Under the pieces are notes generated by a model that saw only the letters and a program-made list of their open reading frames with translations, had not been told where the DNA came from and ran no database searches. From the NCBI RefSeq assembly GCF_013044135.1, contig NZ_JABEPP010000004.1, forward strand, positions 519,428-583,427: a stretch of 64,000 bases of DNA. The letters run 5' to 3'. This DNA comes from Enterovirga aerilata (GTDB taxonomy: Bacteria; Pseudomonadota; Alphaproteobacteria; Rhizobiales; Beijerinckiaceae). The stretch's first letter is position 1. Every line of letters starts with the position of its first letter. Shown here one piece after another: positions 1 to 64,000 of the stretch. Position numbers and translations under genes: made by a program.

Positions 1-553
1 GCGTGACATGCGCCGCGCCCGCAAAGGCTTCCTCCACGGCGGCGGTGTCCCCGTGATGGTAGTCGAGGAAGACGTTGCCGGGGACCTCGTCGTAGAGGGC
101 CGGCGCACCCGCCGCGACGGCCTCCTCGGGTGCGATCGCGGCGGGAAGCGGCTCGATGTCGAGCGCGATCGCCTCGGCCGCCTCGCGCGCCGCGAAAGGC
201 GTTTCGGCCACCACGAAGGCGACGGGATCGCCCACGAAGCGCACGCGTCCCTTCGCGAGCGCCTCCCGCGGCGGCTTCTTCATCGGCGAGCCGTCGCGGT
301 TCTTGAAGGTCATGTTGTTCGGGAAGGGCCCGTAAGCCGCGAGGTCGTCGGCCGTGTAGATCCCGAGCACGCCCGGCATGTCGCGCGCCGCGTCCGCGTC
401 GATGCCGCGCAGCTCGCCATGGGCATAGGGGCTGCGCACGAAGGCGGCATGAAGCTGACCGGGGAGCGCGATGTCGTCCGTGTAGCGGCCCCGGCCCTGG
501 ACCAGCACAGGGTCCTCGCGCCGATGCACCGGCTGGCCGATGCCGAACTTCAT
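1..553 (-). CDS. Molybdopterin-binding subunit, CoxL/xanthine dehydrogenase family (3' end outside window)
   Basis: Reading the minus strand from the ATG at 553 gives about 184 open residues that run off the window edge. The start, MKFGIGQPVHRREDPVLVQG, followed by GRGRYTDDI and later FVRSPYAHG and GDPVAFVVAET, is the N-terminal a/b hammerhead domain of aerobic carbon monoxide dehydrogenase large subunit/xanthine dehydrogenase-type molybdo-hydroxylases. These enzymes hydroxylate a substrate at a molybdenum cofactor and work with FAD and 2Fe-2S subunits. Which substrate is used cannot be said, because the active-site loop lies outside the window. A molybdoenzyme fits the neighbouring moaE and moaD genes, though it is separate from them. 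Confidence 0.85.
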   Translation of the reverse strand, partial: MKFGIGQPVHRREDPVLVQGRGRYTDDIALPGQLHAAFVRSPYAHGELRGIDADAARDMPGVLGIYTADDLAAYGPFPNNMTFKNRDGSPMKKPPREALAKGRVRFVGDPVAFVVAETPFAAREAAEAIALDIEPLPAAIAPEEAVAAGAPALYDEVPGNVFLDYHHGDTAAVEEAFAGAAHVT

Positions 554-779
554 CCGCGCGGGGTCGGCGGCGGCCGACGATCCGCCCGGCCGGTCCGAAA
601 CGTCAGAGGGATATTGCCCGGAGAGCCCGCTCGCCCGCGTCATGCGCCGTCGATCCTGGTGGAGAGGCGCGCAACCAAACATGTCGGGAAGCCGCCCGCA
701 ATGGAGCGCCGCGAATGGCGGTCCGGCCAGTCATGCTCCCACCGCCCCGCTCCCACCGCCCCGCTCCCCGCGCAGAGGT

Positions 780-1106
780 TCAGCGGCCCTGATAGCCGGC
801 GTTGGGGTGGACATAGACCCGGCCGCGGCGCGGGGCCGGGGCGTAGCCGCTGCCCGGGTCGTAGTAGCCGCGCGCCGCCATCTGCCGGTCGACCCAGCCT
901 TCGTAGGGCGCGCCGATACGATAGCGGGCCGGGTCGTTCTCGGCTCCCGGCTCGATGAAGCGCGGGTTCTTCTGCGCGTCGTTGATGTAGGTGTCGCCGA
1001 AATTGTCGCCGCCCCTGCCGCGCTGGGCGAGAGCGTCGCCGGAGCCGAGGGCCGCGGCCCCGATCATGCCCGCGGCAAGGAGGAGAACCGGTTTGGAGGC
1101 GAACAT
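780..1106 (-). CDS. Small secreted hypothetical protein
   Basis: This is a 108-residue protein that I do not recognise. Residues 1-27 form a typical signal peptide: a positive start (MFASK), a hydrophobic core (VLLLAAGMIGAAAL) and a cleavage site after DALA. The mature part is short, rich in Gly, Arg, Asp and Tyr, and contains NFGDTYINDAQKNPRF and a C-terminal RVYVHPNAGYQGR. It is probably periplasmic. It lies just downstream of moaE on the same strand, with its start 55 bases past the moaE stop, so it may be the last gene of that operon. The call rests on the clear signal peptide and the lack of a better reading in other frames. Confidence 0.6.
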   Translation of the reverse strand: MFASKPVLLLAAGMIGAAALGSGDALAQRGRGGDNFGDTYINDAQKNPRFIEPGAENDPARYRIGAPYEGWVDRQMAARGYYDPGSGYAPAPRRGRVYVHPNAGYQGR

Positions 1107-1161
1107 GACTGCGTCTCCGGAAGGAGGTTGATGGACCGAAACGCCCGAGACGGGCGCTGGT

Positions 1162-1626
1162 TCAGACGGGTGCCGCCCAGCGGGAGGCAGCCGCGTCGTC
1201 CGCCTCTTTGGCGGCCACCCAGGCGCCGAGCTCGCCGGTTGCGAGATGCTCGCGCTTCCAGAACGGGGCGCGCGTCTTCAGATAGTCCATCAGGAACTCG
1301 GTGGCTGCGAGGGCGGGCTGGCGGTGAGACGAGGCAGCCGCGACGAGCACGATCCGCTCGCCCGGCCGGATAAGCCCATAGCGGTGGATGACGGTCAGGC
1401 CGAGAAGCGGCCAACGCCGCGCGGCCTCTCCGGCGACGCGCGCCACCTCCGCCTCGGCCATGCCCGGATAATGCTCGAGCTCCAGCGCCGAGAGCCGCCC
1501 CTCTTCGTCGCGGCACAGGCCGACGAAGCTCGCGACCGCGCCGATATCCGTGCGCCCCGACGCGAGCGCGTCCATCTCCGCCGCCGGATCGAAATCCTCG
1601 CTCTGGATGCGGACGGCCGGGTTCAC
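1162..1626 (-). CDS. moaE: Molybdopterin synthase catalytic subunit MoaE
   Basis: This 154-residue protein is the large subunit of molybdopterin synthase. It transfers two sulfurs from the MoaD C-terminal thiocarboxylate onto precursor Z (cPMP) to make the dithiolene of molybdopterin. Family signatures are clear: ALELEHYPGMAEAE near residue 47, HRYGLIRPGE near 82, and ASSHRQPALAATEFLMDYLK followed by APFWKRE, which carries the conserved Lys residues of the active site. Its length is normal for the family. It starts 6 bases after the moaD stop, so the two subunits are made together. The cofactor would serve the molybdoenzyme at the window start and NasA at 59.9 kb. Confidence 0.95.
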   Translation of the reverse strand: MNPAVRIQSEDFDPAAEMDALASGRTDIGAVASFVGLCRDEEGRLSALELEHYPGMAEAEVARVAGEAARRWPLLGLTVIHRYGLIRPGERIVLVAAASSHRQPALAATEFLMDYLKTRAPFWKREHLATGELGAWVAAKEADDAAASRWAAPV

Positions 1627-1632
1627 GGCGGG

Positions 1633-1884
1633 TCAGCCGCCGGTCATGGGCGGAAAGAAGGCGACCTCCCGCGCCCCCTGCAGCGAGGCGTCCGGCCTGG
1701 CATGGACATGGTCGATCGCCGCGCGGATGACGCGCTCGTTCTCGAAGGCATGCGCATAGCCCTCGCCGCGGGACTTCAGCCATGCGACCAGCTCGGCGAC
1801 GGTGCCGATCCCGGCCGGCGGCTCCACGTGTTCCTCGGCACGGCCGACCCGCTCCCGCACCCAGGCGAAGTAGACGAGCTTCAT
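1633..1884 (-). CDS. moaD: Molybdopterin synthase sulfur carrier subunit MoaD
   Basis: This 83-residue ubiquitin-fold protein starts MKLVYFAWVRERVG and ends in the diagnostic PPMTGG. The terminal Gly-Gly is adenylated and turned into a thiocarboxylate that donates sulfur in the MoaE reaction. The spacing to its neighbours is very tight: one base separates its start from the pgsA stop, and 6 bases separate its stop from moaE. This places it in a uvrC-pgsA-moaD-moaE operon, an arrangement common in Hyphomicrobiales. Confidence 0.95.
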   Translation of the reverse strand: MKLVYFAWVRERVGRAEEHVEPPAGIGTVAELVAWLKSRGEGYAHAFENERVIRAAIDHVHARPDASLQGAREVAFFPPMTGG

Positions 1885-1885
1885 G

Positions 1886-2500
1886 TCAGGTCGAGCCGTT
1901 CATGGCGTGGTCGATGCTGGTCTTCAGGTAGTCCCAGCCGGTATAGATCGTGAGCGCGGCCGCAAGCCACAGGAGCACGAGCCCGATCGCGACGGTGCCG
2001 GGCAGGACGGCTTCGCCCGCCGGGCCGGCGATCAGGAAGCCGAGCGCGACGAGCTGGAAGGCGGTCTTCCACTTCGCGACGCGCGAGACCGGCATGCCGA
2101 CCTTGAGCTCCGCCAGGTACTCGCGCAGTCCGGACACGAGCACCTCGCGGCAGAGGATCACGATCGCGGCCCAGAGATGGACGCCGCGGATCGTGTGATC
2201 GTTCGTCAGCATCAGGAGACACGCCGCGACGAGCAGCTTGTCGGCGATCGGGTCGAGCATGCGCCCGAGCATCGATTGCTGGGCATAGGCGCGGGCGAAA
2301 TAGCCGTCGAAATAATCCGTGATCCCGGCCGCGATGTAGATCGTGAGAGCGATCCACCGGGACCAGAAATCCTCCGGCCAGAAGAGGAGGCCGGCGACCA
2401 CGGGCACGGCCGCCACGCGCGAATAGGTCAGCACGTTCGGCAGGCTGAACGCCGAGGAGCGTCGCATCGGCGAGGCCAGGGTCATGGGCCGAGGAAGCAT
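1886..2500 (-). CDS. pgsA: CDP-diacylglycerol--glycerol-3-phosphate 3-phosphatidyltransferase
   Basis: This inner-membrane enzyme makes phosphatidylglycerol phosphate from CDP-diacylglycerol and glycerol 3-phosphate, the committed step to phosphatidylglycerol and cardiolipin. The CDP-alcohol phosphotransferase motif D-G-x2-A-R-x8-G-x3-D-x3-D is complete: FDGYFARAYAQ followed by MLGRMLDPIADK (about residues 63-87). Several hydrophobic membrane helices surround it. The reading starts MLPRPMTLASPMRRSS; the Met codons at residues 6 and 12 are also possible starts, since family proteins usually begin shortly before the LPNVLTYSR motif. It follows uvrC by 41 bases and precedes moaD by one base. Confidence 0.93.
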   Translation of the reverse strand: MLPRPMTLASPMRRSSAFSLPNVLTYSRVAAVPVVAGLLFWPEDFWSRWIALTIYIAAGITDYFDGYFARAYAQQSMLGRMLDPIADKLLVAACLLMLTNDHTIRGVHLWAAIVILCREVLVSGLREYLAELKVGMPVSRVAKWKTAFQLVALGFLIAGPAGEAVLPGTVAIGLVLLWLAAALTIYTGWDYLKTSIDHAMNGST

Positions 2501-2541
2501 GCGGGGCGGGAGAGCGTCAACATTCGTGGAGACATGGCGGC

Positions 2542-4653
2542 TCAGCTCGCTCCGCCCCGGAAGTAGTCGTAGACCGTGCGGGCCGTCGCGGCGTTCACGC
2601 CGGGCGCCCGCATGAGGTCGTCGAGCGCGGCACGCTCGATCGCCTTCATGGTCCCGAAATGGTGCAGGAGCGCGCGCTTCCTGGCCGGCCCGATCCCCGG
2701 GATCTCGTCGAGCGGGCTCCGGGTCAGCTCGCGCTTGCGCTTGGCGCGGTGCGCGCCGATCGCGAAGCGATGCGCCTCGTCGCGCAGGCGCTGGACGAAA
2801 TAGAGCGCGGGATCGCGCGGCGGGAGCCGAATCGGCTCGCGGCCGGGCATGAAGAAGGTCTCGCGCCCTGCCTCGCGGTCGCGCCCCTTGGCCACTCCGA
2901 CGATCGGGACGCCGGTCGCGCCGACCTCCGCGAGGGCTGCACGCGCGGCTTCGAGCTGCCCCCTGCCGCCGTCGATCAGAACGAGATCCGGCCAGGCGGG
3001 GAAGGTCTCGGGGTCCTCCCCTGCTGGGAAGGACGGGCTCGCGCCTTGCGCGGGCAGGGTGGGGCTTGGCGGCTCCCCGGCTTCGGAGGCGAGCTGTCCC
3101 CCTCCGTCGATCCCCGCGGGGCCGCGACCTCCTGCAGGGGGAGGATCAGTCCGCGGGCTCTCCTTCACGAGCCGGGCGAAGCGCCGGCGCAGCATCTCCC
3201 GCATCATGGCGTAGTCGTCGCCCGGCGTGAGGTCCTCCGACCGCATGTTGAAGGTGCGGTAATGCGTCTTCATGAGCCCGCCCGGCCCGGCGACGATCAT
3301 GGCGCCGACCGCGTTCGTGCCCATGATGTGCGAGTTATCGTAGACCTCGATGCGCCGGGGCGGGGAGGCCAGCCCGAAGGCCGCCCCAAGCGCGGCGAGC
3401 AGCTTCGCCTGGCTCGATGTCTCGGCAAGGCGCCGGCCCAGCGCCTCCCTGGCATTGCGGAGCGCCGCCTCGACGAGCTGGCGCCGCTCGCCGCGCTGGG
3501 GCACGGAGATCTCGACCTTGCGCCCCGCCTTCACGGTCAGGGCGGCCGCGACCAGCGCGCATTCCTCGATCTCCTCCGACAGGAGGACGAGCCGGGGCGG
3601 CGGCTTGTCGTCATAGAACTGCGACACGAAGGAGCCGAGCACCTCGGCCCGCGACATCGACCTGTCCGCCTTCGGAAAATAGGCGCGGTTGCCCCAGTTC
3701 TGATGGTTCCGGAAGAAGAAGACCTCCACGCAGAACTGTCCGGCCTGCTCGTCGATGGCGACGATATCCGCCTCTTCCGTGTTCTGTGTGTTGATACCCT
3801 GCGTCGACTGCACGGCGGAGAGTGCCGCGAGCCGGTCGCGGTAGCGCGCGGCGCGCTCGAACTCGAGCTCCTCGGCGGCCTCGTTCATCTCGGCCGCAAG
3901 CCGCTCCTTCACGGCGCTCGACCGGCCGGACAGGAATGCCCGCGCCTCTTCGGCGAGCTTGCCGTATTCCGCGAGGTCGATCTCGCCCGTGCAGGGCCCC
4001 GAGCAGCGCTTGATCTGGAACAGGAGGCAGGGCCGGGTCCGGTTCTCGTAGTAGGAATCGGAGCACGAGCGCAGGAGAAAGGCGCGCTGGAGCGCGTTGA
4101 TCGTGCGGTTCACCGCCCAGACGCTGGCGAAGGGGCCGAAATAGAAGCCCCTGCGGTTGCGGGCGCCGCGGTGCTTCACGACCTGGGGCGCTTCGGAATC
4201 CGCCGTCAGCAGGATGTAGGGGAGCGACTTGTCGTCCCGCAGCACCACGTTGTAGCGCGGCCGGAGCTGCTTGATGAGGTTCGCCTCCAGCAGCAGCGCC
4301 TCGGTCTCGGTCGCCGTCGTGACGAACTCCATCGAAGCCGTCTCGGCGATCATGCGGATGATGCGGTTCGAGTGCCCCTGGCCGCGCACATAGGAGCCGA
4401 CGCGCGCCTTGAGGCTCTTCGCCTTGCCGACATAGAGGACGTCGCCCTTCCGGTCGATCATCCGGTAGACGCCAGGGGAAGGCGGCAGCGTCGCCCAGAA
4501 GCGGCGGACCACCCCGGTCCCGGCTTCGATCGAGGCGGGCGTCGCCTCGAAGTCGAGCTCGACGCCCGAGCCCGCCTCCGGCGCGAGCTCCTCCTCGTCC
4601 CGCTCCTCGTCGAGGAGGTCCGGCGGCACGTCGTTGGCGGCGACACGACTCAT
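2542..4653 (-). CDS. uvrC: Excinuclease ABC subunit C
   Basis: UvrC makes the two incisions flanking a lesion in nucleotide excision repair. The start at 4653 gives 703 residues; the reading frame stays open further upstream but would run into the prs gene. The N-terminal GIY-YIG nuclease is visible ([20 protein letters not shown]), then a Cys cluster region ([17 protein letters not shown]), a UVR motif ([20 protein letters not shown]), the RNase H-like second nuclease domain ([17 protein letters not shown] and [12 protein letters not shown]) and two C-terminal helix-hairpin-helix motifs ([25 protein letters not shown]). A Pro/Gly-rich stretch of about 50 residues before DLVLIDGG (DNA about 3005-3165) reads like translated intergenic repeat. 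I saw no SOS box directly upstream. Confidence 0.97.
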
Positions 4654-4738
4654 CCGCCGTGATTTAGGCGGGCGCAGGTGGCCGGGAAAGCGGCCCGTTG
4701 CCGCCGGCCGGTGATGTTGCAGATGCGAACTGTTCCGG

Positions 4739-4767
4739 TTGTGACCGAACCGTGACGCTGCTAAGAG
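4739..4767 (+). promoter_or_regulatory. Candidate sigma-70-type promoter of prs
   Basis: TTGTGA at 4739-4744 and TAAGAG at 4762-4767 are separated by 17 bases, 58 bases before the prs ATG. The match is moderate and was found by eye only. Confidence 0.35.
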
Positions 4768-4825
4768 CGCGGCGCCGAAGGCTGCCGTCGCGCGGCCTCC
4801 AATCGCGTGGCGTGAATACCTTCCG

Positions 4826-5758
<933 letters not shown>

Positions 5759-5830
5759 GGCGTGACCGGCGCCGGTTCGGGGAAGTACGTCTTGTAGCGG
5801 CGCAGACCGCGCGTCACGAGCCGAACCTCA

Positions 5831-6577
5831 ATGCCGCTTCTCTTCCGCCGGGCAGCGCCTCCGCCGGAGCCCTCCACCATCGAGGTCCGGCATGCCGGGG
5901 CGTCCTTCGAGGTGGCGCTGCGACGCCGGCCCGGCGTCCGGCGACTGACCCTGCGCGTCTCGAATGCAACGGGCCAGGCGGTGCTGACGATCCCCGAACA
6001 CGCGACCCTGGCCTCCGCCCGCAGCTTCGCCGAGGCGCATGGCGGCTGGATCGCGGCCCGCATCGCCCGGGTACCCCCGCGGGTCGGCTTCGTACCCGGG
6101 TCCGAGGTCCCGATCCGCGGCATCCCACACCGGATCGCGCATCGACCGGGCCTGCGCGCGGTCGCGCGGACCGAGCGGGACGGGGCGGAGGGCGCGCTCC
6201 TCCTCGTCTCCGGCCTCGAGGAGGCGGTGCCGGGTCGCGTGCGCCGCTACCTGACGAGTGAGGCCGGGAAGGACCTGCGGGCGGCGGTGGCCAGGCACAC
6301 GCAGGCTCTCGGCATCCCGGCCCGCCGCATTGCTATCCGGGACACGAGGAGCCGCTGGGGCTCCTGTTCCTCCAGCGGGACGCTCAGCTTCTCCTGGCGG
6401 CTGATCATGGCGCCGCCCTTCGTGCTCGACTACCTGGCCGCGCACGAGGTCGCGCATCTGAAGGAGCTGAACCACTCCAACCGCTTCTGGCGTCTGCTCC
6501 GGGAACTCTGCCCCGCCACCGAGGAGGCCGAAAGCTGGCTCAGGCGCCACGGCGCCGGGCTGCACCGCTACGGGTAG
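5831..6577 (+). CDS. YgjP/DUF45-type zinc metallopeptidase
   Basis: This 248-residue protein of the YgjP (DUF45, M48-like) family has the zinc motif HEVAHLKELNHSNRFW near residues 201-216, in which the two His of HExxH and a downstream His ligate zinc, and the family motif RSRWGSCSSSGTLSFSWRL near 176. The N-terminal half (LRRRPGVRRLTLRVSN) fits the family's beta-rich region. The substrate is unknown in this family; members are thought to be cytosolic. Its stop codon directly abuts the stop of the converging udgX gene, with no spacer. Confidence 0.88.
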   Translation: MPLLFRRAAPPPEPSTIEVRHAGASFEVALRRRPGVRRLTLRVSNATGQAVLTIPEHATLASARSFAEAHGGWIAARIARVPPRVGFVPGSEVPIRGIPHRIAHRPGLRAVARTERDGAEGALLLVSGLEEAVPGRVRRYLTSEAGKDLRAAVARHTQALGIPARRIAIRDTRSRWGSCSSSGTLSFSWRLIMAPPFVLDYLAAHEVAHLKELNHSNRFWRLLRELCPATEEAESWLRRHGAGLHRYG

Positions 6578-8020
6578 CTACTCCGCGGCCACTCGCGACC
6601 GCGCCGCCCGACCCATGTCGCGGATGCGGCGCATGTCGTCCACGAAGGCCGTATAGGCCGTCCGCTTCGCATCCTCGTCCGGCAGGCGCAGCAGATAGGA
6701 CGGGTGCACGGTGATGTAGCCCGGAAAATCCTCCAGCAGCTTCGCCGGACCGCGGGCACGGGTGATCGGCACCTGCTTGCCCGTGAGCGCGAGCACCGCC
6801 GTGCCCCCGAGCGCGACCACGAGCTTCGGCTCGATCAGCTCCAGCTCGCGCATCAGCCACCAGCGATAGTGGCTGACCTCGCCGGCGGTCGGCTTCGCAT
6901 GGATGCGGCGCTTGCCGCGCTGCTCGAACTTGAAGTGCTTTACCGCATTCGTGAGGTACACGTCCTTGCGGTCGATGCCTGCCTCGGCCATCGCCCGGTC
7001 GAGCAGGCGGCCGGCCGGACCGACGAAAGGCCGGCCCTGGATGTCCTCCTCGTCGCCCGGCTGCTCGCCGACGAAGATGATGTCTGCGTGTTCCGGGCCT
7101 TCGCCGACCACCGCCTGCGTCGCGCCCGGCACGAGCGGGCCGGAAGACCTGATGATGGCATTGAGCTCGGCGAGGCTCGCGGGCGCCTGCTCCAGCATGG
7201 CGGCGAGCGCGCCCTCGGGCATGCGTTTCGTCGGCACCGTCGGCCCCTCCTCCAGCATGCGCTCAACGCGCGAGGAGGCGGAACGGACGAGGTTCGAGAT
7301 CGTGGCGGCTTCCGGCATGTTGCGCCAGTACTTCTTGGCCATGTGCTGCTGCATCAGCTTCGGGTTCGCGCGGGCCGGGTTGAAGGTGCTCTCGTAGTAC
7401 CCCGTCCAGCCGGCCTCGAACGCGTCGCCCGACGGAACGTCGGCTCGGCTTCCGGACGGGCCGAAGCGAAGCGTTACGCCGTCCCACTCGGCCGTGCCGA
7501 TCGGCGTGACGATGCGCCAGCGCATCGCCCGGAACCGTTCGACGAAGAACGGCGTCGCGGCCTGGAGGATGAAATAGTCGGGCTCGAACCAGGCGGCGTA
7601 GCGCTCGGGCTCGCCGGGCGCTGTCTCGATCTGCCGGAAACGGACATAGGCGTGCATCTTGTGGATGTCGCGCCGGACCGATTTCCGCATCAGCTCCAGC
7701 CGATGCACGACGGGGTCGCTCGCGATCTCCAGCAGCCCGCGCCGGCCGTGAGTGACGCGCCAGATCACGTCGTAGAGCAGCGCGTAGCGTTCCGGATCGC
7801 GGTGGGGAACGACCTCCTCGACCAGTTCCGCGACGGGGCGCGGCAGGCGCAGGGGAGGGGCGTCGGACCGGGCATCTCCCGCCGGCTCCGCCCCGAAGAG
7901 GCTTGGCTCGGCCACGGTCCATTCGATCTGCTCCGGCGGTATGCCGTCCGCGACCAGCCCGCGCACGGCCTGACGAAAGCCGGCGAGATCGGCGCCGGGC
8001 TGGAGAGCGATCTCGCGCAT
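6578..8020 (-). CDS. udgX: DUF4130-UdgX fusion: uracil-DNA glycosylase-family protein
   Basis: The start at 8020 overlaps the upstream gene as ATGA and gives 480 residues. The N-terminal half (about 1-240) is the radical-SAM-associated DUF4130 domain, with RYALLYDVIWRVTHGRRGL and HKMHAYVRFRQ. The C-terminal half (about 255-480) is a family 4-like uracil-DNA glycosylase: FVGEQPGDEEDIQGRPFVGP, then YLTNAVKHFKFEQRGKRRIH, then VALGGTAVLAL and VHPSYLLR. The KRRIH loop is the hallmark of UdgX, known from mycobacterial work to bond covalently through its His to uracil sites in DNA. All visible key residues are present. The role of DUF4130 is unknown. Coupling to the Uma2 gene and, beyond it, the radical SAM gene points to one repair pathway. 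Confidence 0.92.
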   Translation of the reverse strand: MREIALQPGADLAGFRQAVRGLVADGIPPEQIEWTVAEPSLFGAEPAGDARSDAPPLRLPRPVAELVEEVVPHRDPERYALLYDVIWRVTHGRRGLLEIASDPVVHRLELMRKSVRRDIHKMHAYVRFRQIETAPGEPERYAAWFEPDYFILQAATPFFVERFRAMRWRIVTPIGTAEWDGVTLRFGPSGSRADVPSGDAFEAGWTGYYESTFNPARANPKLMQQHMAKKYWRNMPEAATISNLVRSASSRVERMLEEGPTVPTKRMPEGALAAMLEQAPASLAELNAIIRSSGPLVPGATQAVVGEGPEHADIIFVGEQPGDEEDIQGRPFVGPAGRLLDRAMAEAGIDRKDVYLTNAVKHFKFEQRGKRRIHAKPTAGEVSHYRWWLMRELELIEPKLVVALGGTAVLALTGKQVPITRARGPAKLLEDFPGYITVHPSYLLRLPDEDAKRTAYTAFVDDMRRIRDMGRAARSRVAAE

Positions 8021-8646
8021 CAGGTCGTCCGCGCGAGCGGCGTCCGGAGGTAGAGCTCGCGCAGCTGGCACACGAGGCCGAGAACCGGGATCGAGAGCTC
8101 CGCATCCGGACCCTCGATCCGCTCCGCCCTCCAACCGTCTTCCGCCCGCAGATGCAGGACCGCCTCCATCCGGTCCTGCTCCACGACCAGCACGGCCTCG
8201 CAGCCCGGGAGCGCTCGATACCGCTCGGTCTTCACCTCGATCTTGCGCCCGAGACCGCGGCCGATACGCCTCCGGTCGCTCGGGGAGACGACCTCCGCCG
8301 CCACGATGCACTTCGCCGTGTAGCTGGAGGTGAGATCGACCCCATGGCTGTCCAGCACCATGACATCCGGGATGTACATGTTGCCCGGGAAGACGCCGGT
8401 CAGGTCGACCATACCTTGCGGGACCGCGGCCCAGGACGGGTCCGTTTCGGCCGTCGCAGCATCGATCAGCTTCGCCAGGTTGAAGGCGATGATCTGATGA
8501 TCGAGCCGGGGGCTGGCCTGCATCAGCGGCACACCATCGAACAGCTCCCAGCGCTCTTCGTCGGGCCGATCCTCGAGAAAGGCCAGAAAGCCCTCCCGGC
8601 TCAGCCCATCGGCTTCGCTCAGCCGTGCGCTCATGGCGCCCTCCAT
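8020..8646 (-). CDS. Uma2/DUF820 family putative nuclease
   Basis: This 208-residue protein has the Uma2 (DUF820) restriction-endonuclease-like fold. Visible pieces are WELFDGVPLMQASPRLDHQ near the N-terminus, YIPDVMVLD (the PD part of a PD-(D/E)xK core), VAAEVVSPSDRRRIGRG (the E part) and a following Lys-rich helix. ATG codons at 8646 and 8634 are both possible starts. The stop overlaps the udgX start as ATGA, implying coupled translation. Uma2 proteins are widespread and their cellular role is unclear; finding one between the radical SAM and UdgX partners is unusual. The radical SAM stop is 73 bases upstream. Confidence 0.85.
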   Translation of the reverse strand: MEGAMSARLSEADGLSREGFLAFLEDRPDEERWELFDGVPLMQASPRLDHQIIAFNLAKLIDAATAETDPSWAAVPQGMVDLTGVFPGNMYIPDVMVLDSHGVDLTSSYTAKCIVAAEVVSPSDRRRIGRGLGRKIEVKTERYRALPGCEAVLVVEQDRMEAVLHLRAEDGWRAERIEGPDAELSIPVLGLVCQLRELYLRTPLARTT

Positions 8647-8719
8647 CGGACGAGGACGGCAAGGAATGTCGATGCCCTCGCCAGTGCCGTCAACGCTTCT
8701 CCGTGTACCATGTACATCG

Positions 8720-9934
8720 TCAGAACAGCGCTAATTGCTTGGCCGCCGGCTGCACGAGCCGCGCCCGCAGGTCGGCGCGGTCCGTCGAGCCGCCCGGATG
8801 GTGGTCGGCCGCGATCAGAAAGGGCAGGCTGCGCTTCAGCGCACCGGACAGGCGCTTCAGGTCGTCGAGCCGCAAGGTCGTGTGCCGGCGCGCCCTGACG
8901 ATCTTGTCCACGGCCCGGGCGCCGAGGCCCGGCACGCGCAGCAGCATCTCGCGGTCCGCCTTGTTCACGTCGACCGGGAAGCGCGCGCGGTTCTTCAGCG
9001 CCCAGGCGAGTTTCGGGTCGACCTCCAGGTCGAGCATGCCACCCTCGGTGGCGGAGGCGATCTCCTCGACCCCGAACTCGTAGTGCCGCAGCAGCCAATC
9101 GGCCTGGTAGAGGCGGTTCTCGCGCTGCAGCGGCGGGGCCTTGGCCGGGAGCCTGGACGTGCTGTCCGGGATCGGGCTGAAGGCGGAGAAATAGACGCGG
9201 CGCAGCGCATAGCGATCGTACAGGTTCGCGGTGGTGCGCAGCATATCGGCATCGCTCGCGCCATCCGCGCCCACGATGAGCTGCGTGGACTGGCCGGCCG
9301 GGGAGAAGGAGCGCCTCTCCGCCTCCGCCTCCTCGATGCGCTCGCGCATCTGGCCCATGGCCGCCTTGATGGTGCCGGCCTGCTTTTCGGGCGCGAAGCT
9401 CTTCAGCCCCTCATCGGTGGGAAGCTCGAGGTTGACCGAAAGCCGATCGGCCCAGAGCCCCGCCTGCTCCACCAGCCAGGGGCTCGCTTCGGGAATGGTC
9501 TTCAGGTGGATGTAGCCACGGTAACCGTGCTGCTGGCGCAGCGACTTGGCGACCAGGACCAGCTGCTCCATCGTATAGTCCGGCGAGCGGATGATGCCGG
9601 AGGAGAGGAACAGCCCCTCGATGTAGTTCCGCTTGTAGAAGGCGATGGTGATGTCCACGACCTCCTGCACCGAGAAGCGCGCCCGCTCGACGTTCGAGGA
9701 GCGGCGGTTGATGCAATAGGCGCAATCGAACAGGCAGTAATTGGTCAGCAGGATCTTGAGCAGGGAGACGCAGCGCCCGTCGGGCGTGTAGGAATGGCAG
9801 ATACCGATCCTGTTCGTGGACCCGATGCCGCCGCGTCCCGCTGAGCGCTTCGGCGCGCCCGAGGAGGCGCAGGAGGCATCGTATTTCGCCGCGTCCGCCA
9901 GGATGCGGAGCTTTCGCGTAAGCCGCTCGTCCAT
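8720..9934 (-). CDS. Putative DNA modification/repair radical SAM protein
   Basis: This 404-residue protein starts MDERLTRKLRILADAAKYDA and carries the radical SAM cluster motif CxxxCxxC as NYCLFDCAYCINRRSSN near residues 65-80. LFLSSGIIRSPDYTMEQL and YIHLKTIPEASPWLVEQAG follow, typical of the family named as a putative DNA modification/repair radical SAM protein. The C-terminus has a helix-hairpin-helix DNA-binding element (LLRVPGLGARAVDKIVRARR). In many genomes this gene sits beside a DUF4130 gene, as it does here except for the Uma2 gene in between. The chemistry is not known. Longer upstream readings in this frame run through another gene and were rejected. A candidate SOS box lies just before the start. 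Confidence 0.92.
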   Translation of the reverse strand: MDERLTRKLRILADAAKYDASCASSGAPKRSAGRGGIGSTNRIGICHSYTPDGRCVSLLKILLTNYCLFDCAYCINRRSSNVERARFSVQEVVDITIAFYKRNYIEGLFLSSGIIRSPDYTMEQLVLVAKSLRQQHGYRGYIHLKTIPEASPWLVEQAGLWADRLSVNLELPTDEGLKSFAPEKQAGTIKAAMGQMRERIEEAEAERRSFSPAGQSTQLIVGADGASDADMLRTTANLYDRYALRRVYFSAFSPIPDSTSRLPAKAPPLQRENRLYQADWLLRHYEFGVEEIASATEGGMLDLEVDPKLAWALKNRARFPVDVNKADREMLLRVPGLGARAVDKIVRARRHTTLRLDDLKRLSGALKRSLPFLIAADHHPGGSTDRADLRARLVQPAAKQLALF

Positions 9935-9939
9935 CGAAT

Positions 9940-9954
9940 GTTCGCCGAATGTTC
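9940..9954. promoter_or_regulatory. Candidate LexA (SOS) box
   Basis: The sequence GTTCGCCGAATGTTC is a perfect GTTC-N7-GTTC direct repeat, the known alphaproteobacterial LexA box. It ends five bases upstream of the radical SAM start codon at 9934, so LexA bound there would block transcription or early elongation. No comparison with a lexA or recA promoter of this genome is possible here. Confidence 0.65.
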
Positions 9955-10035
9955 CCGTATGTAGGCGGGGTGTTCGGCGGGAGCAAGCGTGGCAGGAGGG
10001 GAGTTCAAGCGCTCGTGAACGGGCGCGACGCGCCC

Positions 10036-10156
10036 CCCTCTCCCCGGCGGGGAGAGGGTTGGGGTGAGGGGGACCAATGCTGTCCGAAGAGGGTGCAGCC
10101 CCCTCACCCGCCACCCGGCTTCGTCCGGTGGCGACCTCTCCCCGGCGGGGAGAGGT
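10036..10156. repeat. Intergenic palindromic repeat, two identical-core hairpins
   Basis: Two hairpins share the core CTCTCCCCGGCGGGGAGAG. The first (10036-10058) has 10-base arms around GGC; the second (10134-10156) has the same arm core and loop. Between them lies a further hairpin (about 10110-10132, CCGGCTTCGTCCGG-like). The layout resembles the dispersed short intergenic repeats of Hyphomicrobiales. It separates the radical SAM promoter from the downstream VOC gene and may also act as transcript end structure. Related elements appear at 59.8 kb and inside uvrC. Confidence 0.7.
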
Positions 10157-10161
10157 GAAGG

Positions 10162-11106
10162 TCAGCCCGTCGAGAGCGGCTTCAGCCCGCGTTCGATCTC
10201 CGCCCGGCGCCCTTCGAGGAAGGGCGGCAGCGCGAGCTTCTCGCCCAGGCTCTCCATCGGCTCGTCGGCTGCGAAGCCCGGCCCGTCCGTCGCGATCTCG
10301 AACAGGATTCCGTTCGGCTCGCGGAAATAGAGCGAGCGGAAGTAGAAGCGGTCCACCGGACCGCTCGACGGCACGCGCGTCTGCTGCAGCCGGTCCGCCC
10401 AGGCCTCGTAATCGGCGTCCGGGATGCGGAAGGCGACGTGATGCACGCCGCCCGCGCCCTGGCTTGCCGGCGGGGCGTCGGGTTCGATGACGACATGAAG
10501 CTCCGCGGCCGGCCCGCCCTCGCCCATCTCGTAGACGATCGCGGTCCGGTCGCCGATGCGGTATTCGCGGACCGGCCGCATCCCCATGAGCCGCTGCAGC
10601 ACGATGTCCGTCCGGTTGGCTTCCGGTACGCTGATGGTGATCGGGCCGAGGCCGCGCAGCTGGTCCTCGGCTGGCACCGGGCTCTTCGCCCAGGGGTTGC
10701 CCTCGCCGCGGCCGCCGTCGTCGATCAGGCTGAGGCGCTGGCCTTCCGGGTCCTCGAAATCGAGGACGAGCCGGCCGTCGCGCTCCTGCACGCCGCCATG
10801 CGCGACGCCGGCCTTCGTCAGTCTCTCCGCCCAGCGCCGCAGGATGGCCTCGCCCGTCACCCGCAGGGCGGTCCGCACGATGCTGCGCGTGCCCCGCCGC
10901 TCGCGCGGGGCCGGCCAGTCGAAGAAGGTGAGGTCGGAGCCAGGCGTCGCCAGGCCGTCGGCATAGAAGAGGTGATAGGCCGACACGTCGTCCTGGTTCA
11001 CGGTCTTCTTCACGAGCCGCATGCCGAGCGTGCGCGTGTAGAAGGCGTGATTGCCGGGCGCATCCGCCGTGATGGCGGTGAGGTGGTGGATGCCGGTGAG
11101 CTGCAT
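10162..11106 (-). CDS. VOC-family ring-cleaving dioxygenase-like protein
   Basis: This 314-residue protein has two vicinal-oxygen-chelate modules: [20 protein letters not shown] at the N-terminus, with the metal-ligand-type His, and [20 protein letters not shown] near residue 215, followed by [19 protein letters not shown] with the C-terminal Glu ligand. This order matches the ring-cleaving dioxygenase/MhqO-like group, which is linked to quinone and hydroquinone tolerance in some bacteria. The true substrate is unknown. The chosen start gives the usual MxLxGIHHxT beginning; a longer frame adds 31 residues without family character. Confidence 0.87.
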
Positions 11107-11226
11107 GGCCGCATGTCCCTGGTGAGCCGCATCCGGAAACGGGCTCGCTGGCAGGGACATGGCCCTCGGGCGCCCGCTGCCGCAAGGCGAGCCCTGCAAG
11201 CGGCGGCGTGCGCGCCTGCAAGCGCC

Positions 11227-12471
11227 TCAGCAGCCGGTGAGCTGCGGGGTCCGCTCGACCTCGAGCCCGAAGAGCGGCCGAAGGCGCGTCCCGATCACGT
11301 TGCCCGCGAAAGCCGCGACGAGCCACAGCCAGCCATGCAGGCTGCCGGAGGCGATGCCGGAGAAATACGCCCCGATGTTGCAGCCATAAGCGAGGCGTGC
11401 GCCGTAGCCGAGGAGCAGCCCGCCGACGATCGCGGCGAGCACCGAGCGCGGCGGCACGCGCCAGACCGGGGCGAAGCGGCCGGCGAGCGAGGCCGCGAGC
11501 AGCGCCCCCACGATGATGCCGAAATCCATCACGGAGGTGACGTCGACGAGCGCGCTGCTGCTCAGCGCCTTGGCATTGGCCGGGTTCTGCCAATAGGGCC
11601 AGCTCGCGACGTCCGCGATCCCGGTGGCCGCCGCGATCTTCGAGCCCCAGAGCGCGAAGGCGGCCGTGATGCCCCATGGTCGGCCGGACAAGGCCAGCGT
11701 GACGAAGTTCAGGAGCGCGAGCGCGACGGCGCCCGCCACGATCGGCCAGGGCCCGCGCAGGAATCGCGCGAGGCCCTGCCGCGGCGCCGGGCCGGCGGCG
11801 GCGAGGCGGCCGTGCCGGCGCTTCTCGAGCACCACGGTCAGGGCGGCGATCGCCGCAAACACCGCGAGATGCGCAGCGAGCGCGGTCCAGGGTCCCCACA
11901 GCGTCACGAGCGAGACCGGGCCGATATTCGGCAGCGCCGCCCACCAGTGGAAATGCGCCGCCCCGACCGTCGATCCGACGATGAAGAAGGCGAGCGTCAG
12001 CAGCATGCGGGTCGAGCCGCCGCCGACCGTGTAGAGCGTGCCCGACGCGCACCCGCCGCCGAGCTGCATCCCGATCCCGAAAATGAAGGCGCCGACGAGG
12101 ACGGAGGTGCCGACGGGCGATACGAGGCCGGTCACCGGCTGGCCGAAGAGGCTGCCCGAGGCGAGCACGGGAAAGAAGAGAGCGGTCGCGATCGCCAGCA
12201 TCACCATCTGGGCGCGCAAACCCTCGCCGCGCCGGTCGGCGATGAAGACGCGCCAGGCGGACGTGAAGCCGAAGGCCGCATGGTAGAGTACGAGCCCGAG
12301 CGCGGCGCCGAGCAGGTAGAGCACGGCCTGCTTCGGGTTGACGATCGAGCCGATCGTCGCCGCTCCTGCGAGGAGCGCGAAGGCGGCGCCGGCCGCCGCG
12401 CCGGGATTGATGCCGGCGAGGGACGCCCGCAGCGTCGGGTGTCCGGCTGCGCCGAGAGAGGAGACTGCCAT
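11227..12471 (-). CDS. YeeE/YedE family sulfur-compound transporter
   Basis: A 414-residue multi-spanning inner-membrane protein with about ten hydrophobic segments. It holds two copies of the DUF395 Cys signature, FGIGMQLGGGCASGTLY near residue 135 and GARLAYGCNIGAYFSGIASG near 365. In the characterised thiosulfate transporter TsuA such Cys residues line the pore, so transport of thiosulfate or a related sulfur compound is likely but not certain. The start at 12471 (MAVSSLGAAGH) is preferred; an upstream ATG at 12570 adds 33 polar residues. Neither has a strong ribosome-binding site. The 216 bases upstream to the agmatinase stop contain no gene that I can support. Confidence 0.85.
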   Translation of the reverse strand: MAVSSLGAAGHPTLRASLAGINPGAAAGAAFALLAGAATIGSIVNPKQAVLYLLGAALGLVLYHAAFGFTSAWRVFIADRRGEGLRAQMVMLAIATALFFPVLASGSLFGQPVTGLVSPVGTSVLVGAFIFGIGMQLGGGCASGTLYTVGGGSTRMLLTLAFFIVGSTVGAAHFHWWAALPNIGPVSLVTLWGPWTALAAHLAVFAAIAALTVVLEKRRHGRLAAAGPAPRQGLARFLRGPWPIVAGAVALALLNFVTLALSGRPWGITAAFALWGSKIAAATGIADVASWPYWQNPANAKALSSSALVDVTSVMDFGIIVGALLAASLAGRFAPVWRVPPRSVLAAIVGGLLLGYGARLAYGCNIGAYFSGIASGSLHGWLWLVAAFAGNVIGTRLRPLFGLEVERTPQLTGC

Positions 12472-12687
12472 GGTCAGACGATCCGATGCGGGCCGCACAT
12501 GATGATGGCGCCGTCCGCGCCGCTCCTCGGCCCTCTGTCGGAGAGATATTATCCGGAATTCAGACGTCAATCGTAAGATTGATACATGCTCGATCCGGAA
12601 AATATCGACAAGCCGCCGCGAGGCTGGCTGAGACCGGACCTGAACAGAAGCTATTTTCCGTTGGGCGGGTCCTGAGGCCGGCGCGGG

Positions 12688-13722
12688 TCATTCCCGGCTT
12701 CGCACGAGCAGACACAGGAGCGTGAACATCACCTGGGCGGCGACATGGGCGGTGTTCGTTGTGGCGTCGTATTGCGGCGCGACCTCGACCACGTCGGCGC
12801 CGACCAGGTTGAGGCCGACGAGGCCGCGCAGGATCTGCAGAACCTCGCGCGGCTGAAGCCCGCCGACCTCCGGCGTGCCGGTACCTGGCGCGAAGCCCGG
12901 ATCGACGCTGTCGATGTCGAAGGTGACGTAGGTCGGCCCGTCGCCGACGACCTCCCTGGCCTTCGCGGCGACGGCCGTAAAACCCATCGCGACCGCCTCC
13001 TCGGCGTGGATCACGGTCATGCCGGACGCGTAGGAGAACTCCCACAGGTACTCGGCGCCGCCCCGGATGCCGATCTGGACCGTGCGCTCAGGATCCAGCA
13101 CGCCGTCCAGCACCGCCTGCCGGAACGGTCCGCCATGGTGGAATTTCGACCCCTCGTATTCGCCCGAGGTGTCGCAATGGGCATCGATATGGATCATGCC
13201 GACCGGCCGGTCCCGCCCGACCGCGCGCAGGATGGGCAGTCCGATCGAGTGGTCGCCGCCCACCGAGAGCGGCTTCACGCCCGCCTCGACGATGCGCCGG
13301 ACGAATGCCTCGATGTCGGCGTGGCAGCGCTCGAGCGAGAAGCGGCTCGCCATCGCGAGGTCGCCGATATCGGCGACGCGCGCCTCGCCGAACGGCGCCA
13401 CCTGGAGCACGTGCTCGTAGGGCCCGATCCGCTCCACATTGCGGACCGCGCGGGGCCCGAGGCGCGCCCCGGCCCGGTTGGTCACGCCGAGATCCATCGG
13501 GATGCCGAGGATCGCGACGTCGAGTCCGGCGAAGTTCGTCTCGGCCGCGTCTGGCCGGTAGGATGCGCCCGCGAAGGTCGCGACATCGGCGAAAGGCCAG
13601 GGCCGCTTGTCCGATCCGGCGAAGACGAGATCGGCGACGCGCCGGAAATCCGGATCGAACACGTCGCGGCCATGGGCGGATGCGAACCGCGTCCGCAGGG
13701 CTTCGAGCTTCTTCGGGTCCAT
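12688..13722 (-). CDS. Agmatinase-family ureohydrolase
   Basis: This 344-residue enzyme belongs to the arginase/agmatinase superfamily, which hydrolyses guanidino groups to urea at a binuclear Mn centre. The metal motifs are complete: GGDHSIGLP near residue 153, MIHIDAHCDTSGEYEGSKFH near 175, and FDIDSVDPGFAPGTGTPEVG near 270. The HGGPF segment after the second motif also fits. Length is slightly above that of classic SpeB. Agmatine, guanidinobutyrate, guanidine or another compound could be the substrate; sequence alone does not decide. The gene stands alone, with the chemoreceptor gene 61 bases upstream on the same strand. Confidence 0.88.
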   Translation of the reverse strand: MDPKKLEALRTRFASAHGRDVFDPDFRRVADLVFAGSDKRPWPFADVATFAGASYRPDAAETNFAGLDVAILGIPMDLGVTNRAGARLGPRAVRNVERIGPYEHVLQVAPFGEARVADIGDLAMASRFSLERCHADIEAFVRRIVEAGVKPLSVGGDHSIGLPILRAVGRDRPVGMIHIDAHCDTSGEYEGSKFHHGGPFRQAVLDGVLDPERTVQIGIRGGAEYLWEFSYASGMTVIHAEEAVAMGFTAVAAKAREVVGDGPTYVTFDIDSVDPGFAPGTGTPEVGGLQPREVLQILRGLVGLNLVGADVVEVAPQYDATTNTAHVAAQVMFTLLCLLVRSRE

Positions 13723-13783
13723 CCAGCGCCTCTCGCGCCCCCATCAGGAGCGGGAGGCGGGGCAAGATCAAGGCCGATAGCGA

Positions 13784-15742
13784 TCAGAACTCCTCCCAGC
13801 CCTCCTCCTGCTGGGGCGACTGGACCGGAAGCGCCTTGCGGGCCGCGCCGCTTCGGGCCGGGACGGGACGGAGCGGGGTCACGGTCGCGCCCTGGACGGG
13901 ACGGGCCCGGGCGGGCTGAGGATGAAGCTGCGTCACGGTTGCCTCGCCGAGCCGGAATCGGCCGACGAGGCCGGCCAGCTCCTCGGCCTCGCTGGAGAGA
14001 GCGTGGCTCGCCGCCGTCGACTGCTCGACCATGGCGGCGTTCTGCTGGGTCATCTGGTCCATCTGGTTGACGGCCGTGTTCACTTCCGCGAGCCCGATCG
14101 CCTGCTCCTTCGCCGAGCCGGCGATCTCGGCCACGATGCCGTTGATCTCGGCAACCCGCGCAGCGATGCGGTTCAGCGCCTCGCCCGTCTCGCCGACGAG
14201 TCCGACGCCAGAGGCGACCTGCGCGGCCGAGGCCGTGATGAGGGTCTTGATCTCCTTGGCCGCCCCCGCCGAGCGCTGGGCGAGGGCCCGCACCTCGGAC
14301 GCGACCACCGCGAAGCCCTTGCCGGCCTCGCCAGCGCGGGCGGCCTCGACGCCCGCATTCAGGGCGAGCAGGTTGGTCTGGAAGGCGATCTCGTCGATCA
14401 CCCCGATGATGCTGGAGATCTGGCCGGCCGAGCGCTCGATCTCGGTCATGGCCGAGACGGCGCGCGCGACCACGTCGCCCGAGCGGTCGGCATCCGTCTT
14501 GGCCGTGGAAACGACCTCGCGCGCGTGGTTCGCCCCTTCGGCGGTCTTGCGCACGGTCGCGGTGATCTCGTCCAGCGCGGCCGCGGTCTCCTCCAGGGCG
14601 GCAGCCTGCTGCTCGGTCCGCTTGGCGAGCTCGCTCGCGGCCTCGCCGATCTCGCGCGTGCCGGCATGGATGCCGTGGGTGCGGCCGACGATCGTGCGCA
14701 TCGTATCCTGCAGCTTCTCGACCGCGCGGTTGAAGTCGTCGCCGAGCTTCCGGTACTCGCCCGGGAAGACCTCGGTCAGCCGGTAGGCGAGATCGCCCTC
14801 GGCCAGGTGGACGAGGCCCGTCCCGATCGCGGCGACGACCGCCCGCTGCTCGCGGGAGGCCGCCTCCCGCGCCGCCTCGTGCCGGGCGCGCTCCTCCTCC
14901 GTCATGCTGCGCTGCTCGGCCGCCTCGCGCTCCCGCCGGCGGAGGGCCAGTCCGTTGGCCTTGAACACCTCGACCGCGCGCGCCATCCGGCCGATCTCGT
15001 CTCGGCGGGCCGTGTGGCCGATCTGGGCGTCAAGATCGCCCTCGGCGAGCCGCTCCATGGCGCCCGCGATCTCGCCGACGGGCCGGAAGAGCCGGCGCGT
15101 GTAGAGGAAGCAGGCCGCCCCGATGAGGAGCGTCAGCCCGGCGCAGACGATCAGCATGCGCCGGTCCATCTCCTCCACGGGGCCGAAGAACTCGGCCTTC
15201 GGGATGCCGACATAGAGCACGCCGACGATCCTGCCGCTCGCGTCCTTGATCGGGTCGTAGGCGGTGAAGAAGGGAGTCCCGAGGATGTCCGCCTGGCCGT
15301 AGAAGGCCTCGCCCCGCTTCAGCACGGCATCATAGACCGGGCCGGGCGCGAGCCTGGTCCCAACCGCGCGGCCGCCGTCCGGCTTCCGGACGTTGGTCGT
15401 GACGCGCTCGTCGCCCATGAAGACCGTCGCGGTGCCGCCCACGAGCTCCTTCACGCGGTCGACCGGCTCGAAGAAGCCGTTCAGGACCCGGTCGCCGGCG
15501 AGGAGCTTGCCGTCCGCGAGCCGGAACTCGCCGCCATAGCTCCGCAGCACGTCCCAGGCGACGCGCATATTCGCGTGCTGGCGCTCGACGGCCTGTCGCT
15601 CGGCGCTCTCGATGCTGATGGAGCGGATCGTCAGATACGTACCGGCCCCGAGCACGACGAGGCTCAGGACGACAGCCGCGAGGACGCGCGTCGCGACCGT
15701 CAGCGATTTCAGGCGATGCAGCATGGCCGGGCTCCGGTACAA
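13784..15742 (-). CDS. Methyl-accepting chemotaxis protein with single-Cache sensor and CheR-tether tail
   Basis: A 652-residue chemoreceptor. Residues about 13-40 form the first membrane helix, then a periplasmic sCache-type domain ([26 protein letters not shown]), the second helix ([19 protein letters not shown]), two HAMP-like segments ([20 protein letters not shown] and a second near [13 protein letters not shown]), and the signalling hairpin with tip [20 protein letters not shown]. The last residues, EEGWEEF, match the xWxxF pentapeptide that tethers CheR/CheB in high-abundance receptors. The first Met or the one seven codons later may start translation. No ligand is known. Confidence 0.93.
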
Positions 15743-15892
15743 CCTGGAGCCGAGCCTTTGCGAGGTTTCGCCAAGATCGGGTTACGGGCCAGAGGCCGGG
15801 CGTTTCTTGTACGAAATCGTACCAAAATGCCGCGCCCACCGGATGGACGCGGCGCTCCTGCCCCGGACCGGGGCGCCGCCCCGGTCCGATCG

Positions 15893-18529
<2,637 letters not shown>

Positions 18530-18749
18530 CTTATCACCCCTCGCCCGGCGGTCCGCCCCACAAGGCACGGATCGCCGAAGAAGATGTCCGGCCGGCTTCC
18601 CCAAGAGGCCGCCGGACGCCGGCGCTCATCGAGCCGCCGGCTCCCGCAATGTGGTGTGGCTTTCCGGTTACACAAGGCCCGACGAGCCCCGATCCCGCTC
18701 TGGAACGGCGCCCCCGGGCGCGCATTGATCCGGCGCAAGGAGAACGTCC

Positions 18750-18959
18750 ATGGCCGACCCGAAGGACCCCCGTTCCGAGGCCGAGAAGGCCCGGGCCGAC
18801 CTCAAGCGCAACGACGAGATGGGCCTCGCCGTGCCCGAAAGCCCGGAGGAGGCGCGGCCCTCGGTGACGCCGGAGACCTTCGGCGAGCGGACCGATCCCG
18901 GCTACGAGGGGCCGGTCGACCGCGAGAGCCGCGACGACCCGCTGCCCGAGGCGCCATAA
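18750..18959 (+). CDS. Small hydrophilic hypothetical protein
   Basis: A 69-residue acidic protein that I do not recognise, starting [20 protein letters not shown] and rich in Glu, Pro and Asp, with no hydrophobic segment, so it is probably soluble and partly disordered. A good ribosome-binding site (AAGGAG) stands eight bases before the ATG, which supports real translation. It lies divergent from clpB in the gap before the MOSC gene. Confidence 0.6.
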
Positions 18960-19098
18960 GCCCGACGGTTGTTATCATCGGGCTTGTCCCGGTGATCCCG
19001 ATGCGTGAGACGCGGCGGCCCGTTGACCGGGGTGGCCGGGACGAGCCCGGCCATGACGCGCGTGCCGAATGGCGGCCGATCCGGTACACAGCCGACGC

Positions 19099-19902
19099 AT
19101 GCGCGTCGTCTCCCTCTACCGCTACCCGGTCAAAGGCCTGTCGCCCGAGCGCCTGGACAGCGTCCGGCTCGAGCGCGGGGCGTATTTCCCGGGCGACCGG
19201 CTCTACGCGATCGAGAACGGGCCCTCGGGCTTCGACCCGGCCGACCCGCGGCATCAGCCGAAGATCAAGTTCCTGATGCTGATGCGGAACGAAACGCTCG
19301 CGCGGCTGCGCACGCGCTACGACGAGGCCACGCAGACGCTGAGCGTCGATGGGGAGGGGAGCTCGGTCACGGCCGATCTCTCTCAGCCGCAAGGCAGGCT
19401 GGCTCTCGAAGCCTTCATCCGCCGCGTGCTGCCGCGCGAGCTGCGCGGCCCGCCGAAGGTGCTGACCGCGCCGGACGGGTTCCGCTTCACGGATTCCCGC
19501 CGCGGCTACGTCTCCGTGATCAATCTGGCGAGCGTGCAGGCGGTTGCGGACATGATGGGCCGGCCGGTCGATCCGCTTCGGTTCCGCGGCAACGTGATGG
19601 TCGAGGGCCTGGAGCCATGGGCCGAGCTCGACCTCGTCGGGGCGGAGCTCGGGAGCGCGTCGGGGCTGCGCCTCAAGGTGACCAAGCGGATCGAGCGCTG
19701 CGCGGCGACGAATGTCGATCCGGCCACCGGGGAGCGTGATATGGAGATCCCGAAGACGCTGATGCGGCGGCTCGGCCATGTCGATTGCGGGATCTATGCG
19801 GAGATCGTCGCGGGCGGCGAGTTGAGGCCCGGCGAGCTCCTGGAGATCCGGCCCGAGGCCCAGGCGAGTCTTCTGCTCGCCGGGGGGACGATGCCTTTTT
19901 GA
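19099..19902 (+). CDS. MOSC-domain protein
   Basis: This 267-residue protein has an N-terminal MOSC-associated beta-barrel ([20 protein letters not shown]) and a C-terminal MOSC domain holding the conserved Cys in [17 protein letters not shown] near residue 211. MOSC proteins handle sulfur or act as molybdenum-cofactor-dependent N-hydroxyl reductases (YcbX/mARC type); which applies here is open. The start at 19099 gives the typical [13 protein letters not shown] beginning. It converges on the DUF4167 gene, with a hairpin in the gap. Confidence 0.87.
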
Positions 19903-19974
19903 GCCACGCACGCCGCCCGCGCCGGCAGAAGCCAGCGCCCGGGATGCGGCGTACGGCTGGATACAGCTCTGAAC

Positions 19975-19990
19975 CCCGGCTTTCGCCGGG
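19975..19990. terminator. Hairpin between convergent MOSC and DUF4167 genes
   Basis: CCCGGC-TTTC-GCCGGG forms a 6-bp stem with a tetraloop between two converging genes. No T-run follows on either strand, so intrinsic termination would be weak; it may instead protect 3' ends. Confidence 0.35.
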
Positions 19991-20034
19991 ATGAGCGGGA
20001 GGAGGCGGCAGCGCCGATCCTCCCGCGGGTCCCC

Positions 20035-21087
20035 TTACTCGGCTGGCTTCTCGGCCTCGGTTCCCCCGAAATCGAGGGCCTCGGCCGGCTCGGTCCGGCG
20101 TGGCCGGCGGGTGCGGCGCGGCCTCGGCTCTGGCGCGCTGAAGGCGGGCTCGGCTTCCGGCTCCGCGGCGTAGGCCGGCATCGCCTCGGCGGGTTCGGGA
20201 CGCTCGTCCTGATCCAGCGCGATGGTCGAGCGCACGGGCGTGGTCAGGAAGGCCGGGAGCCCGCCTGCAGGGGCGTCGCGCTCCTCGGGTTCGGGCTGCT
20301 GCCCGGCGAAGCGCCCGCCCTCCGGCCGGCCCTGGCCGCGGTCGCGGTTGAAGTCGCGCCGGCCCTCCCGGTTCTCGCCGCGGCCGAAGCGCTCGCGCCG
20401 GTCCTGGCCTTCAGGTCGGTCCTGCCGCTCGGGCCGGTCCTGCCGGTCGAAGCGCTCGCCGTTTTGCCCCTGGCCGTTGCGCTCGAGGCGCTCGCCGCCG
20501 CCGCGCCCGGCATTGCGGTCATAGGCGTTGCCGTTCCGGTCGAAGCGCTCGCCGTTGCGATCGAAGCGCTGATTGCGGTCCTGGCGCTCTCCGCCGCCCT
20601 GCCGCTCGTTGCCGTAGCCGCGATCCTGCCGCTCGCCGCGATCGAAGCGGCCCTGCGGACCCTGGCGGTCCCCGCCGCCCTGGCGCATCTCGTAAGGATT
20701 GCCGCCCATCTCGCCGAACTCGTCGGGGCCGCCCTGCATCCCGCGCTCGGCCTGGCCGTAGGGAAAGCCGTTCGGGCCTTCCTCGTCCCCCTCCTCGCCA
20801 TCCTCGTCGTAGGGGCGGCCCTGGGTCCCGAACTGCTGACGGTAGGTTTCCTGCGCGGCCGCGATGAGCCGGTAATAATGCTCGGCATGCTGCAGGTAGT
20901 TCTCGGCCGCAACCGGGTCGCCGCTCGCCGTCGCGTCGCGCGCGAGCTGCGCGTATTTGTCGGCGATATGCTGGGCCGTGCCTCTGATCTTAACGTCCGG
21001 CCCATTCGACTCGTAGGAGCGGGTCAGCGGGTTCGGACCCTTGCCGCGGTTGCGCCCCCGCATCCGCCTGTTCTGTCCTGGTCTCAT
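20035..21087 (-). CDS. DUF4167 protein with a low-complexity Arg/Gly/Asp repeat tail
   Basis: A 350-residue protein starting MRPGQNRRMRGRNRGKGPNP. The conserved DUF4167 domain covers residues 1-85 (DVKIRGTAQHIADKYAQLAR, AENYLQHAEHYYRLI). From about 130 to 260 it is a tandem low-complexity region built on RFDRNG/ERQDR units, followed by an acidic linker and a basic tail (RPRRTRRPRR). The basic N-terminus and RGG-like tail suggest RNA or nucleic-acid binding, but the function is not established. In Hyphomicrobiales this gene commonly lies between prmC and clpB, as here. A promoter candidate and a leader of about 240 bases stand upstream. Confidence 0.85.
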   Translation of the reverse strand: MRPGQNRRMRGRNRGKGPNPLTRSYESNGPDVKIRGTAQHIADKYAQLARDATASGDPVAAENYLQHAEHYYRLIAAAQETYRQQFGTQGRPYDEDGEEGDEEGPNGFPYGQAERGMQGGPDEFGEMGGNPYEMRQGGGDRQGPQGRFDRGERQDRGYGNERQGGGERQDRNQRFDRNGERFDRNGNAYDRNAGRGGGERLERNGQGQNGERFDRQDRPERQDRPEGQDRRERFGRGENREGRRDFNRDRGQGRPEGGRFAGQQPEPEERDAPAGGLPAFLTTPVRSTIALDQDERPEPAEAMPAYAAEPEAEPAFSAPEPRPRRTRRPRRTEPAEALDFGGTEAEKPAE

Positions 21088-21415
21088 CGATGTTTTCAGA
21101 CCTTCGCTGGTTGCCCTGCCACGGCAGGCTCCTGCGCGGGCCGCGCTCCCGGCCTGCGCAATCCCGTCACCTCAGCGCGGACCCGGCCGCTATGCCGGAC
21201 CGTCCGTCAGTGTAGGATTCGATTGACCGCGCCGCGTCTCGGCTGAACGCGCGGCCCTTGTTGTCCCCGAGCGATCGTGGGCTTCGTGCCTCGACGTCGC
21301 ATCAAGCCTGGACCATTCTCGTTAACCGGCAGCAAATTAGCCGCTTCTCTTCCGGTCAACAAGCCATTTTTCGTCTGCCCCGACCATGTGGGGCACTGTC
21401 CACGGGAAACAAGGC
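21088..21415. other. Long leader region between prmC and the DUF4167 gene
   Basis: No gene is supported in these 328 bases. They hold a promoter candidate near the upstream end and a roughly 240-base untranslated leader to the DUF4167 start. A TGCCCC-N8-GGGGCA hairpin lies close to the prmC stop but lacks a T-run. Confidence 0.5.
21334..21362 (-). promoter_or_regulatory. Candidate sigma-70-type promoter of the DUF4167 gene
   Basis: On the minus strand TTGTTG and TAATTT are 17 bases apart. This is one of the few A+T-rich spots here and lies about 250 bases upstream of the start codon. Seen by eye only. Confidence 0.45.
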
Positions 21416-22303
21416 CTACCGCGTAAGGACGATCGCGCGGCTGTGGCCGGCCAGATCGGTTCTGAGCGCCTCTTTGCGCCAGCCCTGCGCCCGGCCGAGT
21501 TCCTCGACGGCGGCCGCTTGGTCGTGCCCGAGCTCCAACACGAGGCGCCCTCCGGGGGCAAGACAACGCCATGAATCGGCAAGTATAGCCCGATAGGCGT
21601 CCAAGCCGTCGCGCCCTCCGTCGAGCGCGGCGGCGGGATCGTAGCGGGACACATCGAGGTCGAGAGCGGCAATCTCGGCAGTCCGGATATAGGGCGGGTT
21701 CGAGACGATCAGGTCGAAGCCCGTCCCGAGCGCGGCCGCCCAGTCCGAGGCCGCGAAGCCCGCCCGGAGGCCGACGCCGTTCCGTGCGGCATTCGCGGCC
21801 GCGATCCGCAACGCGTCCGGCGAGCGGTCCACTCCCACCCCGAAGGCGGCGGGCAGCTCGGACAAAAGCGCGACCAGGATGCAGCCCGACCCAGTGCCGA
21901 GATCGAGGATGCGGCGGGGCGGCTCCACACCGGCCGATCGCTCAAGCGCCGCCTCGACCACCGTCTCCGTGTCGGGCCGCGGCGCGAGGACCTCCGGCGC
22001 GAGCCGGAAGGGCAGGCCCCAGAACTCGACCTCGCCGAGGATGCGCCCGACCGGCTCGCGCGCGAGCCGGCGCCGCGCGAGCGCGCCCAGCCGCGCCGCC
22101 TGCTCCGCCGTCAGCCGTTCGTCCGGATGCGCCAGGAAGGCGGTCGCGCCGATCCCCAGCGCGGCCGCGACGAGAAGGCGGGCATCCAGCGCGGCGCTGG
22201 CGATCCCGGCCGCGGTCAAAGCGCGCCGCAGCCCAGCCTGCGCCGCCGCCCGGGTCATCCGAGCTTCGAAGACCGGGCCGTGCGCCCCCTCTCCCGTGTT
22301 CAT
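21416..22303 (-). CDS. prmC: Peptide chain release factor N5-glutamine methyltransferase
   Basis: PrmC methylates the Gln of the GGQ motif in release factors. The 295-residue protein has the N-terminal helical domain (AALDARLLVAAAL), the linker AREPVGRILGEVEFWGLPFR, the AdoMet-binding ILDLGTGSGCILVALL near residue 135, and the catalytic FDLIVSNPPYI near 200. The Met at residue 16 is an alternative start. In related genomes prfA usually lies just upstream; here the upstream neighbour is the divergent fdhD, so prfA is elsewhere or rearranged. Confidence 0.95.
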   Translation of the reverse strand: MNTGEGAHGPVFEARMTRAAAQAGLRRALTAAGIASAALDARLLVAAALGIGATAFLAHPDERLTAEQAARLGALARRRLAREPVGRILGEVEFWGLPFRLAPEVLAPRPDTETVVEAALERSAGVEPPRRILDLGTGSGCILVALLSELPAAFGVGVDRSPDALRIAAANAARNGVGLRAGFAASDWAAALGTGFDLIVSNPPYIRTAEIAALDLDVSRYDPAAALDGGRDGLDAYRAILADSWRCLAPGGRLVLELGHDQAAAVEELGRAQGWRKEALRTDLAGHSRAIVLTR

Positions 22304-22347
22304 GCCGCCCGATATCTTCTCAGGCGCGCGCCGACTAGAAGAGACGC

Positions 22348-23175
22348 ATGCCCGACGAGACGCTCCGCACCGCGCGCGCCCGCACCGTGACGATCCCGCT
22401 CTCCGGCGCGCCGGCGGAGACCGGCGAGCGCGAGATCGCGGTCGAGACCGGCGTGGAGGTGAGCTTCGGCGGCGTGCCTTTCGCCGTGATGATGCTGACC
22501 CCCGCGGACCTGGAGGATTTCGGGGTCGGGTTCAGCCTGACCGAAGGGATCGTCGAGCGCGCCGAGGAGGTGCGGCGGGTCGCCGTGACGGAAGAGGAGC
22601 GTGGGATCGGCATCTCGATCGAGGTCGCGCCGGACCGGATGCACAACCTCCTGGCCCGCCGCCGCTCGATGTCCGGGCGGACCGGCTGCGGGGTCTGCGG
22701 CATCGAGGACCTGGAAGCGCTGGAGCGCGCGCGGCCCGTGGAGAGGGGAGGGGCATTCGCGCCGGTCCCGATCGCCGCGGTGGCGCGTGCCCTCGCCGAG
22801 CTGCCGGAGCGGCAGCGGCTCGGCCGCGCCACCGGCGCGACCCATGCGGCGGGCTTCGCGGACCGCAACGGCGCGATCTTGCTCGTCCGCGAGGATGTCG
22901 GCAGGCACAATGCCCTCGACAAGCTCGTCGGCGCCGTGCTGCGGAACGGCCTGGATCCGGCCGGCGGCTTCGTGGTCGTGACGAGCCGCTGCTCCTTCGA
23001 GATGGTCGAGAAGGCCGCCTCGCTCGGCGCCCGCCTCATCGTGGCGATCTCCGCGCCGACCTCGCTCGCCATCGAGCGCGCCGGCGCGCTCGGCGTGGCG
23101 CTCGTGGCCATTGCGAGGCGCGACACGGTCACCGTCTTCCACGGCGCGGAGGCGCTCTCCTACCCGGAGGCCTGA
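22348..23175 (+). CDS. fdhD: Formate dehydrogenase accessory sulfurtransferase FdhD
   Basis: FdhD carries sulfur from IscS to the molybdenum cofactor of formate dehydrogenase. The 275-residue protein has the essential CxxC in GRTGCGVCGIEDL near residue 115, MLTPADLEDFGVGFSLTEGI near 50, and REDVGRHNALDKLVG near 187. Length is normal. No formate dehydrogenase gene is in the window. The gene is divergent from prmC with 44 bases between starts, and is followed by a strong intrinsic terminator. Confidence 0.95.
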   Translation: MPDETLRTARARTVTIPLSGAPAETGEREIAVETGVEVSFGGVPFAVMMLTPADLEDFGVGFSLTEGIVERAEEVRRVAVTEEERGIGISIEVAPDRMHNLLARRRSMSGRTGCGVCGIEDLEALERARPVERGGAFAPVPIAAVARALAELPERQRLGRATGATHAAGFADRNGAILLVREDVGRHNALDKLVGAVLRNGLDPAGGFVVVTSRCSFEMVEKAASLGARLIVAISAPTSLAIERAGALGVALVAIARRDTVTVFHGAEALSYPEA

Positions 23176-23295
23176 GCGGCGGAGCGCCTCGCGATCGCGA
23201 AAACCTCGAGAAGCTCCTCGTCGGCGCGACGCCAGCTCACCTTGACCGGACCGGCCCGATCGGGGACAAGGACGCTCGTTTCCATTCGATGTCCT

Positions 23296-23318
23296 CCCGG
23301 CCTTGAGCCGGGTTTTTT
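23296..23318 (+). terminator. Rho-independent terminator after fdhD
   Basis: CCCGG-CCTTGAG-CCGGG is followed directly by six T residues, only 13 bases before the purA start codon. It would end fdhD transcripts and means purA transcription must start inside or through it; a leader-attenuation role is possible but there is no other sign of one. Confidence 0.6.
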
Positions 23319-23331
23319 ATGTGCGGAACCC

Positions 23332-24624
<1,293 letters not shown>

Positions 24625-24631
24625 GGCCCGT

Positions 24632-25789
24632 ATGGCGGACTACTACTCGCTCCTGGCGAAGCTGCTCGACGGATTGCCCGACGCGACCGCGGCGACGCGC
24701 CAGGGCGTCTACGACCGTGCGCGGCGGGCGCTCTCCGACCAGCTCCGGAGCGTGACGCCGCCGCTGACAGAAGCCGAGATTCAGCGCGAGGGCCATTCCC
24801 TCGAGACCGCCATCGCGCAGCTCGAGGCGCGATACGAGAGCGGGGCCGATCCCGGGCCAGGGGCGGTCCGGCCGGCGCCCGAGCCGGACGCCGAGCTGCG
24901 ACCGGAGCCCGTCGCCATTCGACGCGGCGGACGCCGCCAGCGACCCACAGCGCTGCTCGCGGTGCTCGTCGCGCTCGCGGTCCCGGTCGCCGTGCTGGCC
25001 TGGCTCTGGCGCGACCAGCCGCGCTCTGCGCCGGAGCCCGCCCCCGAGGCGGCCGCTCCGGCCGCGCCCGCCCCGCAGGCCGACAACAAGTTCCCCGAAC
25101 GGGTGGGCGGCGCGCCGCCCGGGCCCCAGCCGAGCCGGCCAGCATCGCCTCCCGCCCAGCCGGCAGCCCCGGCCGCGCCCGCCCCGCAGGCGGTTCCGGC
25201 GCCTGCTGCCGGCCAGGGCGAGATCTCGGTGGCGCAGCGCGCCCTGATCTTCGAGGAGAACCCGTCCGACCCGCAGCAGCCGATCATCACGACGGGCCGG
25301 GCGCTCTGGCGCCTGGATGCCGTGAATGCTGGCCAGGGTATGCCGCTCGAGACGGTGATCCGCGGCACGGTCGAGCTGCCTCAGGCCGGGCTGACGCTCA
25401 ACATCCTGATCCGGCGCAATCTCGACCCTGCGCTCCCGGCCTCGCACACGATCGAGCTGACTTTCGCCAATACGTCCGTGAACGGCGCGCCTCCGCGCGT
25501 CGTGCGCGACGTGGCTCTTCCCATGATGCGGCCGGAAGAGACGATCCGCGGGGTGCCTGTGGCCGGGCTGCCCGTACCCGTGAAGGAGAACGTGTTCCTG
25601 ATCGGTCTGTCGGACCTGAGGGGCGACGTCGACCGCAACACCGAACTCCTGCTCCGGCGCAACTGGATGGAGCTGCCGATCCGCTTCTCGTCGGGTCAGA
25701 AAGCTGCGCTGCTCTTCGACAAGGGCGTCTCGGGGGAGCGGGTCTTCCTCGACGCCTTCCGGCAATGGGGTCAGTTGCCGGCCCAGTAG
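24632..25789 (+). CDS. Membrane-anchored hypothetical protein downstream of purA
   Basis: A 385-residue protein of unknown function. Residues 1-75 are a helical cytosolic part (MADYYSLLAKLLDGLPDATA), 108-125 one membrane helix (ALLAVLVALAVPVAVLAWLW), and 130-195 a Pro/Ala-rich linker (with PAAPAPQA repeated), followed by a folded C-terminal domain of about 190 residues (ISVAQRALIFEENP to the end), presumably periplasmic. The layout suggests a bitopic protein reaching out from the inner membrane. It lies seven bases after purA. I recall similar proteins after purA in related genomes, but the function is not known to me. Confidence 0.75.
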   Translation: MADYYSLLAKLLDGLPDATAATRQGVYDRARRALSDQLRSVTPPLTEAEIQREGHSLETAIAQLEARYESGADPGPGAVRPAPEPDAELRPEPVAIRRGGRRQRPTALLAVLVALAVPVAVLAWLWRDQPRSAPEPAPEAAAPAAPAPQADNKFPERVGGAPPGPQPSRPASPPAQPAAPAAPAPQAVPAPAAGQGEISVAQRALIFEENPSDPQQPIITTGRALWRLDAVNAGQGMPLETVIRGTVELPQAGLTLNILIRRNLDPALPASHTIELTFANTSVNGAPPRVVRDVALPMMRPEETIRGVPVAGLPVPVKENVFLIGLSDLRGDVDRNTELLLRRNWMELPIRFSSGQKAALLFDKGVSGERVFLDAFRQWGQLPAQ

Positions 25790-25811
25790 CGCGCCCGGTC
25801 GGGCCGGAGCC

Positions 25812-26705
25812 TCAGCCGGCGAGCGCCGGCTGAGGACGCGCCGCCTCGCGGGCGGCGAGGTTCTTCTTCACGGCCTCCTGCACCTTCTCGAAGGCGCGGA
25901 CCTCGATCTGGCGCACGCGCTCGCGGGACACGCCGAACTCGCCCGAGAGCTCCTCGAGCGTGATCGGGTCATCTGCGAGGCGGCGCGCCTCGAAGATGCG
26001 GCGCTCGCGTGGGTTGAGCACATCGAGCGCCTCGCGCAAGGCGGCGAGCCGGTTCGACCCCTCTTCGGCATTGGCGAGGACGGCCTCCTGGCTGGCGGAT
26101 TCGTCCACGAGCCAGTCCTGCCACTCGCCCGCGCCCTCCTCCCGGAGCGGCGCGTTGAGCGACACGTCGCCGCCGAGCCGGCGGTTCATGTCGATCACGT
26201 CCTGCTCGGTGACGCCGAGCTTGGTCGCGATCTGCTGCACCTGCTCGGGGCGCAGGTCGCCCTCGTCGAGCGCCGAGATCGCGCCCTTCGCCTTGCGCAG
26301 GTTGAAGAAGAGCTTCTTCTGGTTCGCGGTGGTGCCCATCTTCACGAGCGACCACGAGCGCAGGATGTATTCCTGGATTGCGGCCTTGATCCACCACATC
26401 GCGTAGGTCGCCAGCCGGAAGCCCTTGTCCGGGTCGAAGCGCTTGACGGCCTGCATCAGGCCGACATTGCCCTCGCTCACGACCTCGCTGATCGGCAGGC
26501 CGTAGCCGCGATAGCCCATCGCGATCTTCGCCACGAGCCGCAAATGCGACGTGACCAGCTTGTGCGCGGCTTCTCGGTCCCCATCTTTCTGCCAGCGCTT
26601 GGCCAGGATGAATTCCTCGCTCGGCTCCAGCATGGGGAACCGGCGGATCTCGTTCAGGTACCGCGAAAGCCCGCCTTCGCTGGCGAGTACCGGTAATGAT
26701 GCCAT
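25812..26705 (-). CDS. rpoH: RNA polymerase sigma-32 factor RpoH
   Basis: RpoH directs RNA polymerase to heat-shock promoters. The ATG at 26705 follows a strong GAGGAGG site and gives 297 residues. The RpoH-specific region 2 (GYGLPISEVVSEGNVGLMQA then FDPDKGFRLATYAMWWIKA) and the box QKKLFFNLRKAK near residue 128 are diagnostic. Region 4 ends with the helix-turn-helix TLEELSGEFGVSRERVRQIE. Many Alphaproteobacteria carry several rpoH copies; only one is in view. Clients such as clpB lie 7 kb away. Confidence 0.96.
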   Translation of the reverse strand: MASLPVLASEGGLSRYLNEIRRFPMLEPSEEFILAKRWQKDGDREAAHKLVTSHLRLVAKIAMGYRGYGLPISEVVSEGNVGLMQAVKRFDPDKGFRLATYAMWWIKAAIQEYILRSWSLVKMGTTANQKKLFFNLRKAKGAISALDEGDLRPEQVQQIATKLGVTEQDVIDMNRRLGGDVSLNAPLREEGAGEWQDWLVDESASQEAVLANAEEGSNRLAALREALDVLNPRERRIFEARRLADDPITLEELSGEFGVSRERVRQIEVRAFEKVQEAVKKNLAAREAARPQPALAG

Positions 26706-26856
26706 TCCTACCTCCTCGGGGCCCCCCTTGGAGCAGGCCCCACGGCGGCCCCGTTCGGCGGCCGCGCGACCCACGAATATAGTGACTGGAAGCGTGGCCA
26801 AACAGGGGCGGCGCCGTCCGCCGCTGGGCAGACAACGCTTATGGCCCTGGATCGTC

Positions 26857-27882
26857 TCAGCTTGACAGCTTGCGTTCGGGCCGATGTGCGGGAGCGCACA
26901 TCCGGAGCGCGGCCCTCAGCTTCTCCAACTCCGGCGGGAGCGGGCTCTCGAAGCGCATGATGCGCCCCGTGCGCGGGTGCTCGAACTGGAGCAGCGCGGC
27001 GTGCAGCGCCTGACGCTGCAGCGCAGCGAGCGCAGATCCGGCCTGCTCGGGCAACAAGGCGGCCTTCGTCCTGAACCCCGCCCCGTAGACCTCGTCGCCG
27101 AGCAGCGGGTGCTTCACGAAAGCGAGATGAACCCTGATCTGGTGGGTGCGGCCGGTCTCCAGCTCGCAGCGGACGAGGCTGGCCGCCGGATCGGCGGGAT
27201 CGCCGAAGAGCTCTTCGACCGCGTAATGCGTGACGGCATGCCGTCCCTTCTCCTCGGGCACGACCGCCATCTTCTCGCGATTGGAGTTGTGACGCGCGAT
27301 CGCGGCTTCGATCGTTCCGCGCCGCGGCTCCGGCGCGCCCCAGCAGAACGCGAGATACGCGCGCTCCAGCGGCCCCGTGCGGCCGTGATCGGCAAACTGC
27401 GCGGCGAGCGCACGATGCGCCGCGTCGTTCTTCGCGGCCACGAGGAGCCCGCTCGTATCCTTGTCGAGCCGGTGCACGATCCCGGGGCGCGCGACGCCGC
27501 CGATTCCGGAGAGGCTCGCCCCGCAATGGGCGAGGAGCGCGTTGACGAGCGTGCCGCTCTCGTTGCCGGCGCCGGGATGGACGACGAGGCCGGCCGGTTT
27601 GTCGAGCACGACGAGGTCCTCGTCCTCGTAGACGACCTGGAGGGGGATGCGCTCGGGTACCGGCTCCGCCGGGGCGGGCGGCGGCTCGGCGAGGGCGATC
27701 TCGGCGGAACCCGCCGCCTTCAGCGAGGGATCGCGCACGGGCTGGCCGGCAAGGGTGACGTGGCCCCCGCGGATGAGCGCCTGCAGGCGCGAGCGCGACA
27801 GGTCGGGCCAGGCGGAGGCGAGCAGCCTGTCGAGCCGCTGGGCCGGCGCGCCCGGCGCGAGCTGGTGGATTCGGGTCGTCAT
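26857..27882 (-). CDS. rluD: 23S rRNA pseudouridine synthase, RluD/RluA family
   Basis: This 341-residue enzyme has an N-terminal S4 RNA-binding domain (LDRLLASAWPDLSRSRLQAL) and the RluA-type catalytic domain, with the catalytic Asp in PGIVHRLDKDTSGLLVAAKN near residue 140, YEDEDLVVLDKPAGLVVHP before it, and ELETGRTHQIRVHLAFVKHP after it. RluD modifies positions 1911, 1915 and 1917 of E. coli 23S rRNA; assigning the exact targets here is an inference. The gene stands divergent from tRNA-Glu and precedes rpoH by 151 bases. Confidence 0.92.
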   Translation of the reverse strand: MTTRIHQLAPGAPAQRLDRLLASAWPDLSRSRLQALIRGGHVTLAGQPVRDPSLKAAGSAEIALAEPPPAPAEPVPERIPLQVVYEDEDLVVLDKPAGLVVHPGAGNESGTLVNALLAHCGASLSGIGGVARPGIVHRLDKDTSGLLVAAKNDAAHRALAAQFADHGRTGPLERAYLAFCWGAPEPRRGTIEAAIARHNSNREKMAVVPEEKGRHAVTHYAVEELFGDPADPAASLVRCELETGRTHQIRVHLAFVKHPLLGDEVYGAGFRTKAALLPEQAGSALAALQRQALHAALLQFEHPRTGRIMRFESPLPPELEKLRAALRMCAPAHRPERKLSS

Positions 27883-27998
27883 CTGAGGGTCGCCTCGGCA
27901 GGGGCGCGGATGTCGCAGCGTGTCCGAGGCCGAAATGGCACCGGGATGGGGTTGTGGCCACCCCGCCGGATCATTATAGGAGCCGGACCGACCGGACA

Positions 27999-28074
27999 GC
28001 TCCCATCGTCTAGCGGTCCAGGACGTCGCCCTCTCACGGCGAAAACAGGGGTTCGAGTCCCCTTGGGAGCGCCA
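27999..28074 (+). tRNA. tRNA-Glu (anticodon CUC)
   Basis: A full cloverleaf can be drawn. The acceptor arms GCTCCCA and TGGGAGC pair over seven bases, the anticodon loop is CTCTCAC giving anticodon CUC, the T-arm has GGTTCGAGTCC, and the discriminator G is followed by an encoded CCA (28072-28074). The 3' end borders the accessory region, so this tRNA is a possible integration target, but no integrase gene or repeated tRNA end was found. Confidence 0.95.
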
Positions 28075-28597
28075 GCGACTTCAAGCACTTAGCCGGTTCT
28101 CGATTTCGAACGTCTACTAAGCGTCGAGTAAACCACCTCTGGACATCCCTGGACGTGGTTGGCGCTGCGACGCGATCGCTCAACGAATCTCGGAATGCAG
28201 AGAGGCCCCGAGTGCTGACACCGCCACCTGCGAGTTGAACGCGTTAACCTTCGTTATTTATGTCCGAGTAAGGACCGAGGGCGACCAGACGCAATAGCGA
28301 TCAGCGGGAGCGCATCCGAAGCTGGGGGAGCAACATTCCAAGTTCCGCCTCACGGGCAAGTTGCGGGTCCGACAGTATCGAAGTTGACCAGAGCGGAACT
28401 CCTGAGCGTCCGGTCGTGGGCGAGCCGCCCAAGGGCCAGCAACCCGCGCCACGGACGGTGCACTCTGAGCAGTGGTATGCAGGCGGTACGGTCAGCGCCT
28501 GGGGAGCGTGCTCTCGAAGGCTTTCGCCATAAGGGATGGGACGCTCGGCAGCGATGTCTATGCCGTAGACTCGACAAGGCGACACGGAGGCGGGATC
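28075..28597. other. Gene-poor stretch between tRNA-Glu and the CRISPR-Cas remnant
   Basis: Over 500 bases with no open frame that I can tie to a family on either strand. Base composition is visibly less GC-rich in 28080-28270. It probably holds leftover sequence from the event that truncated the cas locus. Confidence 0.5.
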
Positions 28598-29475
28598 TTG
28601 CGCGACCTTCTGTGGGCCAAACGCACGCCTGACGGCGCATGGCACTCGCTGGTCGATCATTCGGCGGACGTGAGTGCTGTGCTCGCGGCGATCCTCGATC
28701 TGCCGCTTCTCCGGAAACGGCTATCCGCCCTCGGAGCGGCCGAGGCGCTCGATAGCCCGGCGGCACGAAGCCGCCTCGCGGCGCTCGCGTTCCTGCACGA
28801 CATCGGCAAGGCCAATCGCGGCTTCCCGGCCCGCTCCGATCCGGCCGCGCGGATCGTCGGCCATATCGACGAGCTCGCCTGGGTGTTTTCCGAGAGCCGG
28901 GGCGCCGAGCGCGTTTGTGCCGGGCTGATCGAGGTCCTGGGCCTCTGGGCCGATACGAAGGGCGGCCGGATGAGGGTCGCCCGGCGCATGTACGCGCTGC
29001 GGCTCGGCGAGGTGCTGCCCCATCGCGACATCGCCGTGCTACGCGGCATCGAGGGGGCGCGGGTCAAGGAGATCTACCGCCAGGCCGCCGAGCGCCATGG
29101 CATACGCTGGGACGGCCGCCGCTACGACCGCCAGAATCCCGGTGCGGCCGACATCCCCAACCAGGCGCTGAACCACGCCGCCTCGGCCGTGGAGGGCGCG
29201 GCCGCGATCGCGGTCGCGGCGACCGCCACCATCCCGCAGCACGGCTTCGTGCACGAGGATTCGGGCCAGAGCTTCGTGCTCGACATCGCCGATCTCTTCC
29301 GCGACACGGTCACGGCCCCGTGCGCCTTCAAGGCCGCGAAGGCGCACGAGAAGCGGCCGTTCGATCCGGTCGAGCGCCTCGCCCGCCGCACCGTCGCCGA
29401 AAGGCTGCGCCGGGACGGCGTGATCCCGCCATGATCGACCGGATCAAGACGCTGTTCGACGAGGAGGCGCCGTGA
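28598..29475 (+). pseudogene. cas3-cas1 deletion fusion (type I-E remnant)
   Basis: The TTG at 28598, with GGAGG seven bases upstream, starts a 278-residue frame. Its first ~125 residues are the start of a Cas3 HD domain (LRDLLWAKRTPDGAWHSLVD and the metal motif FLHDIGKANRGF). At about residue 127 it passes without a stop into the C-terminal two-thirds of Cas1 of type I-E (RVARRMYALRLGEVLPHRDI, HEDSGQSFVLDIADLFRDTV). All of cas3 helicase, the Cascade genes and the Cas1 N-terminus are missing, so one large deletion made this fusion. The frame stops at 29434, just before a stretch encoding MIDRIKTLFDEEAP in the +1 frame, which looks like the shifted true Cas1 end. Neither parent activity is likely to survive. 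Confidence 0.85.
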
Positions 29476-29491
29476 GGAGGGAGGATGCGCG

Positions 29492-29726
29492 ATGCCCATG
29501 ACCGTGGTCGTGACGCGCGACGTCGCCGACCGGTACCGCGGCTTCCTCTCCTCCATCATGCCGGAAGCGGCGCCCGGGGTCTTCGTCGGCGCCGAGCTCT
29601 CCAAGGGCGTCCGCGAACGGCTCTGGACCGTGCTGAGCGATTGGTGGCCGCCTCGGCCTCCGCACCCTGGGCCTGCCGCCCCGAACCCTTTCCGATCTCG
29701 ACGGCGCGCTCCTGCTTCGCCGTTGA
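29492..29726 (+). pseudogene. cas2 (type I-E) with internal deletion
   Basis: The frame starts MPMTVVVTRDVADRYRGFLS and LSKGVRERLWTVLSDWW, a good Cas2e N-terminus. After this the frame is lost, but the Cas2e C-terminus is recognisable in another frame as LRTLGLPPRTLSDLDGALLL ending in RR and a stop at 29726. The missing middle part and the frame change point to a deletion of some 15-20 codons. Cas1-Cas2 adaptation is therefore dead. Confidence 0.8.
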
Positions 29727-29773
29727 CGCCGCTCTTTGACATCGTCAATGATTCCAGATACTTAGCTGGCAGA

Positions 29774-29863
29774 GGCTCCCCCGCCCACGCGGGGATGGAC
29801 CCGTTCTGTGCATTGGCCTGCTCAACGCGGCCGGGGCTCCCCCGCCCACGCGGGGGATGAGAG
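29774..29863 (+). CRISPR. Minimal type I-E CRISPR array: two repeats, one spacer
   Basis: Repeat 1 (29774-29802, 29 bases) reads GGCTCCCCCGCCCACGCGGG with a GATGGACCC end, as in I-E repeats. A spacer of exactly 32 bases (29803-29834) follows, then a degenerate last repeat (29835-29863) with one extra G and a changed 3' end. The array lies 47 bases after the cas2 remnant, so the usual leader is cut short. With the interference genes gone the array is a relic. Confidence 0.85.
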
Positions 29864-30152
29864 CTAGCGGCGGAGCGGGCACGTTCGATAGTCGCTTCTC
29901 CCACGGACGTCCGCTCTCTTGCCGTGGGGAAGTGGAAAGAACGGCGCAATCCGCTCCATCTGCCGCTCGCTCACAAGAACAACCCCATCGCCAGCGCCTC
30001 CCCCTCCCCAAGCGGAGACGCTGAAGCACACCTCATCCAAATTAACAGGTCCTGAGCCTAGCTTTGATGCGGGCAAACCCGAACGTTTTTGCCTATTTTT
30101 ATACCTGATGCAGAAAATCTGTGCGGCAGCGCCCGGATGGGATCGGGACACG
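29864..30152. other. Spacer region between the CRISPR relic and the DUF1028 operon promoter
   Basis: No intact gene. It contains a short IS5-type transposase remnant (separate entry) and A+T-richer DNA from about 30,030 to 30,110, including a run reading TTTTTGCCTATTTTTATACC, which could be a weak terminator or promoter area. Confidence 0.5.
29900..29985 (-). mobile_element. IS5-family transposase N-terminal remnant
   Basis: The minus strand encodes VLVSERQMERIAPFFPLPHG followed by KRADVRG, which matches the N-terminal start of IS5/IS427-type transposases (SxxQMxRIxPxFPLxHG). Only some 28 residues remain, and the catalytic DDE domain is absent. Confidence 0.6.
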
Positions 30153-30192
30153 TTGACCGGTTGTCAGACTACAGTAATGTAGCGCTACATTA
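30153..30192 (+). promoter_or_regulatory. Promoter with perfect 18-bp palindromic operator for the DUF1028-ABC operon
   Basis: TTGACC at 30153-30158 and TAATGT at 30175-30180 are 16 bases apart. The -10 box is the left half of TAATGTAGCGCTACATTA (30175-30192), a perfect palindrome with a central CG. LacI-family operators typically look like this, and the site sits where a repressor would block polymerase. The LacI gene at 35.1-36.1 kb is the obvious candidate binder. Confidence 0.7.
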
Positions 30193-30208
30193 GCGCGCCG
30201 AGGCGATT

Positions 30209-30886
30209 ATGACGTTTTCCATTATAGCCCGTGATCCCGCGACCGGGATGTTCGGGATCGGCATCGCGACGTCGGCAGTGGCAGTTGGCAACCGGTGCCC
30301 TTGGGTGAAAGCCGGCGTTGGTGCGGTGACGACCCAGCACCGTACCGACACGCGCGCGGGCCCGATCGGGCTTGAACTCCTCACCATGGGCTGCTCGGCG
30401 GCAGAGACGGTGAGGGTGCTGTCCGAGACGAACGACTTCCCGGGCGAAAGACAGTTTGCGGCGGTCGACAAGGAGGGTCGGGCCGCCTTCTGGAGCGGCC
30501 CCGAAATCGAATGCCTCAACGCGGGTCATGCTGGAGACGGCTGCGTCTCGACCGGCAACTTCATCGCCAACACAGGGGTGCCGAAAGCCATGGTCGAGGC
30601 TTTCGAGGCCTCCAGCCATCTGGTCTTCGCCGAGCGTCTGCTCGCTGCGGTCGACGCTGGACTCGAGGCGGGTGGCGAGACGAAGCCGATCATGTCTGCC
30701 GCCCTCCTCATCGCGCATCGCGAGAGCTGGCCTCTGGTCGATCTTCGCATCGACTGGGCGCAAGACCCGCATGTCGAGCTCCGAAAGCTGTGGGATTTTT
30801 ACGAGCCGCACCAGGAGCGCTTCGTTAAGCAGGTCCTGACCCCGTCCGACCTCACGCTGTTGGCGGATTCCCCGATGAATGTTTAG
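30209..30886 (+). CDS. DUF1028 family protein (Ntn-hydrolase-like)
   Basis: A 225-residue DUF1028 protein starting MTFSIIARDPATGMFGIGIA, with the conserved GVGAVTTQHRTD and GGxTxP-like ending segments. DUF1028 proteins have an Ntn-hydrolase-type fold and may cleave an amide bond, but no substrate is established. It is the first gene of an operon with a polyamine/amino-acid-type ABC transporter, so it may act on the imported compound. It starts 17 bases after the operator. Confidence 0.85.
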   Translation: MTFSIIARDPATGMFGIGIATSAVAVGNRCPWVKAGVGAVTTQHRTDTRAGPIGLELLTMGCSAAETVRVLSETNDFPGERQFAAVDKEGRAAFWSGPEIECLNAGHAGDGCVSTGNFIANTGVPKAMVEAFEASSHLVFAERLLAAVDAGLEAGGETKPIMSAALLIAHRESWPLVDLRIDWAQDPHVELRKLWDFYEPHQERFVKQVLTPSDLTLLADSPMNV

Positions 30887-30947
30887 CTGCCCGCCGCTCT
30901 CGAGGCGGCGAGCAGATGGCTCCTCTTCCCCCGCACAGGAGAGTATC

Positions 30948-31985
30948 TTGAAACCGAACGTGATGTTGTCTGCGCTCGCCTGCTCCTTCCTCCTGGCAGG
31001 CATGTCCTCGAGCGCGGTTGCGCAGCGGGCCACCCTCACTGTCAACTCCTGGGGCGGCGCCTACGAGAAGCTGCATAAGCAGCTCATCTTCGAGCCGTTC
31101 GAGAAGGCCAACAACGTCAAGATCAACGTTGTGACCGTCTATTCGGCCGATACGCTCGCGCAGTTGCGGGCACAAAAGGCGGCGCCGCAATACGATGTCG
31201 TCCACTTCTCGGGCGGGCAGGAAGTCGTGGCGGCTCGCGAAGGGCTGATCGCGCCGATCAACGCCGAGGAACTGCCGAATGCCGCGAACCTCTATCCGTT
31301 CGCGAAGGAGGGCATGTCGCGCGGGGAGGGGCCGGTCCATCTCGTGACGGCCATCGGCCTCCTCTACAACGAGAAGAAGGTGAAGAATCCCCCGAAATCC
31401 TGGAAAGATCTCTGGAAGCCGGAATACGGGGATCACCTCGTCCTGACCGATCTGTCGAACTCGTACGGCCTTCTCGGCTTCCTGATGATGAACAAGGTCT
31501 GGGGTGGCTCGATCGAGAACACCAAGCCCGGGCTCGACAAAGTGCGTGAACTTCTCGATCGTTCGACGATCATCTCGTCCTCACCCGAGATTCAGCAGAA
31601 TTTCGCTCAGAACGACGCGTGGGTCGCGGCCTTCTCCCAGGACTACGCCCACGTCGTCCGACAGGGCGGGCAACCGGTGAAGTTCGTCATGGCCGAGGAG
31701 GGCACGCCGGCCGTGTTCTTCACCGCCAACCTCGTCGCGGGCCGTCCTAACCAGGCGCTTGCGAAGAAACTGATCGACTTCTCGCTGTCGCCGGAGGTGC
31801 AGGCCGCCTTCGCGCGCGAGATGCGCTACTCGCCGACCAATCGACTCGCGAAGCTTGATCCGGCAGTGGCGAGCGAGGTGGTCTACGGCGACGCCGTGAA
31901 CGGACTTGTCCGGTTCGACCCAGCCCAGGTCGACGCGAACCGTACCGCGCTGGTCGAGAGCTGGAAGAAGCTGATCGCCCGCTGA
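30948..31985 (+). CDS. ABC transporter substrate-binding protein, spermidine/putrescine type
   Basis: The TTG at 30948, seven bases after AGGAG, gives a 345-residue protein with a signal peptide (positive start, LSALACSFLLAGM, cleavage after AVA). An ATG five codons later is a second option. The mature part (TLTVNSWGGAYEKLHKQLIF, YDVVHFSGGQEVVAAREGLI, TAIGLLYNEKKV) is a PotD/PotF-like periplasmic binding protein. Its ligand is unknown; similar proteins bind polyamines, opines or other cationic compounds. Confidence 0.9.
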   Translation: MKPNVMLSALACSFLLAGMSSSAVAQRATLTVNSWGGAYEKLHKQLIFEPFEKANNVKINVVTVYSADTLAQLRAQKAAPQYDVVHFSGGQEVVAAREGLIAPINAEELPNAANLYPFAKEGMSRGEGPVHLVTAIGLLYNEKKVKNPPKSWKDLWKPEYGDHLVLTDLSNSYGLLGFLMMNKVWGGSIENTKPGLDKVRELLDRSTIISSSPEIQQNFAQNDAWVAAFSQDYAHVVRQGGQPVKFVMAEEGTPAVFFTANLVAGRPNQALAKKLIDFSLSPEVQAAFAREMRYSPTNRLAKLDPAVASEVVYGDAVNGLVRFDPAQVDANRTALVESWKKLIAR

Positions 31986-32012
31986 TAGGTCGCGGGCTCG
32001 TTCGGACCGGCC

Positions 32013-32837
32013 ATGGCAAGCCATCGCGAAGACTGGGCCATCGCGGCTCCAGGCCTGCTCCTCCTCCTGCTCGCCTTCCTGGTCCCCGTCGGCAGCATCC
32101 TGGCGCTCGGGGTCAGGACTGAGGGCGGGGAGTTCACTCCCGCCTATGTGATCCGGTTTCTGACGGAGCCGTACTACCTCGGCATATCCTGGCGGACCAT
32201 CAAGCTTTCGGTCGTCATTACGCTCGTCTGCGCGCTTGTCGGCTTCCCGTTCGCCTACATCATGGCCCGTGTCGGACCCCGGCTGCGGCTATGGCTCGTC
32301 ATCCTGATCACCCTGCCCCTCATGACGAGCGTCGTCGTGCGGACCTTCGGCTGGATGGTGCTGCTCGGCCGGGGCGGGCTCGTGCCCGACATCATGCGCA
32401 GCCTCGGGCTCGTTCGCCGAAACTACACGCTCATGCACACCGAGGTGGCAATCGTGGTCGGGATGGTCCAGATCCTCTTCCCGTTCATGGTCCTGTCGAT
32501 CCTCGGCGTGATTCTGCGCATGGATCCGCGCCTCGAAGAAGCCGCTCGGGTGATGGGCTGCACCTTTCTCCAATCGGTACGCCGGGTCGTCCTGCCGGTC
32601 GCGACGCCCGGGATCGTCGCCGGGTCGCTGCTCGTCTTCACGCTATCTGCCAGCTACTTCATCACGCCTTCGCTCCTCGGCGGGGCACGCCTTCCCGTCC
32701 TCGCCGGGTCCATCTACGAGACGGCGACCCGAACGCAGGACTGGCCCTTCGCTGCCGCGCAATCGCTGATCCTGTTCACGGCCGTGCTGCTGCTTCTGTT
32801 TCCGTATATCCGACTGACGAGGAAGGCCGGTGGTTGA
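32013..32837 (+). CDS. ABC transporter permease, PotB type
   Basis: A 274-residue inner-membrane permease with six predicted helices, starting at helix PGLLLLLLAFLVPVGSILAL. The EAA loop that contacts the ATPase is EEAARVMGCTFLQSVRRVVL near residue 176. It follows the binding-protein gene by 27 bases and overlaps the next permease by eight bases, as expected for a two-permease importer. Confidence 0.92.
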   Translation: MASHREDWAIAAPGLLLLLLAFLVPVGSILALGVRTEGGEFTPAYVIRFLTEPYYLGISWRTIKLSVVITLVCALVGFPFAYIMARVGPRLRLWLVILITLPLMTSVVVRTFGWMVLLGRGGLVPDIMRSLGLVRRNYTLMHTEVAIVVGMVQILFPFMVLSILGVILRMDPRLEEAARVMGCTFLQSVRRVVLPVATPGIVAGSLLVFTLSASYFITPSLLGGARLPVLAGSIYETATRTQDWPFAAAQSLILFTAVLLLLFPYIRLTRKAGG

Positions 32838-33630
32838 GGCCGTCCCGACGGGGGTGCGAGCGGCAGCCGTCATCTTCATGCTGCTCGTTCTGGCGTTCGT
32901 TCTGGGGCCACTGGTCGTGGTCGCGGGCGTATCCTTCACGGCCGGCGACTACGTCACTTTCCCGCCGGAGGGTTTGAGCCTGCGCTGGTACCGTGCGGTC
33001 CTGTCGGCCGACGTCTACACCCATTCCGCCATTACTAGCCTCAGGCTGGCCGCGCTGGTGACTCTGGCCGCAACGGTGATCGGAACGGGCGTGGCGGTCG
33101 CCCTGCACCGGCGCCGGATACCCGGCACCGGCTTCCTGTCGGCGCTCGTGCTGTCGCCTCTCGTGCTTCCCACGATCGTCTTCGCGCTCGGGCTCTTGAT
33201 GCTGTGGAGCTCCGTCGTCGGCCGAACCTCCTTCTACTCGCTCTGGCTCGGGCACACCGTCATCGCGGTTCCCTACGTGATCCGGACAACTCTCGCGGTG
33301 CTCGCAACCTCCGACCCCTTCCTCGAGGAGGCCGCCCGAACGATGGGCGCCGGGCCCTGGCGCACCCTCTTCCACGTCACCCTGCCGCAATGTCTGCCCG
33401 GCATCGCGGCCGGCGGCTTCTTCGCCTTCAACATCTCCTTCGACGAGGCGATCCTCTCACTTTTCCTGAGATCGCCCGACATCATGACATTGCCGATTCA
33501 GATCTACACGCAACTCGAGTTCAGCCCGGATCCATCCATCGCGGCGGCATCCGCCCTCATGATCGCCCTCACGATCTTTCTGATCGTCGCCATCGACCGG
33601 CTCCTCGGCATCCAGCGCGTGGCGGCATGA
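32830..33630 (+). CDS. ABC transporter permease, PotC type
   Basis: A 266-residue permease, the second half of the channel. It starts MVEAVPTGVRAAAVIFMLLV, and the EAA loop reads EEAARTMGAGPWRTLFHVTL near residue 162. The FNISFDEAILSLFL segment after it is typical for PotC-type subunits. Its start overlaps the upstream permease and its stop overlaps the ATPase start as ATGA, so translation is coupled. Confidence 0.92.
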   Translation: MVEAVPTGVRAAAVIFMLLVLAFVLGPLVVVAGVSFTAGDYVTFPPEGLSLRWYRAVLSADVYTHSAITSLRLAALVTLAATVIGTGVAVALHRRRIPGTGFLSALVLSPLVLPTIVFALGLLMLWSSVVGRTSFYSLWLGHTVIAVPYVIRTTLAVLATSDPFLEEAARTMGAGPWRTLFHVTLPQCLPGIAAGGFFAFNISFDEAILSLFLRSPDIMTLPIQIYTQLEFSPDPSIAAASALMIALTIFLIVAIDRLLGIQRVAA

Positions 33631-34691
33631 CGATGGCGGCTGTCGAGCTCAACTGCGTCACCAAGTCCTTCGGTGACGTTCAGGTCATCAAAGGGGTGTC
33701 GCTCGCCATACGCAAGGGCGAGTTCGTCAGCCTCCTCGGGCCTAGCGGCTGCGGCAAGACCACGTTGCTCCGCATGATCGCGGGCCTCGAGAAGGTGACG
33801 ACGGGATCGATCATCATCGGGGGAACGAACTCCACTCGCCTTCCCCCCGAGCGTCGGGACATCGCGATGGTGTTCCAGTCCTACGCGCTGCTGCCGCACC
33901 TGACTGTCCGCGAGAACGTGATGTTCCCGCTCCGGATGCGTCGCCTCGGGCGGAAGGACGAGCAGCAGCGCCGCGTCGACGAGGTCCTCGAGATGGTGCA
34001 GCTCGGGCATCTCGCAAACCGGAGGCCCCGGGAGTTGTCGGGGGGGCAGCAACAACGCGTGGCCGTGGCCAGGGCTGTCGTCTCACGCCCGCAAGTGCTT
34101 CTGCTCGACGAGCCATTGTCGAACCTCGATGCGCGGCTCCGGGAGAGCATGCAGGAGGAGCTGATCCAGCTGCATCGGCAGACGGGACTCACAACCGTGT
34201 TCGTGACACACGACCAGGAGGAAGCGCTGAGCCTCTCGGATCGTGTGGTCCTCCTCAACGAGGGCCGCATCGAGCAGGAAGGTGCGCCGACCGACCTTTA
34301 CAGCGCCCCGGCGACGCCGTTTTCGGCCTCGTTCATGGGCTCGAGCAATCTTCTCGACGTGCAGATCGAGGCGGCGAAAGGCGCTCCGTGCGCGACTCTC
34401 GCCCCGGGTTCCGCCCTGCCGCTCGAACCAGGATGCGCGGCCGCCGGGCCGGCGACGATCACGTTCAGGCAGGAGGATGTTCAGCTTCTGCCGGCCGATG
34501 CGGAGGAGGGAATCCTCGCCACGGTCGAAACCCGCCTCTTTCTCGGATCGCGGATCCGCTATGTGATCACGGCCGGCGCGCATCGGTTCAGATGCCTCGC
34601 CTCACCCGGCCATTCATTTGCCGCCGGCCAAGCCATCCGAGTGCGGATCCCCCCTGGCCGCATCCGGGTGATCGGGCGGACGTTGGCGTGA
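33627..34691 (+). CDS. ABC transporter ATP-binding protein, PotA type
   Basis: A 354-residue ATPase with Walker A GPSGCGKTT, signature LSGGQQQRVAVARA, Walker B VLLLDEPLSNLDAR and the switch His in VFVTHDQEEAL. The last 110 residues form a TOBE-type domain, as in PotA/MalK-like ATPases. The ATG at 33627 overlaps the PotC-type stop. It powers the importer encoded just upstream. Confidence 0.94.
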   Translation: MTMAAVELNCVTKSFGDVQVIKGVSLAIRKGEFVSLLGPSGCGKTTLLRMIAGLEKVTTGSIIIGGTNSTRLPPERRDIAMVFQSYALLPHLTVRENVMFPLRMRRLGRKDEQQRRVDEVLEMVQLGHLANRRPRELSGGQQQRVAVARAVVSRPQVLLLDEPLSNLDARLRESMQEELIQLHRQTGLTTVFVTHDQEEALSLSDRVVLLNEGRIEQEGAPTDLYSAPATPFSASFMGSSNLLDVQIEAAKGAPCATLAPGSALPLEPGCAAAGPATITFRQEDVQLLPADAEEGILATVETRLFLGSRIRYVITAGAHRFRCLASPGHSFAAGQAIRVRIPPGRIRVIGRTLA

Positions 34692-34716
34692 GCCGCTTGA
34701 GAGGAAGAGGACTGAC

Positions 34717-35022
34717 ATGATCGGACGAATTTGGCGCGGCTGGGCCAAGCGCGAGATGGCGGATGAATACGAGCGGCTCCTGACGAGCGAAACGCTCCCC
34801 GCGCTCCACCGAGTGCCCGGCTACAAAGGCTCTCATTTCATGCGCCGCGACCTCGACGGGGAGGTCGAGATCGTGGAGATCACGTATTGGGAGTCGATGG
34901 CCGCCATCGAGGCCTTTGCCGGGGCGGACAGCACCAAGGCCGTGGTGCCGCCGGAAACCCAGGTGTTCTTGACGCGGTGGGACGATCGCTCTGTCCACTA
35001 CGAAGCCACATGGTGTCCCTGA
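34717..35022 (+). CDS. Antibiotic-biosynthesis-monooxygenase-like small protein
   Basis: A 101-residue dimeric alpha-beta-barrel-type (ABM-like) protein starting MIGRIWRGWAKREMADEYER, with PGYKGSHFMRRD and EVEIVEITYWESMAAIEAFA. Members are small monooxygenases or simple binding proteins, and the role here is unknown. It is 25 bases after the ATPase gene, so it closes the DUF1028-ABC operon and may act on the imported substrate. Confidence 0.75.
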   Translation: MIGRIWRGWAKREMADEYERLLTSETLPALHRVPGYKGSHFMRRDLDGEVEIVEITYWESMAAIEAFAGADSTKAVVPPETQVFLTRWDDRSVHYEATWCP

Positions 35023-35059
35023 TCGCCCTCCTTAATGCGACGTTGGCCCTCGGGCGATT

Positions 35060-35078
35060 GGGGCGTAGACTGCGCCCC
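35060..35078. terminator. Hairpin between convergent operon end and LacI gene
   Basis: GGGGCG and CGCCCC pair around a seven-base loop, between the operon end and the stop of the converging LacI gene. No T-run follows. Confidence 0.35.
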
Positions 35079-35099
35079 GGAAGCTTACGTGGCTAGGGC

Positions 35100-36131
35100 C
35101 TAGATGCTGTCCCGTATGACGAGTTCGTAGCCGACGTCGATGATCCGCTCTGAGGGGCGGCCCGTTTCCACGCTGGCAAGGATGAGGGTCGCAGCGCGCG
35201 ATCCCATCGCGTGGCCCGGTGTCCTCACGGTCGTGAGGCCGGGCGTTAGCTCTGCGGCGATGTCGTAGTCGCCGTAGCCGGCGACGGCGAGCCGGTCTGG
35301 GACCGGCCAACCGCGCCGGGCGCAATCGAAGATCGCGCCCGCGGCAAGGACGTCGGTCACACAGAACAGGCCGTCTAGCTTCGGCTCCGACGACAGGAGA
35401 GCCTCGAGCGCGAGCCGCCCCGTCGCGAACCCGAGCGCCTCCGGGCCGAAATAAAGAAGGTCGTCCCGCAACCCGGCTTGCCGGAGCGCGGCCTCGAACC
35501 CCTTCTGACGTTCGGCGAAGCGGGGGTTTCCGGGTGGGTTGTATCCTGCGAAGCCGATGCGTCGGTACCCCTTCTGGACCATCATCTGGACCATCTCGAA
35601 AGCGGCGTCGAACAGGGAGAAGCCGACCCCCATGTCGATGAACGGGCCGTTGAGGCTCCAGGTCTCGACGACCGGAACGTCGGCACGCCGAAGAAGAGCG
35701 GCGACCTCGGGGCTGTGCTCGATGCCGGTCAGCACGATCCCGTCTAATCGCCGCCCGAGGAAGGCCTGCACGGCCCGAAGCTCACGCTCCGGATCATCCG
35801 CCACGGCCAGCATCAGCTCGCAGCCGTGCTGGCCCAGCGTCTCCTCCAGCCCCTGGATCATCCCGGCGAAATTAGAGTTGCGGAGCGAAGGGACGATTGC
35901 GCCGACGATCCTGCTCCTCCCGGATGCGAGCGTCCCGGCCAGCAGGTTCGGCAGGTAGCCGAGCTTAGCGGCCGCCTCGAAGACGCGCTGACGTGTCTCC
36001 GGGCTGACCTTGGCCGGCTGCTTGTAGGTGTTCGATACGCTCATCGGCGAGACCCCAGCGAGCTGGGCCACGTCGGACATGGTAACGCCCCGCTTGGAGG
36101 AGGCGGCAGCGCGTTTGGCCAGCCTGGTCAT
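35100..36131 (-). CDS. LacI-family transcriptional regulator
   Basis: A 343-residue repressor. The N-terminal helix-turn-helix reads TMSDVAQLAGVSPMSVSNTY near residue 17 and is followed by the hinge helix LAGTLASGRSRIVGAIVPSL, with the periplasmic-binding-like sensor domain after it (GCELMLAVADDPERELRAVQ, VPDRLAVAGYGDYDIAAEL). The hinge Leu-Ala that enters the minor groove at the operator centre is present. The ligand is unknown. It is downstream of a damaged ABC permease pair on the same strand and faces the DUF1028 operon, whose operator it probably binds. Confidence 0.9.
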   Translation of the reverse strand: MTRLAKRAAASSKRGVTMSDVAQLAGVSPMSVSNTYKQPAKVSPETRQRVFEAAAKLGYLPNLLAGTLASGRSRIVGAIVPSLRNSNFAGMIQGLEETLGQHGCELMLAVADDPERELRAVQAFLGRRLDGIVLTGIEHSPEVAALLRRADVPVVETWSLNGPFIDMGVGFSLFDAAFEMVQMMVQKGYRRIGFAGYNPPGNPRFAERQKGFEAALRQAGLRDDLLYFGPEALGFATGRLALEALLSSEPKLDGLFCVTDVLAAGAIFDCARRGWPVPDRLAVAGYGDYDIAAELTPGLTTVRTPGHAMGSRAATLILASVETGRPSERIIDVGYELVIRDSI

Positions 36132-36173
36132 TGATCCCTTGGGGTCCTCCGCAACGCCTCCGGTTCGTGCTCC

Positions 36174-36881
36174 CTACGCCCGGACCGATCCCACGAACCG
36201 CTGGACGACCAGGATAAGCGCTGAGATCAGGAGCACCTGGGCAGCCGACGCGGCCGCGATCGTCGGGTCGCTGGAATATTGCATCTGGGCTAGGATCTGC
36301 ACGGGCAAGGTCGTGGTGTCGGCCGCCGAAAGAAACAAGGCCAGATTCACATCGCTGAACGAAATGATGAACGCAAAGATCGCTCCCGAGAGGATGCTCG
36401 ACCTCAGGAGCGGCAGCGATACTAGCAGGAAGGCCCGGACCGGCCTGGCGCCGAGGCTCTGGGCAGCTTCCTCCAGACGTGGGTCGAGGAGGTGCAGGGC
36501 CGACATGACGACGCGGATGACGTAGGGGGTCGCGATCACCGCATGCGCAAGCCCGAGGCTGAGGAGAGTGGGCGAGGTTTCCAGGCGCGCATACATCAGG
36601 AACAGCCCGACGCCGAGAAGCACCTGCGGGAAGATGACCGGAAGGAGAAACAGCCCTTGGACGGCTCCGCGGCCGACAAAGCCGGTGCGTGCGATACCGA
36701 TGGCCGCAGCCGTCCCGAGCACCGCCGAAGCGGCGGCGGTCGCGAGCGCGAGCGGCAGGCTGACCCGGAAGAGCGACGTCATGAACGGCTGGTTATCAAT
36801 GAGAGCCGCGAACCACCGGCCGCTGATGCCCGTGGGCGGGAACTGATAGGTGGCCGAGGGGCCTATCGCGATGCCAATCAC
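36174..36881 (-). CDS. ABC transporter permease, PotC type, probably frameshifted at its start
   Basis: The 235-residue frame has a PotC-type core, with EEAAQSLGARPVRAFLLVSL as the EAA loop and SFSDVNLALFL near the end. The only in-frame start (GTG at 36881) falls inside the first membrane helix. The natural start seems to be an ATG at 36949 that overlaps the upstream stop as ATGA, but from there the frame closes; one base change in length within the first codons would join it to in-frame RRWTAAPAVLVLALLLLPVA. It is part of a second, damaged importer. Confidence 0.8.
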   Translation of the reverse strand: MIGIAIGPSATYQFPPTGISGRWFAALIDNQPFMTSLFRVSLPLALATAAASAVLGTAAAIGIARTGFVGRGAVQGLFLLPVIFPQVLLGVGLFLMYARLETSPTLLSLGLAHAVIATPYVIRVVMSALHLLDPRLEEAAQSLGARPVRAFLLVSLPLLRSSILSGAIFAFIISFSDVNLALFLSAADTTTLPVQILAQMQYSSDPTIAAASAAQVLLISALILVVQRFVGSVRA

Positions 36882-36945
36882 GACGGCGACCGGCAGCAGC
36901 AGGAGCGCAAGGACCAGGACGGCGGGGGCCGCGGTCCAGCGTCGC

Positions 36946-37719
36946 TCATGTCTCCTGCCTCCGGTCTGCGAGGAGCATTATCGCGACGACGACGCCTAAG
37001 GCGGCCACGACAAGAACGGATGTCGCGGCGGCTTGGGGCCAGGCAAACGCCACGAGGACGTCATCGTAGATCTGCTGCGCGACCATTCGGACCGAACGGC
37101 CTCCGAGCGTCGCCGGGACGACATAGGCGCTGGAAGAAATGCCCAGGCAGAGGAGCACGCCCGAGCGAATCATAGGCACGATGATTCGGGCAAAGATCAT
37201 CCGTGGCGGCGCGCCAAGATTGGCTGCCGCCTCTTCCATCGAGACCGGGATCCGCTCGATAGCGGCGACGAGGGTCACGACCATGAACGGCAGCGAAAAA
37301 TCGACGAGCCCGAAGAGCACGGACGCTTCCGTGCCGAGCAGGCCCGCGCGGCCGAAACCAAATCCATCGAGAAGGGTCGCCACAGGACCGCCTCGGCCGA
37401 GGAGAACGAACCACGCAAAGACCTTGACCACGACGCTCGTCATCAGGGGCACCATGACGAGGCAGAGGAGAGCGCCCTTCAGCTGCTCGCTCGCGCAGGC
37501 GATGAAATAGGCGAGCGAGTAGGCGAGAAAGGTCCCTATCGCGGTCGCCGCCACGGCGAGCTTCAGCGTCTCGACGATGATGCGAAGGTAGTAGGGATCG
37601 CGAATGCGTGCGTAATTCGCCGCTGTAAAGGTCCCGCCGCCGATCGAGCCGGCCGCCGGCTCCTGAAAGCTGAGCTGCACCAGCCCTGCCGCGGGGGCGA
37701 GCAGAAAGGCGAAGAGCAA
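36946..37719 (-). CDS. ABC transporter permease, PotB type, start damaged
   Basis: A 257-residue PotB-type permease with EEAAANLGAPPRMIFARIIV as the EAA loop. In-frame coding similarity continues upstream of the TTG at 37719 as RFLLIAPYGL, but no ATG or GTG lies in frame. A TGATG overlap with the upstream ATPase stop (37768-37770) suggests the original start; from it the frame is shifted. So this gene too seems to carry a small length change in its first codons. The last codons overlap the next permease. Confidence 0.78.
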   Translation of the reverse strand: MLFAFLLAPAAGLVQLSFQEPAAGSIGGGTFTAANYARIRDPYYLRIIVETLKLAVAATAIGTFLAYSLAYFIACASEQLKGALLCLVMVPLMTSVVVKVFAWFVLLGRGGPVATLLDGFGFGRAGLLGTEASVLFGLVDFSLPFMVVTLVAAIERIPVSMEEAAANLGAPPRMIFARIIVPMIRSGVLLCLGISSSAYVVPATLGGRSVRMVAQQIYDDVLVAFAWPQAAATSVLVVAALGVVVAIMLLADRRQET

Positions 37720-37767
37720 GAGCCCGTAGGGCGCGATCAGTAGGAATCGTACAGGGCGAGCGGCGCA

Positions 37768-37818
37768 TCACTGCTCCGCAACAAGAACGGCCGCGGCCGG
37801 ATCGAAAGCCAGCGCGAC
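37768..37818 (-). pseudogene. C-terminal fragment of a PotA-type ATPase
   Basis: The minus strand just before the PotB-type gene ends AVALAFDPAAAVLVAEQ-stop, which looks like the TOBE end of an ABC ATPase. Gene order ATPase, permease, permease is common. All of its upstream part is replaced by an IS256-type fragment. Short, so the call rests on context. Confidence 0.5.
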
Positions 37819-38480
37819 GGCTCGAACAGAGCGAAGGCGCCAAGTTCTGGCTCCGCGTCATGAACGAGCTCAGGAACCGCGGCGTCGAGGATATCCTGCT
37901 CGCCGTCGTCGACGGTCTGAAGGGCTTCCCGGATGCGATCACGGCCGTGTTCCCCGAGACGGCGGTGCAGACCTGCATCGTCCATCTCCTGCGCCACAGC
38001 CTGGACTTCGTCTCCTACAAGGACAGGAAGCCCGTCGCGGCCGCCTTGAAGGGCATCTACCGGGCGCTCGACGCCGAAGCCGGCCGGGCCGCGCTCGCAG
38101 CATTCGAGGAGGGCCTCTGGGGCCGGCGCTACCCGGCCATTGGGCAGAGCTGGCGGCGCGCCTGGAACGAGGTCGTGCCGTTCTATGCCTTCCACGCGGA
38201 CGTGCGCCGCATCCTCTACACCACAAACGCAATCGAGGCCCTGAACGCCAAGCTGCGCCGCGCCGTCCGGGCCAGGGGCCACTTCCCAACCGACGACGCA
38301 GCCATGAAGCTGCTCTTCCTGGTCTTGAAGCGAGCCGAGAAGGACTGGAAGATGCCGCCCCGTGAATGGTGCATGGCCAAGGCGCAGTTTGCCATGCTCT
38401 TCGGCCAGCGCTTCACAAGGGCTATGGCGGCCTGATGTTCAACGCGCCGTTCGCACACGAAAATCCTGACAGTCCCCAGG
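37819..38480 (+). mobile_element. IS256-family element, C-terminal part and right end
   Basis: The plus strand carries LEQSEGAKFWLRVMNELRNR followed by LLAVVDGLKGFPDAITAVFP and LYTTNAIEALNAKLRRAVRA, the C-terminal half of an IS256-family transposase with the last catalytic Glu region, and stops at 38435. The 45 bases after the stop (ACACGAAAATCCTGACAG) look like the IS256 right inverted repeat. The N-terminal half and left end are missing, so it cannot move by itself. Confidence 0.85.
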
Positions 38481-38911
38481 CCCACCATCACCGGCACCTC
38501 GCGCGAGGCCAGGGTGACCGAGACCAGCGACTGGCAGTTGGAAGTCTTGCCGAGCGCCGAGGCGTATTGTGGTGCGACCCCGACCGAGTGTTGTCCCTTC
38601 TTGGGAAGCGCCGTATCGTCGATGACCAGAAAGCCTCTCTCGTTGCCGACCAGGCGATCTGCCTCCTGCAACAGGGCAACTTCGAGCGGAGCGCTGTCCC
38701 AAACCCCTGCGGCGACGAAATGATGAAGCCGGTCATAGCCGACCGCGTCGGCACGTGCCGCCATGGGTTGCACGCTCTTGCGGTCTCCTGGACCGATCAG
38801 GCCCGCAATGTAGACCGGACACATCCGGCGACGCGCCGGGTGCGAAAGGCCGGCCAGAAACGGCTTAAGCCATCGTTCGAGCTCCTCCCTCCAATCCTGC
38901 TCCACCGCCAT
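38481..38911 (-). mobile_element. IS701-like transposase N-terminal fragment
   Basis: Read from the ATG at 38911, the minus strand encodes MAVEQDWREELERWLKPFLA and DRKSVQPMAARADAVGYDRL and FLVIDDTALPKKGQHSVGVA, the N-terminal part of an IS701-type DDE transposase with the first catalytic Asp. Similarity ends at VPVMVGL, exactly where the IS256 right end begins, so IS256 landed inside this older element and its distal part is gone. Confidence 0.8.
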
Positions 38912-39007
38912 GGCCGGCTCTCAAACACTGACCTCTCATGAATCACGCAAACCGCCCTACGGGAATCCCTCAAAAGCGCCTCGCCACAGCATTCTGCCAA
39001 AGTAGTG

Positions 39008-39799
39008 CTAGTGGATGTGCAGGCCTCCATTCACGTCGACCGTAGCGCCGGCCATGAAGGTGGAGAGGTCCGATAACAGGAACAACACGACGCCCGGCAC
39101 CTCCCAACGGCTTCCCGAGCGGCCCATCGGCACCAGTTTCTCGAAGCCCTGGCGGATCTCGGGAGTCTGGTTCGGGTTACCCTCGACATCGGTGTTGATG
39201 AGCGCCGGCGAGATCGTGTTCACCCGGATGCCCATGGGGGCGAGCTCACGCCCGTAGGCCTTCCCGATCGCGTTCACGGCGGCCTTTGAAGCCGAATAGG
39301 CCGAGGTGCCATAGAGGCCGCCGCCGCGCTGCCCGGCAACGGACGACATGCAGACGACCGCAGGCCTCGTGCCGCTTTTTAGGTGCGGCACGGCCGCCTG
39401 AATGACGAGGAAGGTGCTGCGGGCGTTGATGTCGAACAGCATGTCGACCTGATCGGCTGTGATCTCGTCAAACGCGCCGCCGACCGTGACCCCGACCATC
39501 GGCACGAGGCCGTCGAGGCCGCCGAGGTGGTCGACGGCATCCTCGACCACCTGCCGGCACGAGGCCGGGTCTCGGGCGTCGAACCTCACGGCCGCGGCCG
39601 CGCCGACATCCGCCACCGCCCGGAGGGCCGCCTCGTAGTCGATATCGGCGATCACCACCTTCGCGCCGTGCTCGACGAGGAGCGCCGCCGTCGCCTTGCC
39701 AAGGCCGCGGGGCGACGCGGCGCCCGTGAGGAGGACGCGCTTGCCCTCCAGCAGCTTCCCGGTGAGACGGAGCCCGCAGGTTTCAAGTTCGGCATACAT
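39008..39799 (-). CDS. SDR-family oxidoreductase
   Basis: A 263-residue classical short-chain dehydrogenase. The NAD(P) motif is slightly altered (LLTGAASPRGLGKATAALL, TGxxxxxGxG type), an acidic residue after beta-2 (VVIADIDYEAA) favours NAD, and the catalytic residues are in MSSVAGQRGGGLYGTSAYSA with YSASK. VNTISPALINTDVEG follows. The substrate is unknown. It may be cotranscribed with the M24 peptidase gene 45 bases upstream. Confidence 0.9.
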   Translation of the reverse strand: MYAELETCGLRLTGKLLEGKRVLLTGAASPRGLGKATAALLVEHGAKVVIADIDYEAALRAVADVGAAAAVRFDARDPASCRQVVEDAVDHLGGLDGLVPMVGVTVGGAFDEITADQVDMLFDINARSTFLVIQAAVPHLKSGTRPAVVCMSSVAGQRGGGLYGTSAYSASKAAVNAIGKAYGRELAPMGIRVNTISPALINTDVEGNPNQTPEIRQGFEKLVPMGRSGSRWEVPGVVLFLLSDLSTFMAGATVDVNGGLHIH

Positions 39800-39844
39800 A
39801 TCGAATGATCGTCGGTTTGGTTGATCGCTGCCGCGATGCGCGGT

Positions 39845-41026
39845 TCAGACGGGCCCGCGGGTCCATTCGCGGCCGCTGTCGCCGAAGCCTTCCACCTGCC
39901 CGGCATGCGTGATGGCGACGGTGTCCTCCACCTTGATGAAGCCACGGCGCGGATGCTTGATCGCCGTCTCGATCGAGATGACCATGCCGGCCCGGAGGGA
40001 GCGCCCGGCATCGTCCGGCGGATAGGAAAAGTTCGAGGCGAGGCGCGGCGCCTCGTGTGAGACCAGCCCCATCCCGTGCGCGATGAAGTCGACCTCGTCG
40101 CGATGGGGGCTCCGGGCGATCCGCGCCTCGGCAGCGACATAGATCTCGCGGCCCGGCGCCCCGTCGGCGACCGCCCCGCGGGCGGCGGCCTGGATGTCGA
40201 GCACCTCGCCGAGGAGATTCTGCAGCTCCTCATCCGGGTCACCCAGCACCGCCATCCGGCAGAGGTCGCCGATATAGCCGCCGTAATTGCCTCCCGAGTC
40301 GAGCGAATAGATGTCGCCCTCCTTCAGAACGTAGTCGGAGGGGGAGCGGTTGAGGCTCGTCCCCGCCGAGGTGAGGCAATATTCGAAGGCGAGGCCGCGC
40401 TTCGTCTCCTCGGCGATGAGCGAGCGGACGAGATCGTTCTTGGTGTTGCCGGGCCCGTGGGTGCGCATGACGGCGAGCATTGACGAGACGACGGATTCCG
40501 AGGCCGTCTTCACGAGCGCGAGCTCCTCCTCGCTCTTGATTGCGCGCAGCAGTTCGAGGACCCGCTGCCCGTCGACCAGGGAATAGCCAAGGAGCTGGGA
40601 CTTCAGCGCATCCGTCGCGTCCGCCGGGATGAAGGCGGGCTCGATCCCGATCGCAGCGCCCTTGGGCGCACGCGCCCGGATGTAGCCGATCGCGGCCTCG
40701 ATCGCTTCCAGCGAGCTCCAGGTTCGCGCATGGACCTCGGGCGTCCAGAACTTCCCGAGCTCTTTCTCGAAACCCTCCATGGCGTTGCCGACATAGATGG
40801 CCTGATCCGGCCGCCCGCGGAAATAAACAACAATCGGTAAGTATCGGCTGATTCCGATCGAGTCGAAGCCCGAGAAGAAAAAGAACGAGTAGCCGCCCAG
40901 CAGGTATCGCGTGTTGTGCCGCGAGGTCGCGAGGATAACGTCGATTCCCGCCTCGGCCATCAGCTCGTCGAGGCGGTCCTGGGCGAAGGGCGGTTTGCCT
41001 GGGATTGCAGGCGTTTCCATCAGCAT
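39845..41026 (-). CDS. M24-family metallopeptidase (Xaa-Pro-type)
   Basis: A 393-residue protein starting MLMETPAIPGKPPFAQDRLD. The N-terminal creatinase-like domain (DVILATSRHNTRYLLGGYSF) precedes a pita-bread domain with all five metal ligands: SLDSGGNYGGYIGD (two Asp), IAHGMGLVSHEAPR (His), VISIETAIK and FIKVEDTVAIT (two Glu). Such proteins cleave Xaa-Pro bonds or hydrolyse small amidino/amide compounds such as creatine. A longer frame upstream has no family character. Confidence 0.88.
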   Translation of the reverse strand: MLMETPAIPGKPPFAQDRLDELMAEAGIDVILATSRHNTRYLLGGYSFFFFSGFDSIGISRYLPIVVYFRGRPDQAIYVGNAMEGFEKELGKFWTPEVHARTWSSLEAIEAAIGYIRARAPKGAAIGIEPAFIPADATDALKSQLLGYSLVDGQRVLELLRAIKSEEELALVKTASESVVSSMLAVMRTHGPGNTKNDLVRSLIAEETKRGLAFEYCLTSAGTSLNRSPSDYVLKEGDIYSLDSGGNYGGYIGDLCRMAVLGDPDEELQNLLGEVLDIQAAARGAVADGAPGREIYVAAEARIARSPHRDEVDFIAHGMGLVSHEAPRLASNFSYPPDDAGRSLRAGMVISIETAIKHPRRGFIKVEDTVAITHAGQVEGFGDSGREWTRGPV

Positions 41027-41329
41027 CGACGCATTGCTCCGTGGGGACGTCGTGGGTCCCGCTTGAGGTCCGGTTGGGGCGCTTTCCCGGGTTTTCGGTG
41101 TCGGTACAGGCGGGGAACGGACCGCGCGGACGAGCGGTGCGCCAGCGCTTCGGTGCGGTTTTGCCTTCGGCAGAAGCTCTTGGGCACGGGCGTCTGTGTT
41201 CGATCGACTACCTCGATCGTAGCCTGTCGCCGGATGGCGTACAGGGGTCGTACATGTCAAATTATTCTGTAATCTCAGAGACTTAGCTTCCTGCCGCCCG
41301 CTCAATCCCCAAATTGGTTGCGGCCGGGC
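41027..41329. other. Promoter region of the M24 peptidase gene
   Basis: No gene is supported in this gap of about 300 bases. It holds a TTGACA-like -35 (complement of 41255-41260) next to a palindrome at 41239-41253, which is described separately. Confidence 0.4.
41239..41253. promoter_or_regulatory. Candidate GntR-type operator
   Basis: GTACAGGGGTCGTAC has inverted GTAC ends and lies right after TTGACA on the minus strand. It is well placed for the GntR/FCD regulator encoded next door, but the site was picked by eye and is short. Confidence 0.3.
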
Positions 41330-42037
41330 TCAGTGGTCGGGCGCGGCGCTCAGCAGTGGACCGATATTGGTGCAGATCGTCTTGATGTGCCGGCGCATCG
41401 CCTCTTCCGAGCGCTGGCTGTCTTTTCGGCGGATATGGCCGAGGATGACGCGGTGCTCCTTCGAGTACTGCTCCACCGCCGGCGGGTTGAACCGGCGTGC
41501 ATTGCAGATGTTCCACCGCGAGCTCTGCTTTGTCTTCTGGAGTCGATCCATCCATCCGATCAGGAGAATGTTGCCGCTTGCTTCGGCAAGCGCGCGATGG
41601 AACAGGTCGTCCCACTTCTCGTATTCGGGCCAGCATTCGGCGACGCTGGCCTTCTCGCAATAGGTCTCCATCGCTTCGTACTCGCGTGCGGTGGTCCGAT
41701 AGGCCGCGAGCCGCGCCATCACCGGCTCGAATGCCTCGCGTGCCTCGAGGAGCTCGTGCAGCGAGCTCCTGCGAGCGATCTCCTCGGGCGTCGAAGCGAC
41801 CGCGTCCGGCGTCGCCCCGACGAAGGTCCCCTTCCCGACATGCCGCCAGATCAGGCCGCGGTCTTCCAGGATCTGCAGCGCGCCGCGAAGCACTTGGCGC
41901 GAAACGCCGAGCTCCTCGCTCAGCCTCCGCTCCGGCGGTAGGCGGCGATGCAGCAGGAATCTGCCGTCGGAGATGAGCGTCTCGACCCGGGCCGCGACTT
42001 CGTCCGCCTCGGAGAGAGCGTGCTTCGGGTTGCCCAT
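41330..42037 (-). CDS. GntR-family regulator with FCD domain
   Basis: A 235-residue FadR-type regulator. The winged helix is LPPERRLSEELGVSRQVLRG with EDRGLIWRHVGKGTFVG, and the FCD ligand domain follows with the metal-type His and Asp residues in KWDDLFHRALAEASGNILL and EEAMRRHIKTICTNI. It likely controls the M24-SDR genes on the same strand downstream of it. The ligand is unknown. Confidence 0.88.
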   Translation of the reverse strand: MGNPKHALSEADEVAARVETLISDGRFLLHRRLPPERRLSEELGVSRQVLRGALQILEDRGLIWRHVGKGTFVGATPDAVASTPEEIARRSSLHELLEAREAFEPVMARLAAYRTTAREYEAMETYCEKASVAECWPEYEKWDDLFHRALAEASGNILLIGWMDRLQKTKQSSRWNICNARRFNPPAVEQYSKEHRVILGHIRRKDSQRSEEAMRRHIKTICTNIGPLLSAAPDH

Positions 42038-42412
42038 GTCGCGACCTCTGACCGTTTGGCCAGCGCACTCGCAAAACCCAAGCCGGCCTCACTGCTTTGG
42101 AACACCAGACTGCTCCTGCAGTTCGCCGTGCCTGCGCTCCGTGCGGGCGAACTCCCAGGCCCTCCTCGGACGATTGAAGCCGAATTCGCAAGCATTGTCA
42201 GCCGCGAACCAAAAGCGACAACCGTTGCCGGGAGCAGTCAAAGCGGGAATGACGGCCTGATCCGGCGAAGGGCCGCCAGTTGCAGAACCACTGACCGTCC
42301 GCTCTTGGGTCGGCGCCTCATATTCGGTTGCGGCGCTGGTCAGAACCAAGGCCATCGCGCTGTCCTCAAGCAGGACCAGGCGGCGTTCGAGGGCGGCACT
42401 TCCAGCGAGGCG
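42038..42412. other. Stretch between GntR and DUF1194 genes without supported gene
   Basis: An 88-codon frame on the minus strand (42089-42355) has no family likeness and unusual composition, so it is not called. No hairpin or promoter stands out. Confidence 0.4.
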
Positions 42413-43216
42413 CTACGGCTCGTATCGACGCCCTCGCATCTTCTCGCCGATCAGGCAGTCGGACCGCTCCCGCTGCTCAGCCGCTTGTATCGTTGCCTCA
42501 GGCTCGGGCGCCGCAGCGATCTCGCGGACGAGCTTCGTCCTGATCGCGTCGGCGAAGTGGCGCGCCTCGCGGACCGGAACGATGAACGCACCCGGACCGC
42601 CGGTCACGCAATCCTCGTAGTAGAGGTCGAGGCTCTCGATCTCGCCGAACCCGGTTGGCCGCTTCACCATGAAGGGCAGACCGTTGATGGTGACGCCCTG
42701 TGCGACCGCTTCATCGCGGGCTGCCGTGATGGTGCGGCCCGTGTTGTTCGGGCCGTCGCCCGAAATGTCGATCACGCGGCGCAGAGGATCGAGGCCGCTC
42801 TCTCGATGGAGCCTAAGCCCCATTTCGATCGCTCCTGAGATCGAAGTCGAGTAGATGCGGCCGATAGGTGCCATTGCGAGCCGGTCGGCGAACGCAGAAG
42901 CGGTCGCGGCACCGTCGACGAGCGTCCAAGGCACCACCACGGTCTGCTGGGCCGGACCGGACCACTCCATGTAGACAACACCGATCCGGCCGACATTTCC
43001 CTTGCGGACCGCGTCGTGGACGATTGCGGACCGGAATGCCTCGACGAATCCGTCCCGCTGGAGGCGCTGCTCGTCATCGTCCATCGAGCGAGAGACATCG
43101 ACGGCAAGCACGAGCGCCACATCGACCTCAGTCTCGGACCAGCCACTCGCGGCCGACGCAGAGAGCGCGCTCGCGCCGACGAACATCGTGAATAGCACCC
43201 GAGCGAGCTTCAGCAT
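42413..43216 (-). CDS. DUF1194 secreted protein (von Willebrand A-like)
   Basis: The ATG at 43216 gives 267 residues with a clear signal peptide (MLKLARVLFTMFVGASALSA, cleavage near ASG). The mature protein begins a von Willebrand A-like fold with a MIDAS motif DVSRSM in ALVLAVDVSRSMDDDEQ and VIDISGDGPNNTGRTITAAR. DUF1194 proteins are periplasmic and of unknown role. It is alone on this strand; an upstream in-frame ATG at 43261 would add 15 residues before the signal peptide. Confidence 0.88.
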   Translation of the reverse strand: MLKLARVLFTMFVGASALSASAASGWSETEVDVALVLAVDVSRSMDDDEQRLQRDGFVEAFRSAIVHDAVRKGNVGRIGVVYMEWSGPAQQTVVVPWTLVDGAATASAFADRLAMAPIGRIYSTSISGAIEMGLRLHRESGLDPLRRVIDISGDGPNNTGRTITAARDEAVAQGVTINGLPFMVKRPTGFGEIESLDLYYEDCVTGGPGAFIVPVREARHFADAIRTKLVREIAAAPEPEATIQAAEQRERSDCLIGEKMRGRRYEP

Positions 43217-43355
43217 CGATATCCCGCTTGTGAAAGGCCGAGCGTAGTCAGCTCCGATCAACGCGTCACCTCATATCGCGCTGCTCGATCTCATCCTTGC
43301 CCCGTGCGATTGGTTCGCACGGCAGGCTGTTAGTCCGAGTAGGCGGGGACGGTCC

Positions 43356-44246
43356 TTGGAGCTGAGAGAACTGGAGGCGTTCTTCTGGGTGGCGACGCTC
43401 CGCAGTTTCTCGCGGGCGGCGGACCGTCTGCACACCTCCCAGCCGACCATCTCCGCGCGCGTCGCGGCACTCGAGGCGCATCTCGCCGTGACGCTGCTCG
43501 AGCGCGGCGGGCGGCGCGTCCGGCTTACCCCACTCGGCACCGAGATGCTGGGCTTCGCCGAGCGCATCCTCGGGCTCCGGGCACAGGCAGAGCATGCGGT
43601 CAGCGGGGCAGCCGGGCTGCGGGGCCATGTGAGGCTCGGGACGGCAGAGACCGTCGTTCATACCTGGCTGCCGCGATTTATCAGAGAGCTCGAAACGCGC
43701 CACCCGCGCCTCAGCGTCGAGCTGACGGTCGACACCACTCCGAACCTGCGCGAGGAGCTCGTGCGCGGCGAACTCGACCTCGCGATCCTGCTCGGCCCGA
43801 TCTCCGAGCCGACCATGCACAGCAGGCCGATCTCGACCTACCCGCTCTCCCTTGTTGCAGCCCCTTCGCTCGGGCTCGCCGGCCGGGAACTCACGCTGGC
43901 GGATCTCGGGGCATACCCGTTCATCACCTATTCGCACCGGACGCGGCCGACGATCGCGCTCCGTGAGTTGTTCCGCAACTCGGGCCTGCCGCAGCCCAGG
44001 CTGATTGCGTCGGCCTCCCTTGCGGCCAACATTCGGCTTGCCGTGGACGGCGTCGGCCCTGCCACTCTGCCCGAGATCCTGGTCGCTCGCGAGATCGCGG
44101 ATGGTCGCCTGCATCCCCTGACGGTCGACTTCGAGCTCGAGCCGCTTCGCTTCACAGTCACCTATCCGCGCGCGCCCAGCGATCCTTTGATCGCCGCCGC
44201 CGCCGAGTTGGCCAGACAGGTTGCTTCTGCTTATCAGGAATCCTGA
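43356..44246 (+). CDS. LysR-family transcriptional regulator
   Basis: A 296-residue regulator starting from a TTG ([20 protein letters not shown]). The winged helix has [20 protein letters not shown], and the effector domain covers the rest ([30 protein letters not shown]). It points the same way as the DUF1445-TRAP-DUF2848 genes and probably regulates them; the effector is unknown. Confidence 0.92.
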
Positions 44247-44320
44247 TCGAGACTCTGCGGCTCCAGCCTCTTGATCGCCGACGAAGCGCGGCCGTTAATC
44301 GTTGCGACGGGGACGTGACG

Positions 44321-45133
44321 ATGAATGCAGGCGCCGCCTTCGCCCTGAGCAGACCTCTCGACGGCCCCGCCGAGGTTCGCCACGCGGCGCGTGCCGGGCG
44401 CCTCCGCGGCCAGACCTCCGGGCTCGCCCCGGGCTTCGTCCAAGCGAACCTTGCGATCCTGCCGAGCGATGTCGCGGCGGACTTTCTCCGCTTCTGCCAG
44501 CGTAACCCGAAACCCTGCCCCCTGATCGGGATGTCGGAGCCGGGCGATCCGATGCTTCCCGACCTCGGGGCCGATCTCGACATCCGCACGGACGTGCCCC
44601 GTTATCGCGTATGGCGCGATGGCGAACTCGCTGAGGAGGTCGACGACATCCGGGACCTCTGGCGCGACGACCTCACGGCGTTCCTCATCGGCTGCTCCTT
44701 TTCCTTCGAGGAGGCGCTGCTCGCCGACGATGTCCCCGTCCGTCACATCGCCGAAGGCCGCAACGTCCCGATGTACCGGACGACCATCCCGACCGCGCCG
44801 GCGGGGCCGTTCCATGGCCCGCTCGTAGTCTCCATGCGGCCGCTCAAGGCGGCTGACGCGATCCGGGCGGTCCAGATCACGTCGCGCCTGCCCGCCGTAC
44901 ACGGGGCGCCCGTCCATCTCGGCGATCCGTCTCTGATCGGCATTCGGGACATCACGGCACCCGATTACGGCGAGGCGGTGCGCGTCGAGCCCGACGAGCT
45001 GCCGGTGTTCTGGGCCTGCGGAGTCACGCCGCAATCGGTGATCGCGGCCGCGAAGCCGCCCTTCGCCATCACGCATGCGCCGGGCTGCATGCTTGTCACC
45101 GACCTCAAGAATACCCGGCTGTCGATCCTGTAG
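44321..45133 (+). CDS. DUF1445 / D-glutamate cyclase-family putative hydro-lyase
   Basis: A 270-residue DUF1445 protein ([55 protein letters not shown]). The family is named as putative hydro-lyases; the mammalian member DGLUCY converts D-glutamate to 5-oxo-D-proline. A similar activity on an amino or hydroxy acid is possible here. A GTG two codons upstream is an alternative start. It stands 74 bases after lysR and 35 bases before the TRAP binding protein. Confidence 0.87.
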
Positions 45134-45168
45134 CCGCAAGCCTCAACCAGCGCGAAGGAGTCCCCGAG

Positions 45169-46227
45169 ATGAAGCGAGCGACATCCATTCTGGCGGCGGG
45201 CTTCGCCGCCGCCTTCCTGAGCGGCGGGATGGCATCCGCGCAGGACCTGCCGAAGACCAGCCTCAAGGTCGTGGGCGCCTGGGGAAACCTGTCCCAGTAC
45301 AAGAACTTCGAGCAGCCTTTCTGGTCCAAGGAGATCACGGCGAAATCGAACGGCGCGATCACGGCCGAGATCACGCCCTTCAACGAAATGGGCCTCAAGG
45401 GAGCCGAGATCTTCCGCCTGATGCGGCTCGGCGTGATCGATTTCGGCTCGACGGTGCTCGGCTACGTCGCCGGAGACGACGCCCGCAACGAGGCCGTCGA
45501 CCTTGCCGGACTCTCGCCCGACATCGAGACGGCCCGGAAGGTCTCCGACGTCTACAAGCCCGTCTACGACAAGTTCTATCGCGAGAAGTTCGGCATCAAG
45601 GTGCTGGGCATCTGGCCGTATCCGGCGCAGGTCCTGTACTGCAACGGCGAGATCAAGAGCCTCGCGGACATCAAGGGCAAGAAGGTCCGGACGGGCAACC
45701 GCACCCTTGCCGAGTTCGTCGAGGCGCTTGGCGGGACGGGCGTGACGCTCGCCTTCAACGAGGTCGTCCCCGCCCTCCAGAACAAGGTCGTCGACTGTGC
45801 CATCACGGGCACCCTGTCCGGCAACTCGGCCAAGTGGACGGAGGTTTCGACCCACATCCACGCCCTCCCGGTCGGCTGGAGCCACGTGATGTTCGCCGTC
45901 AACGCCAGGCGCTGGGACAGCCTCGACCCAAAGGTGCGGGACCTGCTGCAGAAGGAGATCGCCGGCCTCGAGGACCGCATCTGGAAGGCAACGGATGTCG
46001 AGACGCAGCAGGGCTTCGACTGCAACACCGGCAAGGACAGCTGCACCATGGGGACCAAGGCCAGGATGACGCTCGTCCCGGTGAGCGATGCCGACAAGAC
46101 GCTGCTGACGAAGGTTCTCAACGAGACCGTGGTGCCGAAATGGGCGGCCCGCTGCCCTGGTGACTGCGTGCCGGCCTGGAACGAGAGCGTCGGGAAGATC
46201 CTGAACATCCAGGCGAAGGCGAACTGA
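45169..46227 (+). CDS. TRAP transporter substrate-binding protein (DctP type)
   Basis: A 352-residue periplasmic protein with a signal peptide (MKRATSILAAGFAAAFLSGG, cleavage after ASA). LKVVGAWGNLSQYKNFEQPF and KVRTGNRTLAEFVEALGGTG carry the TRAP signature, including the Arg that binds the substrate carboxylate. A CNTGKDSC insertion with two Cys and the CPGDC near the C-terminus suggest disulfides. It feeds the two membrane subunits that follow. The ligand, probably an organic acid, is unknown. Confidence 0.93.
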   Translation: MKRATSILAAGFAAAFLSGGMASAQDLPKTSLKVVGAWGNLSQYKNFEQPFWSKEITAKSNGAITAEITPFNEMGLKGAEIFRLMRLGVIDFGSTVLGYVAGDDARNEAVDLAGLSPDIETARKVSDVYKPVYDKFYREKFGIKVLGIWPYPAQVLYCNGEIKSLADIKGKKVRTGNRTLAEFVEALGGTGVTLAFNEVVPALQNKVVDCAITGTLSGNSAKWTEVSTHIHALPVGWSHVMFAVNARRWDSLDPKVRDLLQKEIAGLEDRIWKATDVETQQGFDCNTGKDSCTMGTKARMTLVPVSDADKTLLTKVLNETVVPKWAARCPGDCVPAWNESVGKILNIQAKAN

Positions 46228-46285
46228 GCCGCAACCGCCCGGCCGGCCCGTCCGGGCCGGCCGGCTTCGCCGGAAAGGTCAGATC

Positions 46286-46909
46286 GTGACCAGCTTTCTT
46301 CATCAATGGATCGGCCTCGCCGACCGGATCGCGACCTGGGCGGTGCGTATCGCGGGCGCCATGATGCTCGCCGCCGCCATCCTCGTGTCCTTCGACGTGC
46401 TCCTGCGGAAGTTCGCCTCCGTGACGGTCGGCGGCGCGGACGAGCTGTCCGGCTACGCCTTCGCGGTGGGTACGAGCTGGGCGCTCGCCTTCACGCTGCT
46501 CCGGCGCGCCAATGTCCGGGTGGACGCACTCTATGCGAGGCTCCCGGAGCGCCTCGCGGCAGCGCTCGACCTTCTGGCGCTCCTCTCGCTTCTCGTCTTT
46601 GTCGGCTATCTCACCTGGCGGGCCTCGCTCGTCCTGCAGGATTCGCTCCTGTTCTCGGCGCGGGCCACGACGCCGCTCGCCACCCCGCTCTGGATTCCTC
46701 AGACCCTGTGGCTCGCCGGGTTCGGCTTGTTCCTCTTCACGATCTTGCCGCTCATCGCGGCGGTAGCGTTCGCGCTCGCCCGCGGCGACCGGGCGACGGT
46801 GCGCCGCCTCGCCGGCGCCCGCACGCTGGAGGAGGAAGCCGCGGAAGAGAAGAGCCATACGGCCGGCCTGCAGCCGGCCGGCCTGCAGACCCTGGGCGGG
46901 GAGCGCTGA
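46286..46909 (+). CDS. TRAP transporter small permease (DctQ type)
   Basis: A 207-residue protein with four membrane helices, starting MTSFLHQWIGLADRIATWAV. The DctQ motif DVLLRKF and ADELSGYAFAVGTSWALAFT are present. The C-terminal tail is polar and includes a GLQPAGLQ repeat. It sits between the binding protein and the large permease, with only three bases to the latter. Confidence 0.9.
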   Translation: MTSFLHQWIGLADRIATWAVRIAGAMMLAAAILVSFDVLLRKFASVTVGGADELSGYAFAVGTSWALAFTLLRRANVRVDALYARLPERLAAALDLLALLSLLVFVGYLTWRASLVLQDSLLFSARATTPLATPLWIPQTLWLAGFGLFLFTILPLIAAVAFALARGDRATVRRLAGARTLEEEAAEEKSHTAGLQPAGLQTLGGER

Positions 46910-46912
46910 GCC

Positions 46913-48199
46913 GTGCTGGGCACCACCCTTCTGATCCTCATCGTCCTGCTGGCGCTCGCGATCCCGGTCGCGGCGGCGCTCGGCGTCCTGGGTCTGATCC
47001 TCGAGCGGCTCTATTCGACGATGCCGCTCAGCCTCGCCATGGGCGAGGTCGCCTGGTCGGCGGGCCGGGACTTCCTGCTCGTCTCCATCCCCATGTTCAT
47101 CCTGCTCGGCGAGATCCTGCTCAGGTCGGGCGTGGCCGAGCGGATGTACGCGGCGCTGGCCACATGGCTGTCCTGGCTGCCCGGCGGGCTGATGCACTCG
47201 AATGTCGGGGCCTGCGCGGTCTTCGCCGCCACCTCCGGCTCCTCCGTCGCGACCGCCGCGACGGTCGGCACCGTCGCCCTGCCGCTCGTGCGCACCCACG
47301 GCTACAACGAGCGGCTGTTCCTCGGCACCCTCGCGGCCGGCGGCACGCTGGGCATTCTCATCCCGCCCTCGATCAACATGATCATCTACGCGGTGCTGAC
47401 GGATACCTCGATCCCGAAGCTGTACCTCGCCGGGATCATCCCCGGGCTGGGCCTCGCCGGGCTGTTCATGGTGATCGTGGCGATCGCCTGCATGATCCGT
47501 CCCGAATGGGGCGGCACGCGGATACGGGCGAGTTGGGGCGAACGCCTGGCGAGCCTGCCGCATCTCCTACCCCCGCTCTTCATCTTCCTGGTCGTCGTCG
47601 GCTCGATCTATGCCGGCCTCGCGACCCCGACGGAGGCCGCCTCGCTCGGCGTGGTCGCGGCGCTGGTGCTCGCGGCCTTCTATCGTCGGCTCAGCCTCGC
47701 GATGCTGGTCGAGGTCTTCGAGAACACGATGCGGACCACAGCGATGATCATGCTGATCATCGTGGCGGCCTATTTCCTCAACTTCGTGATCACGGGCATC
47801 GGGCTCACGAGTTTGATCACGGGCGCCGTCGCGTCCCTGGGCCTCTCCAAATGGGGCATGCTGGTCGCGATGGTCGTCTTCTACCTCGTGCTCGGCTGCT
47901 TCATGGAGACGCTCTCCATGATGATCACGACCATCCCGATCATCGCACCCGTGATGGTGGCGCTCGGCTTCGACCCGATCTGGCTCGGCATCATCATCGT
48001 CATTCTGATCGAGGCGGCGCTGATCACGCCGCCCGTGGGGCTGAACCTCTACGTCGTGCAGTCGCTTCGCTCCGGCGGGAGCCTGAACGACGTCATCGCG
48101 GGCTCGCTTCCCTTTGTGATTGCGATGATCGCGCTGATCGTGCTGCTCGCGATCTTCCCCGGCCTGGCGCTCTGGCTGCCATCCCTTGTTCGAGGCTGA
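46913..48199 (+). CDS. TRAP transporter large permease (DctM type)
   Basis: A 428-residue sodium-coupled permease starting from GTG, with about 12 helices. Landmarks are FLLVSIPMFILLGEILLRSG, the conserved ATSGSSVATAATVGTVALPL, and GGTLGILIPPSINMIIYAVL. These form the DctM fold found with DctP and DctQ. Confidence 0.94.
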   Translation: MLGTTLLILIVLLALAIPVAAALGVLGLILERLYSTMPLSLAMGEVAWSAGRDFLLVSIPMFILLGEILLRSGVAERMYAALATWLSWLPGGLMHSNVGACAVFAATSGSSVATAATVGTVALPLVRTHGYNERLFLGTLAAGGTLGILIPPSINMIIYAVLTDTSIPKLYLAGIIPGLGLAGLFMVIVAIACMIRPEWGGTRIRASWGERLASLPHLLPPLFIFLVVVGSIYAGLATPTEAASLGVVAALVLAAFYRRLSLAMLVEVFENTMRTTAMIMLIIVAAYFLNFVITGIGLTSLITGAVASLGLSKWGMLVAMVVFYLVLGCFMETLSMMITTIPIIAPVMVALGFDPIWLGIIIVILIEAALITPPVGLNLYVVQSLRSGGSLNDVIAGSLPFVIAMIALIVLLAIFPGLALWLPSLVRG

Positions 48200-48202
48200 G
48201 CC

Positions 48203-48880
48203 ATGCTGTCCTTCAACCGCATCACCAAGACAGGGGCGGACAGAATCGGCTTTGCGCCGGCCGCCCTCATCATCGCCGGCTGGGCCGGCCGTGACGAGGC
48301 GGCGATCCAGCACCACATCGAGGAGCTCGCGGCGATCGGCGTGCCGCGCCCATCCTCCGTCCCGGTCTATTACCGGGCGGCCGCCTCCACGCTCGTTCAG
48401 GGCGAAAGCCTTGAGGTGCTGGGACCCGATAGCTCCGGCGAGGTCGAGCCCGTCATCGTCTCGCTTACGGACGGCCTCTGGATCGGGATCGGCTCCGACC
48501 ACACGGACCGTACAGCCGAGAAGATGGGCATCGCGCTCTCCAAGCAGCTCTGCGGCAAGCCCCTCGGCCCGGACCTCTGGCCGTTCCATGAGGTCGAGGA
48601 CCATTGGGACGCGCTGAGACTACGCGCCTATGCGACGATCGAGGGCGAGCGCGTGCTCTACCAGGAGGGCACGCTCGCGGCGCTCCGCACCCCCTCCGAC
48701 CTGATCGCGCGCCTCCCCGGCGGGAAGCTGCCGATCGGCACGGTAATGTTCGGCGGGACGCTGGGCGCGATCGGCGGCATCCGCCCGGCCTCCCGCTTCG
48801 AGATGGAACTCGAGGACGGGGTGCTTGGCCGGACCATGCGGCACGGCTACGACATCGACGTCCTGCCGGTGGTGTCCTGA
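48203..48880 (+). CDS. DUF2848 family protein
   Basis: A 225-residue DUF2848 protein (IEELAAIGVPRPSSVPVYYR, WIGIGSDHTDRTAEKMGIAL, PIGTVMFGGTLGAIGGIRPA), with a fold like fumarylacetoacetate hydrolases. The SDHTDR motif and GTxxFGGT loop suggest metal binding and C-C or C-N bond cleavage. It follows dctM by three bases, so it is cotranscribed with a transporter and the DUF1445 enzyme. No substrate is known. Confidence 0.85.
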   Translation: MLSFNRITKTGADRIGFAPAALIIAGWAGRDEAAIQHHIEELAAIGVPRPSSVPVYYRAAASTLVQGESLEVLGPDSSGEVEPVIVSLTDGLWIGIGSDHTDRTAEKMGIALSKQLCGKPLGPDLWPFHEVEDHWDALRLRAYATIEGERVLYQEGTLAALRTPSDLIARLPGGKLPIGTVMFGGTLGAIGGIRPASRFEMELEDGVLGRTMRHGYDIDVLPVVS

Positions 48881-48883
48881 CCC

Positions 48884-49045
48884 ATGATGAGCTCGAGCCG
48901 CGACCGGCTGGAGGAAGCGCTCAGCCGAGCCGACGAGCACGAGCATGTCTTCGTGAGGACGACGTGGGTCTGCCAGGGCATGACGAGGCTGAACTGGCCA
49001 ATGTTCGAAGACGCCCTGGAGGGCGTGAGAAGGGCGCCGTACTGA
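48884..49045 (+). pseudogene. Truncated gene start, possibly amidase
   Basis: A short frame starts MMSSSRDRLEEALSRADEHE and HVFVRT, which resembles the N-terminus of amidase-signature enzymes, then passes into unrelated sequence and stops after 53 codons. It sits four bases after DUF2848, where a catabolic amidase would make sense. The match is short and the assignment is a guess. Confidence 0.35.
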
Positions 49046-49323
49046 AGGTCAACCTCGCCCCTGCGAAGCCCATCCGCCACCTTTTGGTGAATGAAGTTGG
49101 TGGGATTCTCGTTGATGCGCCAGCTCTCGAGACAGGGGATCGCTTCAGGTTAAGGTTGCTTGGTTTCGGACGAGGGTTTCGAGGTAAGCTGGGTTCAGGT
49201 TTGCGAGTTTGCGCCGGACCTTGAGGCTGTGCGCGTCCCTCGCAGCATGATGATCAAACGTACCACCACACTGCGGGATCAAACACCTAGCTTCAGAGCG
49301 AGGGCATTTCAGGGGCAAGGTCA
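49046..49323. other. Scrambled sequence, no gene supported
   Basis: Open frames on both strands are short and without family likeness. The stretch is less GC-rich than its surroundings and lies between two gene remnants, so it is likely debris of mobile DNA. Confidence 0.4.
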
Positions 49324-49425
49324 TTCGACACTTACGACGACATCATCGACGCGGCTTGCGACGCCTGGCGTAGGCTCATCGCTCAGCCCAAAACCATTAC
49401 CTCCATCGGCTCACGCCAATGGGCC
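49324..49425 (+). mobile_element. IS630-family transposase C-terminal remnant
   Basis: The frame from 49324 reads TYDDIIDAACDAWRRLIA followed by TITSIGSRQWA, the typical C-terminus of IS630-family transposases. No other part of the element was found nearby. Confidence 0.7.
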
Positions 49426-49696
49426 CTCGCAGGTCAAAGGTAGGGGCCGCTGGTATAAGGCGTGCTCGCTCCACTTCTCGGCAGGCCATCGGCCTTGCCG
49501 TGCTGGGCCCCTCTGCAGACGACGGTGCGATCTCAACGCGACTATGTGTGTTCGTCTCCGCCAATAGACGCACCACGCGATCCTCGCACGCGGTGGACCT
49601 CTTCGCGCTCTCCGTCGGCGCAGAGCTTGCTGGAGTTGTCGTGGGGGGTACCATACCGGTACTCCACGAACGCAGATCGGTGGTACTGAGAGGATC

Positions 49697-50080
49697 ATGG
49701 TCGAGCGAGATGCTGCACATGCACCGCCGGACCTGTCCGGGAATGAGCCCGCACGCACGCAAGCGGGTCGCGGCTCGCCCCTTCGCGACGCGCTGGTCGA
49801 GATCGTGAAGGCCGCTCTCGTGTCGGAACCGGAGTTCGGGGCTGCCTGTCGCGAGAGGGCAATGGCGGCTCTCCGGCAGCACGAAGCGGATGAGATCCCG
49901 GCCGGCGCGTGGGCGCTGGCGGTTCGGGAGGTCGAAAGCGATCCCGAGATGATGAATAGGGTGGAGGTCAACCCGACGCTGCCGGCAACCTGTCCGATCG
50001 ATCTGCGGACTCTCGGTTCGCCGGATTTCGACTTCGACCGGGCCGCTCAGGCGATACGGGAGAGCGCCTCCTTCGGCTGA
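49697..50080 (+). CDS. Hypothetical protein upstream of nasT
   Basis: A 127-residue soluble protein that I do not recognise. Codon use is as GC-rich in third position as in the neighbouring genes, which supports it. The middle is helical (LRDALVEIVKAALVSEPEFG). It ends 26 bases before the sigma-54 promoter of nasT and has no visible ribosome-binding site of strength. It may be expressed separately or not at all. Confidence 0.45.
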   Translation: MVERDAAHAPPDLSGNEPARTQAGRGSPLRDALVEIVKAALVSEPEFGAACRERAMAALRQHEADEIPAGAWALAVREVESDPEMMNRVEVNPTLPATCPIDLRTLGSPDFDFDRAAQAIRESASFG

Positions 50081-50105
50081 TGGGTACGGCATTGGGCGGC
50101 CCTTG

Positions 50106-50120
50106 TGGCACGCGGATTGC
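50106..50120 (+). promoter_or_regulatory. Sigma-54 promoter of nasT-nasS
   Basis: TGGCACGCGGATTGC fits the -24/-12 consensus TGGCAC-N5-TTGC exactly. It would start transcription near 50,132, about 20 bases before the nasT ATG. Sigma-54 promoters need an activator such as NtrC, linking the locus to nitrogen limitation; no clear NtrC box was seen in the 150 bases upstream. Confidence 0.75.
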
Positions 50121-50150
50121 CGCCACGACCCAGCCATCGCCCGAGCGCGG

Positions 50151-50738
50151 ATGCCCGAACCCAGCCTGACCGTTGCCATCGTCGACCCCAATCCCGCCCG
50201 CGCCGTCATACTCGAGGAGGGGCTGAGGGGGTCGGGGGTCCAGCAGGTGGTCGTCATCCCGGATACGGCCGATCTCCTGCGGCGCCTGGTCGAGGTCGAT
50301 CCCGACGTGGTCGTGATCGACCTCGAGAGCCCGAGCCGAGACCTGCTCGAGCAGCTCTTCCAGGTCTCCCGGCTAGTCGAGCGCCCGGTTGCCATGTTCG
50401 TCGACCAGTCCGATGCCGCCATGATGCAGGCCGCGGTGGATGCAGGCATTTCCGCCTATGTCGTGGACGGGCTGAAGAGCGATCGCGTGAAGTCGATCAT
50501 CGACGTCGCGATCCTGCGCTTCAACGCCTTCGCACGACTGCAGCGCGAGCTGCACGAGGCCAAGAACGAGCTCGCCGACCGCAAGATCATAGAGCGCGCC
50601 AAGGGCCTCCTGATGCGGGCCAAGAACCTGTCGGAGGAGGAGGCCTACGGGCTGCTCCGCCGCAAGGCCATGAACGAGAAACGCAAGCTGGTCGAGATCG
50701 CCCGCGCCCTCGTGACCAGCGCGGAGCTTCTCGGATGA
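50151..50738 (+). CDS. nasT: NasT: ANTAR-domain antitermination regulator of nitrate assimilation
   Basis: A 195-residue protein with a pseudo-receiver domain (LTVAIVDPNPARAVILEEGL; VDPDVVVIDLESPSRDLLEQ) and a C-terminal ANTAR RNA-binding domain (IIERAKGLLMRAKNLSEEEA then YGLLRRKAMNEKRKLVEIA). NasT binds paired hairpins in leader RNA of nitrate genes to prevent termination. Its partner NasS is encoded next, overlapping as ATGA, and is known to hold NasT when nitrate is absent. A matching leader RNA lies at 51.9 kb. Confidence 0.93.
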   Translation: MPEPSLTVAIVDPNPARAVILEEGLRGSGVQQVVVIPDTADLLRRLVEVDPDVVVIDLESPSRDLLEQLFQVSRLVERPVAMFVDQSDAAMMQAAVDAGISAYVVDGLKSDRVKSIIDVAILRFNAFARLQRELHEAKNELADRKIIERAKGLLMRAKNLSEEEAYGLLRRKAMNEKRKLVEIARALVTSAELLG

Positions 50739-51787
50739 CGGAGCTCCGGATCGGCTTCATCCCGCTCTCGGACGCCGCGGTGTTGATCGCCGCCGCCGAG
50801 CTCGGCTTCGCGGAACGCGAAGGCCTCTCGATCCAGCTCGAGAAGGAAGCGTCCTGGGCGACGATGCGGGACAAGCTGGCCTTCGGCGTCATCGACGCTG
50901 CGCACCTCCTGGCGCCGCTCGCCATCGCAAGCTCGCTCGGGCTCGGGCCAACCCCTTCGGCCCGGCTGACCGTGCCCTTCGCGCTGCACCTGAACGGCAA
51001 CGCGATCACGCTCTCCATGCGCCTCTGGGAGGAGCTGGCCCAGCCGGAGGACGCCGATCCTGCCGCGATCGCCGGCGCCCTCGCGGAGGTGGTGAAGCGG
51101 CGCAGCCGGGCGGGGGCGGCCCCGCTGACCCTCGCAACGGTGTTCCCGTACTCCACCCACACCTTCCTGCTGAGGCACTTCCTCCAACCTGCCGGGATCG
51201 ACCTGGACCGGGACATCCGGCTCACGGTGGTTCCTCCCCCCTACACCGCGGAGGCGCTGAAAATCGGCGCGATCGACGGCTTCTGCGTCGGCAGCCCCTG
51301 GAACAACGTCGCGGTGGCGTCCGGGACCGGCCGTATCGTGGCGATCGGGCCCGAGCTCGTCCCGGACGCGCCGGACAAGGTGATCGCCTGGCCGGAGGGA
51401 CGCCTCGACGAGGTCGCGGCAGGACGCCTGATCCGGGCGCTCAAGCTTTCCGGCGAGTGGTGCGCCTCGCCCGCCAACCATCCCGAGCTCGCATCCCTTT
51501 TGGCCGAACCCCGACACATCGGGGTCGAGGCGGCCATCCTCATGAACACGCTGCGAGGCCGGCTGCCCGTGCGGCTCGGCGGGCCCGTGAAGGCGACCGA
51601 GGCCTACCTGCGGTTCGGGGGCGAGGTGCACCGGCCCTCGATGGAGCAGGCGCGTTGGACGTACCGGGAGATGGTCGCCGCCGGGCAGATCGCGGACGCT
51701 CCCGAGACCGAAAGAGCGGCGCTCGCCGTCTATCGCCCCGACCTCTTCGACCGAGCGGTCGCCGAGGATCGCTGGTCGCCGGGCTAG
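50735..51787 (+). CDS. nasS: NasS: cytosolic nitrate sensor
   Basis: A 350-residue protein of the NrtA/CmpA binding-protein fold but without signal peptide, starting MTELRIGFIPLSDAAVLIAA. Signature stretches ASWATMRDKLAFGVIDAAHL and AIDGFCVGSPWNNVAV match the exported nitrate-binding protein encoded downstream (ASWGTTRDNLVLGG; TMDCFCVGEPWNAQLV). Lack of export and coupling to nasT identify it as the sensor NasS, which releases NasT on binding nitrate or nitrite. Confidence 0.93.
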   Translation: MTELRIGFIPLSDAAVLIAAAELGFAEREGLSIQLEKEASWATMRDKLAFGVIDAAHLLAPLAIASSLGLGPTPSARLTVPFALHLNGNAITLSMRLWEELAQPEDADPAAIAGALAEVVKRRSRAGAAPLTLATVFPYSTHTFLLRHFLQPAGIDLDRDIRLTVVPPPYTAEALKIGAIDGFCVGSPWNNVAVASGTGRIVAIGPELVPDAPDKVIAWPEGRLDEVAAGRLIRALKLSGEWCASPANHPELASLLAEPRHIGVEAAILMNTLRGRLPVRLGGPVKATEAYLRFGGEVHRPSMEQARWTYREMVAAGQIADAPETERAALAVYRPDLFDRAVAEDRWSPG

Positions 51788-51806
51788 ACCCGGCTCTGCT
51801 CACCTC

Positions 51807-51821
51807 TTGTGCATTGCACAA
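51807..51821. promoter_or_regulatory. Palindromic operator upstream of the nitrate operon
   Basis: TTGTGCATTGCACAA is a perfect inverted repeat around ATT, about 55 bases upstream of the suggested -35 box. NtrC sites (TGCAC..GTGCA-like) resemble it, so it may bring nitrogen control to the operon; other regulators are possible. Confidence 0.5.
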
Positions 51822-51875
51822 AAAATGGCGCCGTAAATATCATCATGAATTTACTCGGCTTTCGCCGTTCTCTTC

Positions 51876-51904
51876 TTGACCGGAGCTGAACTTGGAACAA
51901 CACT
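51876..51904 (+). promoter_or_regulatory. Candidate promoter of the nrt-nas operon
   Basis: TTGACC and AACACT are 17 bases apart; transcription would begin near 51,911, just before the first leader hairpin. The -10 box is poor, so an activator would be needed. Position relative to the leader RNA is the best support. Confidence 0.4.
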
Positions 51905-51917
51905 GATGCAAGCATAT

Positions 51918-51968
51918 CCGCGTCGTCAACGATGACGGCCGCGGTCTCGAAGTCAGCAGCGCCGCTGA
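51918..51968 (+). ncRNA. ANTAR/NasT target leader: two hexaloop hairpins
   Basis: Hairpin P1 (51918-51944) is a 10-bp stem with one bulged C (51940) and the six-base loop AACGAT. Hairpin P2 (51953-51968) is TCAGC-AGCGCC-GCTGA. Both loops have A at position 1 and G at position 4, the signature of ANTAR-binding two-hairpin motifs, with an eight-base linker between. NasT encoded upstream is the expected binder. Confidence 0.8.
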
Positions 51969-52028
51969 ACTGGTCCTGAAGTGTCCGAGCGCCCCGCTCG
52001 GTCCTAGAGGATCGGTCAGCGGTTTTTT
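51962..52028 (+). terminator. NasT-controlled leader terminator
   Basis: CCGCTGA (51962-51968) pairs with TCAGCGG (52016-52022), extends by a further eight pairs past one bulged A, encloses an inner CCGAGCG-CCC-CGCTCGG hairpin, and is followed by six T residues. The 5' arm is the 3' half of hairpin P2, so P2 and terminator exclude each other. NasT holding P2 would let transcription go on to nrtA. Confidence 0.85.
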
Positions 52029-52057
52029 CTTTGGCCGCGAGAACTGGAGAGCGACAG

Positions 52058-53350
52058 ATGACTGGTAGGGCGCCTTCGACCCGCAGAAGCATCGTCACGA
52101 CGGGCGGCGCGATGGCCGTCGCGGCGGCCGCGAAGCTCGCCTTCCCATCCGGCGCCTTCGCGCAGGGGGCCGGGCCGGAGGTTAAGGGGGCGAGGCTCGG
52201 TTTCATTGCCCTGACGGACGCGGCCCCGCTCTTCGTCGCCAAGGAGAAGGGGATCTTCGCCAAGTACGGGATGCCGGATGTCACTGTCGAGAAACAGGCA
52301 TCCTGGGGCACGACCCGCGACAACCTGGTCCTCGGCGGCGAGGGCAACGGCATCGACGGTGCTCACATCCTGTCGCCGATGCCCTACCTGATCTCGGCCG
52401 GACGCGTGACGCAGAACAACGTGCCGGTGCCGATGTATATCCTCGCGCGCCTCAACACGAATGGCCAGGCGATCTCCGTCGCCAGGGAATATCTCGATCA
52501 GAAAGTCGGGCTGGACGCCAAGGTCTTCAGGGCCGCAATCGAGAAGAAGAAAGCATCGGGCAAGTCCGTGAAGGCGGCGATGACCTTTCCGGGCGGCACG
52601 CACGACCTCTGGCTCCGGTACTGGCTCGCGGCGGGCGGCATCGACCCGGACCGCGACATCGAGACGATCGTGGTGCCGCCGCCGCAGATGGTCGCCAACA
52701 TGAAGGTCGGCACCATGGACTGCTTCTGCGTCGGCGAGCCCTGGAACGCCCAGCTCGTCACGCAAGGCATCGGCTACACGGCGCTAACCACGGGCGAGCT
52801 CTGGAAGGACCATCCGGAGAAGGCTCTCGGCATGCGGGCCTCCTTCGTCGACAAGAACCCCCGAGCGGCCAAGGCCATCCTGATGGCGGTCATGGAGGCG
52901 CAGCAATGGGCCGATAGGCCGGAGAACCGGGACGAGCTCGCGCAGATCCTCGGCAAGCGCGCCTGGATCAACATCCCGCCGAGCGATGTCGCCGGCCGGA
53001 CCAAGGGCACGATCGACTACGGCGACGGCCGCAAGGTCGAGAACAGCCCCTTCATCATGAAATACTGGGCCGACCACGCGTCGTACCCGTTCCAGAGCCA
53101 TGACGCCTGGTTCCTCACCGAGGACATCCGCTGGGGCAAGTTCCCGGCCGACACCGACGTAAAGGCCCTTGTCGCCAAGGTGAACCGCGAAGACCTGTGG
53201 CGCGAGGCCGCCAAGGAGCTTGGCGTGGCCGCCTCGGAGATCCCGACCTCGATCTCCCGCGGCAAGGAGACCTTCTTCGACGGCAAGGTCTTCGACCCGG
53301 AGAACCCCTCCGCCTACCTCGCCGCCCTCGACATCAAGCGCGTCGCCTGA
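52058..53350 (+). CDS. nrtA: Nitrate ABC transporter substrate-binding protein
   Basis: A 430-residue NrtA-type protein. The start STRRSIVTTGGAMAVAAAAK with two Arg before a mild hydrophobic core and SGAFAQ suggests export by the Tat route. The binding fold has ARLGFIALTDAAPLFVAKEK, WGTTRDNLVLGGEGNGIDGA and TMDCFCVGEPWNAQLV, typical for nitrate binding. It starts 29 bases after the leader terminator's T-run and opens the assimilation operon. Confidence 0.93.
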   Translation: MTGRAPSTRRSIVTTGGAMAVAAAAKLAFPSGAFAQGAGPEVKGARLGFIALTDAAPLFVAKEKGIFAKYGMPDVTVEKQASWGTTRDNLVLGGEGNGIDGAHILSPMPYLISAGRVTQNNVPVPMYILARLNTNGQAISVAREYLDQKVGLDAKVFRAAIEKKKASGKSVKAAMTFPGGTHDLWLRYWLAAGGIDPDRDIETIVVPPPQMVANMKVGTMDCFCVGEPWNAQLVTQGIGYTALTTGELWKDHPEKALGMRASFVDKNPRAAKAILMAVMEAQQWADRPENRDELAQILGKRAWINIPPSDVAGRTKGTIDYGDGRKVENSPFIMKYWADHASYPFQSHDAWFLTEDIRWGKFPADTDVKALVAKVNREDLWREAAKELGVAASEIPTSISRGKETFFDGKVFDPENPSAYLAALDIKRVA

Positions 53351-53371
53351 CGCCTCCCGGGAGCATCTCGC

Positions 53372-54310
53372 ATGAGCATGACCGCGACCAAGGCCGCTCT
53401 TCCGCCGCTGCGGCGGACCGCCGAGGCGACCACGCGCCGCGGTTCCGGCCACGCCGGAACGCTGCCCCGGATGGCGCAGCCGGCCGCTGCGCCGAAGCGG
53501 ACGCCGATCGGGCCGAAGCTCGCCAGCCTCGCGGGGAGTCTTGCGACGCGCATCCTGCCGCCGCTCGTCGTGATCGCGCTCCTGCTCCTGCTCTGGCAAC
53601 TCCTCTGCAGCCGGCCCGGCGCCGGTCTGCCCCCGCCGACCAAGGTGCTGACCGACACGTGGGACCTGATCGTCGACCCGTTCTTCGACAATGGCGGCAT
53701 CGACAAGGGGCTGTTCTGGCACATCTCGGCGAGCCTGCAGCGCGTCGCGATCGGCTTCAGCCTCGCCGCCGTCGTCGGGGTCGCACTCGGCACGCTCGTC
53801 GGGCAATCGACCTGGGCCATGCGCGGTCTGGATCCGCTGTTCCAGGTGCTCCGGACGGTGCCGCCGCTCGCCTGGCTGCCGCTCTCGCTCGCGGCCTTCC
53901 GGGACGGCCAGCCCTCGGCCATCTTCGTGATCTTCATCACTTCCATCTGGCCGATCATCATCAACACGGCTGTCGGCATCCGCAATATCCCGCAAGATTA
54001 CCGCAACGTTTCAGCTGTTCTTCGACTGAATGGCTTCGAGTTTTTCTATAAGATCATGGTGCCATCGGCAGCACCGTACATATTCACCGGCCTGCGGATC
54101 GGTATCGGCCTGTCCTGGCTCGCCATCGTCGCAGCCGAGATGCTGATCGGCGGTGTCGGGATCGGCTTCTTCATCTGGGATGCGTGGAATTCCTCGAAGA
54201 TGTCCGAGATCATCCTCGCGCTGATCTATGTTGGCCTGATTGGCTTCCTGCTCGACCGGGTGGTGGCGCTCGCCGGCAACCTCGTGACCCGCGGCACCAG
54301 CGCCCACTAG
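53372..54310 (+). CDS. nrtB: Nitrate ABC transporter permease
   Basis: A 312-residue inner-membrane permease of the NrtB/SsuC type. A basic N-terminal tail of about 60 residues precedes the first helix (LPPLVVIALLLLLWQLL). The EAA-like loop is in YRNVSAVLRLNGFEFFYKIM near residue 212, followed by SWLAIVAAEMLIGGVGIGFF. Base composition is lower in GC in 53,990-54,080 than around it. Nitrate is the likely substrate from context. Confidence 0.92.
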   Translation: MSMTATKAALPPLRRTAEATTRRGSGHAGTLPRMAQPAAAPKRTPIGPKLASLAGSLATRILPPLVVIALLLLLWQLLCSRPGAGLPPPTKVLTDTWDLIVDPFFDNGGIDKGLFWHISASLQRVAIGFSLAAVVGVALGTLVGQSTWAMRGLDPLFQVLRTVPPLAWLPLSLAAFRDGQPSAIFVIFITSIWPIIINTAVGIRNIPQDYRNVSAVLRLNGFEFFYKIMVPSAAPYIFTGLRIGIGLSWLAIVAAEMLIGGVGIGFFIWDAWNSSKMSEIILALIYVGLIGFLLDRVVALAGNLVTRGTSAH

Positions 54311-54321
54311 GAGCGACGGAC

Positions 54322-55116
54322 ATGGCCTATCTCGACATCTCCAAGGTCGGCATCAGCTTCGCGCGCGCCGGCATCCGGACGGAGGTCCTGCGCGAGGTCG
54401 ACCTACAGGTCGAGCGCGGGGAATACGTCTCCATCATCGGCCATTCCGGCTGCGGGAAGTCGACCCTGCTCAACATCGTGGCCGGGCTGCTGCGGGCCAC
54501 GGCGGGCGGCATCCTGCTCGACGGCAAGGAGGTGAACGCGCCGGGTCCCGACCGCGCGGTCGTGTTCCAGAATCACTCCCTTCTGCCCTGGCTCACGGTT
54601 CGGGAGAATGTCGGGCTCGCGGTCGACAAGGTGTTCCGAGGCAGAAAGTCCAGGGCCGAGCGGCGCGACTGGATCGAGGAGAACCTCCGGCTCGTGAACA
54701 TGATGCACGCGGCGGAGAAGCGGCCCGCGGAGATCTCGGGCGGCATGAAACAGCGTGTCGGCATCGCCCGCGCGCTCGCCATGGAGCCGAAGGTGCTCCT
54801 GCTCGACGAACCTTTCGGGGCGCTGGACGCGCTGACGCGCGCGCATCTCCAGGACCAAGTGATGGAGATCCACGCCCGGCTCGGCAACACGATCCTGATG
54901 ATCACGCACGACGTGGACGAGGCGGTGCTGCTCTCCGACCGCATCGTGATGATGACGAACGGACCATCGGCGACCATCGGCCACATTCTGCCGATCCCAC
55001 TGCCGCGGCCGCGCAACCGTCTCGAGCTAGTCGAGGACGCGGCCTCCGTGCATGCGCGGGCCGCCGTTCTCGAGTTCCTCTACGCCCGACACGCCGCGCC
55101 GGCGCTGGCCGCCTGA
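54322..55116 (+). CDS. nrtD: Nitrate ABC transporter ATP-binding protein
   Basis: A 264-residue ATPase with Walker A GHSGCGKST, VVFQNHSLLPWLTVRENVGL, signature ISGGMKQRVGIARA, Walker B VLLLDEPFGALDALTR and switch His in MITHDVDEAVL. It has no C-terminal sensor domain, so it is the NrtD rather than the NrtC form. It follows nrtB by 11 bases. Confidence 0.93.
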   Translation: MAYLDISKVGISFARAGIRTEVLREVDLQVERGEYVSIIGHSGCGKSTLLNIVAGLLRATAGGILLDGKEVNAPGPDRAVVFQNHSLLPWLTVRENVGLAVDKVFRGRKSRAERRDWIEENLRLVNMMHAAEKRPAEISGGMKQRVGIARALAMEPKVLLLDEPFGALDALTRAHLQDQVMEIHARLGNTILMITHDVDEAVLLSDRIVMMTNGPSATIGHILPIPLPRPRNRLELVEDAASVHARAAVLEFLYARHAAPALAA

Positions 55117-55125
55117 GGCAGGGTC

Positions 55126-56361
55126 GTGGCTGCCCGCGAGCGCCTCGTCGTCGTCGGAAACGGCATGGTGTCGCTCCGTTTCCTGGAGCGGCTCGCCGAG
55201 CACGCGCCGGGCCGTTACGACGTGACCGTCATCGGCAAGGAAGCATCGCCTGCATATAACCGCGTGCTGCTCTCGGCTTTGCTCGCGGGCGATGTCGACC
55301 TCGCCGGCTGCGTGCTCCGCGACGAGTCCTGGTACCGGCGCAGCCGGATCCGCCTCCTGACCGGCAGGACGGCCACCGCGATCCATCCTGCAGCCCGGAC
55401 AGTGAGCGTCGATGGAGAATCGATCCCCTTCGACCGGCTCGTTCTCGCCACCGGCTCCGACCCGATCATGCTGCCGCGTCCGGGTATGGATCTGCCCGGC
55501 GTGATGGCGTTCCGCGACCTTGCCCACGTGGACACGATGCGGGCGCTGCGCGGGTCGGACGCCCGCGCCGTCGTCATTGGCGGCGGCCTGCTCGGGCTCG
55601 AGGCCGCCTACGGCCTGGCGCGGCTCGGTGTCGACACGACCCTGCTTCACGTCATGGATCGCCTGATGGAGCGTCAGCTCGACGCGCGCGCGGCGCGGCT
55701 GGTCCGCGCAGCCATGGAGCGCAAGGGCGTCCGCATCCTGCTCGAGGCGAACACGGAGGCCGTCGAAGGCTTTGGCCGTGTCCAAGCCGTGCGGCTTGCC
55801 GACGGCACCGTGATCCCGGCCGATCTCGTGGTGGTCGCCGTGGGCGTGCGGCCTCGGGTCGATCTTGCGCGCGCGGCCGGGCTCGCCATCGGCCGCGGCG
55901 TCCAGGTCGACGACGGGCTCCAGACGTCCCGTTCCGGCATCCATGCGATCGGCGAATGCGCCGAGCATCGCGGCCAGGTCTACGGCCTGGTCGAGCCCGG
56001 CTACGAGCAGGCCGACATCCTAGCCCGCCGGCTCGGAGGCCGGGACGAGACCTATGCCGGCAGCACCGTCGCGACGAGCCTGAAGGTGTCTGGCCTCCCG
56101 GTCTTCTCGGCCGGCGAGATCGCGGACCAAGCGGAGGGCGAGCCGATCCTGCTCTCGGATCCCGCCTCCGGCATCTACCGCAAGCTGCTGCTCCGGGACG
56201 GCCGGCTCGTCGGCTCGCTGCTGATCGGCGATGTCGCGGAGAGCACCTGGTACCGCGAGCTCATCCGAACGGGCGAACCGGTCGGTCCCTTCCGGCACGA
56301 TCTCATGTTCGGGCGGCCGACCACCCTCGCCGAGGCAGAGCCGCAGCGTCTCGTGGCCTGA
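55126..56361 (+). CDS. NirB-like FAD/NAD(P)-dependent oxidoreductase
   Basis: A 411-residue flavoprotein starting from GTG (MAARERLVVVGNGMVSLRFL). It matches the FAD/NAD N-terminal part of nitrite reductase large subunit NirB: ASPAYNRVLLSALLAGDVDL, LVLATGSDPIMLP, the NAD motif AVVIGGGLLGLEAAYGLARL, and GIHAIGECAEHRGQVYGLVE. The siroheme half of NirB is absent. In this operon it probably feeds electrons to nitrate reductase or nitrite reductase, comparable to NasB-type subunits. Confidence 0.88.
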   Translation: MAARERLVVVGNGMVSLRFLERLAEHAPGRYDVTVIGKEASPAYNRVLLSALLAGDVDLAGCVLRDESWYRRSRIRLLTGRTATAIHPAARTVSVDGESIPFDRLVLATGSDPIMLPRPGMDLPGVMAFRDLAHVDTMRALRGSDARAVVIGGGLLGLEAAYGLARLGVDTTLLHVMDRLMERQLDARAARLVRAAMERKGVRILLEANTEAVEGFGRVQAVRLADGTVIPADLVVVAVGVRPRVDLARAAGLAIGRGVQVDDGLQTSRSGIHAIGECAEHRGQVYGLVEPGYEQADILARRLGGRDETYAGSTVATSLKVSGLPVFSAGEIADQAEGEPILLSDPASGIYRKLLLRDGRLVGSLLIGDVAESTWYRELIRTGEPVGPFRHDLMFGRPTTLAEAEPQRLVA

Positions 56362-56365
56362 TCCG

Positions 56366-58150
56366 ATGACCGACTTCTCCGCCGAGCAGAAACGCTATCT
56401 CGAAGGGTTCGCCACCGGCGTCAGCGCAGTGCGGGCCGTGGGGGGCGTGCCGGGCGCCGCGCCCGCGGCGAAGGCCGAGCCGACCGGGCCGGATGCCATC
56501 CACATCAAGGCGCAGGACCGCGTCCTCACTTCCGGCGGCAAGCTGAACGATCAGGAGAAGTGGAAGCGGGCCGAGCACCCCTTCGACGCCTATCGCCGGC
56601 TCAAGGCGGATGCCGATGCGGGCAAGGCGCCGAAGCCGGACGACAATTTCCGTTGGCGCTACCACGGCCTCTTCTGGGTCGCGCCGAACCAGATCTCGTA
56701 TATGTGCCGGCTCAAAATCCCGAACGGGATCCTGAAGCACTGGCAATTCGCCGGGGTCGCGGACCTCGCGGATGCGCATGGCGGCGGCTATTGCCACGTC
56801 ACCACCCGCGCGAACCTGCAGATCCGCGAGATCGCGCCCGAGCATGCGGCGCCGCTGCTGGAGGGGCTGGTCGACATCGGACTCACCGCGAAGGGCGCCG
56901 GCGCCGACAACATCCGCAACATCACCGGCTCGCCGACCGCCGGCATCGATGCCCAGGAAATCCTGGACACCCGGCCGCTCGCGCGCTCCTGGCATTTCCA
57001 CATCCTGAACGACCGTTCGCTCTTCGGCCTGCCGCGCAAGTTCAACGTCGCCTTCGACGGCGGCGGCATCGTTCCGGTGCTAGAGGAGACCAACGACATC
57101 GGCTTCCAGGCCGTGCGGGTGCGCGACGGGAGCGGGATCGAGCCCGGCGTGTGGATGCGGCTCGTCCTCGGCGGCATCTCCGGCCACAAGGACCTCGCCC
57201 GGGACACCGGCATCGTCTGCCGCCCGTCCGAATGCGACGCGGTCGCGGACGCGATCCTGCGGGTCTTCATCGAGAACGGCGACCGGACGAACCGCAACAA
57301 GGCGCGGATGAAATACGTCCTCGACGCGTGGGGCTTCGACAAGTACCTCGCAGCCGTCGAGGAGAAGCTCGGCCGCAAGCTCGACCGCGTCGCGCCGGAC
57401 TTCGCGGAGCCGCGCGGTCCCTTCGACCGCTTCGCCCATATCGGCGTGCACAGGCAGGTCCAGCCGGGACTGAACTGGATCGGCGTGCTCCTCCCGGTCG
57501 GCAGGATGACGACCGACCAGATGCGGGCATTGGCGGAGATCGCGTGCGAATGCGGCGACGGCGACATCCGCCTCACCGTCTGGCAGAACTTCCTCTTCTC
57601 CGGCGTGCCGGACGCGAAGGTGGCCGAGGTCGAGGCGCGCGTCGCCGCGCTCGGCCTCTCGACCTCCGCCACCAGCATGCAGGCCGGGCTGGTCGCCTGC
57701 ACGGGGGCAACCGGCTGCCGCTTCGCCGCCGCGCACACCAAGGAATGGGCGCTCGCCATCGCCGAGCATGTCGATGCGCGCCTGAAGCTCGAGGTCCCGG
57801 TCAACGTACACGTCACCGGCTGCCACAATTCCTGCGCCCAGCACTATATCGGCGATATCGGCCTCATCGGCGCCAAGGTGCCGGTCGGCGACGACGGCGA
57901 CACGGTCGAGGGTTTCGACATCGTAGTCGGCGGCGGCTTCGCGGACGACCCGAAGATCGGCCGCGAGTTGTGGCTCGGGGTCAAGGCCGAGGAGTGTCCC
58001 GCCCGCGTCGAGAGCATCCTGCGGGCCTATCTCGCCGGCCGCAGCGGCCCGGAGGAGAGCGTCGCGCAATGGACGCGGCGACACGAGATCGATCAGCTCA
58101 AGGCGCTCTGCGAAGCCCGCACGGGACGTGAGCTGGAGGCCGCCGTATGA
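56366..58150 (+). CDS. nirA: Siroheme nitrite/sulfite reductase, NirA type
   Basis: A 594-residue reductase of the siroheme/4Fe-4S family that makes ammonium from nitrite with six electrons. Two ferredoxin-like half-domains are seen (LKIPNGILKHWQFAGVADLA; NITGSPTAGIDAQEILDTRP). The cluster ligands are in ACTGATGCRFAAAHTKEWA and HVTGCHNSCAQHYIGDIGLI, with C-x5-C and C-x3-C spacing. Nitrite rather than sulfite is favoured by the operon. Its stop overlaps the flavoprotein start as ATGA, suggesting the two form a complex. Confidence 0.93.
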   Translation: MTDFSAEQKRYLEGFATGVSAVRAVGGVPGAAPAAKAEPTGPDAIHIKAQDRVLTSGGKLNDQEKWKRAEHPFDAYRRLKADADAGKAPKPDDNFRWRYHGLFWVAPNQISYMCRLKIPNGILKHWQFAGVADLADAHGGGYCHVTTRANLQIREIAPEHAAPLLEGLVDIGLTAKGAGADNIRNITGSPTAGIDAQEILDTRPLARSWHFHILNDRSLFGLPRKFNVAFDGGGIVPVLEETNDIGFQAVRVRDGSGIEPGVWMRLVLGGISGHKDLARDTGIVCRPSECDAVADAILRVFIENGDRTNRNKARMKYVLDAWGFDKYLAAVEEKLGRKLDRVAPDFAEPRGPFDRFAHIGVHRQVQPGLNWIGVLLPVGRMTTDQMRALAEIACECGDGDIRLTVWQNFLFSGVPDAKVAEVEARVAALGLSTSATSMQAGLVACTGATGCRFAAAHTKEWALAIAEHVDARLKLEVPVNVHVTGCHNSCAQHYIGDIGLIGAKVPVGDDGDTVEGFDIVVGGGFADDPKIGRELWLGVKAEECPARVESILRAYLAGRSGPEESVAQWTRRHEIDQLKALCEARTGRELEAAV

Positions 58151-59763
58151 CGATGCACGCGGCCCCGCCGACCTTCATCATCCCGGAGACCGCGCCCTTC
58201 TCGGCCGAGCAGCGGGCCTGGCTGTCCGGGTGCTTCGCGGCACTGCTCGCGCCTGCGTCGCCGGGCGCCACCCCGCTCACGGACGGCGAGGCGACCGCGC
58301 TCGGCGCGTCGGCCGGCCCCGAACTCGCCGAGAACGACACGGCGCCCTGGCACGACCCCTCCATACCGCTCCCCGAGCGGATGGACATGGCCAAGGAGCG
58401 GCCTCTCGCGCCGCGCCTGATGGCCGCCATGGCGCAGCAGGATTGCGGCCAGTGCGGCTACAATTGCGCCGACTACGCCAACGCGCTCTTCCTGAAGAAG
58501 GAGGAGCGGCTGAACCTCTGCGCGCCGGGCGGCAAGGACACCGCCCGGATGCTCAAGAAGCTCGCCGAGGAGATCGGCGGCGCGCCGGGCGGCCCGGCGC
58601 TCGAGGCCGCCGCGAGCCCGGCCACGGCGGTCGAGCAGCCGACTGGTCCCCTCGGCTATTGCCGCGAGAACCCGGTGCCGGCCGTGTTCCTGTCGCGCCG
58701 CCGGCTCAACGGCGACGGCTCCAAGAAGGAGACTTGGCACATCGAGATCGACCTCTCGGCCTCAGGCGTGAGCTACGAGGTCGGCGACTCGCTGGGGGTG
58801 TTTCCAACCAACGCGACCGTTGTCGTCGACGCAGTCATCGCGCAGCTCGGCGCCCGGCCCGAGCGGCCGGTCAACGGCCGCACGCTCCGCGACCACCTCC
58901 TCTACGACTACTCGCTCGGCGCCGCGCCCGACGCGCTCTTCACGCTATTCTCCCACATCGCCGGGGGCGAGGCGCGCAAGAAGGCGCGGGCACTGGCGGC
59001 CGGCGAGGATCCGGACGGCGACCTTGCCCATCTCGACGTGCTCGGCGCCCTGCATAAGTTCCCGACCGCGCGGCCGGACGCCGAGGCGTTCCTGGAGGCG
59101 CTGGAGCCGCTGCAGCCGCGGCTCTACTCGATCTCGTCCTCCCCCAAGGCCGATCCCGGCAAGGTGACGCTAACCATCGACACGGTTCGGTACGTGATCA
59201 ACAAGCGCCAGCGTCTCGGGGTGGCCTCGACGTTTTTTGCCGAGCGGATCGAGCCCGGCGCGCCGCTCAAGATCTATGTGCAGAAGGCGCACAACTTCGC
59301 CCTGCCGGCCGATCCCGGAACGCCCATCATCATGTGCGGGCCGGGCACGGGCGTCGCGCCGTTCCGGGCCTTTCTCCGCGAGCGGAAGGCGGTGGGTGCG
59401 ACGGGCCGGAACTGGCTCTTCTTCGGCCACCAGCGCCAGGCGACGGACTTTTTCTATCGCGACGAGCTCACGGCGCTTCGGGACGAGAAGTTCCTGACCC
59501 GCCTCACCCTCGCCTGGTCGCGCGACGGCGACCAGAAGGTCTACGTCCAGGATCGCATGCGTGAGGTCGGCGCCGACCTCTGGTCGTGGCTCAAGGACGG
59601 AGCCCATTTCTACATCTGCGGCGACGCCAAGCGCATGGCGAAGGACGTGGAGACCGCCCTCGTCGACATCGCGGGCCAGCACGGCGGCATGAAACCTGAC
59701 GAGGCCGTCGCCTTCATCGCCGGCCTGAAAAAATCCGGCCGCTACCAGGCGGACGTGTACTAA
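58147..59763 (+). CDS. CysJ-like FAD/NADPH flavoprotein reductase with N-terminal Cys cluster
   Basis: A 538-residue protein. Residues about 95-135 form a Cys motif (DCGQCGYNCADYANALFLKK and later LNLCAPGG), a likely 4Fe-4S site of the kind seen in some sulfite reductase alpha-type proteins. The rest is a ferredoxin-NADP reductase module (YEVGDSLGVFPTNATVVVDA, RLYSISSSPKADPGKVTLTI, MCGPGTGVAPFRAFLRERKA, YICGDAKRMAKDVETAL, ending in YQADVY). There is no FMN flavodoxin domain. It likely passes electrons from NADPH through FAD and the cluster to the adjacent siroheme reductase. Confidence 0.9.
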   Translation: MTMHAAPPTFIIPETAPFSAEQRAWLSGCFAALLAPASPGATPLTDGEATALGASAGPELAENDTAPWHDPSIPLPERMDMAKERPLAPRLMAAMAQQDCGQCGYNCADYANALFLKKEERLNLCAPGGKDTARMLKKLAEEIGGAPGGPALEAAASPATAVEQPTGPLGYCRENPVPAVFLSRRRLNGDGSKKETWHIEIDLSASGVSYEVGDSLGVFPTNATVVVDAVIAQLGARPERPVNGRTLRDHLLYDYSLGAAPDALFTLFSHIAGGEARKKARALAAGEDPDGDLAHLDVLGALHKFPTARPDAEAFLEALEPLQPRLYSISSSPKADPGKVTLTIDTVRYVINKRQRLGVASTFFAERIEPGAPLKIYVQKAHNFALPADPGTPIIMCGPGTGVAPFRAFLRERKAVGATGRNWLFFGHQRQATDFFYRDELTALRDEKFLTRLTLAWSRDGDQKVYVQDRMREVGADLWSWLKDGAHFYICGDAKRMAKDVETALVDIAGQHGGMKPDEAVAFIAGLKKSGRYQADVY

Positions 59764-59785
59764 TGGGCGGAGCAGCAGGCCTTCT

Positions 59786-59904
59786 CCCTCCCCGGAGGGG
59801 AGGGCCGCCTCACAGCGAAGCTGCAGACCGGGGTGGGGCCTACCCGGCCGATCAGGCCCCCTCCGTCACGCGCTCCACGTCTGCCACCTCTCCCTCCGAG
59901 GGAG
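59786..59904. repeat. Intergenic palindromic repeat before nasA
   Basis: CCCTCCCC-GGA-GGGGAGGG (59786-59804) opens and CTCCCTC-C-GAGGGAG (59890-59904) closes an element laid out like the one at 10.0 kb. The closing arm contains the ribosome-binding site of nasA. Confidence 0.65.
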
Positions 59905-59914
59905 GAAAAACGCC

Positions 59915-62575
59915 ATGACCGCCTACCCGACCGACTTGGGTGCGCCCGTCCGCACCACCTGCCCTTATTGCGGGGTCGGCTGCGGCGTTCTCGCCCGGCC
60001 GGACGGGACGGGGGGAGTGTCGATCCAGGGCGATCCGGACCATCCGGCGAATTTCGGCCGGCTCTGCTCGAAGGGCTCCGCGCTCGGCGAGACGGTCGGG
60101 CTGGACGGCCGGCTGCTCCACCCGGTGCTGCAGGGGAGACGCGCCTCCTGGGACGAGGCGCTCGGCGCGGCGGCTTCGGGGCTGCAGGACGTGCTCGACC
60201 GGCACGGGCCCGACGCCGTCGCCTTCTACTTGTCCGGCCAGCTCCTCACCGAGGATTACTACGTCGCCAACAAGCTAATTAAAGGGTTCATCGGCTCGCC
60301 GCACGTCGACACGAATTCCCGCCTTTGCATGTCCTCCTCAGTCGCCGGGCACAAGCGGGCGTTCGGCTCCGACACGGTGCCGGGCTGCTACGAGGATCTC
60401 GACGAAGCGGACCTCCTCATCCTCGTCGGCTCGAACGCCGCCTGGTGCCACCCGATCCTGTTCCGCCGCATGCTCGACAACCGTACACGGCGGGGCGCCA
60501 AGATCATCGTGGTCGATCCCCGCCGGAGCGCGACCGGCGACGAGGCCGACCTCTTCCTGCCGGTGACGCCCGGGATGGATACCGCCCTGTTCTGCGGTCT
60601 CCTCGTCCATCTGGTCGAGACGGACGCGCTCGACCGCGCCTATCTCGACGCGCATACCTCGGACTTCGAAGCGGCGCTCTCCCGCTCCCGCGCAATCGCG
60701 CCGGACCTCGCCACGACGGCGCGCCTGACCGGCCTGCCCAAGTCGGACGTAGCGTCCTTCTTCACGTTGTTCCGGAACACCGGGCGAGTCGTCACCTGCT
60801 ACTCGCAGGGCGTCAACCAGTCGGCGCAGGGGACCGACAAAGTCGGGGCAATAATCAATTGCCACCTCGCCACCGGCCGCATCGGCCGGCCTGGCATGGG
60901 CCCTTTCTCGCTGACCGGTCAGCCGAACGCGATGGGCGGACGCGAGGTCGGCGGCCTCGCCAACATGCTGGCCGCCCATATGGGTTTTGCACCGCCCGAC
61001 ATCGACCGGGTGCGCCGCTTCTGGGACGCGTCCCGCATGGCCGAGACGGAAGGCCTGAAGGCGGTCGCCCTCTTCGATGCGATCGACACCGGCCGGATCA
61101 AGGCGCTCTGGGTCATGGCCACCAACCCGCTTGTCTCGATGCCGGATGCAGACCGCGTCGCAAGGGCGCTGGCAAAACTCGAACTCCTGATCGTCTCCGA
61201 CAACGTTGCCTCGAGCGACACCGTCGCGCGCGGCGCGGACATTCTGTTCCCGGCCGCCGCCTGGGGTGAGAAGGATGGCACCGTCACGAATTCCGAGCGC
61301 CGCATCTCGCGTCAGCGCGCCTTCCTGCCTTTGCCCGGCGAGGCGCGGCCGGATTGGTGGATCGTCAGCGAAGTCGCGCGAGAGATGGGCTTCGCGGCGG
61401 CGTTCCCGTACCGCTCGGCGGCCGAGATCTTCCGCGAGCACGCCGCCCTGACCGCCTTCGAGAACGAGGGCGCGCGCGACCTCGACCTCGGCGCCCTCGT
61501 CGCGCTGGACCAGGACGGCTACGACGCGCTGGCGCCAGTGCAATGGCCCGTGCCGGCCGGCGGGGCGGAGGCACGCCGCCTCTTTGCCGAAGGCGGCTTC
61601 TTCACTCTGGATGGCCGAGCGAGGCTCGTCCCGCCCGAGCCCCCAAAGCTCGCGGCCTCGCTCTGCGACACGTATCCGTTCTGGCTCAACACCGGCCGCG
61701 TCCGCGACCACTGGCATACGATGACCCGGACGGGGAAAAGTCCCCGCCTCGGCTCCCACCGTCCAGTGCCGTTCGTCGAGGTGAACCCGGCTGATGCCGC
61801 GCGCCTCGGGCTTTCGGCAGGCGATCTGGCGCGGGTCTCGACCACCTCCGGCTCCACCGTTCTCGAGGTCGAGATCCATTCCGGCCAGGCGCCGGGCTCC
61901 CTCTTCGTGCCGATCCACTGGAGCCGCGACACCTCCTCTGACGGCCGGATCGGCCCGCTCGTGCACGGCTTCGTCGATCCCCATTCCGGCCAGCCCGAGA
62001 CCAAGGCGACCCCGGCCGCGATCGCGCCCGAGCCGATGCGCCTGCGTGGCTTCGTTCTCTCGCGCGGGCCGGTCCGGCTCGCGGAAGGAACCTGGTGGGC
62101 GCGGGCCGCAATCGCTGGTGGAACCGGCACGCTCTTCGCCGCGCACGGCACGGCGCGGGAGATTGCCGAATGGGCGCCGGACCTGTTCCCGGGCGCCGAT
62201 CTCGCCGAATACGTCGACGCGCGCGCAGACGTGTATCGTTGCGCCGCATTCTCGGAGGGCCGCTTTAAAGGCGTCCTGTTCGTCGGACCGGCGGACGGGC
62301 GACCGCAATGGGAAGCCGCCAAGCTCCTCCTCGCGCGACCCGACGAGGTGGAAGACCGGAGGGTCGCGCTCTCGGGTAAGCCGCCTGGCGGGCAGCCGAC
62401 CGGCCCGCTCGTTTGCGCTTGCTTCGGCGTCGGCCTCAGCGCCATCAGGGAGGCCATCGCGTCCGGCGGCGCGACGACGCCCGAGGCGATCGGCGTGGCT
62501 TTGCGGGCCGGCACCAATTGCGGGTCCTGCCTGCCCGAGCTGCGCAGAATTGTTGTGCAAGAGGCCGTGGCATGA
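59915..62575 (+). CDS. nasA: Assimilatory nitrate reductase catalytic subunit NasA
   Basis: An 886-residue cytosolic molybdopterin enzyme that reduces nitrate to nitrite. The N-terminal 4Fe-4S site is TTCPYCGVGCGVLARP with the last Cys in RLCSKG; molybdopterin-binding stretches include SRLCMSSSVAGHKRAFGSD, SQGVNQSAQGTDKVGAIINC and TGQPNAMGGREVGGLANMLA. The C-terminus is a BFD-like 2Fe-2S domain (LVCACFGVGLSAIREAI; AGTNCGSCLPELRRIV). GGAGG nine bases before the ATG lies in the preceding repeat. Confidence 0.96.
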   Translation: MTAYPTDLGAPVRTTCPYCGVGCGVLARPDGTGGVSIQGDPDHPANFGRLCSKGSALGETVGLDGRLLHPVLQGRRASWDEALGAAASGLQDVLDRHGPDAVAFYLSGQLLTEDYYVANKLIKGFIGSPHVDTNSRLCMSSSVAGHKRAFGSDTVPGCYEDLDEADLLILVGSNAAWCHPILFRRMLDNRTRRGAKIIVVDPRRSATGDEADLFLPVTPGMDTALFCGLLVHLVETDALDRAYLDAHTSDFEAALSRSRAIAPDLATTARLTGLPKSDVASFFTLFRNTGRVVTCYSQGVNQSAQGTDKVGAIINCHLATGRIGRPGMGPFSLTGQPNAMGGREVGGLANMLAAHMGFAPPDIDRVRRFWDASRMAETEGLKAVALFDAIDTGRIKALWVMATNPLVSMPDADRVARALAKLELLIVSDNVASSDTVARGADILFPAAAWGEKDGTVTNSERRISRQRAFLPLPGEARPDWWIVSEVAREMGFAAAFPYRSAAEIFREHAALTAFENEGARDLDLGALVALDQDGYDALAPVQWPVPAGGAEARRLFAEGGFFTLDGRARLVPPEPPKLAASLCDTYPFWLNTGRVRDHWHTMTRTGKSPRLGSHRPVPFVEVNPADAARLGLSAGDLARVSTTSGSTVLEVEIHSGQAPGSLFVPIHWSRDTSSDGRIGPLVHGFVDPHSGQPETKATPAAIAPEPMRLRGFVLSRGPVRLAEGTWWARAAIAGGTGTLFAAHGTAREIAEWAPDLFPGADLAEYVDARADVYRCAAFSEGRFKGVLFVGPADGRPQWEAAKLLLARPDEVEDRRVALSGKPPGGQPTGPLVCACFGVGLSAIREAIASGGATTPEAIGVALRAGTNCGSCLPELRRIVVQEAVA

Positions 62576-63767
62576 CCACGCGCAGGCCGACTGAGACCCT
62601 CGGCGCGGGGCTGGAGCCGCTCGCCGTGCTGCCGGTATTCCTGCGGCTGCGCGGAAAGCGGGCCGTGGTCGCGGGCGGCGATGCCGGTGCGCTCTGGAAG
62701 GCGCGGCTTCTTTCCGCCGCGGGCGCCGAGGTCGACGTCTTCTCCCCGGCGATCGCTCGCGAGCTGCGCCCAGATGCGATCGACGGGCCGATCCTGCTTC
62801 ACGAGCGCGAGTGGGACCCTGCCGACCTCGACGGCGCGGCCTTTGGAGTTGCGGCATTGCCAGAGGAGGCGAGCTGCGCCGCGTTCGTGGCAGCCGCACG
62901 GGCGCGCGGCGTGCCGGTCAACGCTGTCGATCGCCCGCATCTCTGCGACCTCCAGTTCGGAGCCGTGGTGAACCGCTCGCCACTCGTCGGCATCTCGACA
63001 GGCGGCGCGGCCCCGATCCTCGCCCAGCGGGTCCGCTCCGAGATCGAGTCGCTCTTTCCGCGCGGCCTCGCCGGCTGGGTCGCAGCGGCGGCGCGCTGGC
63101 GCGAGCGCGTCGGTGCGGCCTTCGTCGCCGGAGCTCGCCGGCTCCGTCGCGCTTATCGGCGCAGGGCCGGGCGATCCCGAGCTCCTGACACTGAAAGCGG
63201 TGGTCCTGGCCTTCGCGCGCCGCGAGGCGAGGACCATGCTGGTCGGCAAGACGGGCCACGGCCCTTCCTGCCGTCAGGACGAGATCAATGGCCTCATGAT
63301 TTCTCTCGCCAGCCAGGGCCGCCGCGAGCCTCGGCGTGCCCTTGACCTATCGCGAGGGCGCGCGCCGGCTCCAATTCGTCACCGGCCACGACAGCCGAGG
63401 CGCGCTGCCCGAGCTGGACTGGACCGCCTTCGCTGATCCAACAGCCACGACGGCCGTCTACATGCCGCGCCGGAGGCTTCCCGAATTCGTCGACAAGGCG
63501 GTCGCCGCGGGCCTCCCGGATGGCACCCCGGTGGTAGCCATCTGCAATGCGACGCGTCCGAACGAGAAGATCATCAGCGGGACGGCGAGCACCATCTGCC
63601 GACTTCTCGCGGAAGGTGATCCGAACGGGCCACTCCTCATCCTTATCGGGGAGGCGTTTCGGCGGACACGGAGGGTCGTTCCTGAGGGATTGAGCGAAGC
63701 TCTGCCATCATACCCGCGCGCGCTCATGCTGGGAAGCTTGATCAGCGGCGTGGTCCCGGGCGGTTGA
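62572..63767 (+). pseudogene. cysG: Siroheme synthase cysG, broken
   Basis: The ATG overlaps the nasA stop as ATGA. The N-terminal precorrin-2 dehydrogenase/ferrochelatase part (FLRLRGKRAVVAGGDAGALW, VGISTGGAAPILAQRVRSEI) is intact to about 63,100. Then the frame shifts by one, and the uroporphyrinogen methyltransferase part continues as SVALIGAGPGDPELLTLKAV. An in-frame gap follows, joining directly to LAFARREARTMLVGKTGHG. After LMISLASQGRR some 45-50 codons are missing, including the conserved RLKGGDPxxFGRGxEE loop, and the frame changes again to SLGVPLTYREGARRLQFVTG. The methyltransferase cannot work. Confidence 0.88.
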
Positions 63768-64000
63768 GCTCACAATTGCACCGTCTGCTCTCCGGCACCA
63801 ACGCAATGCCGGCTTGTGTGAAGGGTTTCGAATGCAGGCCCCTTCACAGAACCGGCTGTACCGCATGGCGCCCATGTCGGTCGAACAGCCGCCGAACGAG
63901 CTTGCCCGAAAGCGGTCGCTCGTCACTGCCTGAGGCCGACATGATCATCTCCTACCGGAGACGTCGGTGAACACGCACTGGAACTCGTTCGCCGTCGGAT
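63768..64000. other. Window end, no gene supported
   Basis: Only short frames without family likeness are seen after cysG. The region is bounded by the window edge, so a gene start could lie just beyond. Confidence 0.4.

Follow-up and report, generated by a model that had tools for sequence, protein, structure and literature searches.

Three genes encoded on one strand, for a radical SAM protein, a Uma2 protein and a DUF4130-UdgX fusion, are preceded by a LexA operator, or SOS box (Table 1). The window referred to below is the whole stretch of DNA analysed, 64,000 nt in length. Five bases (9935–9939) separate the box from the radical SAM ATG, which starts at 9934, and the arrangement given in the preliminary description, an SOS motif followed by three genes on one strand, is thereby borne out. 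The Uma2 and DUF4130-UdgX genes overlap by ATGA. The gap between the radical SAM gene and Uma2 measures 73 bp and leaves room for a separate promoter. No sigma-70 consensus was found near the box, a scan that says little since shuffles likewise gave 0.0.

Table 1. Features of the locus, with positions in the window and profile scores against family cut-offs
Feature	Position	Strand	Length	Details
LexA operator (SOS box)	9940-9954	+		GTTCGCCGAATGTTC, GTTC-N7-GTTC; gene strand reads GAAC-N7-GAAC
Radical SAM protein, TIGR03916 (rSAM_link_UDG)	8720-9934	-	404 aa	553.3 bits (cut-off 343.5)
Uma2 (Pfam PF05685: putative restriction endonuclease)	8020-8646	-	208 aa	52.1 bits (cut-off 27)
DUF4130-UdgX fusion	6578-8020	-	480 aa	TIGR03915 188.1 bits (cut-off 112.25); TIGR03914 295.4 bits (cut-off 189.95)

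In the radical SAM protein the CxxxCxxC motif is formed by C67, C71 and C74, all invariant, and the additional invariant cysteines 22, 46 and 55 bring the number to six. The C-terminus carries a helix-hairpin-helix with a score under Pfam's cut-off. The AlphaFold2 model (mean pLDDT 77.9) found its best Foldseek matches among radical SAM enzymes. The lipoyl synthases LipS2/LIAS likewise combine the radical SAM fold with additional N-terminal cysteines (TMt up to 0.59). However, their profile match is weak (22.9 bits, far under the cut-off of 270), their cysteine spacing presumably differs, and the window protein, unlike them, has a helix-hairpin-helix-like tail and a repair context; membership of the lipoyl synthases is not proposed. 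We take COG4277 to be the family to which the window's radical SAM protein belongs.

The DUF4130 part of the fusion, residues 1–245, is also recognised by PF13566 (122.7 bits; cut-off 27). The UdgX half retains GEQPG, KRRIH (containing His 374) and HPSYLLR; where the last of these has Y, the published UdgX motif B permits S or A. The protein falls outside the family 4 uracil-DNA glycosylases, its TIGR00758 score of 115.8 bits lying below 125.3 and its motif A reading GEQPG, not GE(A/G)PG. In the structural model (pLDDT 87.9) the UDG half matches UdgX 6ajo with a Z score of 28.4 and an rmsd of 1.7 over 196 residues. UdgX of Mycobacterium smegmatis (6ail, 6ajo, 6iod) shares the fold as well as GEQPG, KRRIH and HPSxLLR with the window protein, at 45–49% identity over the UDG domain in Foldseek's top matches. 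It differs in having three cysteines at aligned places, which the window protein lacks, and its solved chains of ~200–230 aa are without the DUF4130 to which the window domain is fused. H109 mutants of M. smegmatis UdgX are reported to forfeit the SDS-stable adduct and to turn over instead. A search of the PDB with the DUF4130 sequence came back empty. The structure-search lists for the fusion were filled by UDG matches, and as the searches gave UDG matches only, no new fold is claimed for DUF4130.

In 86 of 87 loci radical SAM is followed by DUF4130, and a UDG motif lies within the same frame in 71 of 85 DUF4130 frames. Versions with DUF4130 only exist as well, a statement for which complete frames alone were used: 25 of 154 loci gave no UDG match, but among them are loci that end early and the window's own locus, which is cut. 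By comparison of these frames, UdgX is an add-on to radical SAM-DUF4130. Viral copies were seen on one contig only, of 12.6 kb.

There is no support, by contrast, for the third gene as a part of the system, although the preliminary description had counted it in the operon. Relatives of Uma2 are absent from all of the 55 and 87 other loci of the two locus sets (tblastn, E 1e-3), and Uma2 was rejected as a functional third gene on these grounds. The genome holds nine Uma2 matches, counting the one at this locus, which fits a local insertion between two conserved genes.

The case for the SOS box lies in its conservation upstream of orthologues and not in its frequency in the window. Of 130 alphaproteobacterial loci, 124 have the exact GTTC-N7-GTTC motif upstream, as against 14 of 2716 background windows; as these loci include the window's own and near-copies (e.g. 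L056/L144 and L077/L185), they do not represent 130 independent events. The six loci without the exact box all have a one-mismatch box, which is weak evidence because 16% of 265-bp windows have one. In the second collection taken alone, which comprises the 80 best among 586 relatives and is hence skewed to close ones, the box is found in 70 of 74 alphaproteobacterial rows (one of them, L177, titled Proteobacteria only) and the reversed-motif control in 2 of 74. Of the 10 complete alphaproteobacterial operons with DUF4130 only, 8 retain the box. Absence of the motif upstream of orthologues had been named beforehand as the finding that would count against LexA control, and the claim survived in both collections.

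Outside the Alphaproteobacteria the operator changes its type. The 19 beta- and gammaproteobacterial loci contain no alpha motif; nine have CTGT-N8-ACAG, which occurs in 0 of 361 background windows, six have another palindrome and four have neither. For the palindrome, that of Xanthomonas, a looser pattern gave further places, and the seven loci inspected showed no clear regulator gene. Other phyla are represented by four loci, with a one-mismatch Gram-positive-type box in Acetoanaerobium only; these are too few to judge Gram-positive and Bacteroidota boxes. Operator conservation and the lineage change of type are established at the level of sequence, as are the gene order, the catalytic motifs and the absence of cysteines treated below. 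Conservation in 124 of 130 loci together with the change of box type in other lineages makes LexA control of the radical SAM operon very likely.

The genome itself carries further boxes. It contains 114 GTTC-N7-GTTC motifs vs 41 for the reversed-motif control, and 33 vs 3 when a W-Y spacer end is demanded. Its lexA gene (TIGR00498, 186 bits) has a box of its own at a distance of 50 bp upstream, and others occur at the known SOS genes umuD, ssb, dnaB and addB. Of the 20 box-adjacent frames scanned, seven belong to replication or repair (lexA, umuD, ssb, dnaB, dnaG, addB and a PA0069 radical SAM gene), six are without any family match and the others are seemingly unrelated; with just seven such genes, many of the genomic boxes may be due to chance. 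The proposed comparison with the lexA and recA promoters held in part, lexA having its own box while recA was not located among the box-adjacent genes of this genome. TIGR03916 is a family separate from the PA0069 radical SAM protein.

LexA control of this gene pair is not a new discovery but already in print. In PMC8565304, SOS control is predicted for a COG1573-COG4277 operon of Bacteroidetes ('UDG base excision repair'), the same gene pair with a LexA-type box upstream as at the window locus, and earlier reports of SOS control in Verrucomicrobia and Alphaproteobacteria are cited; the name UdgX has 0 occurrences in that paper. LexA control is likewise predicted for CAC3343-CAC3344 in PMC3828012. 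The Bacteroides locus and two Clostridia loci are without the UDG half, whereas the window has a cysteine-less UdgX and the inserted Uma2. According to a figure legend in PMC3765255, DUF4130, SplB-like radical SAM and UDG form an associated, mutagenesis-related set, for which the accessible text of that paper gives neither a box survey nor a mechanism. The available section of PMC7739468 places 'a radical SAM protein', family not stated, in Gram-positive and Balneolaeota LexA regulons. Our literature search found no paper joining UdgX to radical SAM and none joining it to SOS and LexA, and these literatures have seemingly never met. With UdgX linked to SOS and a single radical SAM partner, its role becomes directly testable.

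We consider it probable that the locus is a LexA-repressed DNA-repair operon in which radical SAM-DUF4130 acts on base lesions and UdgX is a covalent trap. DNA damage would lead to RecA-driven cleavage of LexA and so free the box, which covers the ribosome-binding-site place of the radical SAM gene; the three proteins would then be made, most simply from a single transcript. Radical SAM and DUF4130 would be the conserved working pair, with damaged or modified DNA bases as their likely target. The helix-hairpin-helix-like tail and the six invariant cysteines of the radical SAM protein are noted alongside. UdgX would remove uracil and form a bond via His 374 to the abasic site, a covalent capture suggested for the window protein by the presence of the histidine and the motifs. 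Once bound, it may hold the abasic site and bring the radical SAM partner there, so that a pathway linking UdgX capture with radical chemistry can be envisaged.

Alternatively, LexA control could be real but UdgX could covalently shield abasic sites on its own, with radical SAM-DUF4130 as a separate activity that has no more than the operon in common with it. The group that found UdgX regards its physiological role as largely unknown, and its paper proposes that UdgX shields AP sites from fragmentation and that RecA-dependent pathways or proteases resolve the adducts (PMC10359453). That proposal, the M. smegmatis UdgX chains without DUF4130 and the operons with DUF4130 only are all in keeping with such a shield, but the frequent occurrence of the UDG motif in the DUF4130 frame argues for a common task, and we regard separate functions as a possible though less probable arrangement.

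The window's DUF4130-UdgX has no cysteine in its 480 aa and, lacking the 4Fe-4S cysteines, is a UdgX-related variant and not a typical UdgX; the protein itself presumably has no cluster. It is not alone in this. Among 128 readable rows the three conserved cluster cysteines are all missing in 38 and all present in 90. The loop histidine is retained in all 128, and nearly all of the rows inspected for motifs A and B keep these as well. The cysteine-less rows form one side of a tree branch with support 100/91, in a midpoint-rooted tree whose bootstrap had not settled. This branch of UdgX, without iron-sulfur cysteines and with the covalent histidine kept, is new here. The complete loss of the cluster cysteines might mean that the UdgX half of the group is degenerate, binding DNA without excising uracil, so that only radical SAM-DUF4130 counts. 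This we find unlikely: no readable row of the group is without the histidine, and its persistence together with motifs A and B over long branches and many families argues that the active site is apparently under selection.

Returning to UdgX as a covalent trap, the window's protein would work cluster-free, as its group is without the iron-sulfur cysteines. Tentatively, and with more doubt than belief, this can be extended to a damage-induced route in which a cluster-free UdgX-DUF4130 would covalently cap abasic or uracil sites and the co-induced radical SAM with DUF4130 would repair the captured lesion or release the trapped protein, the cluster having disappeared a single time, in the common ancestor of a group now found across several alphaproteobacterial families, with the histidine and LexA control kept. 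A natural cysteine-less group would reveal if capture depends on the cluster; it might also give a sturdier scaffold for UdgX-based uracil-mapping tools.

As to the window's own box, it is by itself near chance and not significant within the window, where GTTC-N7-GTTC occurs four times against 1.55 expected and 5 of 100 shuffles reach four. It had been called perfect, which holds for its intact half-sites but not for its spacer, the third lowest in score among the 124 orthologous boxes (p 0.07 against random GC-rich spacers). That this box has decayed or arose by chance, with LexA control lost for this copy, would agree with the count, the spacer and a GAACATTCG repeat that could be incidental, but is quite improbable, since the half-sites are undamaged, place and orientation match most orthologous boxes, including those of L078 and L080 from the same genus, and lexA's own box scores lower on the same spacer score. 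The other occurrences in the window (24601, 58321 and 63883) have poor spacer scores and were taken as chance.

The operon lies in a source genome of 4.65 Mb in ten contigs, and its layout agrees with the preliminary description: three minus-strand genes behind a box five bases before the radical SAM gene, now with coordinates and profile assignments. A helix-hairpin-helix match in the radical SAM protein fell under its cut-off in the profile search. Among the best 80 of 586 relatives of this protein, the closest comes from an Enterovirga assembly (82%). The interval that separates the operon from the gene upstream of it holds, at 10038-10154, two copies of a repeat-like palindromic sequence, ctctccccggcggggagag, spaced about 100 bp from each other; a similar sequence lies upstream of the operon at another locus, L047.

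Features of the window operon and loci with the Xanthomonas-group palindrome
Feature	Position or locus	Strand	Remarks
Radical SAM gene	8720-9934	minus	TIGR03916, PF04055 above curated cut-offs
Uma2 gene	8020-8646	minus	PF05685 above curated cut-off
DUF4130-UdgX gene	6578-8020	minus	TIGR03915, TIGR03914, PF13566, PF03167 above curated cut-offs
Candidate SOS box GTTCGCCGAATGTTC	9940-9954		end 5 bases from radical SAM ATG
Palindrome upstream of radical SAM gene	L152, L154, L156, L165, L193, L225		
Palindrome, further sites	L215, L216, around 1500		

DUF4130 follows the radical SAM gene in 86 of 87 loci, a complete frame with DUF4130 alone is present in 11 of 80 loci (best 80 of 586 relatives), with the box at 8 of 10 such alphaproteobacterial loci, and no relative of the window's Uma2 was found in any other locus examined. 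On these grounds the core is radical SAM plus DUF4130 with UdgX as a frequent fusion, and Uma2, previously proposed as part of the system, drops out. The rival reading of UdgX as a stand-alone shield would suit the loci with DUF4130 alone, and the frequent fusion points to a connection between the two domains. In the radical SAM protein, CxxxCxxC and Cys 22, 46 and 55 are invariant in two alignments (20 and 27 rows), and these cysteines can also be seen in all but one of 18 additional loci (17 of 18; a partial match in Gemmatirosa is the odd one out); from this we infer a putative extra cluster. The predicted model is moderate (pLDDT 77.9; segment 17-54 below 50).

A Gemmatirosa radical SAM relative (L222; 39%) has no detectable DUF4130 adjoining, and in a Fulvimarina assembly (L179, 5230-6503) a gap of ~1.27 kb separates radical SAM and DUF4130-UdgX. 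Radical SAM relatives occur on 158 of 72,556 plasmid records, 58 of these Phaeobacter, so the operon is often on secondary replicons. A 12.6 kb viral-collection contig (L266) encodes a 62% relative and is perhaps bacterial DNA under a wrong label.

According to PMC10359453, UdgX is a 4Fe-4S protein. The UdgX of M. smegmatis has cysteine at the three aligned places, whereas the window DUF4130-UdgX protein contains no cysteine anywhere, yet its predicted UDG half is closely alike in fold (UdgX 6ajo: Z 28.4, rmsd 1.7, 196 residues). The 154 loci examined yielded 129 with a UDG domain and, with the window protein, 130 rows, 128 of them readable at the cysteine columns: all three cysteines are present in 90, none in 38 and a mixture in 0. 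When the 128 rows are placed in a tree (midpoint root, bootstrap not settled), a single branch sets the cysteine-less group apart (100/91; found in 98% of 200 bootstrap trees); the group includes Methylobacterium, Microvirga, Enterovirga, Azospirillum, Acidocella, Hyphomicrobium, Belnapia and a Bosea assembly. The cysteine pattern could be taken to mean that the UdgX half is degenerate, and the KRRIH-loop histidine, kept in 128 of 128 readable rows while other loop letters vary, argues against this. We read the pattern as a probable single cluster loss with the active site kept, the direction resting, since the root is midpoint and the bootstrap not settled, on the presence of these cysteines in M. 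smegmatis UdgX and in family 4. Judging from ligand absence, the cluster would be missing from the protein itself. Of the alphaproteobacterial loci classed as cysteine-less, all 40 carry the box; this count takes in the window's own locus and two partial rows. The one literature listing consulted on this point showed no cysteine-less UdgX. The group is one of two additions made here. In an Azospirillum contig (L133, 2023-3537) the DUF4130-UdgX frame has two stops by called coordinates, being either a broken gene or a wrong frame.

Operator, gene order, motifs and cysteine absence are visible in the sequence itself. In the most likely mechanism, DNA damage would lift LexA from the operon, UdgX would excise uracil and then bond to the abasic site via His 374, and DUF4130 would connect this action with the radical SAM enzyme, which would perform some base chemistry.

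For the LexA step, conservation across orthologous loci is the decisive test of the candidate box. The exact box lies within 250 bp upstream in 53 of 56 loci of a first set (28 + 28, distinct genomes, the window's own included; reversed-motif control 1/56) and in 70 of 74 further alphaproteobacterial loci from the best 80 of 586 relatives (control 2/74). Jointly, with one offset corrected, this is 124 of 130, against 14 of 2716 same-size windows elsewhere in those loci, and the proposal thus withstood the comparison of orthologous operons. The description 'perfect' holds for the half-sites only, because the spacer is the third weakest among the 124 boxes and lacks the position-5 T present in 109 of 123 others. 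Decay of the box at the window locus alone could account for this spacer and fits poorly with exact half-sites. The five-base distance is ordinary (≤5 in 44 of 124, by called starts).

Count alone does not make the window box real (four GTTC-N7-GTTC matches in the window vs 1.55 expected). The whole genome holds 114 matches against 41 of the reversed pattern, an over-representation, and 33 against 3 with a spacer ending A/T then C/T, the window box being among the 33. Families were assigned by scanning 20 box-adjoining frames: umuD, ssb, dnaB, dnaG, addB, a radical SAM gene of the PA0069 family and lexA, whose box is 50 bp upstream, make up seven, and the box overlaps the called start of umuD, dnaG and PA0069. 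Six matched no family; SLATT, oligopeptidase B, YdcK-like, PurQ, MFS, phage prohead protease and MazG, the remaining seven, are not known to be SOS genes. The preliminary description had looked to other boxes and to lexA and recA; the excess and the lexA box bear it out, and recA was not located among these 20 frames. The PA0069-family gene, a second radical SAM gene, has its own box, GTTCTTGCTTTGTTC (contig C4, 310903-310917; L101).

LexA control of the pair is no new claim, being already published in outline. PMC8565304 states the alphaproteobacterial direct-repeat motif, predicts for Bacteroidetes that a COG1573-COG4277 operon is under SOS control, and cites two papers reporting such control in Verrucomicrobia and Alphaproteobacteria; PMC3828012 predicts LexA control of CAC3343-CAC3344, CAC3343 being annotated as the same radical SAM protein. 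PMC3765255 names DUF4130, SplB-like radical SAM and UDG together as mutagenesis-related, and in dried Acinetobacter a gene with this radical SAM annotation is reported to be up (PMC13130816). In the open-licence literature we found no paper joining UdgX with radical SAM or with SOS and LexA, and 'SOS' is absent from the main text of the UdgX studies checked. The earlier interpretation is thus partly supported, in its LexA control though not in its Uma2 component.

The second addition is the boxes of 19 beta/gammaproteobacterial loci (3 plasmid records, 10 from a separate search, 6 from the best 80 of 586 relatives). The alphaproteobacterial motif is upstream of radical SAM in 0 of 19; the E. 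coli-type CTGT-N8-ACAG, the LexA box of beta/gammaproteobacteria, occurs in 9 of them, against 0 of 361 background windows. A conserved gene pair bearing the host's LexA box type in two lineages is hard to explain without LexA control. Six loci, all of the Xanthomonas group, carry instead the palindrome TCTCA-N5-TGAGA (0 of 361 background windows) and do not fit this simple picture; four have none of the three motifs. Among four loci of other phyla, a one-mismatch Gram-positive-type box occurs in Acetoanaerobium only. In two Xanthomonas genomes searched, the longer GTCTCA-N5-TGAGAC is found in one other place only, which in the one genome inspected adjoins a DEAD/DEAH-box helicase gene (TIGR03817-like, partial).
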